43,449 nucleotides of DNA from Hyphomicrobiales bacterium. Its GTDB lineage: Bacteria; Pseudomonadota; Alphaproteobacteria; Rhizobiales; Rhizobiaceae. A program made the position numbers and the translations under genes. The stretch spans positions 1 through 43,449 of the forward strand of contig JAALLE010000027.1 of NCBI GenBank assembly GCA_011087605.1, read 5' to 3'. Positions 1 through 43,449 of the stretch are shown piece by piece. The first letter of the stretch is position 1; every line of letters starts with the position of its first letter. The notes below the pieces were generated by a model that ran no database searches, was not told the DNA's origin, and saw only the letters and a list, made by a program, of their open reading frames with translations.

Positions 1-72
1 TCTGATGGGCCGTCTATAAAAGCATCAGGTTGGGGTAGCTGGGTAGTTACAAATTCTTATTATTGGGGATAA
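1..72 (+). CDS. Possible C-terminal end of a truncated gene (partial)
   Basis: Frame 1 is open from the first base to a TAA at 70-72 and encodes 23 residues rich in Gly, Ser, Trp and Tyr, ending in SYYWG. Such an aromatic/glycine end is seen in secreted beta-rich proteins, but the fragment is far too short to name a family. It could equally be a chance open frame. The gene would begin outside the window. No function is proposed. The following 250 bases (73-323) hold no gene, tRNA or hairpin that I can support. Confidence 0.3.
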   Translation, partial: SDGPSIKASGWGSWVVTNSYYWG

Positions 73-323
73 AATTGCAGGTTCTCATTGATCTCGCAAT
101 TCTGAAGACAGATCGATGCCGATGCGGCTTGTTGTTGACCAAAAACCAATCCGGCCTTCCGATTCACAGCTTTTCACAAAAAAGCCTGAACTTCAGATAA
201 TTTTAACGGCATAATGTCCCTAACTGGAGAAACAATAGAAAGGCGCAGCCCAACCGCGCAAATTTAACGAATGTCTAGCGTCATTCAATTTGGCGAGAAA
301 TCAGTTACTGCGGCGTGCGTTGA

Positions 324-827
324 TCAATTTGCCTTACGTATTGATTGCTGGCTTACCGATATTCGCGTTGTTCTTCCCAAAATATCAAGTAACAGCCAAA
401 TCCTTTGTTCAGAACAGACTTGGTCAACTTTGGCAACCAATTCGGAAAAAGGCCCCTGCGTCAGTCGGACTTCATCGCCATTGTTAAACGATTCGAGGTG
501 CGGTAAATGTTCGGCTTGATTGTATCGCGACATCAACTCTGAGATGAGTGCCGATGGAACCTGCGAAGGTTTGTCGCCGAAGCAAACAAGCTTTGAAATA
601 CCCCGGGTGTTGTTGATTGCCTGCCACTGCCGGTCATTTACGCTCTGTGCAATAAACAGATATCCTGGAAAGAGTGGTTTTGAAGAAGTAACAAATTTGC
701 CTTTGCTGCGCCTGGTCGCTTCGTACAAAGGAAGGAAAACAACAACGTTTTGGCGCCCGAGATTGCGAATGGCGAGGTCCATGCCTCCGGGCTTTACCTG
801 TGCGAGGTACCAAATTTGATCATCCAT
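324..827 (-). CDS. NusG-like (RfaH-type) transcription antitermination protein
   Basis: The 167-residue protein has the NusG N-terminal (NGN) domain, beginning IWYLAQVKPGG and containing LFPGYLFI near residue 70. A C-terminal KOW-like segment includes NGDEVRLTQGPFSELVAKV at about residues 116-134. NusG-family proteins bind RNA polymerase and reduce pausing; specialised paralogues of the RfaH type act on particular long operons such as polysaccharide clusters. I chose the ATG at 827 because the NGN domain starts right after it; the frame stays open upstream to another ATG at 887, but those 20 residues look unlike the family. It is divergent from a Wzz-type gene, which supports a role in expressing an exopolysaccharide or O-antigen locus, probably to the left of the window. 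It is not housekeeping nusG, which normally sits with secE and rplK. Family assignment is firm; the target operon is inferred. Confidence 0.82.
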   Translation of the reverse strand: MDDQIWYLAQVKPGGMDLAIRNLGRQNVVVFLPLYEATRRSKGKFVTSSKPLFPGYLFIAQSVNDRQWQAINNTRGISKLVCFGDKPSQVPSALISELMSRYNQAEHLPHLESFNNGDEVRLTQGPFSELVAKVDQVCSEQRIWLLLDILGRTTRISVSQQSIRKAN

Positions 828-914
828 CGATCTTCGTTGCCTTGTTGTCAGGCCGTCTCCAAAACATCTCATAATGCGCCACTTCAAGATCTGCCTTATT
901 TGCGATGCCAGACG

Positions 915-927
915 GACATAATATGTC
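915..927. promoter_or_regulatory. 13-bp palindrome in the divergent nusG-like/wzz interval
   Basis: GACATA-A-TATGTC is a perfect inverted repeat with one central base. It lies 88 bases upstream of the nusG-like start and 97 upstream of the wzz start. Its place between two divergent genes suits an operator for a dimeric regulator. No regulator was identified, and the AT-rich flanks make chance occurrence possible. Confidence 0.3.
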
Positions 928-1023
928 TATGAGTAACTGCTCGTCGTATATTATTCTTGATTAATTGCGCCAATTCGAATTTAAGCACTCCAAGTAGGAA
1001 AAGTAACCATTGAATGGACGCAT

Positions 1024-2145
1024 ATGGCGCAGGAATTTCCGCAATCCGAGCAGAATGATGAAATTGATCTGGCGCAACTCGTTCTGAATGTCTGGGATGG
1101 GAAATGGCTGATAGGTGGAATTACAGTTATCTTTGTCTGTTTGGGAGTTCTCGCGACTTATTTCGTGCCGACCAAATTTTCGGCTAGGCTTGAAATTCAT
1201 CAAATATCGAAAGCAAAAAGTGCCATCTACGACGAATTAAATATTTTTGATTTTTTTGATTTAAGTGAAGAATTCTTATTAAATGAATTGATGAATAAAT
1301 TGACTAACAAGATCATCATAAAGAATAAATTCGAAACAAGTGAATATTTAGAAAGATCAAACTTCAATAATAATTCTCAATATGATTTTGAATTATCGAA
1401 GTTGGTAAATGATGTAAAACTGATTGCTCCGCTTAGCGATGAGGAATATGCGAAAGACAGAAAGACCCTCCGCAGAAACAACTATTGGGAGATCAGTTTC
1501 GAAGGGACATCGCAAGAAAAATTTCTCTTGGTATTAAAGGAATCGCTTGAACAAGCGACTGCTGAAATTCGACAAGAGCTGATAGACCAATTCAATGCCA
1601 AGATAAATCTTCGCAAACTTCAGACTAAAAACTCGATTATGGACCTCGATGAGAAGATTTCGAATGCTTTTATAGATTATGATACAGCTACATCGAGACG
1701 CCTGGCCTTTTTGCGCGAACAAGCTGCCATCGCTCGGAAGCTCGGTGTTTCGAAGCCGTCTGAGTTTGTTGCTGCCCTTGACAGCAATGCAACCGGACCA
1801 TTTTACATGCGTGGTTATGATGCAATTGAGCAAGAGATTGAGCACCTGACCTCGCGCACCGACAAAACACTTTTTGTTGCCGGATTGGTCGAACTCGAGC
1901 AACAGCGTCGAGCACTCAAGCAGAGCCGCGTGCTTGAACGGGTACAGGTCGCTTTTGAGAAATCGCCGGTTTCTGAGGCTGAAAAATTTGTTGCTGCTGA
2001 ATATGACATTGGAAGCACAAAATTCGAGTTTGCGAATACTCGTTTAATGCTGTTGGGTTTGTCGGGAATTCTCGGAATATTTGCAGGATTGTTCATTCTG
2101 ATGATCAGCAATATGCTGAGATCGCGGAAGTCCTTGTCGAGTTAA
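1024..2145 (+). CDS. Wzz/chain-length determinant family protein
   Basis: The 373-residue protein has the layout of polysaccharide co-polymerases: a short cytoplasmic N-terminus, a first membrane helix at about 29-48 followed by a proline-containing segment, a long periplasmic part with predicted coiled coil, and a second membrane helix at about 342-362 ending in a basic tail (MLRSRKSLSS). These inner-membrane proteins set the modal length of Wzy-polymerised glycans. No Walker motifs or tyrosine tail of a BY-kinase follow, so it is the kinase-less type. Start ATG 1024 has only a weak GGA six bases upstream. The stretch from about 1200 to 1420 is much richer in A/T than the rest and uses AAA, AAT and ATT codons heavily, a pattern common in laterally exchanged polysaccharide genes. 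Its neighbour is the divergent nusG-like gene. Sequence identity to known Wzz proteins appears low, so the polymer cannot be named. Confidence 0.72.
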   Translation: MAQEFPQSEQNDEIDLAQLVLNVWDGKWLIGGITVIFVCLGVLATYFVPTKFSARLEIHQISKAKSAIYDELNIFDFFDLSEEFLLNELMNKLTNKIIIKNKFETSEYLERSNFNNNSQYDFELSKLVNDVKLIAPLSDEEYAKDRKTLRRNNYWEISFEGTSQEKFLLVLKESLEQATAEIRQELIDQFNAKINLRKLQTKNSIMDLDEKISNAFIDYDTATSRRLAFLREQAAIARKLGVSKPSEFVAALDSNATGPFYMRGYDAIEQEIEHLTSRTDKTLFVAGLVELEQQRRALKQSRVLERVQVAFEKSPVSEAEKFVAAEYDIGSTKFEFANTRLMLLGLSGILGIFAGLFILMISNMLRSRKSLSS

Positions 2146-2342
2146 GCAGCTAATTCGTCCCGAGTTTTGCTAGTGAACATCATCTGGTGCCGCAAGATCA
2201 CCCTCCATGGTTCCTGCGCGTCAATTATGGGCAGACCACCCCGTGACCAAAACGCCTGGCGGCCAATAGAAAATCCCGGTTCCTCATCCTGCAAAATGCA
2301 GCGTTTGCTGTGATCTCCCCGTTGGGTGGCGGGGGCGGGCAC
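2142..2342 (-). CDS. Small hypothetical ORF after the SBF transporter
   Basis: A 66-codon frame starts with GTG 12 bases after the transporter stop codon and ends by sharing TTAA with the convergent wzz stop. It has no signal peptide, membrane helix or recognised domain; the second half, with the segment GGLPIIDAQEPWRVI, looks more protein-like than the first. A weak CGGA lies six bases before the GTG. It could be a real short reading frame co-transcribed with the transporter, a remnant of a longer gene, or a chance open frame. I do not recognise it. Confidence 0.25.
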   Translation of the reverse strand: MPAPATQRGDHSKRCILQDEEPGFSIGRQAFWSRGGLPIIDAQEPWRVILRHQMMFTSKTRDELAA

Positions 2343-2354
2343 GTCAATCCGAGA

Positions 2355-3212
2355 TCAGCGCGACCTGAGCCAGAACACGACCGGCAGCGTTATCAAATAC
2401 ATCGTGATGCCATAAACAGCCGAGGGCAGGGCGAAGGCGCTGAACCCTGTGGCTTGTGCGCCAACAATCGCACCAAGTGTTATTCCAACAGTGCCGTTTT
2501 GAACGCCAGTTTCCACCGCGATTGTTTTCACTTCCTTGAAGGTCAGCCCGGCAAGAGTTGCGACAGCGACACCGAGCACGAGCAGCACAATGTTCAACAC
2601 GATGAGGATCGGGCCGAGCACAGCAATATTGTCGATAAAAGTTCCCCAGTTGCTAGCCAATGCAGCAATAATGATAATCGCGAATAGAGCAGTGGCAATC
2701 TTGTTCAAAACTGGTTCCACAGACTGCGCAAATGCCGACGCCATATGCCGAACAAAGATGCCAACAGCCACGGGAAGGGTGGTGATCAGGAACACCGATA
2801 CGGCGAGTTTTGTAATTGTTATGGGCGGCGCTTCTGCACCCATGAACAGATCCATCGACCACGCCACGAGAAAAGGTATCGTCAATATTCCGGCCAGACT
2901 GACGACGGCAGTCAATGAAACGGACAGGGCCACGTCACCCTTGGCAAAATGCGATATGATGTTGCTGGTTACGCCTCCCGGGCAGAATGACAGTATCATG
3001 ATGCCAACCGCCAGTTGCGGCGATACTTTGAAGATGACCACCAGAACCAGCGCTATAAATGGAACCAGGGCCATCTGACTGACCAGCCCTGTGAAAAATG
3101 CCAAAGGCCGCACAATCACCCGTTTGAAGTCTTCTACTACGAGGCTTAATCCCAATGAAAACATGATGAATGCCAATGCCAAGGGCAGGATGACTGAAAT
3201 CACTAATCCCAT
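2355..3212 (-). CDS. Bile acid:sodium symporter (SBF/BASS) family transporter
   Basis: The 285-residue protein is almost entirely hydrophobic, with about nine membrane segments. It carries the family-typical early segment MFSLGLSL and the motif SFCPGGVTSNIISHFAKGD at about residues 76-94, which lies in the sodium/substrate-binding core. Family members couple sodium entry to uptake of bile acids, pantoate, pyruvate or other organic anions; bacterial substrates are mostly unknown. The length is normal for a complete bacterial member. The ATG at 3212 has a poor ribosome binding site, but the hydrophobic domain starts immediately. It is divergent from the CAP-domain gene and is followed by a doubtful 66-codon frame. 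The substrate is not predictable from context. Confidence 0.85.
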   Translation of the reverse strand: MGLVISVILPLALAFIMFSLGLSLVVEDFKRVIVRPLAFFTGLVSQMALVPFIALVLVVIFKVSPQLAVGIMILSFCPGGVTSNIISHFAKGDVALSVSLTAVVSLAGILTIPFLVAWSMDLFMGAEAPPITITKLAVSVFLITTLPVAVGIFVRHMASAFAQSVEPVLNKIATALFAIIIIAALASNWGTFIDNIAVLGPILIVLNIVLLVLGVAVATLAGLTFKEVKTIAVETGVQNGTVGITLGAIVGAQATGFSAFALPSAVYGITMYLITLPVVFWLRSR

Positions 3213-3522
3213 TTTCTACCGATCGAGATGAGGGGCTGAATACTTATTCCAGTTGTAAGTTTTCTTCACACCAATGACCAGCCTGCAACAATATTGTTAG
3301 TTGCAAAGACAGGGCGATTTTTGACATTCTGGCATCCCGGTATTTGCCCGGTGGAGACCCCAACTGACACGAGGTCGATTGGAAACTCACAATGTAAATC
3401 TAATTGTAGCCTCGCATCGAAGGGGTCCTTAACCGCTAATCTGAAATTTTGCTCTCATTAATCATTGGGGGGACGTTTGCTGGCATTATGACGTTACCAA
3501 TTGAATGCGCCAGGAGATCATA
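3213..3522. other. Divergent intergenic region, no gene seen
   Basis: These 310 bases separate the SBF transporter (minus) from the CAP-domain gene (plus) and must hold both promoters. I found no convincing sigma70 pair, no strong inverted repeat, no RNA gene and no likely short coding frame. The only clear element is the CAP-gene ribosome binding site AGGAG at 3512-3516. Confidence 0.5.
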
Positions 3523-3981
3523 ATGTCTAATTTGCGAAAATTGATTGCAACACTCGCTGTGATGGCGATGGCGTTGACAACGTTTACATCTCCTAGTTGG
3601 GCAGGCAGCGGGTCGCAAAGCCAGATCGTACAGGCGGTCAACGCGATCCGCCAGCATAACGGATTGCCGCCTTTGCAACTGCATCCTTCTTTGCAACGGG
3701 CAGCGGCTGAACAAGCTAAACTTATGGCGCAGAGCGGTAAGATGTCCCACAAGGTTGGATACGGTCACGGATTTAAGGCGAGACTAAAGCGCGCTGGTTT
3801 TCGCGGACTTGCTGCCGAAAATATCGCCCATGGGCAAAAATCTCTCGGTCGCGTTCTCAAAGGCTGGCTCGCCAGTCCCGGCCATCGTCGCAACATGCTG
3901 CATCCGCGCATGCGCTATTTTGGCCTGTCGGCCAAAAAGAGTGGCGGCGGAAACTACTGGGCAATGGTGCTGGGTGGCTAG
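3523..3981 (+). CDS. Secreted CAP-domain (SCP/PR1-like) protein
   Basis: The 152-residue product starts with a signal peptide (basic MSNLRK, hydrophobic core, cleavage after about SWA). The rest is a compact CAP domain: AVNAIRQHNGLPPL, the conserved His in KMSHK, Glu in AENIA and the SPGHRRNML segment are all visible, matching the CAP cavity residues. Bacterial CAP proteins are extracytoplasmic, and their molecular roles are mostly undefined. I prefer the ATG at 3523, with AGGAG six bases upstream, over an in-frame ATG six codons earlier. Its TAG stop shares the four bases CTAG with the stop of the convergent cyclase gene. Complete and typical; function beyond the fold is unknown. Confidence 0.85.
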   Translation: MSNLRKLIATLAVMAMALTTFTSPSWAGSGSQSQIVQAVNAIRQHNGLPPLQLHPSLQRAAAEQAKLMAQSGKMSHKVGYGHGFKARLKRAGFRGLAAENIAHGQKSLGRVLKGWLASPGHRRNMLHPRMRYFGLSAKKSGGGNYWAMVLGG

Positions 3982-5222
3982 CGGCGGGCCTCGTCGGATT
4001 GGCAGCTGAATATTGCCACTGGTTCGGACAATCCTTTCAAGCTGTGTTCACCGTGAGAGCTGAACTGCAGAGAGGGTAGGCGGGTGGCCAATTGCTGCGA
4101 TAACAATAAAGGGTCGTCAAGTTGCTTGCACAGATCGGCAACCCGGCTGGCTAAATTCACATCGCTGCCAATCACGGTATAGTCCAGCCGCTCGCCTGAT
4201 CCCACATTGCCATAGGCAACTTCGCCAAAATGCAAGGCGGTTCCAATTTCAAAGGGCCGGGGGGAAGACTGGTTGCGGTTTTTCACAGCCTTCATTCCGG
4301 CCTGAGCAGCAGCAAGCGCAGATTGACAGGACCGCTCCTCGTCTTCGGTAACACGAAACATCGCCAGCACCCCATCAGCGATGAACTTCAGAACCTCTCC
4401 CCCATTGCCCTCAATGGTGGGCACCAGACAGTCATAATATTCATTGAGAAGATCGGTCGCCTGTTGCGCCGTCATGGTGGATGTCAGCTCGGTAAAATCA
4501 CGCATGTCGGTGAACAGGATGGCCGCTCGGCGACTGGTAACCTCGCCGCGATGGACGTCGCCGGCAAGAATACGCTGATGCGGGTCTTCGCCGACATAGG
4601 TGCGGGTGACTTCTTTGAGAATGCGATGGGTAACCAGAATCTCCTGACAAGCCTCCATGGCCGGAAATATGGCCCGTAAAAAGGCTACATTAGCGTCACT
4701 GAATCCACCTTCTGCCTTGGTGGCAAAGGTGAAAACGTTCTGTAGACCGTTGACCATCATTGTCGGGGCGCAAATGTAATGGGTGAAGGATTCCTGACAA
4801 AGTTCCCGGACAATTCCAAACGTGCTTTCCTCCAGTTCGCGCGGATCGAACCCGACCCATTCATTGGACTTGTGGGCCAAAGCGGAGGGTGAGTTTTCAT
4901 ACATGCCGTCCGATTCTGATGCGAATGGAATGGCGAAACTGGTGGCGCCTTTGTCTTTCTCCCACATGCGATAAGAGGCTGTGTTGATAGCGTGCAATAT
5001 GCGCACAATGGTTACACAGCGCTCCAGAGCAACACCCGCGGCGGTAATTCGTCGAGCCAGTTCCGTTAATGTCACGTCGGGATCGGCGTTCAACCGACCT
5101 GCGCCCAACATGTAATCGCGAATATCAACGGCCTGGAGTATCTGCTCGTTAGACAACAATTTCCATGGAGATTCTTGCGGCGTTGGCATCAAACAGGATT
5201 GGCGTTGTCGTGTTATGTCCAT
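3978..5222 (-). CDS. Class III adenylate/guanylate cyclase with N-terminal sensory-like region
   Basis: In this 414-residue protein, residues about 228-405 form a class III nucleotide cyclase domain. The two metal-binding aspartates are present in ILFTDMRDFTEL (Asp239) and FIADGVLAMF (Asp283), and the later segment ERLDYTVIGSDVNLASR matches the family. Class III cyclases make cAMP (or cGMP) from nucleoside triphosphate. The first 200 residues contain no membrane helix and resemble the uncharacterised N-terminal region found before cyclase domains in many alphaproteobacteria; its ligand is unknown. The ATG at 5222 overlaps the end of the upstream cyclase/TPR gene (its TAA is at 5213-5215), so the two are probably translationally coupled. 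There is no clear Shine-Dalgarno; an alternative ATG lies at 5189. The substrate choice (ATP or GTP) was not determined. Confidence 0.85.
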   Translation of the reverse strand: MDITRQRQSCLMPTPQESPWKLLSNEQILQAVDIRDYMLGAGRLNADPDVTLTELARRITAAGVALERCVTIVRILHAINTASYRMWEKDKGATSFAIPFASESDGMYENSPSALAHKSNEWVGFDPRELEESTFGIVRELCQESFTHYICAPTMMVNGLQNVFTFATKAEGGFSDANVAFLRAIFPAMEACQEILVTHRILKEVTRTYVGEDPHQRILAGDVHRGEVTSRRAAILFTDMRDFTELTSTMTAQQATDLLNEYYDCLVPTIEGNGGEVLKFIADGVLAMFRVTEDEERSCQSALAAAQAGMKAVKNRNQSSPRPFEIGTALHFGEVAYGNVGSGERLDYTVIGSDVNLASRVADLCKQLDDPLLLSQQLATRLPSLQFSSHGEHSLKGLSEPVAIFSCQSDEARR

Positions 5223-7047
5223 TTTTGCATCAAACTTTGAAAGCGCGGATGATCCCGCAACGGATCAATGTCGGAATCTGCTTTAATCCATTGGATACCG
5301 TCTGGCCCGACCACTGCTAAAACGCCCTCCAAGGCATCAATAGCTAGCTCAAACTCACCCAATCTGGCGTAGGTGCAGGCGACATTATATGAAGGTGCTT
5401 CAGATTCCTCGCGTACCGCCAATGCGCGATCCAGCCACTTTCGGGCCAGCGTGAACTCGCCATTTGCCGCCAGGGCCGCAGCACCCAATTCCCATGGATC
5501 AGTATTTCCAATGTGTAGCTCGGCTGCAATTTCTGCCCGCTTGAGACCAAGTTGCATATATTCCCGACGCTCATCAATCCGGCCAAGTTCTTTCAAAACC
5601 GAGTGCAGTAATAGAGGAGATCGATAGTCGTCGGGTTTAATCTCCAGCGCCCGGATGAAATGCGTTGCCGCACCTTCAAAATTTCGGTCGAGGACACAAT
5701 AACGTGCATAATAGTAATGCGATTCATAGCAAAGTGGATCGATAGACAATGCATGTCGCAGGGAACGGGCAGCCTCCTGCGGACGACCAGCCGAGAGCAA
5801 AGCAAACCCTTTAGCTGCGTGGGCTTCGGCAAGATTTGGTTCGAGCTTTATGGCTTTGTTTGTTGTTTCCAGTACTTCATCAAAGGAAACCTCCGCACCA
5901 TACCAGGATTTGGCAAATGAATCACAATCCGCGATCCCGGCATGGGCCCGGGCAAAACCGGGATCGAGTTCAACCGCTTTTTCAAACATCTGCCGGCCTA
6001 GTTTCAGTAGTCGGATGGTCCGCTGGTGATAGTATTGCCGACCTTTCAGGTAATAGCTGTAGGCATCCACATTCTGAGTTGGTGCCTTGGAGATTTCATT
6101 GGTTTTTCCTGCACCCAATTCAATCTGCAATTGTTCGACAATTGTCTGCGTAATCTCATCCTGAAGCGAAAAATGTCGGTCAATTCCCGGTCATATCGAT
6201 CTGCCCACAAATGCCCGCCAGTTGCCCCGTCAATGAATTGAGCAGTGATCCGGACCTTTTGGCCGGATTTGCGAACACTGCCTTCAAGAAGATATTTAAC
6301 CCCCAACTCGCGGGCAGCCTGAACCAGATTTACTGATTTGCCCTTATAGGTGAATACGGAATTTCGGCCGACTACGAACAATGCCGAAATCTTCGATAAA
6401 TCCGTAATCAGATCTTCGGTAATACCGTCGGCGAAATATTCCTGCTCACTGTCTCCACTCATGTTGACGAACGGCAGCACTGCCACGGAAAGTTCTCGGA
6501 TGCTGGTCGACTCCGATGGCCCGGCCACCTCGCTAGCTTGGGCAACATGATAGATGTGTACCGGCTGATCGATGTTTTTGAGTGTCTGCATGCCAGCGTC
6601 TTCAAAAACCAGGTTGGTCTTGCTGGCCATCTGTTCCCGGGTCGAGCCGGCAACTGCAACACCACCCGGCCTTGCCAGGGTTTCGATTCGAGTTGCAACG
6701 TTAACGCCGTCCCCGAAAACATCCCCATCATCGTGGATTATATCTCCGGCATTGATACCAATACGAAATTCAAGGCAGCGGTCTGGCGGAATATCAACAT
6801 TTCGCTGTGCCATCAGCGTCTGAATTTCTACCGCACAATTTGTGGCGTTCAACACGCTGGCAAATTCGGCAATAAAGCCGTCACCGGTATGCTTGACGAT
6901 CCGGCCGGAAAAGTCGGTGATTTTGCCATCAATCAACTCACTGCGATGGGCCTTCAACGCCTGCAGGGTTCCAACTTCATTGGATCGCATCAGCCTGCTG
7001 AAGCCGACCACGTCTGCAACCATTATCGCAGAGAGACGCCTTTCCAT
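5213..7047 (-). pseudogene. Adenylate cyclase-TPR protein, interrupted by a one-base frameshift
   Basis: Two overlapping frames together make one familiar protein of about 611 residues. The first (from ATG 7047) has a class III cyclase domain with the metal aspartates in MVADVVGFSRLM (Asp12) and HTGDGFIAEF (Asp56), then a TolB-like segment beginning SVAVLPFVNMSGD. The second frame, ending at 5213, carries TPR repeats (for example KAVELDPGFARAHAGIADCD). The normal transition would read TDIF-SLQDEITQTIVEQLQIE; it is broken at a run of five A (five T on the coding strand) at 6169-6173, and adding one base restores it. Without correction the first frame runs on into unrelated residues and stops near 6046, with no TPR part. 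It may be a real mutation, a sequencing error in a homopolymer, or, less likely, ribosomal -1 slippage on TTT. The cyclase active site itself is intact. Confidence 0.8.
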
Positions 7048-7408
7048 AAAATATCCTGGGTTGATGAATGAATTCTGACCTACCGAACCAGACCAAGTTA
7101 GCTCAAGAGCCCAAGCCGGTCTAGAAAGTTAGCAGCGTATTTGTTGGCTGGGGACTTGCTCCTGCGTGGTCGATACTAAGGACACGATAGAATTGATAGG
7201 TCAGTTTTGAATTATGGCCAATTGGTCGGTACCCGCAACAACCTTGCAAGGACACCTTGCCCAATGCAGGCAAATCCGCTAAACCCGCGCAAAATTCCGC
7301 TGGCGTAATTCCGGCGAACCCAATAGAACACCCTCCAAACAGAACGATTAGCGGACCGGCATTTGGCTGAACGCGCCGCAGATGTGAGAATAACAAAGGA
7401 TGCAGTCG
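7048..7408. other. Divergent intergenic region upstream of tig
   Basis: These 361 bases separate the frameshifted cyclase gene (minus) from trigger factor (plus). They should contain both promoters. I found no well-spaced sigma70 promoter, strong hairpin or RNA gene. The only supported element is AAGGA at 7396-7400, placed eight bases before ATG 7409. Confidence 0.45.
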
Positions 7409-8755
7409 ATGCAGGTAACTGAAACCATCAATGAAGGCTTGAAACGGGAGATCGCCGTTGTTGTGCCAGCCGAAGACATGTTGGCCAAGCGCGATGAAAA
7501 GCTTGTTGATCTGAAAGACCGTGTGAAGATAAACGGATTCCGTCCCGGTAAAGTGCCGCTGTCTCACGTGACAAAACTGTATGGCAAGTCTGTTATGGGC
7601 GAGCTGGTCAATGAGATGGTCGACAGCGAGACTAAAAACGCCCTTGCAGAGCGCAAGGAAAAGGCCGCTCAGCAGCCGACCATCACAATGACCGAAGACG
7701 AAGCTGAAGCGGAAGAAATTCTCGACGGCAAAAAAGACTTCGAATTCAAGATTGCCTACGAAGTTATTCCACCATTTGAAATTGCAGCTTTCGACAGCCT
7801 CAAGATAGAACGCCCCGTGGTCGATGTGACCGATGAAGAAATTCAGGAGCAGGTTGAGCGGATTGCGGAAAACAACGCGACCTACGAAACCAAAAAAGGC
7901 AAGGCCGCCAAAAAAGATCGTGTCACAATGGACTATGTCGGCAAGATCGATGGCGAGCCATTTGAAGGCGGCGCTGATGAAAATGCCAATCTGGCGCTTG
8001 GTTCAAATACATTCATTCCAGGATTTGAAGACCAGTTGATTGGTCTTAAGGCCGGCGATGAAGTTGAAGTCAAAGTCAATTTTCCGGATGATTACGGCGC
8101 CGCCAATCTGGCTGGCAAGGAAGCCGTTTTTGACGTCCATGTGCACGAAGTTGGCAAGCCCGGCAAAACCGAAATCAATGATGAATTTGCCAAAACACTC
8201 GGCCTTGATGATGTCGAAAAGCTAAAAGAGGTCGTCAAAGGCCAGATCGAAAGCCAATATGGTGCGCAGACCCGTCAGAAGGTAAAGCGTCAATTGCTGG
8301 ATCAATTGGATGAGCAGCATCAGTTCGAACTTCCTGCCGGCATGGTTGAGCAGGAATTCAACAATATCTGGCAGCAGATCACCAATGATCTGGAGCAGGC
8401 TGGCAAGTCTTTTGAGGACGAAGATACAACCGAAGAAAAAGCCCGCGAAGATTATACCAAGCTGGCTAAACGTCGGGTACGTTTGGGTCTGGTTCTGGCT
8501 GAAATTGGCGAATCCGCCAAGGTTGAAGTTACTGAAGCTGAAATGCAGCAGGCGCTAATGCAGCAAATTCAGCAGTATCCTGGTCAGGAAAAAGAGATTT
8601 ACGAATTCTTCCAGAGCAATCCGGACGCTTTGGGTGGCATTCGCGCTCCGATCTTTGAGGAGAAAGTGGTCGACCACATTCTCGAATCAGCTTCTGTTGA
8701 AGACAAAACCGTCTCCAAGGAAGATCTGATGAAGGATGATGAATTGCCCGTTTAA
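7409..8755 (+). CDS. tig: Trigger factor (ribosome-associated chaperone, peptidyl-prolyl isomerase)
   Basis: The 448-residue protein has the three trigger factor regions in order. The N-terminal ribosome-binding domain starts [15 protein letters not shown] and includes the docking loop [11 protein letters not shown] central FKBP-type isomerase domain covers about residues 155-245 ([19 protein letters not shown]). A helical C-terminal chaperone domain follows, rich in Glu, Gln and Lys. It binds the ribosome near the exit tunnel and shields nascent chains. I chose ATG 7409 over ATG 7400 because the family begins MQVTET and AAGGA sits eight bases upstream of it. The gene ends with an acidic tail ([11 protein letters not shown]-like) and is followed by a clear terminator. 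It stands alone here: no clpP or clpX follows, although tig often precedes them in bacteria. Confidence 0.97.
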
Positions 8756-8780
8756 TCGGGGCGTTCATTACAAGAATTCA

Positions 8781-8813
8781 GGGCCGTTGCAGGACATGCA
8801 GCGGCCCTTTTTT
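8781..8813 (+). terminator. Rho-independent terminator of tig
   Basis: GGGCCGTTGC and GCAGCGGCCC form a ten-pair stem (one G-T) around a short loop, followed directly by a run of T. It lies 25 bases after the trigger factor stop. The convergent small secreted-protein gene ends at 8821, just beyond it. Confidence 0.85.
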
Positions 8814-8820
8814 GTTTAAG

Positions 8821-9141
8821 TCAATCGCACTTCAAGACGCGGGTGCCTTTGCGCAAACTGTAAAACGAACACTGATAGGTTTGGTGCGGGTCACCAAACC
8901 TCTGGTCGAGCACGATTATGTTTGGATTGCCGGTTGCATCACGCACACTTTGGGTGATTGGGTGGCCATCTTTGAAATGGGGACGCATTAACCGGCGTAG
9001 GCGTTGAGCACCAGTCAACCGGCTTGCGACAGTTTCAACGACGGGTTCAATGCTGACTGGTGCGGCATTGAATGAAGCGGCATGGGACGTGGAGACTATT
9101 GTAAGGGCCATTACGGCGGCGGTTGATACAAGTTTCAACAT
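8821..9141 (-). CDS. Small secreted protein of unknown function
   Basis: The 106-residue product begins with a clean signal peptide (MLKLVSTAAVMALTIVSTSHAA, cleavage after SHA). The mature part of about 85 residues is basic, with RLTGAQRLRRLMRPHF in the middle, and ends with a likely disulfide-forming pair of cysteines (YQCSFYSL...LKCD). ATG 9141 is preceded by AGGA seven bases upstream, which decides the start; the frame remains open further upstream without a signal-like sequence. I do not recognise a family. It is convergent with tig, from which a terminator separates it, and nothing in the neighbourhood points to a role. Likely periplasmic. Confidence 0.6.
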   Translation of the reverse strand: MLKLVSTAAVMALTIVSTSHAASFNAAPVSIEPVVETVASRLTGAQRLRRLMRPHFKDGHPITQSVRDATGNPNIIVLDQRFGDPHQTYQCSFYSLRKGTRVLKCD

Positions 9142-9343
9142 GAAATGTTCCTTTAAAATGTTGTGCGACACAAACGTCGCTTGCCCAAATGTAGGCGTCA
9201 AAAATCCAAATAATAAGGCCTGAAACGCGGGTGTGAATCAACGTGATGGATTGAAGACTGCGTCGAAATTCGACTTAGCATGCCAATGAAAGTTGCTGCG
9301 AATTTACCCGCTATGACAAAGCGTTGCATAGCAGATTGCTGCA

Positions 9344-10504
9344 TCAAGACCTCAACACGTGTTCGACAAGTTGAACCCAAAAACTTGAACCCGGGACCAG
9401 CGCATCATCATTGAAGTCATAATCGGTTGCATGGAGCGGTTGCGCATTTGCTCCCTCGATTCCGTTGCCGGTGAATATGAAACATCCCGGTCGGGCGGCC
9501 GCCATATGGGCAAAATCTTCTGACGCCAGCACCGGTTCACAATTGCCGTTGACGTTGTTGGAACCGGCCAGCAATTCTGCGGCCTCAATCGCCTTCATCG
9601 TGGGACCGGTGGAATTGATGGTCGCCTTGAATATGGTGTCATAAGCCACGCTGGCAGCCACCCCATGCGCTTGAGCTATGCCAGCAACGATGGACCGCAT
9701 GGTTTCTTCGATGCGCTGATTTACGTCGGGGGACAGGGCTCGGGCATCGCCTGAAAGGGCCGCGCTGCCGGGAAGCCGGTTACGGGCACCATCGGTGATA
9801 AATTCCGTAACTGAAACCACGCCATTGTTTCCAGGATTGAGCTTGCGACTGACAATGGTCTGCAGTGCCCCCACCATCTGCGCACCTACCGTGATCGCGT
9901 CCACCCCCATATGAGGCATGGCAGCGTGACCGCCTTTTGCCTCGATGGCGATTTCAAAGATTGCCTCACTCGCCATGATCGTGCCGCGGCGCGTTTTGAA
10001 GTGACCGACTGGCAGGCCGGGCATGTTATGCATGCCGTAAACTTCATCAATGGGAAATCGGTCGAACAGGCCATCCTCGATCATCGCAGGGCCGCCTTGG
10101 CCATGCTCTTCGGCTGGTTGAAAGATGAAAATGACCCGGCCGTTGAAATCTCCGCTCTGGGAAAGATGCTTGGCCGCGCCCAATAGCATGGCCGTGTGAC
10201 CATCATGGCCGCAGGCATGCATAACCCCAGAATTAGTCGATCGATATGCAAAGGAGTTTTGCTCTTCAAAGGGCAGGGCATCCATATCGGCTCGAAGTCC
10301 AATGGCCGTCGTTCCATTGCCGCGCTGCAGGATCCCAACTACACCGGTTTGGCCTACACCGGTATGAACGTCGAGGCCGAACTCTGTCAAAAGTTCGGCA
10401 ACTCGTGCAGAGGTACGATGTTCCTCAAACCCTAGTTCTGGATGAGCGTGAAAATCCCGTCGCCAGGCGCGCATGTCCGCCAGAATTGATGAAGTATCTT
10501 GCAT
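9344..10504 (-). CDS. M20 family amidohydrolase (hippurate hydrolase/N-acyl-amino-acid deacylase type)
   Basis: The 386-residue protein fits the M20D peptidase/amidohydrolase family: WRRDFHAHPELGFEEHRTS at the start, GLRADMDALPF at 69-79, the metal-binding HACGHDGH at 96-103, QPAEEHGQGG near 132-141, the dimerisation-domain segment GGHAAMPH and the C-terminal SEDFAHMA. These enzymes remove acyl groups from amino acids (hippurate, N-acetyl amino acids, indole-acetyl conjugates) using a two-metal centre. No signal peptide, so cytoplasmic. Its ATG overlaps the stop of the upstream methyltransferase in the sequence TAATG, so the two are coupled. The exact substrate cannot be read from the sequence. 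Confidence 0.92.
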   Translation of the reverse strand: MQDTSSILADMRAWRRDFHAHPELGFEEHRTSARVAELLTEFGLDVHTGVGQTGVVGILQRGNGTTAIGLRADMDALPFEEQNSFAYRSTNSGVMHACGHDGHTAMLLGAAKHLSQSGDFNGRVIFIFQPAEEHGQGGPAMIEDGLFDRFPIDEVYGMHNMPGLPVGHFKTRRGTIMASEAIFEIAIEAKGGHAAMPHMGVDAITVGAQMVGALQTIVSRKLNPGNNGVVSVTEFITDGARNRLPGSAALSGDARALSPDVNQRIEETMRSIVAGIAQAHGVAASVAYDTIFKATINSTGPTMKAIEAAELLAGSNNVNGNCEPVLASEDFAHMAAARPGCFIFTGNGIEGANAQPLHATDYDFNDDALVPGSSFWVQLVEHVLRS

Positions 10505-11148
10505 TAGTTTTTTACCACCGAAATGACCCAGCCATTGACCTGATGGCCAGGCATGTGCTCGCCGAACTGTTTGTCGAGAATGTTAATCGCGCCATCGGCG
10601 TCCAACTTGTCGAGTTTGGCGGCAAGATCCCCCTTGTCCCAATATTGTTCATTCAACGCAATGATCAGATGCCCTCCAGGTCGCAATACCCGCAGCAGCT
10701 CGTCGCAGGCTTCAGGAAATACATGACCAAACGAGAAGACGCCCACGCAGGTGACAATGTCGTAGCTTTCATCTGGAGTGTCAGGAAGATTCTCGTTCAG
10801 ATTGGCTTCAAACAATCTGATGTAGCAGCCTTTTTCCAGGCTCTTTTCGAGCATTTCCGGCGAAAAATCGCAGCCGTCAATATTGTCATAGCCCAATTGC
10901 CTCATTGCAACGCCCGATAAACCGGAGCCGCATCCCGCATCCAGAATGTGGCAGGATAAATCGGCGTTTAGATCCCTGATTACATTTGCAACCCGCTGTG
11001 GCTGAGCATATCCGCTGACCTTGCCAACTTCATGGTCATAGGTTTTAGCCCACGATTTGTAATGTTGGCGGGTTTGGTTATTCGTTTTCAGCGAATAAGC
11101 GGCCTCAAAGTGGCCACTGTCGTCGTCGGGGGAGTCCGGCACCGTCAT
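10504..11148 (-). CDS. Class I SAM-dependent methyltransferase
   Basis: The 214-residue protein has a Rossmann-type methyltransferase domain. Motif I is HILDAGCGSGLSG (about 67-79), followed by DGCDFSPEML (motif II), the segment YDIVTCVGVFSFGHV and the late motif LLRVLRPGGHLIIALN. The N-terminal part (ANNQTRQHYKSWAKTYDHEVG-like) resembles the ubiquinone/menaquinone-type and Williams-Beuren-type small-molecule methyltransferases. The substrate is not identifiable. ATG 11148 has GGA five bases upstream. It is the first gene of a coupled pair with the M20 amidohydrolase, so both may act on the same small molecule. Confidence 0.88.
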   Translation of the reverse strand: MTVPDSPDDDSGHFEAAYSLKTNNQTRQHYKSWAKTYDHEVGKVSGYAQPQRVANVIRDLNADLSCHILDAGCGSGLSGVAMRQLGYDNIDGCDFSPEMLEKSLEKGCYIRLFEANLNENLPDTPDESYDIVTCVGVFSFGHVFPEACDELLRVLRPGGHLIIALNEQYWDKGDLAAKLDKLDADGAINILDKQFGEHMPGHQVNGWVISVVKN

Positions 11149-11446
11149 ATTCCTTAAAAATGAACCCGGAATGCAGAATGAGAGTGTTTGTGGGCTGTGT
11201 CGAGACCCGGCATGACAAGTTTCACCTCACCAATTGTGACTAAACTGCAACACACCGTTAACAAGTTACGGTCTAACTTGGATCGGAAGGTCGTTTGCCC
11301 TTTTTGCACCACAAATCGGGCTCACTCCCGCTACAAAGCCTGTCTATAGGTTGGGTAGGCCAAACAAATTCCCCTTTTTCCAGTCCGGGCACTCAGATTG
11401 GACATTGTGAAATAACCTAACGGAGTTTCGGCGGTAGTAGCCAGAT
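11149..11446. other. Divergent intergenic region between methyltransferase and exoR-like genes
   Basis: Just under 300 bases carry the control regions for both genes. No RNA gene or strong palindrome was found. The exoR-like ATG lacks a Shine-Dalgarno at normal spacing; the nearest GGAG is at 11422-11425, about 21 bases upstream. The sequence GGCGGTAG at 11430-11437 is discussed under rejected observations. Confidence 0.4.
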
Positions 11447-12424
11447 ATGCGTTTATACAGATCAACATCTTTTGGATTGACTGTGCTGATTGCACTGGGA
11501 GCCGCATTATTTGTAAATGCAGGCACGTCAGAGCACGCCTATGCGTTTGACCCTGAAAAAACCTTCAGCGAGGATGACGAACCGCGTACAATTCTGCGAT
11601 TTGGCTTTCGGGCGTTTAAAAAGGGCAATTTTGAGGACGCCATTGGTGCATTTCGATTTGGCGCTGAAAAAAATGACTTGGCTTCCCAGTGGAAACTTGC
11701 CCGGATGTTGCAGTCCGGTTCGGGACTGCCCAAAGACGATTTGGCGGCGTACAAACTCTACTCGAAAATTGCCTCGCGCTATATTGATAAATATCCCCGC
11801 AGGGCGGATTTGCCGTACGTAGCAAGCGCCCAGGTCGCGTTGGGGCGTTACGCATTGACCGGCATCAAAGGCTCGAAGGTGAGGGCAAGCCCGCGCCGAG
11901 CTGAAGATCACTTTTATCGCGCCGCCGCATTATATAAAGATCGCAATGCCCAATACGAACTGGGCGTTATGTATCGCCGCGGTTTATTGGGGGTGAAACA
12001 GCCCAAAAGTGCAGTACGCTGGTTTGGCCTTTCTGCACGCAAGGGACACCGTGGCGCGCAGGCTGAACTCGGTGAAATGCTGTTTTATGGCGAAGGTGTG
12101 CGAAGCAGCCCGGTCCGCGGATTGGTTTTCATGAGCAAGGCTTTGGCCAATTCTGCGCGCTCGCGGGTTAAGACCATTCGCCGGATGCGTCAAAAGGCGT
12201 TTGCCAAAGCCAGTGCCGCACAACGTGCAGCAGCCGACAAGATTATTGCCGGTTTGAAACTTGATAGAGGTTCCAGCGAGGAAGTTGTTCCAGCGCGGGC
12301 GGGTGCCAATTCGAGTAAACGTGACGTGAGGCGTGGCCGGGAGCGTGATGGCAACAGGGATCGCGGTAACAACCGCGGTGGCGACGGCGACAGTGGCGGA
12401 CGCGATAGCCGGGGCAACAACTAG
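11447..12424 (+). CDS. exoR: ExoR-like periplasmic Sel1-repeat regulator with extended C-terminus
   Basis: The 325-residue protein starts with a signal peptide (cleavage about AYA/FDP, residue 33). It continues with LRFGFRAFKKGNFEDAIGAFRFGAEK and then Sel1-type repeats, for example ASQWKLARMLQSGSGLPKDDLAAYKLYSKIA, NAQYELGVMYRRGLLG and GAQAELGEMLFYGEGV. This order and wording match ExoR of rhizobia, which binds the sensor ExoS in the periplasm and holds down the ExoS/ChvI system controlling exopolysaccharide, motility and envelope genes. From memory ExoR is about 268 residues; here about 40 extra residues form a tail of Arg, Gly, Asp and Asn (from about 285) that looks disordered. Single gene, divergent from the methyltransferase, followed by a strong bidirectional terminator. 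ExoS/ChvI are not in the window. Homology is confident; conserved function is inferred. Confidence 0.78.
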   Translation: MRLYRSTSFGLTVLIALGAALFVNAGTSEHAYAFDPEKTFSEDDEPRTILRFGFRAFKKGNFEDAIGAFRFGAEKNDLASQWKLARMLQSGSGLPKDDLAAYKLYSKIASRYIDKYPRRADLPYVASAQVALGRYALTGIKGSKVRASPRRAEDHFYRAAALYKDRNAQYELGVMYRRGLLGVKQPKSAVRWFGLSARKGHRGAQAELGEMLFYGEGVRSSPVRGLVFMSKALANSARSRVKTIRRMRQKAFAKASAAQRAAADKIIAGLKLDRGSSEEVVPARAGANSSKRDVRRGRERDGNRDRGNNRGGDGDSGGRDSRGNN

Positions 12425-12470
12425 GGTTAGGGCGACGCATGTTGCACCTTCCAGCAGTTCCAGAGATTGT

Positions 12471-12512
12471 AAAAAAAAGAGCCGGCAAATTCAAAATTTG
12501 CCGGTTCTTTTT
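12471..12512. terminator. Bidirectional rho-independent terminator between exoR and the BCCT gene
   Basis: AGAGCCGGCAAATT and AATTTGCCGGTTCT pair over 14 positions with a three-base loop. A run of A lies on the left and a run of T on the right, so it can end transcription from both the plus-strand exoR-like gene and the minus-strand BCCT gene (stop at 12571). Confidence 0.9.
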
Positions 12513-12570
12513 TATTGAACCGGAGGCCAATATGAGACCTCCGGATTGTCGTCTTGTCAAAAGCTGTTGA

Positions 12571-14163
12571 TCAAAGTTTGGCTCTCTCCGACTTCAGCGC
12601 CAGCCAGAGGCAATAGCACATAATCAACACGACCACAGTGAACGGAATGCCGGTTGAGACCGCCGCTCCCTGCAACGCATTGAGACCACCACCCAGCAGC
12701 AGCGCAATGGCGACCAGTCCTTCCAAGGTGCACCAAAACACCCGTTGAATAACCGGTGCGTCCATTTTCCCACCTGCTGTGATCGTGTCGATCACAAGTG
12801 ATCCACTGTCGGAAGATGTAACGAAGAAGATCACAATCAACACGAGGGAAATTGGCGCAACGATGCTGTAGAGCGGATATTGATCCAACAGTCGGAACAA
12901 AGCCATTTCCGGCTTGTAGCTGTCGACGACAACTGCCGAGATGCCCTGACCGGCGTCTGCGTTGATCATGTCAATTGCAGCGCCACCGAAAGTAGACATC
13001 CACAAAGCGCACACCAAAGTCGGTGCAATCAGCGCACACAAGATGAATTCACGAACCGTGCGGCCCTTGGAAATGCGAGCAATAAACATGCCGACAAAGG
13101 GAGACCAGGCTATCCACCAGGCCCAATAGAACGTCGTCCAGCCATGGAAATAACTGGTGTCCTCTCGCCCGAACGGGTTCGACAGCGCCGGCAGGTAGGT
13201 GATGTAGTCGACCATTGCGCCAAAATAACGCGACAATGCGGTGCCAACGCCGCTCATGAACAGAACGAAGATAAACAATCCGACCGCCATGACCATGTTG
13301 ATTTCAGAGAGTCGCTTAACGCCCTTGTCCATACCCAACATGACCGATCCCAAAGCCACGATCGTAATACCGATAATCAAAAGGACGGTAACGGTGTTGG
13401 TGGGTTCGATACCTGCCACTTCGTTCAGACCTGCGGCGACCTGACGGGCACCGAGACCCAGGGATGTGGTCAGTCCGAAGAGGGTGGCAAATACCGCAAG
13501 CGTATCGATGGCATGTCCCCACCAGCCCCAGACCTTTTCACCCAGGATTGGATAAAACGCTGAGCGCAGTGTCAGTGGTAGTCCCAGATTATAGCAGAAA
13601 ATCGCCAGGCTCAGACCGACGGCTGCATAAATAGCCCATCCTTCCAGACCCCAGTGATGTATCGTGCCAACCACGCCGATATATTCATTTCCGGGCAGCG
13701 TTGCATCAATTCCCAATGGCCGTGCGGCCCCGCCTTCTGAGAAGTTGTAATAGACCGGCTCCAGAACGCCGAAAAACAGCAGTCCGATGCCGATGCCGGC
13801 GGCGAACATCATCGCGATCCAGCCTGTGTAGGAATAATCCGGCTTGGCGTCTTTCCCACCTATTCGGACCGACCCAACGGGCAGAACGATAAGCGCCAGG
13901 CAAAATAGTGTGATGCCATCTACAGAGAGTACAAGAAACCAGTCAAACGTGCTCGTAAGCCATGGTCGAAGCCATCCAAAAAACTCAGCAGATGCTTCCT
14001 GATTGGCAAGCGATACCAAGACGAAGGCAAATATCAGTATGCTGGAAATCATAAATACGGGGTTGTGAATATCGAGACCCATCGGTCGGATATTGTCTTG
14101 CCCCATCTCATATTCGGTGGAAAATTCCAGTTCCTTGTCTGTCGAAGGTTCTGAAGTCGACAT
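12571..14163 (-). CDS. BCCT family betaine/choline/carnitine-type transporter
   Basis: The 530-residue protein has the 12-helix BCCT layout, with the glycine-rich MFAAGIGIGLLFFGVLEPVYY segment. The aromatic signature THYWAWW-like region appears here as WTTFYWAWWIAWSPFVGMFIARISKGRT. BCCT carriers import compatible solutes such as glycine betaine, choline or carnitine, driven by sodium or protons. The N-terminal 35 residues are acidic and cytoplasmic; the C-terminal tail is very short (SERAKL), so it lacks the long osmosensing tail known from BetP. ATG 14163 is preceded by AGGAGAGGAG, a strong ribosome binding site. No choline-oxidation genes adjoin it, so the solute is not determined. Confidence 0.93.
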   Translation of the reverse strand: MSTSEPSTDKELEFSTEYEMGQDNIRPMGLDIHNPVFMISSILIFAFVLVSLANQEASAEFFGWLRPWLTSTFDWFLVLSVDGITLFCLALIVLPVGSVRIGGKDAKPDYSYTGWIAMMFAAGIGIGLLFFGVLEPVYYNFSEGGAARPLGIDATLPGNEYIGVVGTIHHWGLEGWAIYAAVGLSLAIFCYNLGLPLTLRSAFYPILGEKVWGWWGHAIDTLAVFATLFGLTTSLGLGARQVAAGLNEVAGIEPTNTVTVLLIIGITIVALGSVMLGMDKGVKRLSEINMVMAVGLFIFVLFMSGVGTALSRYFGAMVDYITYLPALSNPFGREDTSYFHGWTTFYWAWWIAWSPFVGMFIARISKGRTVREFILCALIAPTLVCALWMSTFGGAAIDMINADAGQGISAVVVDSYKPEMALFRLLDQYPLYSIVAPISLVLIVIFFVTSSDSGSLVIDTITAGGKMDAPVIQRVFWCTLEGLVAIALLLGGGLNALQGAAVSTGIPFTVVVLIMCYCLWLALKSERAKL

Positions 14164-14280
14164 AACGTTTCTCCTCTCCTAATTGGCCGAGCACTGTCCG
14201 GCCATCTAGGAAATGTCGATGAAATAATGGTGCGAGTCAAAATTGAGACTCTGAGATGCAAGGTTGCCTGTTGATGAATT

Positions 14281-14292
14281 GTTCGACCGAAC
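14281..14292. promoter_or_regulatory. Short inverted repeat upstream of the BCCT gene
   Basis: GTTCG-AC-CGAAC lies about 118 bases upstream of the BCCT start, between that gene and the end of xth. Five-base arms with a two-base spacer could be a repressor half-site pair. The evidence is only symmetry and position. Confidence 0.2.
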
Positions 14293-14340
14293 GGTGCAGC
14301 TGATTGTGATTTTACGAAATGAAATCAGATGATTATCGGC

Positions 14341-15135
14341 TCAATTATATTCCAGCCAGATGGGGACATGATCGGATGGTTTTTCCCAGTCCCGAACATA
14401 TTTGTCGACCTCGCACCCGCTAAATCGGAGAGTTGCCTCGGGTGAAAGCAGCAGGTGATCGATTCGAATCCCATGGTTTTTGGGCCAGGCTCCAGCCTGA
14501 TAATCCCAAAATGTATAAATCCCGGCGGCATCGGTTGAGCTGCGCAAAGCTTCTGTCAGGCCAAGATTTTTCAGGGCCTCAAAGCGGCTTCGGCTTTCCG
14601 GGCGAAACAATGCATCGCCCTGCCAGACTTGTGGATCCCAACAATCCTTATTTTGCGGGATGACATTATAATCGCCCGCCAGAATAAATGGTTCTTCCAG
14701 CGCTAGGTGACCTTCTGCCCAGGCGTGCAATCTGTCCATCCATTCCAGTTTATAATCGAATTTCCGCGGATCATTCACCGGATTGCCGTTGGGCAGATAC
14801 AAGGAAATAACCCGCAGAACTCGACCATCTACTGAAAACACGCCTTCGATAAAACGCGCTTGTTCGTCTTCAATTGTACTGGTCGCAAGCATCGGCAGGC
14901 CACGATTGACCTCGTCAAATGGGAGTTTTGACAAGATGGCAACGCCGTTAAATCCCTTCTGGCCATGAGTTTCCACATTGTAACCCAGTTCTTCGATCTG
15001 GGAGCCGGGGAAAGCTTCATCAACCGACTTTATTTCCTGCAGACAGGCAATATCGGGAGCCGATTGCCGCAACCATTCGAGCAGCACATCATGGCGTGCC
15101 TTGATGCCATTTATGTTCCAGGAGGCGATCTTCAT
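14341..15135 (-). CDS. xth: Exodeoxyribonuclease III (AP endonuclease)
   Basis: The 264-residue protein is a complete member of the exonuclease III/AP endonuclease family. Metal and active-site motifs are all present: WNINGIKAR at 6-14, CLQEIKSVDE with the catalytic Glu, LAGDYNVIPQNKDC, IRIDHLLLSPEA and the terminal SDHVPIWLE. It cuts DNA 5' of abasic sites and removes 3' blocking groups in base excision repair. ATG 15135 fits the family start MKIASWNINGI. In related genomes, as I recall, xth follows erpA; here an NCS2-type permease gene lies between them. Confidence 0.94.
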   Translation of the reverse strand: MKIASWNINGIKARHDVLLEWLRQSAPDIACLQEIKSVDEAFPGSQIEELGYNVETHGQKGFNGVAILSKLPFDEVNRGLPMLATSTIEDEQARFIEGVFSVDGRVLRVISLYLPNGNPVNDPRKFDYKLEWMDRLHAWAEGHLALEEPFILAGDYNVIPQNKDCWDPQVWQGDALFRPESRSRFEALKNLGLTEALRSSTDAAGIYTFWDYQAGAWPKNHGIRIDHLLLSPEATLRFSGCEVDKYVRDWEKPSDHVPIWLEYN

Positions 15136-15351
15136 CGGTTCATGATTTCCATGTTGAAACGGCCAAAACAGCCGTTGGTGGACCTCATCCTAGGAGACAT
15201 TTTGGGCTTCTGCCAATGGTGGGAGGCTGTGAATACAGGAAAGAAAAGGGTTTTGCACCGTTTCATAGTCGGAGTACAAGATAGGTTAGGGGTAAAAGGA
15301 ATCGCTCACTAGCGGTCGCAAACGGATAAACACACCCCAGGAGAGAGAAAA

Positions 15352-17391
15352 ATGTCTGACACTTCACTGGGAACGCCGGAGCAACTCCGCGACCCGAACT
15401 ACATGCCACCATTGGGGCAAGCGGTTCCATTGGGCTTACAACACGTGCTGGCGATGTTCGCCAGTAACGTAACACCAGCCATTATTATTTGTGGTGCTGC
15501 TGGAATCGGTTTTGGCTCCGATCAGGGTGCGTTGGGTTTTCCTGACATGCGCTATATGGTCCAGATGTCGATGCTGTTTGCCGGTATCGCCACGTTGATC
15601 CAAACCATCGGGCTTGGACCTGCGGGGGCAAAATTGCCCATCGTTCAGGGTACAAGTTTTGCCTTTTTGCCGGTCATGATTCCGGCGGTTGCAGGGCTCG
15701 GAACAGGTGGGCTGGGAGGGCTCATGGCTGGCGTGATCATCGGTGGTATCTTCCACATGATCCTGGGTACCTTCATTAAGAAAATTCGATTTGCCTTGCC
15801 TCCGTTGGTTACCGGGCTGATCGTTTTGATGATTGGTTTGGCGCTGGTCAAAGTCGGCATTCAATATGCCGCTGGTGGCGTGCCGTTAATGGGTAAACCA
15901 GCATTTGGCTCACTGGCCATGTGGTTTCCGGCATTAATCGTGATCATTGTTACCTTGCTGGTTAAGTTTTTCGGCAAGGGCATTACGGCGGTTGCGGCGG
16001 TGCTGGTCGGTATCATTGCCGGTTATATTGTCGCGCTGATCATGGGTCAGGTGAATTTTGGTGGAGTTGGTGGAGCGGCGTTCTTTGAACTGCCCAATCC
16101 TTTCCGCTGGGGTTTCAGCCTTAACTGGGCGATTATCATCGGCATGTGCCTGATGGCCTTTATTTCAGCCATTGAAACCGTCGGCGACGTATCCGGTATC
16201 ACCAAGGGTGGTGCTGGTCGCGAAGCCACCGATGAAGAAATCCAGGGTGCGACCTATGCTGACGGTCTGGGTACCGCGATTGCCGGTATTTTTGGCGGTC
16301 TGCCAAATACGTCGTTTTCGCAAAATGTTGGTTTGATTTCCATGACTGGCGTCATGAGCCGACACGTCGTGTCGATCGGTGCATGTTTCCTGATCATCGG
16401 CGGCCTCATTCCAAAGGTCGGTGCGATTATCAATACTGTGCCAATCAACGTGCTTGGTGGTGGTGTGATCGTCATGTTCGGCATGGTTTGTTCGGCTGGT
16501 GTCAACATGCTGTCTGATGTGAACTGGAACCGTCGCAACATGGTGATATTCGCCACTGCTCTGTCCGTCGGACTGGGCTTGCAACTGGTGCCGGACGCGC
16601 TTCAGCACATGCCAGGTACTTTGAAAATTCTTCTGACATCTGGTCTGCTGCCTGCTGCGGCTATCGCAATCGTCTTGAACCTGTTGTTGCCGGAAGATCT
16701 TGACGGTGATGACGGCAATAGCGGTGCTCATGAAACTCAGATCAGCGGTCTGGGCGATTCTGGTTCTGCCTCCGGTGGCGCCGGTTCAGGAACAAGTTCT
16801 GCATCTACCGCGGCGTCCTTGGCGAGTTCCGGTACCGTATCGGCACGCTCAGGTTCAACGGCATCAGACGTCGGTTCGGCAGCTGGATCGGGAGGTGCAG
16901 GTAGTTCGTCCCCTGCAGAAAAAAAGTCTGGTGGCGCTTCTTCGGAAGCAAACCGGCCTTCGCCAGCTAAAAAATCGGCCAGCAAAAGCTCGGCAGCGAA
17001 ATCCGCTGCTAAGCCTGCTGCCAAAAAGCCTGCTGCCAAAAAGGCTGCGGCAAAATCGGCCAGTAAACCTGCTGCCAAAAGCACTGCGGCCAAAGCCGCT
17101 TCCAAGTCTGGCGGTAAAGCAGGCAAAGGTGGCGTCAAGGACGATATCGCCCTGATCGATGGAGTCGGTCCGGTTTTGAGCAAAAAGTTGACCAAACTCG
17201 GCTATGGCACGCTTTCGAGCATTGCCAATGCAAGCATCGCGGATCTGACGAAAGCCGCGGATGTGGTCAGCTATGCTGAAAAGAGCGGGAAATATGCCAA
17301 AGACTGGCAGAAACAGGCGAAGGATCTGTTGGCTGGAAAACCGGCTCGGGCCAAGTCTGACCGGGCTCGCCAAAAGGCTGCCAAGTCCTGA
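15352..17391 (+). CDS. NCS2 nucleobase (xanthine/uracil) permease fused to a Lys/Ala-rich linker and a helix-hairpin-helix domain
   Basis: Residues 1 to about 447 form a full NCS2 permease: GLQHVLAMFASNVTPAII at the start, the conserved Glu in AIETVGDVSGI, and the signature FSQNVGLISMTGVMSR. Such carriers import uracil, xanthine or urate with protons. After the last helix comes an atypical tail of about 230 residues. Residues 448-550 are Ser/Gly/Ala-rich, 550-596 are histone H1-like Ala/Lys repeats, and 597-665 form a helix-hairpin-helix unit (DDIALIDGVGPVLSKKLTKLG) ending KDWQKQAKDLLAG. That last unit resembles the module at the C-terminus of NuoE and ribosomal protein L21 in Rhizobiales. 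Start ATG 15352 has AGGAGA seven bases upstream, and a terminator follows the stop, so the fusion is a single intact frame. Whether the tail binds nucleic acid is inference. Confidence 0.85.
   Translation: MSDTSLGTPEQLRDPNYMPPLGQAVPLGLQHVLAMFASNVTPAIIICGAAGIGFGSDQGALGFPDMRYMVQMSMLFAGIATLIQTIGLGPAGAKLPIVQGTSFAFLPVMIPAVAGLGTGGLGGLMAGVIIGGIFHMILGTFIKKIRFALPPLVTGLIVLMIGLALVKVGIQYAAGGVPLMGKPAFGSLAMWFPALIVIIVTLLVKFFGKGITAVAAVLVGIIAGYIVALIMGQVNFGGVGGAAFFELPNPFRWGFSLNWAIIIGMCLMAFISAIETVGDVSGITKGGAGREATDEEIQGATYADGLGTAIAGIFGGLPNTSFSQNVGLISMTGVMSRHVVSIGACFLIIGGLIPKVGAIINTVPINVLGGGVIVMFGMVCSAGVNMLSDVNWNRRNMVIFATALSVGLGLQLVPDALQHMPGTLKILLTSGLLPAAAIAIVLNLLLPEDLDGDDGNSGAHETQISGLGDSGSASGGAGSGTSSASTAASLASSGTVSARSGSTASDVGSAAGSGGAGSSSPAEKKSGGASSEANRPSPAKKSASKSSAAKSAAKPAAKKPAAKKAAAKSASKPAAKSTAAKAASKSGGKAGKGGVKDDIALIDGVGPVLSKKLTKLGYGTLSSIANASIADLTKAADVVSYAEKSGKYAKDWQKQAKDLLAGKPARAKSDRARQKAAKS
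17014..17082 (+). repeat. Short direct repeats in the permease linker
   Basis: CCTGCTGCCAAAAAG occurs as a perfect tandem pair at 17014-17043, and a third near-copy (CCTGCTGCCAAAAG) begins at 17068. They encode the PAAKK units of the linker. Such repeats expand and contract easily by slippage, so the linker length may vary between strains. Confidence 0.75.
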
Positions 17392-17416
17392 TCACAGGAC
17401 AAATCAGTAACGATAC

Positions 17417-17450
17417 GGCCCGTCGGGATTATTCTCGGCGGGCCTTTTTT
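17417..17450 (+). terminator. Rho-independent terminator after the permease gene
   Basis: GGCCCGTCGGG and CTCGGCGGGCC form an 11-pair stem (with G-T pairs) around ATTATT, followed by six T. It lies 26 bases after the permease stop and before the convergent erpA stop at 17479. Confidence 0.88.
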
Positions 17451-17478
17451 ATGATCGTTGAAACCGGTGAGTTGGTGT

Positions 17479-17838
17479 CTACATCGAAAAACTGGTGCCG
17501 CAACCACAACTGGCTGTCGCATTGGGATTTCTGATCTGAAAGCTTTGTCCCATCAAGTCATCGACGAAATCAATAACCGAACCCCCCATATATATCAGAG
17601 ATATCGGGTCGATCAGCACCTTGGCGCCTTCCGATTCGAGCACCACGTCATCTTCCTGAGCGTCGTCAGTCAGGTCAAACTTGTAGGAAAAACCTGAGCA
17701 ACCACCGCCTTCCACGGATACCCGCAAGGCAGTCATGTTGGGCTCTGAAGCGAGAATCTTCGCCACCCGCTTGGCAGCGGATGGTGAGACAGCAACTTCC
17801 CCTTCGGGAACGGTAATTTCTGCGGCTTCGGCCATCAT
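17479..17838 (-). CDS. erpA: Iron-sulfur cluster insertion protein, HesB/IscA/ErpA family
   Basis: The 119-residue A-type carrier has the three conserved cysteines: one in GGGCSGFSYKF and two in SCGCGTSFSM at the C-terminus. These proteins receive Fe-S clusters and pass them to apo-enzymes. The N-terminal acidic stretch of about 18 residues is usual for this subgroup. The frame stays open far upstream, but that part does not resemble the family; I take the first of two adjacent ATGs (17838), with GGA five bases upstream. It is divergent from dgt, a pairing conserved in Rhizobiales as I recall. ErpA is the preferred name from that context; a plain IscA name is possible. Confidence 0.88.
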   Translation of the reverse strand: MMAEAAEITVPEGEVAVSPSAAKRVAKILASEPNMTALRVSVEGGGCSGFSYKFDLTDDAQEDDVVLESEGAKVLIDPISLIYMGGSVIDFVDDLMGQSFQIRNPNATASCGCGTSFSM

Positions 17839-17963
17839 CGGATTCCATTTGTGTGTGTTCTTTATGTAGGAAGGCCAAGGGCTGACGTCAATCGTAAGAT
17901 TACGATGATCGTAAATGAGGAATGTAAATTGGCGCAGCCAGCAAACTGCGCTAAAGGGATTGC

Positions 17964-19199
17964 ATGTCTCCGGCAAGCAAATCCCATCTGGTTCCCGACC
18001 CAATTACAAGCTTGAATCTTCCTGATTTGGCGGATTATGCAGCTGTTGCTGTGTCAACACGCGGTCGGCTGATTGCAGAGCCCGGTAGTCCGACGAGGTC
18101 GGATTTTCAACGGGATCGCGACAGAATAATACACAGCGACGCTTTCCGTCGTTTGATGCATAAAACTCAGGTTTTCGTTCACAATGAAGGGGACCATTAC
18201 CGGACCCGTCTGACCCACACGATCGAGGTTGGGCAAATTGCCCGGGCGCTGGCGCGGGCATTGAACGTAGATCAGGATCTGGCAGAGGCACTGGCACTGG
18301 TTCACGATTTTGGCCACACTCCCTTTGGTCATGCGGGCGAGCGGGTGTTGAATGAAGCACTCAAGCAGTTTGGTGGATTTGATCACAATGCGCAGTCGCT
18401 GCGCATCGTCACCCATCTGGAGCGCCGCTATGCCGGGTTTGACGGCCTGAACCTGTGCTGGGAAACGTTGGAAGGACTTGTCAAACACAATGGTCCGCTC
18501 ACAGACCGCGACGGGGACGGTCTTGAGGGACCGGTTCCATCTGCCATAGCGGAATATGATGCCGACAACAGCCTCGACTTGTGGTCCTGGCCGTCGGTCG
18601 AAGCGCAATGTGCGGCGATTGCTGACGATATTGCCTATGACAACCACGATCTGGATGATGGTTTGAGGGCAGGGTTGTTTGCTCTCGATGACCTGGCGAA
18701 TGTGCCTTTGAGCGGTGCATTGTTGGCACAAGTGCGCCAATTGCATCCCAGGCTGGACGATTCACGCACCACCCACGAACTGGTTCGTCGACAAATCACT
18801 GTCATGGTTGAAGATGTTATCCGTGAATCGCTTGGCCGAATAGAATCTGCTGCACCCGTTTCAGCTCAAGCCATTCGTGATCTCGATTACGCCATTGTTT
18901 CCTTCTCGCCACAGATGGAGGAACAGGAGAAAAATCTGAAAGCCTTTCTGTTCCGCAAAATGTACCGTCATCCACGCGTGATGCAGCCTGTCGAAGCGGC
19001 GCAAACCATACTTGGCGATCTATATCGAGTTTTCTGGGAAGGTAGCGCCTTGATGCCCGATGATCGGCAATGGTCGCTGGAAGGGCTGGATGACCTGGCT
19101 CGGGCAACCAGGATTGCAGACTATCTTGCAGGCATGACCGACCGTTATGCAGTTGCAGAACACCAGCGCCTGTTTGACCACACTCCCGAACTGGGGTAA
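17964..19199 (+). CDS. dgt: Deoxyguanosinetriphosphate triphosphohydrolase-like protein
   Basis: The 411-residue HD-domain protein contains [20 protein letters not shown], the first metal His in [15 protein letters not shown], and the HD pair in [15 protein letters not shown], followed by the downstream Asp in [15 protein letters not shown]. The family hydrolyses dNTPs to deoxynucleosides plus triphosphate. It is of the shorter type common in alphaproteobacteria, often annotated as dGTPase-like because the preferred substrate is not settled. AAAGGGA ends four bases before ATG 17964. argS begins 82 bases downstream, so the two may be co-transcribed with the SPOR gene. Confidence 0.93.
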
Positions 19200-19281
19200 C
19201 CGGAGGTCAAAATATTCGGTATTGGTGCGCCATGCGTAAATCTGTTGGCCAATTACCTTGATAACATCTAGAGATCGTCTC

Positions 19282-21045
19282 ATGTCCAACGTGTTCGCAT
19301 TCTTCGAGCATCGCATTAAAGAACTTGTCCAACAACTTGAAGTTACGTCAGGTATTGAGTTGGACTTATCCCGAGTGACGGTAGAGCCGCCGCGCGATCC
19401 CGCGCATGGTCACCTGGCCACCAATGCCGCTATGGTGTTGGCAAAACCGTTGAAACAGAATCCGCGCGCCATTGCCGAACAATTGGCCGAGAAGCTGCAG
19501 GCGGAGCCTGAAATTGCCAAAGTCAACGTCGCTGGGCCTGGATTTATCAACTTGGTGCTTGAGGATCATTTTTGGACCGGGCATTTGGCCGACATTCTTG
19601 CCGAAGGTGTAACCTATGGCGGCGGCGCAACTGGACGGGGGATGAAGGTCAATGTGGAGTATGTCTCCGCCAATCCAACCGGTCCCATGCATGTTGGACA
19701 CTGCCGTGGTGCAGTGGTTGGAGATGCGCTGGCAAATTTGCTGGAATTTGCCGGCTATGACGTGGTGCGAGAATACTACACCAACGATGCCGGAGGGCAG
19801 ATAGCGGTTCTCGCCCAGTCAGCCTTTTTGCGCTACAGGGAAGCACTTGGTGAGACCATTGGGAAAATTCCTGAAGGCCTGTATCCCGGTGACTACCTGG
19901 TGCCGCTGGGCAAGAAACTGGTGGAAGAGCATGGCGATGCGCTGCTGACCATGGACGAGGCAGATTGGTTGCCGATCGTCAAGGACGCCTCAATCGCTGG
20001 CATGATGGATTTGATCCGTTCTGATCTTGAAGCGCTGGGTGTGCGTCACGATGTATTTTTCTCTGAACGCAGCCTTCATGAAGACGCCGCAGAAGGTAGC
20101 CTGATCGAGAAGGCAATCAAGCGTTTGACCGATATGGACCTTGTCTATCACGGCACTCTGCCACCGCCGAAAGGCGCGGTTCCTGAAGATTGGGAAGATC
20201 GCGAGCAGTTGCTGTTTCGGTCCACCGATGTGGGCGATGACATGGATCGCGCCTTGGTGAAGTCGAATGGCGACTACACCTATTTTGCCGCGGATGTGGG
20301 TTATTTCCAAGATAAATTTGATAGAGGTTTCAAGGAGATGATCTTTATCTTGGGAGCCGATCACAGCGGCTATGTAAAACGCATGGAAGCGCTTGGCCGG
20401 GCGATATCCGGCGGAACCTCCAAAGCTACAATCAGACTTTGTCAATTGGTCAAGCTTTTTCGCGAAGGTCAGCCAATCAAGATGTCTAAGCGTTCGGGTG
20501 ATTTCATCACGTTGCGAGACGTGGTCGACGAAGTCGGACGCGACGCTGTGCGGTTTATGATGTTGTACCGCAAGAATGACGCACCGCTTGATTTTGATTT
20601 CGCCAAGGTGACCGAACAGTCAAAAGACAACCCGGTATTTTATGTTCAATATGCCCATGCGCGTATCCGCAGCGTTATGCGTCAGGCTGTGCTGGATATC
20701 GAAAAACTGGATACCTCAGAGGACGCTCTGACGCAGGCAGATATGAGCTTGCTGAGTGATGAAGGCGAGGCCGGTCTCATTCGAAAAATGGCGGAATATC
20801 CGCGTTTGATCGATGCGGCAGCTCTGGCACATGAGCCTCATCGGTTGGCCTTTTATCTGTATGAATTAGCCAGTTTGTTGCACGCACAGTGGAATCGGGG
20901 CCGCGATTTGCCCGATTTACGCTTTATTCACCAAGAAAATGCACCATTGACACTGGCCAGGCTTGCTCTTGTGCATGCCGTATCCACTATACTGGCTTCA
21001 GGGCTTGGAATAATTGGGGCGGATGCGCCGGAAGAGATGCGATAA
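19282..21045 (+). CDS. argS: Arginyl-tRNA synthetase
   Basis: The 587-residue class I synthetase shows the N-terminal additional domain ([24 protein letters not shown]), the HIGH-type motif in [20 protein letters not shown], the KMSKS-type motif in [15 protein letters not shown] and the helical anticodon-binding domain ending with [18 protein letters not shown]. It charges tRNA-Arg. I prefer ATG 19282 ([15 protein letters not shown]), since related proteins begin close to this point; another in-frame ATG at 19258 would add eight residues. Neither has a strong Shine-Dalgarno. It lies in the conserved order erpA/dgt-argS-SPOR. Confidence 0.95.
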
Positions 21046-21223
21046 CAATATCGGTGCCATCGGCACTGGTATTTTTGCCGTATTCATTTTGCACAGACAG
21101 CGGGTCTGTAGGTTGTGGGCGCAAATGTCGCCTACTGTTTATTGAACCATGCTCCTTGGACGGGGATGGTTTTGGGAAAAATTTATAGGTGCGCGTGTGT
21201 GTGAGTTTAAAGACGATTTCCTG

Positions 21224-23755
21224 ATGGGCCAGAAACCGGCATATCAAACTGGCGATTGGCTGGATGGGTTCTGTTTTGCGTCAAATGCAGCCGAAGACGA
21301 TTTGGAAAAACTGGCGTCGCTGGTTGGATCAAGGCTGACGCTGAAATCTCCAAATCCAGCTGACCAGATCACCATGATCGAAGATGCGCCAGCATTGGAA
21401 TTTGATCTCGAAGATGAACTTTCTCAGGCGTTTGAAACCGAGACTGCTTCTCAGGATCACAATCTTGAACTTGCTGCTGCCGGTGCCGCATCCATCAATC
21501 AAGATGAGATGATTGCTCAGATGCAGGCCGTCAGCAAAGCAGACCTGTCTGCAGAAGTTGACGCAAACCTGCCGTCAGAAATTGAGCAGGAGCTTCCTGT
21601 CGATAACCCGGCGCCAATCTCAGCCGCAGTGGAAGCAACACCTGAATCGTATCCAGAACAACCCACCGAACCAGCAGATGATCCAATGCTGGATTTCAAC
21701 GAAATGATTGCCGAAGAATTGGACAAAGCGCTGGCACTGGAAGTTGCCTCTGATCCAAACCTGCAGTCTGATGGTGAAACTGAAGCATATCCTTCCAATG
21801 AAATTGAGGAAGAACTCTCCAAACTAATGAGTTTTTCGGTAATCGACGAAGCTGAGCCAGACAGCAACGACCGTGATGGGGGCATTAGGAGCGAACACCA
21901 AAGCCTGGGTGAAGAAGCTCAGGAAATTGCGCAAGTCGAACCTGTCGCCCCAAGTCTGGTTGAAGCGGCAGATCCGTTGTCTTCGACATCCACACCGCCG
22001 GCACCACCGTCGATCCCTCCTACACCCGTCGATGTGATGGAACCCTGGCAGGAAGCTGAGGTTGTTGCGGAATTGCCGATGCCTGAAACTTCAGTTTCAG
22101 AAGCTAATCCGACGTCGGTGTCATCCTACACGCCAGTGCAAATGAGTGAATTCGATCCGGTTTCACCAAAACTTGAAGATCCGACAACACTGCCACATAT
22201 CGACGATTCGAACTCACTGGACGCTCCGCAAGATAGTGCCGGGCGGGAGCACATTGATACGGTGTTGGGTGGCGCAGCTGCCTTGGCCGCTGCTGCATCC
22301 ACCAAATCAGCCAAATCCGCCGAAACTACCGACTCATTTAGCCCAGCGCAGGACCTAACAGACCCGGTCGCTCTTGATAGTTTTGAAAGTCCTGATGCCG
22401 CGCTCGAAATTGCCAAAGTTGATGATGATTTGTCCATTGGGCACGACGAAGCTGCTCCCCAAATCGATGATGAAAAAAGACGTTCTGGCCGTCGGGCGGC
22501 GATGGCGATTGTTGCGATTGCGCTATTGGGCGGAACTGCAGCGCTGGCCTGGAACTTTGTAGGCAGCGAAAGTGGTGATACGCCAACCCTGCTGGCTTCC
22601 AGCGAACCGGTGAAGGTCAAACCGAAAGATGCAGGTGGCAAAGTCGTCCCAAATCAGGATCAGGCCGTTTATAAAGCGGTTGAGGTTCAGGGTCGGGAAG
22701 CTCCCAGCCAGGCACGGCTGACTGACAACAAGGAAAAGCCGATTTCTGTTGGTGTTTCTCCAACTGGTCAAAAGGTCGATGCCCGCATCGACAGCAATCA
22801 GTCCGAACTGAATAATCCGTTGGCAATCAAGCCACGCAGCGTTCGCACAGTTGTCGTGCGACCTGACGGGACAATCGTCAGTTCCGCTGCTCCTAAAAAT
22901 GAACCGGTGGTGGTAAAGTCCAAGGCAACGCCTGAGCCGGCCACGCCCTTGAGCGAGACGGTCCTGGAAGACCTGCCCAAATTGGCGGATGATGCGGTGG
23001 CCAAACTAACAAAAACCGCCATTCCGGTCAGTCGGCCGGTCAAGGCTGATACACCTGCCGCCAAACCTGCGGCAACTACACCTGCTGCCAAAAAGGTGAC
23101 CGGTCCGGCGGCGAAGGTGGCGGAAGCGGCGAAAGCGGCGACACCAGCAAAAATTGTGGCAAAACCCATTCAGGCCCCTGTGAAAACGGCGGTCGACAAG
23201 CCTGCGGCAGCGGTTGCGAAGAAGATAGCCAAGCCGGTTGCAGATATTGCCGACGCGACCAAAAAGGTAACCGAAACTGCTGCGAAAGTTGCAGCCGCTA
23301 GGAAGGCGGCAACCAAGCCGGTCGCGAAAGTTGCTGCAGCTCCAAAGGAAGTCGCAAAACCAGCCGCCAAAGTTGCAGAAGCACCCAAAAAGGTGGCCAA
23401 GCCCGCTGAAAAAATTGCCGCAGCGCCGAAAAAAGTGGCGAAACCTGTTAAAGTCGCCGCTGTGACACCGAAACCGGCCAAAAAATCAAACAACGAAGTT
23501 TTGCCGCAGGTGTCTTCGCCTTATGCAGTGCAGGTATCCTCCCAGCTGTCAGCTGCAGGAGCCAAGAAAAGCTATGCAACACTGACCCGTCGTTATTCCA
23601 GCATCCTGAGCGGCAAAGGCCTGGATATCCGTAAGGTGAATGTAAAAGGAAAGACCTATTACCGGGTGCGCATTCCTTCCGACAGCCGTTCGGCCGCCAA
23701 TCAACTCTGTGGCCAGTTGAAAGCCCAGGGCGGCGACTGTTTCGTAACCCGCTAA
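21224..23755 (+). CDS. SPOR-domain inner-membrane protein with acidic cytoplasmic region and Ala/Lys/Pro repeats
   Basis: The protein (843 residues from ATG 21224) has four parts. A very acidic, Glu/Pro/Ser-rich region of about 420 residues is probably cytoplasmic and disordered. One membrane helix follows at about 425-446 (AAMAIVAIALLGGTAALAW). A long basic Ala/Lys/Pro-rich stretch comes next, then a C-terminal SPOR domain at about 766-843 (SPYAVQVSSQLSAAGAKKSYATL to GGDCFVTR). SPOR domains bind denuded glycan strands of septal peptidoglycan, so a role in division or envelope remodelling is likely. The start is uncertain: ATG 21149 adds 25 residues, and neither site has a good ribosome binding site; I chose the one that puts an acidic N-terminus first. 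It follows argS as in other Rhizobiales, but nagZ, expected next, is absent. Confidence 0.82.
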   Translation: MGQKPAYQTGDWLDGFCFASNAAEDDLEKLASLVGSRLTLKSPNPADQITMIEDAPALEFDLEDELSQAFETETASQDHNLELAAAGAASINQDEMIAQMQAVSKADLSAEVDANLPSEIEQELPVDNPAPISAAVEATPESYPEQPTEPADDPMLDFNEMIAEELDKALALEVASDPNLQSDGETEAYPSNEIEEELSKLMSFSVIDEAEPDSNDRDGGIRSEHQSLGEEAQEIAQVEPVAPSLVEAADPLSSTSTPPAPPSIPPTPVDVMEPWQEAEVVAELPMPETSVSEANPTSVSSYTPVQMSEFDPVSPKLEDPTTLPHIDDSNSLDAPQDSAGREHIDTVLGGAAALAAAASTKSAKSAETTDSFSPAQDLTDPVALDSFESPDAALEIAKVDDDLSIGHDEAAPQIDDEKRRSGRRAAMAIVAIALLGGTAALAWNFVGSESGDTPTLLASSEPVKVKPKDAGGKVVPNQDQAVYKAVEVQGREAPSQARLTDNKEKPISVGVSPTGQKVDARIDSNQSELNNPLAIKPRSVRTVVVRPDGTIVSSAAPKNEPVVVKSKATPEPATPLSETVLEDLPKLADDAVAKLTKTAIPVSRPVKADTPAAKPAATTPAAKKVTGPAAKVAEAAKAATPAKIVAKPIQAPVKTAVDKPAAAVAKKIAKPVADIADATKKVTETAAKVAAARKAATKPVAKVAAAPKEVAKPAAKVAEAPKKVAKPAEKIAAAPKKVAKPVKVAAVTPKPAKKSNNEVLPQVSSPYAVQVSSQLSAAGAKKSYATLTRRYSSILSGKGLDIRKVNVKGKTYYRVRIPSDSRSAANQLCGQLKAQGGDCFVTR
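23285..23449 (+). repeat. Four 14-residue repeats inside the SPOR protein
   Basis: Codons 688-742 encode four tandem units close to KVAAAPKKVAKPAA, three of 42 bases and the last one codon shorter. They lie between the membrane helix and the SPOR domain and probably form a flexible, positively charged periplasmic spacer. Confidence 0.7.
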
Positions 23756-24091
23756 ATCCACCATTTCGGTGGTGGTCTCAAGAGAATCACTTTGCTGAAT
23801 TATTCGACAGGCGGGCCCTTTGGGTCCGTCTGATTTGCTATTGGTCCAGACGTTTTGATTTTCGGATGAGTAAGCAATTTTTTGAAATGCTCAAATTGGT
23901 CGCGGATTGACAAAGAATTTGAAATTGCAGGTGTTTTTTGAACCTCCCGCGATCGCTTCGACCTCAATTTAGGTGGATTTTGGTGTAGTATCTGGGGATT
24001 CAGGCAAAATTGATGCGCCATACTTTGGCGCTTGTTGTCATGTCAGTGTAGTTTGTTTCCAACAACTCGACCATGGATCGCTTCGACAACT
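23756..24091. other. Intergenic region between SPOR gene and scpA, no gene seen
   Basis: This 336-base stretch contains a short hairpin just after the SPOR stop (CCACC/GGTGG, 23758-23772) and another at 24015-24031 (GCGCCA/TGGCGC), neither with a proper T run. Minus-strand frame 23800-24021 is open but has no protein-like features. No trace of nagZ, which usually occupies this place in related genomes, could be recognised. Confidence 0.5.
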
Positions 24092-24928
24092 GTGACCAAC
24101 ACCGATACCACAACAGAACCCGCCATCGCGCGCGACCTCTGGGAGAGTGCGCAACCGGTGGGCCGTGCGATCAACGATCCGGACTTCACGGTCGATGTTG
24201 ATGGTTTTGAAGGGCCGTTGGACCTGTTGCTGGCCATGGCCCGTACACAAAAGCTGGACCTTGCCAAGATTTCAATTCTCGATCTTGCTATGCAATATCT
24301 GGAATTCGTTGAGAAGGCACGCGCCCTGCGATTGGAATTGGCAGCGGACTATTTGGTCATGGCGGCTTGGCTGGCCTATCTGAAATCCCGGTTGCTTCTG
24401 CCTGCTCCGGAGGGCGATGAAGAACCAACCGGGGAAGAACTGGCCAATCAACTGGCTTTCAGATTGCAGCGGTTGGAAGCAATGCGTGATGCGGGCATCA
24501 ATTTGATGAATCGCAACCGGCTCGGCCGCGATATTTTTGCCCGTGGTGACCCCGAACCGGTGGTGATTGACCGTCAAAAGGAATTTTCGGCCTCCCTGTT
24601 TGATCTGTTAACGGCCTATGCCGCTCAACGACAACGCCAGTCTGTCAGCAGCGTGACGATTTCTCACCGTGAAGTGTGGTCTCTGGGTGATGCGCGAGAA
24701 ATCATAACCCGCCTGATTGGAAAGCTGGCCGACTGGACACCGCTGGACGCGTTTTTGCAGGAATATCTGGTTGATCCCGAAGAACGCCCCGGCGTCATCG
24801 CCAGTTCATTTGCTGCAAGTCTGGAACTTGTTCGCGAAGGGGTTTTGGAAATTCGCCAGACCGATGCATTTGCTCCGCTTTACATGCGGCAACCCGAACA
24901 AAAAACAACCAAAGCCGCTCAAGGATAA
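24092..24928 (+). CDS. scpA: Segregation and condensation protein A
   Basis: This ScpA (278 residues from GTG 24092) has the conserved N-terminal SMC-binding part (FEGPLDLLLAMARTQKLDLAKISILDLAMQYL), the helical YLVMAAWLAYLKSRLLLP segment and a C-terminal winged-helix part. ScpA is the kleisin that links the two heads of SMC together with ScpB during chromosome segregation. The frame can be extended to a TTG at 24032, but that start directly follows a hairpin and adds residues unlike the family; no in-frame ATG precedes the domain, so GTG 24092 is the most likely start. The stop codon is immediately followed by the scpB ATG. Confidence 0.9.
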   Translation: MTNTDTTTEPAIARDLWESAQPVGRAINDPDFTVDVDGFEGPLDLLLAMARTQKLDLAKISILDLAMQYLEFVEKARALRLELAADYLVMAAWLAYLKSRLLLPAPEGDEEPTGEELANQLAFRLQRLEAMRDAGINLMNRNRLGRDIFARGDPEPVVIDRQKEFSASLFDLLTAYAAQRQRQSVSSVTISHREVWSLGDAREIITRLIGKLADWTPLDAFLQEYLVDPEERPGVIASSFAASLELVREGVLEIRQTDAFAPLYMRQPEQKTTKAAQG

Positions 24929-25660
24929 ATGTCTATGTCCACTGCACTTGAAGCCAATGTATTGCCGTTCCCTCATCTGATTGATGAACAGGAACCCGGT
25001 AGCAGCACTGAAACCTTGCGCATGGTGCGTATCGTGGAGGCGATGATTTTTGCTTCAAGCGATCCGGTGATAGAAAAATCCATTGCGGCGCGTTTGCCCG
25101 AAGGCACAGATATCGAGCAACTTCTAAGAGAAGTTCAACTGGCCTATGCCAATCGCGGTGTAAACCTAGTGCAGGTCGCCGACGCCTGGGTGTTCCGAAC
25201 AGCAGAGGACCTGTCATTTCTGTTGCAGAAGGAAGCGGTTGAAACCCGCAAACTTTCGCGCGCTGCGCTCGAAGTTCTCGCAATCATCGCCTATCATCAG
25301 CCGGTTACACGCGCTGAAGTTGAAGAAGTGCGCGGCGTGGTAACGTCAAAAGGCACTTTGGATGTTTTGATGGAGACAGGTTGGGTGCGCATGCGCGGCC
25401 GACGTAAAACTCCGGGTCGTCCTGTGACCTATGGCACGACAGCTGAATTTCTGGATCACTTCGGTCTGGCGCAAATTCGCGATCTTCCCGGTCTTGATGA
25501 GTTGAAAGGGTCTGGCTTGCTGCAAAGCCAGGTGCCGGCCAATTTCGCAGTTCCTGTTCCCAGCGACGACGACGTGTTGCAGGAAGACGAGGAACCTTTC
25601 ACGCTTGATGATGTGGAAGAACTGGGCCTGCTCACCCCGGGCGGTGCTGAAGACGAATAA
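24929..25660 (+). CDS. scpB: Segregation and condensation protein B
   Basis: The 243-residue protein has the two winged-helix domains of ScpB: RIVEAMIFASSDPVIEKSIAARLPEG at about 32-57, and RAALEVLAIIAYHQPVTRAEVEEVRGV with LMETGWVRMRGRRKTPGRPVTYGTT further on. The C-terminal 50 residues are acidic and probably flexible. It dimerises and binds ScpA in the SMC complex. ATG 24929 abuts the scpA stop codon (TAAATG), indicating translational coupling; a second ATG two codons later is possible. In related genomes tatABC follows; here the next gene is unrelated. Confidence 0.93.
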   Translation: MSMSTALEANVLPFPHLIDEQEPGSSTETLRMVRIVEAMIFASSDPVIEKSIAARLPEGTDIEQLLREVQLAYANRGVNLVQVADAWVFRTAEDLSFLLQKEAVETRKLSRAALEVLAIIAYHQPVTRAEVEEVRGVVTSKGTLDVLMETGWVRMRGRRKTPGRPVTYGTTAEFLDHFGLAQIRDLPGLDELKGSGLLQSQVPANFAVPVPSDDDVLQEDEEPFTLDDVEELGLLTPGGAEDE

Positions 25661-25721
25661 TTGACCAGAGGTTGACTATTGGCATCTTGGCAGGGCGCAA
25701 AGTTCCGGCTAATCCAATTCA

Positions 25722-26312
25722 ATGAAAATGTCTGCAAACATTGCCTATTTTGGCTATGGTTCTTTGGTCAACCTGGAAACGCTGCAAACGCCTTATGTAT
25801 CGGCGCACCCGGCGCGGCTGAAAGGCTGGAAACGTGCCTGGAAAGCCCGTCCCAAAGTGAGTGGCAGTTTTGCGCCGATTGAGGGACTGGCATTCCTGTC
25901 CGTCGAGCCCTGTCCGCAAACCACCATTGAAGGCATGGTCATTGTCGACCATCGAGCCAGCCTGCCGGCACTGGACAAACGCGAAGCATTGTATGACCGG
26001 GCGACCCTGGCCCATGACGACGTGGAGTTTGTTGATCACAATCCGCTGTCGCCGGACCAGGATCTGTTTCTCTATGTGGCTCAACCAAATGCGGCGGATG
26101 CAACAGCTCGAATATTGCGCTCTTATCTTGATGTGGTGTTGCGGGGTTTTCACGGCCATTTCGGGGAGCAGGGGATCGAGCGCTTCGTCAACACCACAGC
26201 AAATTTTGACTGGCCCATCCATGAAGATCGCCATGATCCGGTTTATCCTCGGGCCATCTCTGTCGGTGAAAACGAAGTCAGTTTGTTTGATCGACATATT
26301 CCGACCCGTTAA
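25722..26312 (+). CDS. Gamma-glutamylcyclotransferase-fold protein
   Basis: The 196-residue protein carries the hallmark IAYFGYGSLVN near the N-terminus and a candidate catalytic Glu in LDKREALYDR (Glu89), both typical of the gamma-glutamylcyclotransferase/ChaC/AIG2 fold. Members release 5-oxoproline from gamma-glutamyl peptides, including glutathione in some lineages. The later Trp/His-rich segments are not diagnostic of one subfamily, so the substrate is open. Start may be ATG 25722 or the ATG two codons later. Sits between scpB and the DAHP synthase gene with a separate promoter likely. Confidence 0.78.
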   Translation: MKMSANIAYFGYGSLVNLETLQTPYVSAHPARLKGWKRAWKARPKVSGSFAPIEGLAFLSVEPCPQTTIEGMVIVDHRASLPALDKREALYDRATLAHDDVEFVDHNPLSPDQDLFLYVAQPNAADATARILRSYLDVVLRGFHGHFGEQGIERFVNTTANFDWPIHEDRHDPVYPRAISVGENEVSLFDRHIPTR

Positions 26313-26403
26313 AAGACGGTTTTTCTTGCCAAACTCCCCCTTAGCATTCTAAGACGACCTGCAAATTTAACTGGGCCAAGTAATGGTCCGAGGAGCTAGC
26401 AAA

Positions 26404-27780
26404 ATGGCTGCAAAATGGTCCCCCGATTCCTGGCGTTCAAAACCCGCACTGCAGATTCCCAATTATCCGGATTTGGCTAAGCTGCAGGCGACCGAAGACC
26501 GTCTTGCGACATTTCCGCCGCTCGTATTTGCAGGTGAGGCGCGGGCGCTGAGAGACCAACTGGCGCGAGTCTGCAAGGGTGAAGCATTTTTGCTGCAGGG
26601 CGGTGATTGTGCTGAGAGTTTCGCCGAGCACGGTGCTGACAATATTCGCGATTTTTTCCGTGTATTCTTACAGATGGCCGTTGTATTGACCTTCGGTGCC
26701 TCCAAACCGGTGGTCAAGGTTGGCCGCATTGCCGGCCAGTTTGCCAAACCCCGGTCTTCCGACATGGAAACACAGGGTGAGGAAAGCCTGCCTTCTTATC
26801 GCGGCGACGTGGTCAACGGTATAGAGTTCAATGCCGGAGCCCGTATACCTGATCCGGAACGCCAGATCATGGCTTACCGCCAATCTGCAGCAACGCTGAA
26901 TCTGATCCGCGCTTTCGCTCAGGGCGGTTATGCCAATCTGAACCACGTGCATGAGTGGACACTGGATTTCGTCAAGAATTCACCTCAGGCGGAGAAATAT
27001 GAAGAACTGGCGTCGCGCATCGGAGAAACACTGGATTTCATGCGCGCCATTGGCATGGACCCGGAAGCCAATCCCAAATTGCGTGAAACCGAATTTTACA
27101 CCAGCCATGAAGCATTGCTGCTGGGCTATGAACAGGCACTGACCCGCGATGATTCAATCACCGGTGATCCTTACGCAACTTCAGGACACATGATCTGGAT
27201 TGGCGATCGAACCCGTCAGCCAGATCATGGCCATGTAGAATATTGCCGTGGTGTCAATAATCCGATTGGTTTGAAATGTGGTCCAAGCACTACGGTTGAT
27301 GGACTGCTGGAACTCATCGACATTCTGTCTCCACAAAATGATCCTGGACGTTTGACCCTGATCGCTCGTTTCGGTCACGACAAGGTTCTGGACCATTTGC
27401 CGGAACTGGTTCGGGCTGTGAAGCGCGAAGGCAAGAACGTCGTTTGGTCCTGCGATCCAATGCACGGCAATACAATTTCTGCGGCTGGCTACAAAACCCG
27501 TCCGTTTGACCGGGTAATGGGTGAAGTCAACTCGTTCTTTGATGTTCACGACGCTGAAGGCACGATTGCTGGTGGTGTACATGTGGAAATGACCGGTAAG
27601 GATGTCACGGAGTGTACTGGTGGCGCACGTGCGGTCACGGACGATGACCTTGGTTCGCGCTATCACACCCATTGTGACCCTCGCTTGAATGCCGATCAGT
27701 CGCTGGAATTGGCTTTCCTCATTGCAGATCGCCTGAAGCGCAAAAAGGATGGTCAAAACAAAACCGAAGAGGCCGCTTGA
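26404..27780 (+). CDS. aroF: Class II 3-deoxy-7-phosphoheptulonate (DAHP) synthase
   Basis: The 458-residue enzyme is a class II (plant/Mycobacterium-like) DAHP synthase: [20 protein letters not shown] at the start, the metal Cys in [31 protein letters not shown] for phosphoenolpyruvate binding and [12 protein letters not shown] near the end. It condenses phosphoenolpyruvate and erythrose 4-phosphate, the first step of the shikimate pathway. ATG 26404 is preceded by GAGGAG at about ten bases; an upstream ATG at 26383 is less likely. The GFA-family gene begins two bases after its stop, so they are co-transcribed. The symbol follows alphaproteobacterial usage and is not certain (aroG is also used). 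Confidence 0.93.
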
Positions 27781-27781
27781 G

Positions 27782-28180
27782 ATGGCAGATATTACCTCGG
27801 GATCCTGTAATTGTGGCGGTGTGACATATACAGTCCGCGGCCAGCTTCGTGAGGTAATCGCCTGTCACTGCGGCCAATGCCGCAAGCAGTCGGGGCACTT
27901 CTACGCCGCAACAAGCGCGTCGAATATGGACCTGCATATTGAAGATTCCGGCAGCCTGAAATGGTATGCCGCCTCAGAGGATGCCAAGCGTGGCTTTTGC
28001 AGCGAGTGCGGATCGGCTTTGTTCTGGAAACGCAATGGCGGGGAACACACATCCATTCTGGCCGGATCGCTCAACGGTGATGCCGGTGGAATCAAGCTGG
28101 ATCGTCATATCTTTGTTGCCGACAAGGGTGATTATTACGATCTAAATGACGGTTTGCCGCAATTTAAGCAGGCAAATTAA
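27782..28180 (+). CDS. GFA/CENP-V family zinc protein
   Basis: The 132-residue protein has the zinc-binding pattern of the glutathione-dependent formaldehyde-activating (GFA) family: Cys9 and Cys11 in GSCNCGGV, Cys28, Cys30 and Cys33 in ACHCGQCRKQSG, and Cys73 and Cys76 in GFCSECGSALFW. The prototype Gfa accelerates S-hydroxymethylglutathione formation, but most members have no proven reaction. The start follows the DAHP synthase stop by one base (TGAGATG), so it is translated from the same message. No formaldehyde dehydrogenase genes are nearby, so only the family is claimed. Confidence 0.88.
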   Translation: MADITSGSCNCGGVTYTVRGQLREVIACHCGQCRKQSGHFYAATSASNMDLHIEDSGSLKWYAASEDAKRGFCSECGSALFWKRNGGEHTSILAGSLNGDAGGIKLDRHIFVADKGDYYDLNDGLPQFKQAN

Positions 28181-28268
28181 GCGCCCGTTCTGCGTTGAAC
28201 CGCGGTTTGTTCCCAATTTGTCATTATCGCGCATTGCTCAAGGACCACTTGCAGCCTAAATAGCAAAT

Positions 28269-29948
28269 ATGAGCAAAGCACCTGATACGCTGCGCATTGC
28301 AATTGCGCAATTGAATCCAACCGTTGGCGATATCGCCGGTAATCTGGCGCTGGCGCGGGAAGCCCGCGTTGATGCCGCCAATCAGGGCGCCGATCTGGTG
28401 CTGTTTACCGAATTGTTCCTGTCTGGCTATTCGCCTGAAGATCTGGTGTTGAAACCGGCCTTTATATCTCGTTGCATGGAAGCAGCAGAAGAATTGGCCA
28501 AAGACACTGATGACGACGGGCCCGGCATTATTATCGGCGTGCCGTGGCGGGATGAAAAATCCGGTCTGCATAATGCTGTCACGGTCATGGACAAGGGCAA
28601 GATTGCAACGCTGAGATACAAGGTCGATTTGCCGAATTACGGCGTGTTTGACGAAAAGCGCGTGTTTGATGTGGGTCCAATGCCTGGCCCTGTAAACTTT
28701 CGTGGCGTGCGGCTTGGCATTCCGATTTGCGAAGACATCTGGGGGGAATTGGATGTCTGCGAAACCTTGGCGGAAAGCGGGGCTGAAATACTCCTGGTGC
28801 CAAATGGATCTCCCTACTACCGCGATAAAATGGATGTGCGCGTTCAAGTGGTGTTGAAGCAGGTGATCGAATCTGAACGACCGATCATCTATGCCAACCA
28901 GCTTGGGGGTCAGGACGAATTGGTCTTTGATGGCGGCTCATTTGTGGTCAACCTTGATAAGACGATTCCGATTCAGATGAACCAGTTTGAACGCAGTGTG
29001 GTGGTGACAACCTGGCGTCGGGGCGATGATGGTTGGGTCTGCGACAAGGGTGTGCAGGCAAAGCTGGCAGATACACAAGAAAGCGACTGGCGAGCCTGTG
29101 TTCTGGGTCTGCGCGACTATGTCAATAAAAACGGATTTAAGAACGTGGTGCTCGGTCTCTCCGGGGGGATCGATTCCGCCATTGTCGCGGCAATGAGTGT
29201 GGATGCGCTGGGTGAAGAACGGGTGCGCTGCGTGATGCTGCCCTATCACTATACATCGGGAGAATCCCTCAAAGATGCAGAAGACTGCGCCCGCAATCTG
29301 GGTGTGCGATATGAGACGGTGCCGATCTACGAACCGGTCGAAGGTTTTTTGTCAGCGTTGAAGGCGACATTTGCTGACACCGATGAGGGGGTAACGGAGG
29401 AAAACCTGCAAAGCCGGGCTCGCGGTGTCATCTTGATGGGGATTTCCAACAAGTTTGGTTCCATGGTCGTGACAACCGGAAATAAGTCTGAAATGTCAGT
29501 TGGTTATGCGACGCTTTATGGCGACATGAATGGTGGTTTTAATCCAATCAAGGACCTCTACAAGATGCAGGTCTATGAATTGTCCGATTGGCGCAACAAG
29601 CACATGCCGCCAGACTGTCTGGGGCCGACGGGCGAAATTATACCGCAAAATATTATCGACAAAGCACCAACTGCCGAATTGCGCGAGGGTCAAACGGATC
29701 AGGACTCGTTGCCTGAATATCCTGTGCTCGACAAGATCCTTGAGTCGCTCGTTGAAGAGGAGAAGTCAGTCGACATGATTGTCGAGGAAACCGGATTTGA
29801 TCGCGCAACGGTCGAGCGGATGGAACATCTGCTTTATATCGCGGAATACAAGCGTCGTCAGGCAGCACCAGGGGTCAAGATTACCCGTCGTGCGTTTGGG
29901 CGCGAGCGGCGCTATCCGATCACCAATCGGTTCCGCGACCGGGCGTGA
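28269..29948 (+). CDS. nadE: Glutamine-dependent NAD+ synthetase
   Basis: The 559-residue protein is a two-domain enzyme. The N-terminal nitrilase-type glutaminase has the Glu48, Lys118, Cys154 triad (LFTELFLSGY, YKVDLPNYG, PICEDIWG). The C-terminal NAD synthetase domain has the ATP-binding SGGIDS at 298-303 and GNKSEMSVGYATLYGD. It amidates nicotinic acid adenine dinucleotide, the last step of NAD synthesis, using ammonia channelled from glutamine. It heads a tight cluster: the folP ATG begins one base after its TGA. Typical length and motifs, no oddities. Confidence 0.96.
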   Translation: MSKAPDTLRIAIAQLNPTVGDIAGNLALAREARVDAANQGADLVLFTELFLSGYSPEDLVLKPAFISRCMEAAEELAKDTDDDGPGIIIGVPWRDEKSGLHNAVTVMDKGKIATLRYKVDLPNYGVFDEKRVFDVGPMPGPVNFRGVRLGIPICEDIWGELDVCETLAESGAEILLVPNGSPYYRDKMDVRVQVVLKQVIESERPIIYANQLGGQDELVFDGGSFVVNLDKTIPIQMNQFERSVVVTTWRRGDDGWVCDKGVQAKLADTQESDWRACVLGLRDYVNKNGFKNVVLGLSGGIDSAIVAAMSVDALGEERVRCVMLPYHYTSGESLKDAEDCARNLGVRYETVPIYEPVEGFLSALKATFADTDEGVTEENLQSRARGVILMGISNKFGSMVVTTGNKSEMSVGYATLYGDMNGGFNPIKDLYKMQVYELSDWRNKHMPPDCLGPTGEIIPQNIIDKAPTAELREGQTDQDSLPEYPVLDKILESLVEEEKSVDMIVEETGFDRATVERMEHLLYIAEYKRRQAAPGVKITRRAFGRERRYPITNRFRDRA

Positions 29949-29949
29949 T

Positions 29950-30810
29950 ATGACAAGCCTTTCCCATTGTTTCGCACCGCGCGATTGGCAATTGGCCCAT
30001 GGCCGGAGTCTTGAACTGGGACCAAAGGCGGTGTTGATGGGGGTGCTGAATGTCACGCCGGATTCCTTTTCCGATGGTGGTGTTCATTTCGATCCGTCGG
30101 TCGCGTTGAAACGGGCGCGACAGATGATCGAGCGTGGGGCCGCGATTATCGATGTTGGTGGTGAATCGACCAAGCCAAATGCCGAACCTGTCAACGCTGC
30201 AACAGAGCAGGACAGGGTGTTGCCGATAGTGGAGGCGCTGGCGAAATCCAAAGACACCATCATCTCGATCGATACTTACCGGGCGGATACCGCGCGTCTG
30301 GCAGTGAAGGCTGGTGCTCATATAGTCAATGATGTGTGGGGCTGTCAGCGCGAACCTGATATTGCCCGAGTTGCCGCCGACACCGGTGCCGGGCTGGTAA
30401 TCATGAACACGCGGCGGGATCGGGAAGTGTTGAGCGATCTGCTGGAAGATGCGGCTCAATTTTTGCGAAAATCTCTCGAAATAGCCAAGGCTGCTGCGGT
30501 GAGACCGGAACAAATACTGCTGGACCCCGGATTTGGATTTGCCCCGTCTATCGATCATGACATCCCGATATTGCGGGAACTTGAGCGATTGCATGAATTG
30601 GGGTTTCCGTTGCTTGTTGGCACGTCGCGCAAGCGATTTTTGGGTGCGATTACGGGTCGGGAGGCTGATCAGCGTGGCGCTGCGACGGCTGCGACAAGTG
30701 TCGTCGCCCGCCAGAAAGGTGCGGCGATATTCCGTGTTCATGATATAGAGGTAAACAAGGATGCCCTAGCGGTTGCCGACGCTGTCATAGATCCGGAAAA
30801 CGCCCCATGA
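29950..30810 (+). CDS. folP: Dihydropteroate synthase
   Basis: The 286-residue TIM-barrel enzyme shows VLMGVLNVTPDSFSDGG at 28-44, IIDVGGESTKP, the SIDTYRADTA segment, LDPGFGFAPS and the late GTSRKRFLG loop. It joins p-aminobenzoate to the pterin pyrophosphate, the step blocked by sulfonamides. ATG 29950 lies one base after the nadE stop; the frame extends upstream inside nadE but the family starts here. Its TGA overlaps the folB ATG in ATGA. The order folP-folB-folK gives three sequential folate steps in one message. Confidence 0.95.
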   Translation: MTSLSHCFAPRDWQLAHGRSLELGPKAVLMGVLNVTPDSFSDGGVHFDPSVALKRARQMIERGAAIIDVGGESTKPNAEPVNAATEQDRVLPIVEALAKSKDTIISIDTYRADTARLAVKAGAHIVNDVWGCQREPDIARVAADTGAGLVIMNTRRDREVLSDLLEDAAQFLRKSLEIAKAAAVRPEQILLDPGFGFAPSIDHDIPILRELERLHELGFPLLVGTSRKRFLGAITGREADQRGAATAATSVVARQKGAAIFRVHDIEVNKDALAVADAVIDPENAP

Positions 30811-31184
30811 GTGAAAAAACCCATACTTATGAAATCACACTGAAAAATTGTGCTTTTTTTGCCCATCACGGAGTGTTTGAAGAGGAAACCAAACTAGGCC
30901 AGCGATTTTTCGTCGATGCCACGTTGAAAGTTGAACCGCGTGGTGCGCTGGAACAAGACCGGATCGAGGGAACAGTTCATTATGGCGAAGCATTTGCCGT
31001 CATTGAAAAGCTGGTGACCAAACGCAATCGCTATCTGATTGAAGCCCTGGCGCTGGATATTGCTCAGGGGCTCTGTGAGGCGTTTGACGAAATCCTTCAT
31101 GCTCGTGTCACTGTGCGCAAACCAAACGCGCCAGTGCCGGGCATTCTGGACCATGTTGAAGTTACGGTCTGTCATCCCGAATGA
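30807..31184 (+). CDS. folB: Dihydroneopterin aldolase
   Basis: The 125-residue protein fits FolB: LKNCAFFAHHGVFEEETKLGQRFFVDATL with the catalytic-site Glu, GTVHYGEAFAVIEKL, and the C-terminal Lys in TVRKPNAPVPGILDHVEV. It cleaves 7,8-dihydroneopterin to 6-hydroxymethyl-dihydropterin and glycolaldehyde. It overlaps folP upstream and folK downstream by ATGA, so the three folate genes are translationally coupled. Confidence 0.94.
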   Translation: MSEKTHTYEITLKNCAFFAHHGVFEEETKLGQRFFVDATLKVEPRGALEQDRIEGTVHYGEAFAVIEKLVTKRNRYLIEALALDIAQGLCEAFDEILHARVTVRKPNAPVPGILDHVEVTVCHPE

Positions 31185-31690
31185 CGAAAGATTTTAAGCG
31201 AGCTTGGCTGGGGCTGGGTGGCAACATTGGAGACGTGAAACGGGCAATGGCACAGGCGTTGCAGGGGTTAAATGCACACCCGGCGGTCGCTGTGCAACTG
31301 ATTTCAGCGATCTACAAGACACCGCCCTGGGGGATGGAGGACCAACCGTGGTTTTTAAACTGCTGCGCGCAGATTGAGACGAGCCTGTCGCCTGAAGAAA
31401 TACTGGAATTGTGCCAGGATGCTGAAAGACAAGGCAAACGCGAGCGCAATGTGCGCTGGGGACCGCGCACAATTGATATTGATATTGTCGCATTTGAAGA
31501 TTGTGAGCAGACCGAACAACGGTTGACCATCCCGCATCCCAGAGCCACAGAACGGGCGTTTGTCATGGTGCCGCTGGCTGAAATCGCACCGCAACTGATC
31601 ATTGCAGGAAAGTCAGCCAGCCAATGGCGGTCGCAGTTGGACGAAGATGGAATTGTGACGGAATCTGTCGACGGTGGCTGGTGGCTCTAG
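31181..31690 (+). CDS. folK: 6-hydroxymethyl-7,8-dihydropterin pyrophosphokinase
   Basis: The 169-residue HPPK starts with AWLGLGGNIGD, has YKTPPWGMEDQPWFLNCCAQIET and the signature ERNVRWGPRTIDIDIVAFED with the metal aspartates, then IPHPRATERAFVMVPLAEI. It transfers pyrophosphate from ATP to the pterin alcohol, providing the FolP substrate. Last gene of nadE-folP-folB-folK. Its TAG stop shares CTAG with the stop of the convergent secreted-protein gene, leaving no space for an intergenic terminator. Confidence 0.95.
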   Translation: MTKDFKRAWLGLGGNIGDVKRAMAQALQGLNAHPAVAVQLISAIYKTPPWGMEDQPWFLNCCAQIETSLSPEEILELCQDAERQGKRERNVRWGPRTIDIDIVAFEDCEQTEQRLTIPHPRATERAFVMVPLAEIAPQLIIAGKSASQWRSQLDEDGIVTESVDGGWWL

Positions 31691-32229
31691 TCCGTCAGGA
31701 AACTGGTTTTACGTACGCCATTTTTGCGATCGAGACTAAGACCAATGAATGGAGTGAGACCACCATTGACCCGAACGGCAATGGTGATGTTCATCTTGTT
31801 CTTGCCCTTTAACCTGGCAGTCATTGTCCCGCGCAACTGTTTGCGTTTGATGCCCAGAACCAGTTTTTGGCCGCGCAGACGTCCCGATACGATGTCGAGA
31901 CCTTTGCCCTTGGCACCGTCGAGAAACTTGCCCCGGTAGGACCGGCCACGCTTGGTGACGGTTGCTTCAATTTGCTGCGAAAACAGACCGACACGACAAG
32001 TGCCAGCGAGTTTCATGCCGGCACGACCGGGCGTTTGGCCTTCGAGGTTGCAGGTGAAGCGGGTGTTTTTGTAAGGGCCAGCAACGATTTGACCGGCTCC
32101 TGACCACTTACCTTGCACATTTTTGAAATAGGTATAGTCGCTGGCAGAAGCGCTGCCGCCAACCATAATTATGGCCATACCACAGGCAATCGCCATGCCG
32201 GACTTTAGGATGTTGGTCAGAAAACTCAT
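31687..32229 (-). CDS. Secreted beta-rich protein of unknown function
   Basis: The 180-residue product has a signal peptide (MSFLTNILKSGMAIACGMAI, cleavage after about SASA at residue 29). The mature part alternates Gly, Lys, Arg and hydrophobic residues in a way that suggests a beta-sheet fold: VQGKWSGAGQIVAGPYKNTRFTCNLEG, GTCRVGLFSQQIEATV, LRGTMTARLKGKNKMNI. Two cysteines (in FTCNLEG and GTCRVG) could form a disulfide. It is strongly basic. I do not recognise a named family. It is convergent with folK with a four-base overlap at the stops and probably periplasmic. Confidence 0.65.
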   Translation of the reverse strand: MSFLTNILKSGMAIACGMAIIMVGGSASASDYTYFKNVQGKWSGAGQIVAGPYKNTRFTCNLEGQTPGRAGMKLAGTCRVGLFSQQIEATVTKRGRSYRGKFLDGAKGKGLDIVSGRLRGQKLVLGIKRKQLRGTMTARLKGKNKMNITIAVRVNGGLTPFIGLSLDRKNGVRKTSFLTD

Positions 32230-32346
32230 TACATAAAAACCTGATCTGTTTCACGCGAGAGTATTAACCATAATGGTTAACGCATTCCTGCCCATTTGCA
32301 AATGACTTATTGGACCGCGCCGGGCGCAATATCCTTTGTCACGTCA

Positions 32347-33489
32347 TCACTGTTCTGTGTTCTTGCCTTTTTTATTGCCCAAACTGACCAATTCTCCAAT
32401 GAAATCAGACACCGACAATCGTGTTTGATCGGAAAAGGGCAGGGGGCGACACAGATCGATTGCGGCAATGCCGATTCGCGCGGTCAACATGCCGTTTATG
32501 ACACCTTCGCCCAGTCTTGATGATAATTTGGCAGCAACTCCCTGACCGACCAATTGCTGCATCAATCCATCGCCGACGGCGATGGTTCCTGTAACGGCCA
32601 AATGACCAACAACATTTCGGGTCAATCTCCAGAAACCAACCGAGCCCGGTCGACCACCATAAAGTTCGGCGATCTGGCGGATCAGTTTCAGATTTTCATA
32701 CAGCACGTATCCAATATCGATTAGGGCTCGGGGGCTGACCGCCGTCACCACGCTGACACGTTTTGCAGATCCCATCACAAGAGAGCGTGATCTTTGATCA
32801 AGCGATGTCATCAAATCACGCTCAATAAGATCAATCAGATCGCAACCATCAATAATTTGTTCGCGATGCTGCTGCATCTGGTTGCGACTCCGGGCGGTGT
32901 CGGGTCGGTTTGAGTAGAGTTTGTCCAATTGCGTCGCCAGATTTCTGGCGCCAGCCATGTCATCATTGGCCCTGACTTCAGCCGCGTCGCTGCGCAATTG
33001 ACTGATTTTCGCCATGCGAGATATGCCCCAAAATTCTCGCATTGCCAAAGCGATACTTGCCAACACAAGCAGACCAGCAAATCCGCTGGCTGCCCATCCC
33101 AACCAGTTGTTGCGAGCAAACAGCGATGTAATGAGTTCATCTATCCACAGTCCCAACGATAATGAGATCAATCCAAACAATGCGACCCAGAACAATCGCC
33201 CCCATCTGAAAACACGTTTGACGGAGTTCACTGCTGGTGTGGGAGTCAGACTTTCTGCCAATTCCAGATCTGCGGCATTGCTCGGCAGTGGCGACACCCG
33301 TTGGGCGGCCTCATCGGGAGTTTCGCGAATTTTGGTCTTTTCAGAAAAGGATTTTGGCCTTCGCTTGGGCGAAGAGTTTTTTCCAGAGGTGTCGGTACTG
33401 GGATTGGGTTTTTCACTGGCATCCGGATCGTCCAGTTTGATTGCCCGGGGTGTCCGTCCCTTAGCGGTCGATTTGTTGGCGGTATTCAC
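32347..33489 (-). CDS. YcjF/TIGR01620 family membrane protein (DUF697)
   Basis: The 380-residue protein has a long basic, Ser/Pro-rich cytoplasmic N-terminus, two membrane helices (FWVALFGLISLSLGLWI and WLGWAASGFAGLLVLASIALA) and a C-terminal DUF697-like helical domain with VGHLAVTGTIAVGDGLMQQLVGQG. YcjF proteins occur beside YcjX GTPase-like proteins and are linked to envelope stress in enterobacteria; the biochemical role is unknown. The start is GTG 33489, overlapping the TGA of the upstream ycjX-like gene in GTGA, so the two are coupled. Confidence 0.85.
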   Translation of the reverse strand: MNTANKSTAKGRTPRAIKLDDPDASEKPNPSTDTSGKNSSPKRRPKSFSEKTKIRETPDEAAQRVSPLPSNAADLELAESLTPTPAVNSVKRVFRWGRLFWVALFGLISLSLGLWIDELITSLFARNNWLGWAASGFAGLLVLASIALAMREFWGISRMAKISQLRSDAAEVRANDDMAGARNLATQLDKLYSNRPDTARSRNQMQQHREQIIDGCDLIDLIERDLMTSLDQRSRSLVMGSAKRVSVVTAVSPRALIDIGYVLYENLKLIRQIAELYGGRPGSVGFWRLTRNVVGHLAVTGTIAVGDGLMQQLVGQGVAAKLSSRLGEGVINGMLTARIGIAAIDLCRPLPFSDQTRLSVSDFIGELVSLGNKKGKNTEQ

Positions 33490-34940
33490 TTCAAATAATC
33501 TCCCAGAAGAAATTCCAGCGCCCGGTCCAGACGAATATGAGGCAGCGAAAGCGTCATGCCTTCCACGGTTTTTTCCAGTTTGGGCGGTGTGAAACGCAGG
33601 AATTTCAAATCGCCTGCCTGATGGTCCTCGCGCAGAACATTGTCGGGATCTTCCGGCAGGTCACCAGGAAAAATCGCCGTTTGCGATTTGCCGTCAAAAA
33701 CTTCCCGGCCGATGCTTTCCCCGGCCAGAGGTTGGCCAACGATGACGGGCAGAATCTCCTTTTTTTCCGTCACCTCAGCTTCACGGGTTGCGCGAATTGC
33801 AGCCAGCGCAACCACGTCGGTTTCAGCGCCGCTGAACTCGGCCTTTTCTGTGGCCTGTTCCACCAGTCTGGCGAGGATGGCTTCCAGCCGGTCATGGTTG
33901 TGGTGATGCAGGTGGTCGGCTTTGGTTGCTGCAAAGAGAATGCGATCGGTTCGGGTGCTGAACAGTGAGGTCAGCCAGCTCCGCTTGCCGTGGTTGAAAC
34001 AGCTGAGAATATCCGAAAGCGCTTTTTCAAGATCGGTCACCGCGGCAGATCCTGCATTTAGCGCCTGCAGCACGTCGACCAGTACGATCTGACGGTCAAT
34101 GCGCGCGAAATGTTCCCTAAAAAATGGTTTTACGACGATTGTTTTGTAAGCCTCGTAACGCCTCTGCATCATTGCGTGCAGGGTATCGTCACTGTCTATT
34201 GGCTGCGAATTTGGTGGTAGCGGTGCAAATGTCAGGGCCGGTGATCCTTCAAGGTCACCGGGCATCAAAAACCGTCCAGGCGGTAAGGTGGACAGAGCCG
34301 TGCGGTCCTGACGACAGGCTCGCAGATAATTGGTGAATTCCTCAGCCAGTTTGCGGGCGACCATCTCATCGGCTTCACCATTTGCATCGGTCGCATCCGC
34401 TAATTTGAGCCAATCGCGTGCTTCCTGCTTGCGATTTGGCAATCTTGCCAGTTGCAGTGCTTCAGCCGACCACTCATCGTAGGTTTTCCCCAAAAGCGGC
34501 AAATCAAGCAGCCACTCGCCGGGATAGTCGACAATATCAAGGGTGAGACTGCCAGGACCAAAGGTGCGCGACCAGGAACTTGCTGATTCAAATTCGATCT
34601 TGATGCGAAGTTCAGAAATAGCGCTTGTCGATTGAGGCCATTTGCGATCCTCCAACAGGGCGGTGAGATGATCCTCATATTGAAACCGCGGAACTGCGTC
34701 GTCAGGCTGTTGAGCAAGTTTGGCATTTGAAACGCGGCCTTCGGCCTGAGCCGCAAACAACGGCAGGCGGCCTCCGTGCAACAGATTGTGAATGAGGGCG
34801 GTGATGAACACGGTTTTACCGGCGCGCGACAGTCCGGTTACACCAAATCGCAGGTTTGGTTCAAACAGGCCTGTTGCAGCGTCCGTCAGATTATCTATGG
34901 CAATGCGGGCGTCGTCGGTGAGCGTTGTGATCTTGTTCAA
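33486..34940 (-). CDS. YcjX-like P-loop protein (DUF463)
   Basis: The 484-residue protein has a P-loop at 36-43 (GLSRAGKT), the DIVDYPGEWLLDLPLL segment acting as Walker B/switch region, and the family segments VVKPFFREHFARIDRQIVLVDVLQALN and FAATKADHLHH (an NKxD-like guanine motif). YcjX-type proteins are GTP-binding proteins of unknown function paired with YcjF. No ATG precedes the P-loop in frame before an upstream TAG, so the start is TTG 34940. Coupled to the YcjF-like gene downstream. Confidence 0.87.
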   Translation of the reverse strand: MNKITTLTDDARIAIDNLTDAATGLFEPNLRFGVTGLSRAGKTVFITALIHNLLHGGRLPLFAAQAEGRVSNAKLAQQPDDAVPRFQYEDHLTALLEDRKWPQSTSAISELRIKIEFESASSWSRTFGPGSLTLDIVDYPGEWLLDLPLLGKTYDEWSAEALQLARLPNRKQEARDWLKLADATDANGEADEMVARKLAEEFTNYLRACRQDRTALSTLPPGRFLMPGDLEGSPALTFAPLPPNSQPIDSDDTLHAMMQRRYEAYKTIVVKPFFREHFARIDRQIVLVDVLQALNAGSAAVTDLEKALSDILSCFNHGKRSWLTSLFSTRTDRILFAATKADHLHHHNHDRLEAILARLVEQATEKAEFSGAETDVVALAAIRATREAEVTEKKEILPVIVGQPLAGESIGREVFDGKSQTAIFPGDLPEDPDNVLREDHQAGDLKFLRFTPPKLEKTVEGMTLSLPHIRLDRALEFLLGDYLK

Positions 34941-35011
34941 ATGCCAGTCCTAGTATGGGTCTTCATCTGATATAGGGCGCCAATTGTGGCGTTACAGGAT
35001 GGGTGCGGGGC

Positions 35012-35524
35012 TTAATTGCTTTCCAGATCCTTGGGTCGCAGCATCACCTCCAGCGAACCACTTGCCTGACCGAGCTGTTGCCAATCGTCGATGTCGAGGC
35101 TGAATGCAGCCATGGTGGCGGTTCCAAAATGGTGCGCCATGAGTTTTTCAGAAGCCGGACTGCCGGGCATTGTGAGATAGCGCGCCAGTTCATCGCAGGT
35201 CGGATTGTGGCCGATCACCATGATCCGGTCGGCCTCCTGAATCCAAAGTGACTGCAGGTAGTCGTCGATTCTTCCATTGTAGAGACCGGGAACAATCTCA
35301 AATGACGCTGCTTCGACGGCAGCCTTTATGCCACGATAGGTTTCCTGGGTACGGGTGGCTGGTGAACACAAGATTTTTTCGGGCACGATGCCCTGTTGGT
35401 CTATCCATGCCTGCAGGTTCGCTACCTGTTTGATGCCCCGTTTGTTTAGGGGGCGTTGAATGTCGCCCAATCCCGGCTGAGCCCAGGAAGACTTGGCGTG
35501 GCGAAGAATGTAAAGATGTTTCAT
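35012..35524 (-). CDS. SixA-type histidine phosphatase
   Basis: The 170-residue protein belongs to the histidine phosphatase superfamily. The catalytic His is in LYILRHAKSSW (Arg8, His9), with the second Arg in CSPATRTQETYRG and the second His in MVIGHNPTCDELARYL. SixA in E. coli removes phosphate from histidine phosphotransfer proteins; alphaproteobacterial relatives are mostly uncharacterised. It has no signal peptide. It lies upstream of the ycjX-like gene on the same strand with a 71-base gap, so it may be co-transcribed. The substrate is inferred only by family. Confidence 0.86.
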   Translation of the reverse strand: MKHLYILRHAKSSWAQPGLGDIQRPLNKRGIKQVANLQAWIDQQGIVPEKILCSPATRTQETYRGIKAAVEAASFEIVPGLYNGRIDDYLQSLWIQEADRIMVIGHNPTCDELARYLTMPGSPASEKLMAHHFGTATMAAFSLDIDDWQQLGQASGSLEVMLRPKDLESN

Positions 35525-35674
35525 CGAGTTTACCTAGGGTCAATGGCATATTTTGCCAATATCCGAGCAAGTTGACCAGACTTGCCAGACTCTATCAACA
35601 GTCTGAAAACTGAGGAAAAACGGCTTTTTTAACCGGCCCCTGCAATTTCATACCAACACAGGCTTTTTTGATGC

Positions 35675-35703
35675 TTGAAGCAAGCCGAGAGGGTCGTTAT
35701 ACC
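35675..35703 (+). promoter_or_regulatory. Candidate sigma70-type promoter of dksA
   Basis: TTGAAG, 17 bases, then TATACC gives well-spaced -35 and -10 boxes about 64 bases upstream of the dksA ATG. This predicts a transcript starting near 35710. Sequence match and spacing are the only evidence. Confidence 0.45.
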
Positions 35704-35766
35704 GGCGCTAGATAACATGATGAAAGCAGCCGCTGACCATGTTCCGCATAAAGTAAGGGAGATTCA

Positions 35767-36180
35767 ATGCCGGCAAAGACCAAAGAGTATAAGCCTTCTG
35801 ATGATGAAGAGTTTATGGGCCCTCGGCAGTTGACCTATTTCAAGGAAAAACTGTTGGCGTGGCGTTCCGAGATTCAGCGCGAATCGGCGGAAACTGTCGA
35901 ATCTCTGCAGGAACACAATCTAAATGCGCCGGACCTGGCCGACAGAGCGACTTCGGAATCGGATCGTTCTATTGAGCTGCGGGCGCGTGATCGTCAAAGA
36001 AAGTTGGTTTCGAAAATCAATCAGGCGCTGAAGCGCATTGATGATGGCGAATATGGCTATTGTGAAGAGTCTGGTGAGCCCATCAGCTTGCAGCGGCTGG
36101 ACGCGAGGCCAATTGCGACTTTGTCGCTGGAAGCACAGGAACGTCACGAGCGCCGCGAAAAGGTTTATCGCGACGACTGA
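35767..36180 (+). CDS. dksA: DksA-family RNA polymerase-binding regulator, single-cysteine type
   Basis: The 137-residue protein has the DksA coiled-coil with the tip motif DxxDxA (Asp56, Asp59, Ala61) that reaches the polymerase active site. A C-terminal degenerate zinc-finger region follows (GYCEESGEPISLQRLDARP and ATLSLEAQERHERREKVYRDD). Only Cys99 remains of the four zinc cysteines of E. coli DksA, a pattern known from alphaproteobacteria. DksA works with ppGpp to reset promoters of rRNA and amino acid genes. AAGGGAG is correctly placed before ATG 35767, a candidate promoter lies at 35675-35703, and a terminator follows, so it is monocistronic. Confidence 0.95.
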   Translation: MPAKTKEYKPSDDEEFMGPRQLTYFKEKLLAWRSEIQRESAETVESLQEHNLNAPDLADRATSESDRSIELRARDRQRKLVSKINQALKRIDDGEYGYCEESGEPISLQRLDARPIATLSLEAQERHERREKVYRDD

Positions 36181-36220
36181 CCACGTTCAGGCCGGAATGG
36201 CCGAATATTGAATATTATTT

Positions 36221-36246
36221 AGGCGGCCGTTGTGCCGCCTTTTTTT
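36221..36246 (+). terminator. Rho-independent terminator of dksA
   Basis: AGGCGGC and GCCGCCT form a perfect seven-pair stem with a short loop, followed by a run of T. It lies 40 bases after the dksA stop and just before the convergent FliO-like stop at 36253. Confidence 0.9.
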
Positions 36247-36252
36247 CTGGAG

Positions 36253-37047
36253 TCATTTCTTGCCGGTGATTTCGGTCAGCAGAGCATCCATGTTTTGTCC
36301 AACTGTACTCTTCGTTGTCGGCGACGGCGACGGCGACGGGGATGTCGGAGGTGGGGACGAAGGCTTTGAGGATGGTGGCGGCGATATTGGCGAACCGGCT
36401 GTCATTGGCGATTTAGGCGCTTCATTTGGTTTGGGGCGAATATCCCCAATCAATGATGAAGCATCGCTTTGACCGGGAGGTGATTTGGTCGTGGAGGCAA
36501 AAATTTGCGGTGGTGACTTGGCGGGTGTCGGTGTCGCCGCCGTCGCGGCAGCCGGGCTAGTTACCGTCGCAGCGGGCTTGATGTCGGAACTCTTGGTGGT
36601 GTTTGGTTTTGGCGCGTCTGGCTTGGCTGGAGCCGCCGGTACATTTGACGCATCGGTTGAGAAGCGGGGTTTGCTAACCGCTGGAGTTGCCGGGGCTTCG
36701 GGTTTTGCCATTGAAGGTTGAGCCAGCGGTTTGGACGAACTGGCCGATGGGGCTTTATTGATGTCGGATTCGATCACCATGTCGTTGGCGCCCCCGATCA
36801 TTATCAGATGTTCAACATCATCTCGGCGCACCAGCACAATTCTGCGACGGTCATCAATTGAGGCGGCATCAGTGATAGCCAGCCGGGCATTTTTGCTGCG
36901 TCGGCCGCCAGCCATCCGGGGACGGGTGAACATTTTGTACAACATGTAGGCCACAAAAATGATGACCAGCGCAACGATGCCGTTGGCAATCAAATTGGCC
37001 GTGTCAACTGATAGGCCAAGCAGGTCTGAGCTGAAAAACTGATACAT
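36253..37047 (-). CDS. FliO-like single-pass membrane protein with long Pro/Ser/Ala tail
   Basis: The 264-residue protein begins with a membrane helix at about 20-40 (ANGIVALVIIFVAYMLYKMF), followed by a short conserved domain RLAITDAASIDDRRRIVLVRRDDVEHLIMIGGANDMVIES (about 55-94). That domain resembles the cytoplasmic part of the flagellar export protein FliO. The remaining 165 residues are low-complexity Pro, Ala, Ser, Thr and Lys, ending in a short helix-like MDALLTEITGKK. No flagellar gene is near. In Rhizobiales such a protein sits beside dksA and is often named FliO, though the link to flagella is unproven. It is divergent from cckA. Confidence 0.6.
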   Translation of the reverse strand: MYQFFSSDLLGLSVDTANLIANGIVALVIIFVAYMLYKMFTRPRMAGGRRSKNARLAITDAASIDDRRRIVLVRRDDVEHLIMIGGANDMVIESDINKAPSASSSKPLAQPSMAKPEAPATPAVSKPRFSTDASNVPAAPAKPDAPKPNTTKSSDIKPAATVTSPAAATAATPTPAKSPPQIFASTTKSPPGQSDASSLIGDIRPKPNEAPKSPMTAGSPISPPPSSKPSSPPPTSPSPSPSPTTKSTVGQNMDALLTEITGKK

Positions 37048-37338
37048 AATCTATTCCGTCCGTTCTGGCCTGCCGTTCAATGCCTGGGCGTGCAGGTCGT
37101 CAAGGTTGTGGTTTGGGGCGCGGTGTCCCCTATGGTTACGAGTTCCTAAAGCAAGGCCCTAAACAATTTGGTAACGTCGCAACAGGCGAATTATGTCATT
37201 GTCAGACTGAATAGCAAACAGGCGAGACCAGGAAAACCAGCCGACACATTCAGCAACCCACAGGGATTGGGGTTTTCAGCGACTGCTGAATATGATTCAA
37301 GACTTGAACGGCTTTTAGGACGAGAAAGTGATTCCCTT

Positions 37339-40059
37339 ATGAGTGAGGCCCTCAAGCAGCCCAGCGCAGATGCGGAACAAGTATCTTCAGGTTCTTTAAA
37401 AAAGCCCACCAATCAAACTTCCCGTCCTGCTTCGAATACGCCCGTGACAGGCAAAACGCCACTGATCGACCGTGCAGAGCGGGGAGGCAATATCGGCCGG
37501 TTGCTGCTGGTCGGCCTCTTGCTTTTGGGTCTGGTGGCGCTGTTTACGATATTGCCGGAAACCATGGCCAAACAGGTGACGCTTGCCCTGTTGACGTTTC
37601 TGTCCATGATAGGTGTGTTTTTTCTGTTCACAGTTGCTATTGGTTTTGTCCATCTTTCCTCGCGCAACAAGGGGGATGGCTTTGCCCGCGCATTTGTTGA
37701 CGGGCTGCATCACGGGGCCGTGGTTACCGACTGGGAAGGGCGTATCGTCTATGCCAATCAGGCTTATGGTGAACTAACGGGGGTGGAAAGCGCTCGTGAT
37801 GTTGCGACGGTTGAACGGGCATTTTCAAGTTCTGATGAAGCTTCCGAAATTGTTTATCGAATGAACCAGCGGGTGCGTAACGGTCAAACCGACACTCAGG
37901 AATTTCGAATGATCCAGGATGTGCGTCATATCAATGGCAGCAAGCACAACCAAACCCCTCACTGGTATCGTATTACCGCCCGTCCACTGGATCACCCGGA
38001 CTACAAAAAGCCGCTATTGGTCTGGGAAATCAGCGATGTCACACAGGAACGGCTTCGTCAGGAAAGCGTGTTTCTTGAGCTGCAACATGCGATCGATTAT
38101 CTCGATCACGCCCCGGCGGGCTTTTTCTCGGCCCAATCCGACGGCTCGATTATGTACATCAACGCGACGCTTGCTGACTGGCTTGGCCTTGATCTGACCC
38201 AGTTCAAGCCCGGCACTGTGAATATGGAAAGCCTGGTTCTTGGTGATGGCATGGCGTTACTGAACACGCTGGAGGTGGAACCCGGAGAGAGCAAAACCGC
38301 GGTAGTTGATCTCGACCTTGCCCGGTCGAATGGTCAAAGTCTGCCGGTTCGTCTCTATCATAAGGTTCCTTTTGCACCTGACGGAGCACCCGGTGCGACA
38401 CGCACATTGGTGCTCAACCGCAGCGCAGGAGAGGGCATTTCTGAAGAACTCAGGGCTGCCGAAGTGCGGTTTACCCGTTTCTTTAACAACACTCCCATTG
38501 CCATTGCCTCGTTTGCCGAAGACGGCTCCATGGTGCAATCCAACGCACCATTCCAAAGATTGTTTGCCGAAGTTCTGGCCAAGGCGAAACGCCATGCCAA
38601 GAGCGAGATTACTATTGATCAGCTATGCGGTGAGAACGAAGCGCCAGCTTTGCTAAAAGCGATGGAAGAGGCCAATGAGGGTAAGGGGACAATCGATTTT
38701 GTGGATTCGGTTTTGCCCGGTGTTGCGGCCCAGATTGACAACGAAGATTGTTCAATTCGCTATTTCATCAGTGCTGTGGCTGATGGTGAATCTGATCCTG
38801 AAAGCGGCGAAAAACAAGAACGCGCAATTCTTTACGCCATCGAGATGACTGAGCAAAAGGCGCTTGAGCGACAAATGGCACAAGGGCAGAAAATGCAGGC
38901 CGTTGGTCAGTTGGCCGGCGGTATTGCTCACGACTTCAATAATGTGCTGACCGCCATTATCGGATTTTCAGATCTGTTATTGTCCAACCATCGTCCGTCC
39001 GACCCGTCTTTCCCGGACATTATGAACATCAAGCAGAACGCCCATAGGGCTGCCTCGCTGGTACGCCAGTTGTTGGCCTTCAGTCGGCGACAGACATTGC
39101 GTCCTCAAACCCTTTCGGTGCCGGATGTTCTGGCCGATTTGCGCATGTTGCTGGCCCGTTTGGTGGGCGACAAGATTAACCTGGAAATGCAACACGGCCG
39201 AGATCTGTGGCCGCTGAAGGCCGATATCGGGCAGTTCGAACAGGTAATTGTCAATCTGTGCGTCAACGCACGTGACGCGATTAACGATACCGAGGCAGAC
39301 GGTGGTGCGGTGACAATTACCACGAAAAATCTGACTCCGGACGATATTCAAAGTGAGCATTTCCGCAAAGAAATGCCGTTGGCCGAATACGTGATGATTG
39401 AGGTCAAAGACACCGGCACCGGTATGAGCCAGGCCGTGATGGAAAAGATATTCGATCCGTTTTTCTCTACCAAGGATGTCGGCAAGGGAACCGGGCTGGG
39501 GCTGTCGACGGTCTACGGAATTATCAAACAGTCAGGCGGATTCATCTATGCCGATTCCGAAGTTGGCAAGGGCACCAGTTTCCGCATCTTCCTGCCTCGT
39601 CATGTGCCAAGTGCTGCCGAGATTGAGGCTTCGCAGGAGGTTGCCGAAAAGAAAGAAGAAAAACCAAAAGATCTTGCCGGTAGTGCGACGATTATTTTCG
39701 TCGAAGATGAAGACGCTGTTCGAGCCGTGGGATCGCGCACATTGCAGGCGCGAGGCTATGATGTTCACGAAGCTGAAAACGGTGCCATTGCATTGGAACT
39801 GATTGAAGAGATGGAAGACGAAGTGGATCTGGTTGTCTCCGATGTTGTCATGCCGGAAATGGATGGTCCGTCGCTTTTGGATGCGGTGCGCAAAATGGGC
39901 AACAAGGTGCCGTTTATATTTGCCTCCGGATACGCTGAAGATGCGTTTGAGAAAAACTTACCAGAGTCAGAACGGGGTAAGTTTGGTTTTATCCCTAAAC
40001 CCTATTCACTGAAGCAACTCGCCACCGCTGTTAAGGAACAGCTGGAAGAAGATGATTAG
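37339..40059 (+). CDS. cckA: CckA-type hybrid sensor histidine kinase
   Basis: From ATG 37339 the protein has 906 residues. Two close membrane helices (about 52-100: LLLVGLLLLGLVALFTILPE and FLSMIGVFFLFTVAIGFV) are followed by PAS domains, including GLHHGAVVTDWEGRIVYANQAYGELTG, then a dimerisation/phosphoacceptor segment GGIAHDFNNVLTAIIGFSDLLL with His531. The ATPase domain (VNLCVNARDAIND, DTGTGM, GKGTGLGLSTVYGI) and a receiver domain with Asp835 in DLVVSDVVMPEMDG complete it. CckA feeds the ChpT-CtrA phosphorelay controlling the cell cycle. The frame extends to TTG 37168, but the extra 57 codons use many AGA/GGA/CGA codons and look non-coding. Neither chpT nor ctrA lies in the window. Confidence 0.92.
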   Translation: MSEALKQPSADAEQVSSGSLKKPTNQTSRPASNTPVTGKTPLIDRAERGGNIGRLLLVGLLLLGLVALFTILPETMAKQVTLALLTFLSMIGVFFLFTVAIGFVHLSSRNKGDGFARAFVDGLHHGAVVTDWEGRIVYANQAYGELTGVESARDVATVERAFSSSDEASEIVYRMNQRVRNGQTDTQEFRMIQDVRHINGSKHNQTPHWYRITARPLDHPDYKKPLLVWEISDVTQERLRQESVFLELQHAIDYLDHAPAGFFSAQSDGSIMYINATLADWLGLDLTQFKPGTVNMESLVLGDGMALLNTLEVEPGESKTAVVDLDLARSNGQSLPVRLYHKVPFAPDGAPGATRTLVLNRSAGEGISEELRAAEVRFTRFFNNTPIAIASFAEDGSMVQSNAPFQRLFAEVLAKAKRHAKSEITIDQLCGENEAPALLKAMEEANEGKGTIDFVDSVLPGVAAQIDNEDCSIRYFISAVADGESDPESGEKQERAILYAIEMTEQKALERQMAQGQKMQAVGQLAGGIAHDFNNVLTAIIGFSDLLLSNHRPSDPSFPDIMNIKQNAHRAASLVRQLLAFSRRQTLRPQTLSVPDVLADLRMLLARLVGDKINLEMQHGRDLWPLKADIGQFEQVIVNLCVNARDAINDTEADGGAVTITTKNLTPDDIQSEHFRKEMPLAEYVMIEVKDTGTGMSQAVMEKIFDPFFSTKDVGKGTGLGLSTVYGIIKQSGGFIYADSEVGKGTSFRIFLPRHVPSAAEIEASQEVAEKKEEKPKDLAGSATIIFVEDEDAVRAVGSRTLQARGYDVHEAENGAIALELIEEMEDEVDLVVSDVVMPEMDGPSLLDAVRKMGNKVPFIFASGYAEDAFEKNLPESERGKFGFIPKPYSLKQLATAVKEQLEEDD

Positions 40060-40110
40060 AACCAAAATCGATTTGATTGGTTTGGCGAACCTGCAAAGAA
40101 AGTAGATGAA

Positions 40111-40503
40111 ATGACGCCGAATGAGCAAACGGCCCTTGTGCGCCGATATTTTGAGTTGATGTCGGCTTCCGACATTGCCGCGATCATTGCGCTTTTTGAG
40201 GCTGATGCCTTCATATTGTCGCCGTTTTTGGGCAAAATGTCCGCTGAAGATTTTTTCAACAAGCTTGGCAGTGCCTCAACCGCCAGCAAACTGACCGTAT
40301 TTGATGTTTTGCTCGGTGAAAGTGGTGACAGCGCAGCGGCTCATTTTGAGTATGACTGGACGCTGGCCAGTGGCGATCAGATTGTTTTTCAGGGCATCGA
40401 CTATTTCAAGTTTTCAGATGCTGGCAAGTTTGCCTCCATGTCGATTTTTTATGACACCCATCCGGTGCGAGAGGATGTTGGCGACAAATACGCAAATGCG
40501 TGA
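40111..40503 (+). CDS. NTF2/SnoaL-like domain protein
   Basis: The 130-residue protein looks like a complete cone-shaped NTF2-like fold: ALVRRYFELMSASDIAAIIALFEADAFILSPFLG at the N-terminus, a middle helix and beta strands AAHFEYDWTLASGDQIVFQGIDYFKF. Members bind small hydrophobic molecules and include isomerases, cyclases and many proteins without known reaction. There are no residues that point to one activity. It starts 51 bases after cckA and may be co-transcribed with it. Assignment by fold pattern only. Confidence 0.65.
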   Translation: MTPNEQTALVRRYFELMSASDIAAIIALFEADAFILSPFLGKMSAEDFFNKLGSASTASKLTVFDVLLGESGDSAAAHFEYDWTLASGDQIVFQGIDYFKFSDAGKFASMSIFYDTHPVREDVGDKYANA

Positions 40504-40733
40504 AATTTGAATCGGCTAAGCGAGTATTGCCTAAAGCTACAAACGCATATGCAGCATCAATCTGTTTGCTTGTGACCTAGCTCCCAACAATCTTGGCTTT
40601 AGAGAAACCAAGATCCCAAAGCGATTCATGAATTGTCAGATCAACTCATCATCAACACCCAGATAATTGACAGAAGAGTGGATGATTTTAATGTAACTGA
40701 TTGCGGCAAACCGGCTGGTTGGGAGACAAAAAC

Positions 40734-41984
40734 ATGATTGTTGTATGGGCTTTGATGGGGATAGCGGCTGCATATTTTTTGTATGGTCTGTTCGTGCGCT
40801 CGCCCTATCAAAGGCAATTTGCAAAAGATTTGCCAAAAGATGTTGTGGTGGATGGATATCTAACACCCCATGAAGTTTTCGACGCCTCCGAAGAAGCGAT
40901 GGCCAAACGCATTAGCGCTGCTTTTTCTGCCGATACCGAATGTCTGGCCAAAGGCGCAGGTGTCAATGACCCGTCGTTTCATGAGCCCCATTGGAGCCAC
41001 ACGACTGGATTGCTGCAGGGTGAATTGAAGATTGATGATGTGACGGCTTTGCCGGAAAGGTTTCGGGTAGGACTTTTTGCGAAAAATGCCACTTATCCGG
41101 TGGTATGCCGACCAAATTTTACCAAAGATCCAGACCTGAAATTCGCCGTCAGCAGGTTGGCTGTGAAGCTGCAATTTCCCAAATTGGTGCCCAATGAGTA
41201 TGCGACAAAGGGCAAAGCGAAGGAGCTTGATCTGTTGCTGGCCGAAGGCGAGATGGGGCCGAACGGTTCGGGACGTCAGTTTTTTGCCCGCGATGCCCAT
41301 CAACTTGATATGGCAAAGACACTCAAGCCACCGTCGCTTGAAACACTGAAAACCCTGTCCAACTGGCGTAACATCGCGATGTTTATCAACGTCTTGAAAA
41401 CCGTTGGCAAATCAATGAAACCGATCGCCTCCGGACCTTCAAATAAATCAGGATGGTCCGGTAAACCGTATTTTTCTTCCGGACCCTATCTGCTTGGTGA
41501 TGGCGCAATGAAGTTTTGTCTGACACCCAATCAATCCGATCCAATTTCAGCCGTTGATCTCAGCCAGGATCCGACCGGACCTCACAAGGCGGCGATGGAT
41601 AATTGGCTGGCAGAAGGCAAAGACGCATCGTTTGATCTGTGCATCCAGCTGGCGACTCCCGATTGCATCAAAGAGCCATCGGCCAGCGATCCTCCCAAAG
41701 GAGTTATGCTGGCTGAATATTGTGATCTTGAATGGGACGAGGCAAAATCGCCCTATGTCAGAGTTGGGCAATTGACGTTGAGGGCCGACGCTGCACTGAG
41801 CAAAGAATTCAACTGGTCGCCTTTACAGTTCAATGCCTGGAACACCTTGCCCGAAATGCGACCGCTGGGTCAGCTGTTTCGAATTCGCAAGCATGTCCAC
41901 CGAGACCATAGCAACACCCGGGTAGAACATATTTATGATCAAAAACCGGGCGCCATGGTGGGCAAATGTCCGTTTGCTTCTTAG
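40734..41984 (+). CDS. Membrane-anchored catalase-like protein
   Basis: The 416-residue protein begins with a membrane helix (MIVVWALMGIAAAYFLYGLF). It then shows the pattern of short catalase-family proteins: SHTTGLLQGELKIDDVTALPERFRVGLFAKNATYPVVCRPNF at about 86-127, FAVSRLAVKLQFP, and near the end FNAWNTLPEMRPLGQLFRIRKHV. The first His of the SHTTG segment is in the place of the distal heme histidine. The C-terminal region is changed from the usual EHRPLGxxNRxRKxVY pattern as I remember it, and no proximal Tyr can be located with confidence, so heme binding and catalase activity are unproven. GGGAG eight bases before ATG 40734 sets the start. Its gene stands alone, facing the GST-like gene. 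Confidence 0.68.
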   Translation: MIVVWALMGIAAAYFLYGLFVRSPYQRQFAKDLPKDVVVDGYLTPHEVFDASEEAMAKRISAAFSADTECLAKGAGVNDPSFHEPHWSHTTGLLQGELKIDDVTALPERFRVGLFAKNATYPVVCRPNFTKDPDLKFAVSRLAVKLQFPKLVPNEYATKGKAKELDLLLAEGEMGPNGSGRQFFARDAHQLDMAKTLKPPSLETLKTLSNWRNIAMFINVLKTVGKSMKPIASGPSNKSGWSGKPYFSSGPYLLGDGAMKFCLTPNQSDPISAVDLSQDPTGPHKAAMDNWLAEGKDASFDLCIQLATPDCIKEPSASDPPKGVMLAEYCDLEWDEAKSPYVRVGQLTLRADAALSKEFNWSPLQFNAWNTLPEMRPLGQLFRIRKHVHRDHSNTRVEHIYDQKPGAMVGKCPFAS

Positions 41985-41990
41985 CAGGGT

Positions 41991-42022
41991 CGAGCAGCGC
42001 GCTAAACAGAGCAAGCTGCTCG
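41991..42022. terminator. Possible bidirectional stem-loop between catalase-like and GST-like genes
   Basis: CGAGCAGC and GCTGCTCG form an eight-pair stem with a 16-base loop, located between two convergent stop codons (41984 and 42036). There is no T run on either side, so termination would be weak or rho-assisted. Confidence 0.4.
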
Positions 42023-42035
42023 CCAATGTTGGGCA

Positions 42036-42785
42036 TTAACAACAGCTGCTGGCGGCCTTATCGCCGCTATCGCCGCCGCTGTTGCTGCCGCAACAACTGT
42101 TGGAAGTTGCGGGAAGGGGAGCCTCGTCGAAATTTCCACCTCGCCCCAAAAAAGTGCGCTCGGCGAGGTAGAAGTTGGAAAACGCTTCATCAAAATCTTC
42201 CGATACTGATTTTTTGGCAAGACCCGTGGCCAACACAGCGGTTTGCCAGTCTTTGACTTTCGGGAATTCTGCAAAGAAGTCGAATCCCGAATGTTGCTCC
42301 ACCAGCTTGGCGCGGTGAAGCAGCGGTAGCCAGGCAATATCAACATTGCCAATTTCATCACCATGAAAATACGGTCCCGAACCCAATTGTTTCTCAGCTC
42401 TGGCAAAGGATTTGTTGAGCTTTTCAGATCGCTCCAGAAGTTTATCCCCATCGGCACTCTGCATTGTCGAGCACTGTACCAGATAGTGTTTGGTGGCCTG
42501 ATAACTCCACGCCCGATCAACGGCGCGCCTTTCGGCGGTGGTGTCAGTAACCAGCGGCGCTGACACTTCGTCGATATATTCGACAATGGCATCTGACTCG
42601 AATAGTGGCGTGCCGCTTTCCGTCACCAAAAGCGGCACCTGACCAGTTGGAGATATGTCGAGAAACCACTGCGGTTTGTCGCTCAAACTGATATATTGGA
42701 TTTCATAGGGGATGTTCTTAGCCTCGAGCATGGCGGTTACGCGCTGCACGAAGGGGCATATCTTGAAACTGACAACTTTGATCAT
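42036..42785 (-). CDS. Glutathione S-transferase-like protein with paired-cysteine tail
   Basis: The 249-residue protein has a thioredoxin-like N-terminal domain with Cys10-Pro in FKICPFVQRV and the cis-proline/glutathione-site segment SPTGQVPLLV and FESDAIVEYID. A helical C-terminal GST domain follows (YFHGDEIGNVDIAWLPLLHRA). The CPF active site resembles omega/lambda-type or dehydroascorbate reductase-like GSTs that use a cysteine. The last 22 residues are unusual: a Ser/Gly/Asn spacer with Cys231-Cys232 and a terminal Cys248-Cys249. Such vicinal pairs could bind soft metals or oxidise. GGAA precedes ATG 42785. It lies 68 bases after the sigma factor gene on the same strand and is probably in its operon. 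Confidence 0.83.
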   Translation of the reverse strand: MIKVVSFKICPFVQRVTAMLEAKNIPYEIQYISLSDKPQWFLDISPTGQVPLLVTESGTPLFESDAIVEYIDEVSAPLVTDTTAERRAVDRAWSYQATKHYLVQCSTMQSADGDKLLERSEKLNKSFARAEKQLGSGPYFHGDEIGNVDIAWLPLLHRAKLVEQHSGFDFFAEFPKVKDWQTAVLATGLAKKSVSEDFDEAFSNFYLAERTFLGRGGNFDEAPLPATSNSCCGSNSGGDSGDKAASSCC

Positions 42786-42853
42786 TTCATCGTTCCTGTG
42801 TTTTGTGGTTCACCCCGTAAGACGACGCGAAAATCAAAAAGACGAAAAAAAGT

Positions 42854-43396
42854 TCAGCAGTTTTGGCAATTATCCGATTTGGGTTGGTAGTCCATGATGT
42901 TGCCGTGCGCATCCAGCTTCATCCGGCAGCAATTTTCGAAGACCCGTCGCAAATCCGATCTGCCGGATTTAAGCCGGGATTTCAACGTGGAATAGGCCAG
43001 TCCATGTTCCGCCGCGTAGGCTTTCTGGGATTGCCCATCAATGTCGACTGCAGTCAGCAATTTGGCTGTTTCTTCGGGCAGGGCGTTAAGAAACGGCTCG
43101 ACGCAGCGTTCCAGAGACTGCAGCGTGTCCGGGTCGTCCTTTTGGTACCAAAGGTCATCCGGTGAGACATCTTTGACACGCCCATTTTTGCGATAGAAAT
43201 CGATGATCGTTCGGTGCGCAGTCTGAAACAGCCATTGCTGAACTTTTGTGTGATCTTCAAGTTGGGAGAGTCCGGCAAATGTTTTGATCGAAATTTCCTG
43301 TAGCAGATCATCTACGTCTGCAGGGTTCGATACCTTGGAATGCAGAAAAGACTTGATCCGCGATTGGTAGTCCAGCCAGATCTGTTCGATATTCAT
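42854..43396 (-). CDS. sigZ: SigZ-like ECF RNA polymerase sigma factor
   Basis: The 180-residue protein has the two ECF sigma regions: region 2 with DVDDLLQEISIKTF and IIDFYRKNGR, and region 4 with YAAEHGLAYSTLKSRLKSGRSDLR. The C-terminal end FENCCRMKLDAHGNIMDYQP followed by a CxxC (Cys156, Cys157, Cys177, Cys180) matches my recollection of Bacillus SigZ and its relatives. The role of these cysteines is unknown; metal or redox sensing is plausible. No anti-sigma gene is visible next to it; the upstream flank is only 53 bases to the window end. The GST-like gene downstream is the likely co-transcribed partner. Confidence 0.85.
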   Translation of the reverse strand: MNIEQIWLDYQSRIKSFLHSKVSNPADVDDLLQEISIKTFAGLSQLEDHTKVQQWLFQTAHRTIIDFYRKNGRVKDVSPDDLWYQKDDPDTLQSLERCVEPFLNALPEETAKLLTAVDIDGQSQKAYAAEHGLAYSTLKSRLKSGRSDLRRVFENCCRMKLDAHGNIMDYQPKSDNCQNC

Positions 43397-43449
43397 TCGT
43401 AACTACTCAGCTACCCTATTTCTGCTGCCATTAGGTGCGACAATTTGAT
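43397..43449. other. Upstream flank of the sigma factor gene, window edge
   Basis: Only 53 bases are available upstream of the sigma factor start. I see no coding frame continuing to the edge with support and no recognisable ECF promoter motif in this short piece. Confidence 0.4.

Follow-up and report, generated by a model that had tools for sequence, protein, structure and literature searches.

The locus described here raises the question of how a helix-hairpin-helix (HhH) module came to stand at the end of a nucleobase permease, and what it might do there. In the window (i.e., the whole stretch of 43,449 nucleotides analyzed, contig JAALLE010000027.1 from a Hyphomicrobiales bacterium), positions 15352-17391 form a single unbroken reading frame of 679 codons, and the domains that an earlier note, made from the letters alone, had read in this one frame (an NCS2 permease, a Ser/Gly/Ala and Ala/Lys linker and an HhH unit) were confirmed (Table 1). 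The permease part matched PF00860 over residues 22-414 (E = 8e-82; 275.4 bits, cut-off 27) and TIGR00801 (316.3 bits, above the cut-off of 291.8), while TIGR03173 (pbuX) aligned over 1-407 of 407 with 411.9 bits, just under its cut-off of 414.15. It also contains QNVGLISMTG, which we take to be the NAT-type motif. Based on these matches the substrate class is probably "xanthine-type", which is meant as a type and as nothing narrower. A ribosome binding site before the gene and a terminator after it had also been proposed, and both were found; the terminator-like stem (17417-17444) has 12 pairs and begins 25 bases past the stop codon, and terminator-type sites across the window numbered 7 as compared to 3.3 expected from shuffles, with 5-7 pairs in each of the remaining six stems.

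Table 1. Features of the tailed permease gene and its immediate neighbors, in positions of the window
Feature	Position	Strand	Basis
xthA-like gene, PF03372	14341..15135	-	Pfam
Ribosome binding site AGGAGAG	15339..15345	+	6 bases 5' of ATG, read directly
NCS2 permease domain, residues 1-448	15352..16695	+	PF00860, TIGR00801/TIGR03173; border from selection analysis
Ser/Gly/Ala-rich leash part, residues 449-540	16696..16971	+	sequence
Ala/Lys-rich basic leash part, residues 541-596	16972..17139	+	sequence, charge counts
HhH module, residues 597-665	17140..17346	+	PF14520, NCBIfam, A1 profile, AlphaFold2, Foldseek
Basic C-terminal end, residues 666-679	17347..17388	+	resembles the C-terminal ends of L204-L206 (L21 tails)
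Intrinsic-terminator-like stem and T run	17417..17450	+	terminator scan
Fe-S cluster biosynthesis-type gene, PF01521	17479..18003	-	Pfam

The start of the leash resembles a native short permease C-terminus, in that the motif ETQISGL also ends an untailed orthologue (L052, C-terminus ETQISGLKGFSD); a close form of ETQ..GLG is retained ahead of the leash in 6 of the 8 tailed proteins described below. At the other end, residues 662-679 read GKPARAKSDRARQKAAKS and close with the basic C-terminal end of the product. The isolated tail of 85 amino acids matched PF14520 (HHH_5) with 29.3 bits (cut-off 27), as compared to 25.6 bits when the whole protein was searched. As the earlier note had supposed, the tail is akin to modules on NuoE and L21: without its Ala/Lys stretch, the isolated tail matched the C-terminal part of the NCBIfam model of L21 at E = 8.6e-7, and the isolated tail matched those of NuoE, the phasin PhaH and S2 at 2.5e-5, 0.001 and 0.0055, respectively. 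Since the match persisted once the Ala/Lys stretch had been removed, low complexity was rejected as the cause of the resemblance. The module is presumably that of COG3743. It also fits a common NuoE/L21/S2 module profile with GxGP and W..QA; in the profile used here (A1, built from 14 aligned tails of five hosts), the invariant positions are D, GxGP, L and W..QA. As A1 was built with NCS2 tails among its rows, the NCBIfam matches represent the independent evidence for a shared module.

An AlphaFold2 model of the tail from a two-row alignment (pLDDT 73.4, pTM 0.64) has five helices; the full-length model was unusable (pLDDT 35.9). A Foldseek search with this two-sequence model gave no match below E = 0.001 (best 0.23), the closest whole-length match being the AR2 domain of NusA in complex with SuhB (6ib8_C, TMt 0.77, rmsd 1.7, E = 0.96), with RadA domains at TMq 0.59 and rmsd 1.5. 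The nearest PDB sequences were RadA/Rad51 recombinases (best E = 0.04). The module thus resembles the N-terminal HhH domain of RadA/Rad51 and NusA AR2 in fold (with weak E-values), and RadA/Rad51 weakly in sequence as well, but these domains are parts of recombinases and a transcription factor and are not leashed behind a membrane protein. Within the module the first hairpin (GVGP) is intact, and the F.GRI stretch of NuoE, formate-dehydrogenase-like and some L21 tails is, by eye, degenerate in NCS2 tails.

The tail also matched residues 160-224 of 8yy9_O, i.e., protein-O of the RC-LH1 complex of Dinoroseobacter shibae (E = 0.6). Like the tailed permease, protein-O combines a membrane part, a long flexible loop and a C-terminal module, but its host is a small photosynthetic subunit rather than a transporter (PMC12079452). 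In the available part of that 2025 paper, the C-terminal domain of protein-O is reported to recur on NuoE and on other proteins, its function is called obscure, and the protein-O gene is placed between those of NuoE and NuoF; this part makes no mention of nucleobase permease, L21, S2 or ABC ATPase hosts. A second likeness is the PhaC2 of Halomonas sp. O-1, which in the available part of PMC8686332 carries an extended C-terminus with a domain of similar description (COG3743, "predicted 5-prime DNA nuclease, H3TH domain"), although on a gammaproteobacterial PHA synthase and not on a permease; such matches were taken there as a sign of DNA binding, and nucleoid anchoring was speculated for Cobetia PhaC2. 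The available part of PMC4777378 reports a higher salt tolerance of DNaseI through either of two (HhH)2 domains, one from ComEA and one from a Thioalkalivibrio DNase, with DNA affinity as the most likely cause. A literature search, both for the fusion to a permease and for the modules on L21 and NuoE, returned nothing relevant, within a coverage that leaves out most subscription journals. Overall, the permease is a newly found host of a known but unexplained multi-host module.

We searched 15 genomes of the genus with the full-length protein. The permease-tail fusion was found in 8 of these (G000, which is the genome of the window, G002, G003, G005, G009, G010, G012 and G013), each time as a single open frame of 643-795 codons from stop to stop. 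A frameshift or a false fusion of two genes is ruled out by the intact frame in these 8 genomes. Three genomes (G001, G006 and G008) have an untailed permease only, and the full-length search found no match in G004, G007, G011 and G014; in G011 the start of a permease adjoins xthA and is cut by a contig end. The genome of G014, which belongs to the same genus, measures 0.9 Mb at 98% completeness, about a quarter of the size of most others, and searches of it for the module, the permease and xthA gave no match.

The PF03372 gene, which we take to be xthA, adjoins the permease in all 8 tailed loci. The Fe-S cluster gene (the true start of which is probably inside the ORF in Table 1) was seen adjoining 6 of the 8, its place being masked by another ORF in G010 and taken by other genes in G012, and argS-like and dgt-like genes, the latter presumably dgt, are close to 7 of the 8. 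Every complete permease found adjoining xthA in the genus (8/8) is tailed. The four untailed copies in the genus stand elsewhere: those of G001, G008 and G013 are close to genes that we take to belong to purine catabolism, and that of G006 has another location. In G001, G006 and G008, xthA directly adjoins the Fe-S gene with no permease in between, so the permease gene is dispensable in the genus.

Two permease genes occur together in G013, a tailed copy at the xthA locus and an untailed copy at the purine locus (L039 7268-9634 and L038 7578-9026). They are 100% identical over 1413 bp, and the identity stops within a few codons of the border between permease and leash, which points to a recent conversion or duplication that ended near this border. 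As an identical core exists with and without the tail in one genome, transport as such probably does not require the tail; the suggestion of the earlier note that nucleobase uptake could be coupled to a cytoplasmic partner finds no support here.

Among 151 genomes from 109 genera of the family, 35 (that of the window included) have a close orthologue of the permease. We read 29 of the 34 others; the remaining five came without a locus, with open frames of 349-520. None of the 29 orthologues read is tailed (0/29). Seventeen of them share the locus marked by xthA or Fe-S/dgt, another 6 are beside genes read as purine catabolism and 6 have neither in the flank; one (L065) has a stop inside the frame. 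As no family orthologue read is tailed and 17 are syntenic, the tail was gained within this genus, on a vertically inherited permease gene. Paralogy is part of the story behind the difference between tailed and untailed permeases, but it is not the whole answer, since these 17 untailed orthologues sit at the very locus of the tailed ones. The idea of a conserved fusion therefore holds for 8 of 15 genomes in one genus and does not extend to the family orthologues read. Both the recurrence of the fusion in other genomes and the HhH homology of the tail, on which the earlier note had let its proposal depend, were found. The closest named permease locus came from an uncultured Rhodobacteraceae MAG (80% identical), and with the 109 genera of the family sample this suggests that the family of the window is probably Rhodobacteraceae. 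Of the 7 loci returned by a scan of genome contigs, 5 are permeases, one (L030) is an L21 tail and one (L031) is a low-complexity match in Streptomyces; a motif scan of the permease loci showed a tail in none, L028 being cut by a contig end and the C-terminus of L029 lying outside the reading. Viral contigs gave no relative.

The module itself is far more widespread than the fusion. With A1 we found 91 modules in 81 reading frames from 14 of the 15 genus genomes, G014 being the sole genome without one. Counted by frame, the hosts are NuoE (14), S2 (13), L21 (13), NCS2 (8), small membrane proteins with two modules (10) or with one (1), a formate-dehydrogenase-like cytochrome b (3) and two kinds of ABC ATPase. 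One of these is amino-acid-type and has the module at the N-terminus (8); the other is peptide-type with two domains (10), to which a fragment at a contig end in G000 probably belongs as well. Pfam searches on nine host examples gave cytochrome b561 in L080 and L127, ABC ATPase in L111 and L125, oligo_HPY in L111, S2 in L115, L21 in L106 and the NuoE-type ferredoxin in L088; for hosts beyond the Pfam-confirmed examples the assignment came from a motif, from where the module sits or from the tree, and the names FdhI, AapP-like amino-acid ABC ATPase, LivG, PntA and "small membrane protein" are readings of the sequence. A module whose function was called obscure in 2025 thus sits on nine host kinds in one genus, and the tail is no peculiarity of this transporter, as the same module occurs on many unrelated hosts and this copy is closest to L21 tails.

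At least one module was found in 90 of 101 genomes in a family sample (that of the window included), in 10 of 115 in a class sample (9 of 114 without the genome of the window) and in 32 of 150 in a phylum sample, only four of the latter outside the class. By the family count, the module is no trait peculiar to Rhizobiales. The 40 family loci that we read add two further apparent kinds of host, LivG-type ABC ATPases (4) and a PntA-like transhydrogenase (1); in these other genera the module ends the PntA-like subunit at L213 1440-2993 (G048) and the LivG-like proteins at L207, L208, L211 and L214. On the ABC ATPases with an N-terminal module, present in 8 of 15 genus genomes (L125, L143, L099, L150, L151, L137, L135 and L147), the module precedes a basic stretch; Pfam was run on L125 only, and L135 and L147 were assigned by module position and tree. 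The genome of the window also contains an orphan module cut by a contig end (L132 42-248, at the start of G000:C92), which groups with the tail of a G003 peptide ABC ATPase (100/94 in the 92-module tree described below).

The L21 tails of NCBIfam PRK12278 type share with the permease tail an Ala/Lys leash followed by an HhH module, and three of them (L204-L206) also share its AGKPPRAK-type basic end and are its nearest relatives; unlike the permease module, however, they belong to the ribosome and their core modules are mostly negative. When four NCS2 tails representing both sequence types were tested, the nearest non-NCS2 modules included L204-L206, with pairwise scores of 162-198, 139-162, 151-167 and 164-173, as compared to at most 124 for any host except L21 and NCS2. 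In a tree of 92 of the 151 modules (NuoE, ABC, S2 and two-module proteins thinned), all 8 NCS2 tails fell into one group (support 95/92) that also holds 4 L21 tails and a single long-branch row. A second tree of 74 modules was thinned further, trimmed of the basic C-terminal end and freed of the modules from seven loci with long branches; here the 8 NCS2 tails stayed together with 3 L21 tails (100/98) and L165 moved elsewhere. Few columns underlie either tree, and in neither had the bootstraps become stable. A single clade of NCS2 tails cost 3.7 log-likelihood units (AU P = 0.249) and was thus not rejected, so that the tail may have been taken once or twice; a clade of the NCS2 tails with L165 and L204-L206 cost 10.6 (P = 0.171). 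The type of L21 tail that groups with the NCS2 tails is absent among the 13 found in the genus. We infer that the permease tail derives from a tail of the ribosomal L21 kind, the direction from L21 to permease following from the family permeases, which have no tail. On the 92-module tree, hosts are intermixed (21 label changes as compared to a minimum of 10, one label being a mixed "other"). There are signs that the module moves between hosts, and such movement would include the passage from the ribosomal-protein set to a transporter. Separately, the tail of the G012 S2 protein (L107) groups with the L21 tails L114, L096 and L203 (94/73, 92-module tree); tails may have been exchanged between ribosomal protein genes.

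Such intermixing, together with the identical G013 cores, is what would be expected if recombination had simply placed a copy of an L21-type tail on the permease gene, where it is merely tolerated. Nei-Gojobori estimates for 8 pairs of tailed genes bear on this. Omega of the permease was 0.022-0.160 (8/8 pairs), that of the module 0.011, 0.016, 0.020, 0.031, 0.068 and 0.121 (6 of 8 pairs computable, two saturated) and that of the leash 0.147-0.255 (5 pairs computable; leash pN 0.13-0.46 over all 8); single omegas are rough, as most dS values exceed 1. Of the 6 computable pairs, 5 gave a lower omega for the module than for the permease and one, G002-G005, a higher one (0.121 as compared to 0.108); the least saturated pair, G000-G003, showed the majority pattern (module 0.011, leash 0.191, permease 0.022). 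The module is under purifying selection. With the frame intact in 8/8 genomes and all 8 complete permeases on the xthA side tailed, we regard mere tolerance of a shuffled domain as quite improbable.

The leash, on the other hand, seems to be kept more for its composition than for its sequence. It is 100-230 codons long across the 8 tailed genes and is predicted from its composition to be disordered. The net charge of its last 100 residues is positive in 8/8 (+4 to +30), strongly so in 7 of the 8 genomes and weakly in G005, where it is merely +4 over 100 residues and the module stretch has -2. A strongly basic leash on a membrane protein could also bind anionic membrane lipid or set stability and turnover, with the module as a folded cap that protects the C-terminus; this would leave the same module on ribosomal proteins and the conservation of its hairpin across hosts unexplained, and we consider it very improbable. 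In the NCS2 tails the core module carries little charge (median of +1 over n = 8, with a range from -5 to +3). Counting the first module only in two-module proteins and dropping five duplicate loci, core modules are negative in 36 of 38 cases for S2 and L21 and in 17 of 102 for the other hosts (orthologues among these are not independent, so that P-values for this contrast overstate it). S2 has an acidic leash in 15/15, and an acidic module as well; basic leashes recur on NCS2, the formate-dehydrogenase-like cytochrome b and both ABC hosts of the genus.

From the known topology of NCS2 proteins, the C-terminal tail would lie on the cytoplasmic side, and hairpins of this kind bind the DNA backbone elsewhere. 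We propose, with about an even chance of being right, that the tail is a leashed docking tag that keeps the permease near nucleic acid, either nucleoid DNA or ribosome and mRNA. An NCS2 permease of the xanthine type, passed on by vertical descent at the xthA/Fe-S/dgt/argS locus, has acquired a tail, predicted to be cytoplasmic, that consists of a basic low-complexity leash of 100-230 amino acids, an HhH docking module of about 65 amino acids and a basic end, the module being drawn from a family-wide stock spread over many hosts, in a copy of the L21-tail kind. The permease would function normally in the membrane while the module extends into the cytoplasm and binds its predicted partner, with the hGhGP hairpin and the basic leash making the contact to nucleic acid, and permease molecules would thereby cluster near that partner; the cytoplasmic placement of the tail, the tethering and the partner are all predicted from this topology and the likenesses above. 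Nucleic acid is favored as partner because polyanions are the expected contacts of such a basic leash and end, and because this type of hairpin binds DNA elsewhere. The weak charge of the core and the degenerate second hairpin in NCS2 tails count against a DNA binder, and a single nucleic-acid partner for all hosts would be unsuited, as the S2 module and leash are acidic. The low charge of the G005 tail, the dispensability of the gene in the genus and the high Foldseek E-values from a two-sequence model likewise count against the proposal.

The negative cores of S2 and L21, the acidic leashes of S2 and the nearly neutral NCS2 core favor a protein partner or host-specific partners. The module might accordingly bind one conserved cytoplasmic protein, with the basic leash mainly as a spacer, a reading that we hold to be a tentative but real possibility. 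NusA AR2, the closest whole-length fold match, is an HhH-type domain that binds protein and was matched in its complex with SuhB, although at E = 0.96. Moreover, the module sits on ribosomal proteins, among them S2 with its acidic leash, and GxGP and W..QA are retained although the charge of the leash varies by host. The recurrence of basic leashes on the hosts listed above stands against this reading. Between the leashed docking tag for nucleic acid and a protein-binding one, the multi-host pattern narrows the question to the binding target of leashed modules. The permease is a good experimental handle for this, because tailed and untailed relatives exist, even in one genome with an identical core.

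A broader version, which we consider rather unlikely, is that the modules act as a cell-wide address tag, in which ribosomal and inner-membrane leashed HhH modules meet each other or one hub and thus link translation to the membrane. Ribosomes with S2 and L21 modules would then face complex I, the formate-dehydrogenase-like cytochrome b, importers (purine, peptide and amino-acid) and small membrane anchors; the mostly acidic ribosomal copies and the mostly neutral-to-basic membrane copies would in part suit a heterotypic contact, and the permease would have been enrolled by borrowing an L21-type tail. An obligate pairing of ribosomal and membrane modules is weakened by the 9 other class genomes with a module, 6 of which have one kind only (at E = 1e-5): G228 and G254 have the L21 module only, and G175, G199, G243 and G275 have non-ribosomal modules only.
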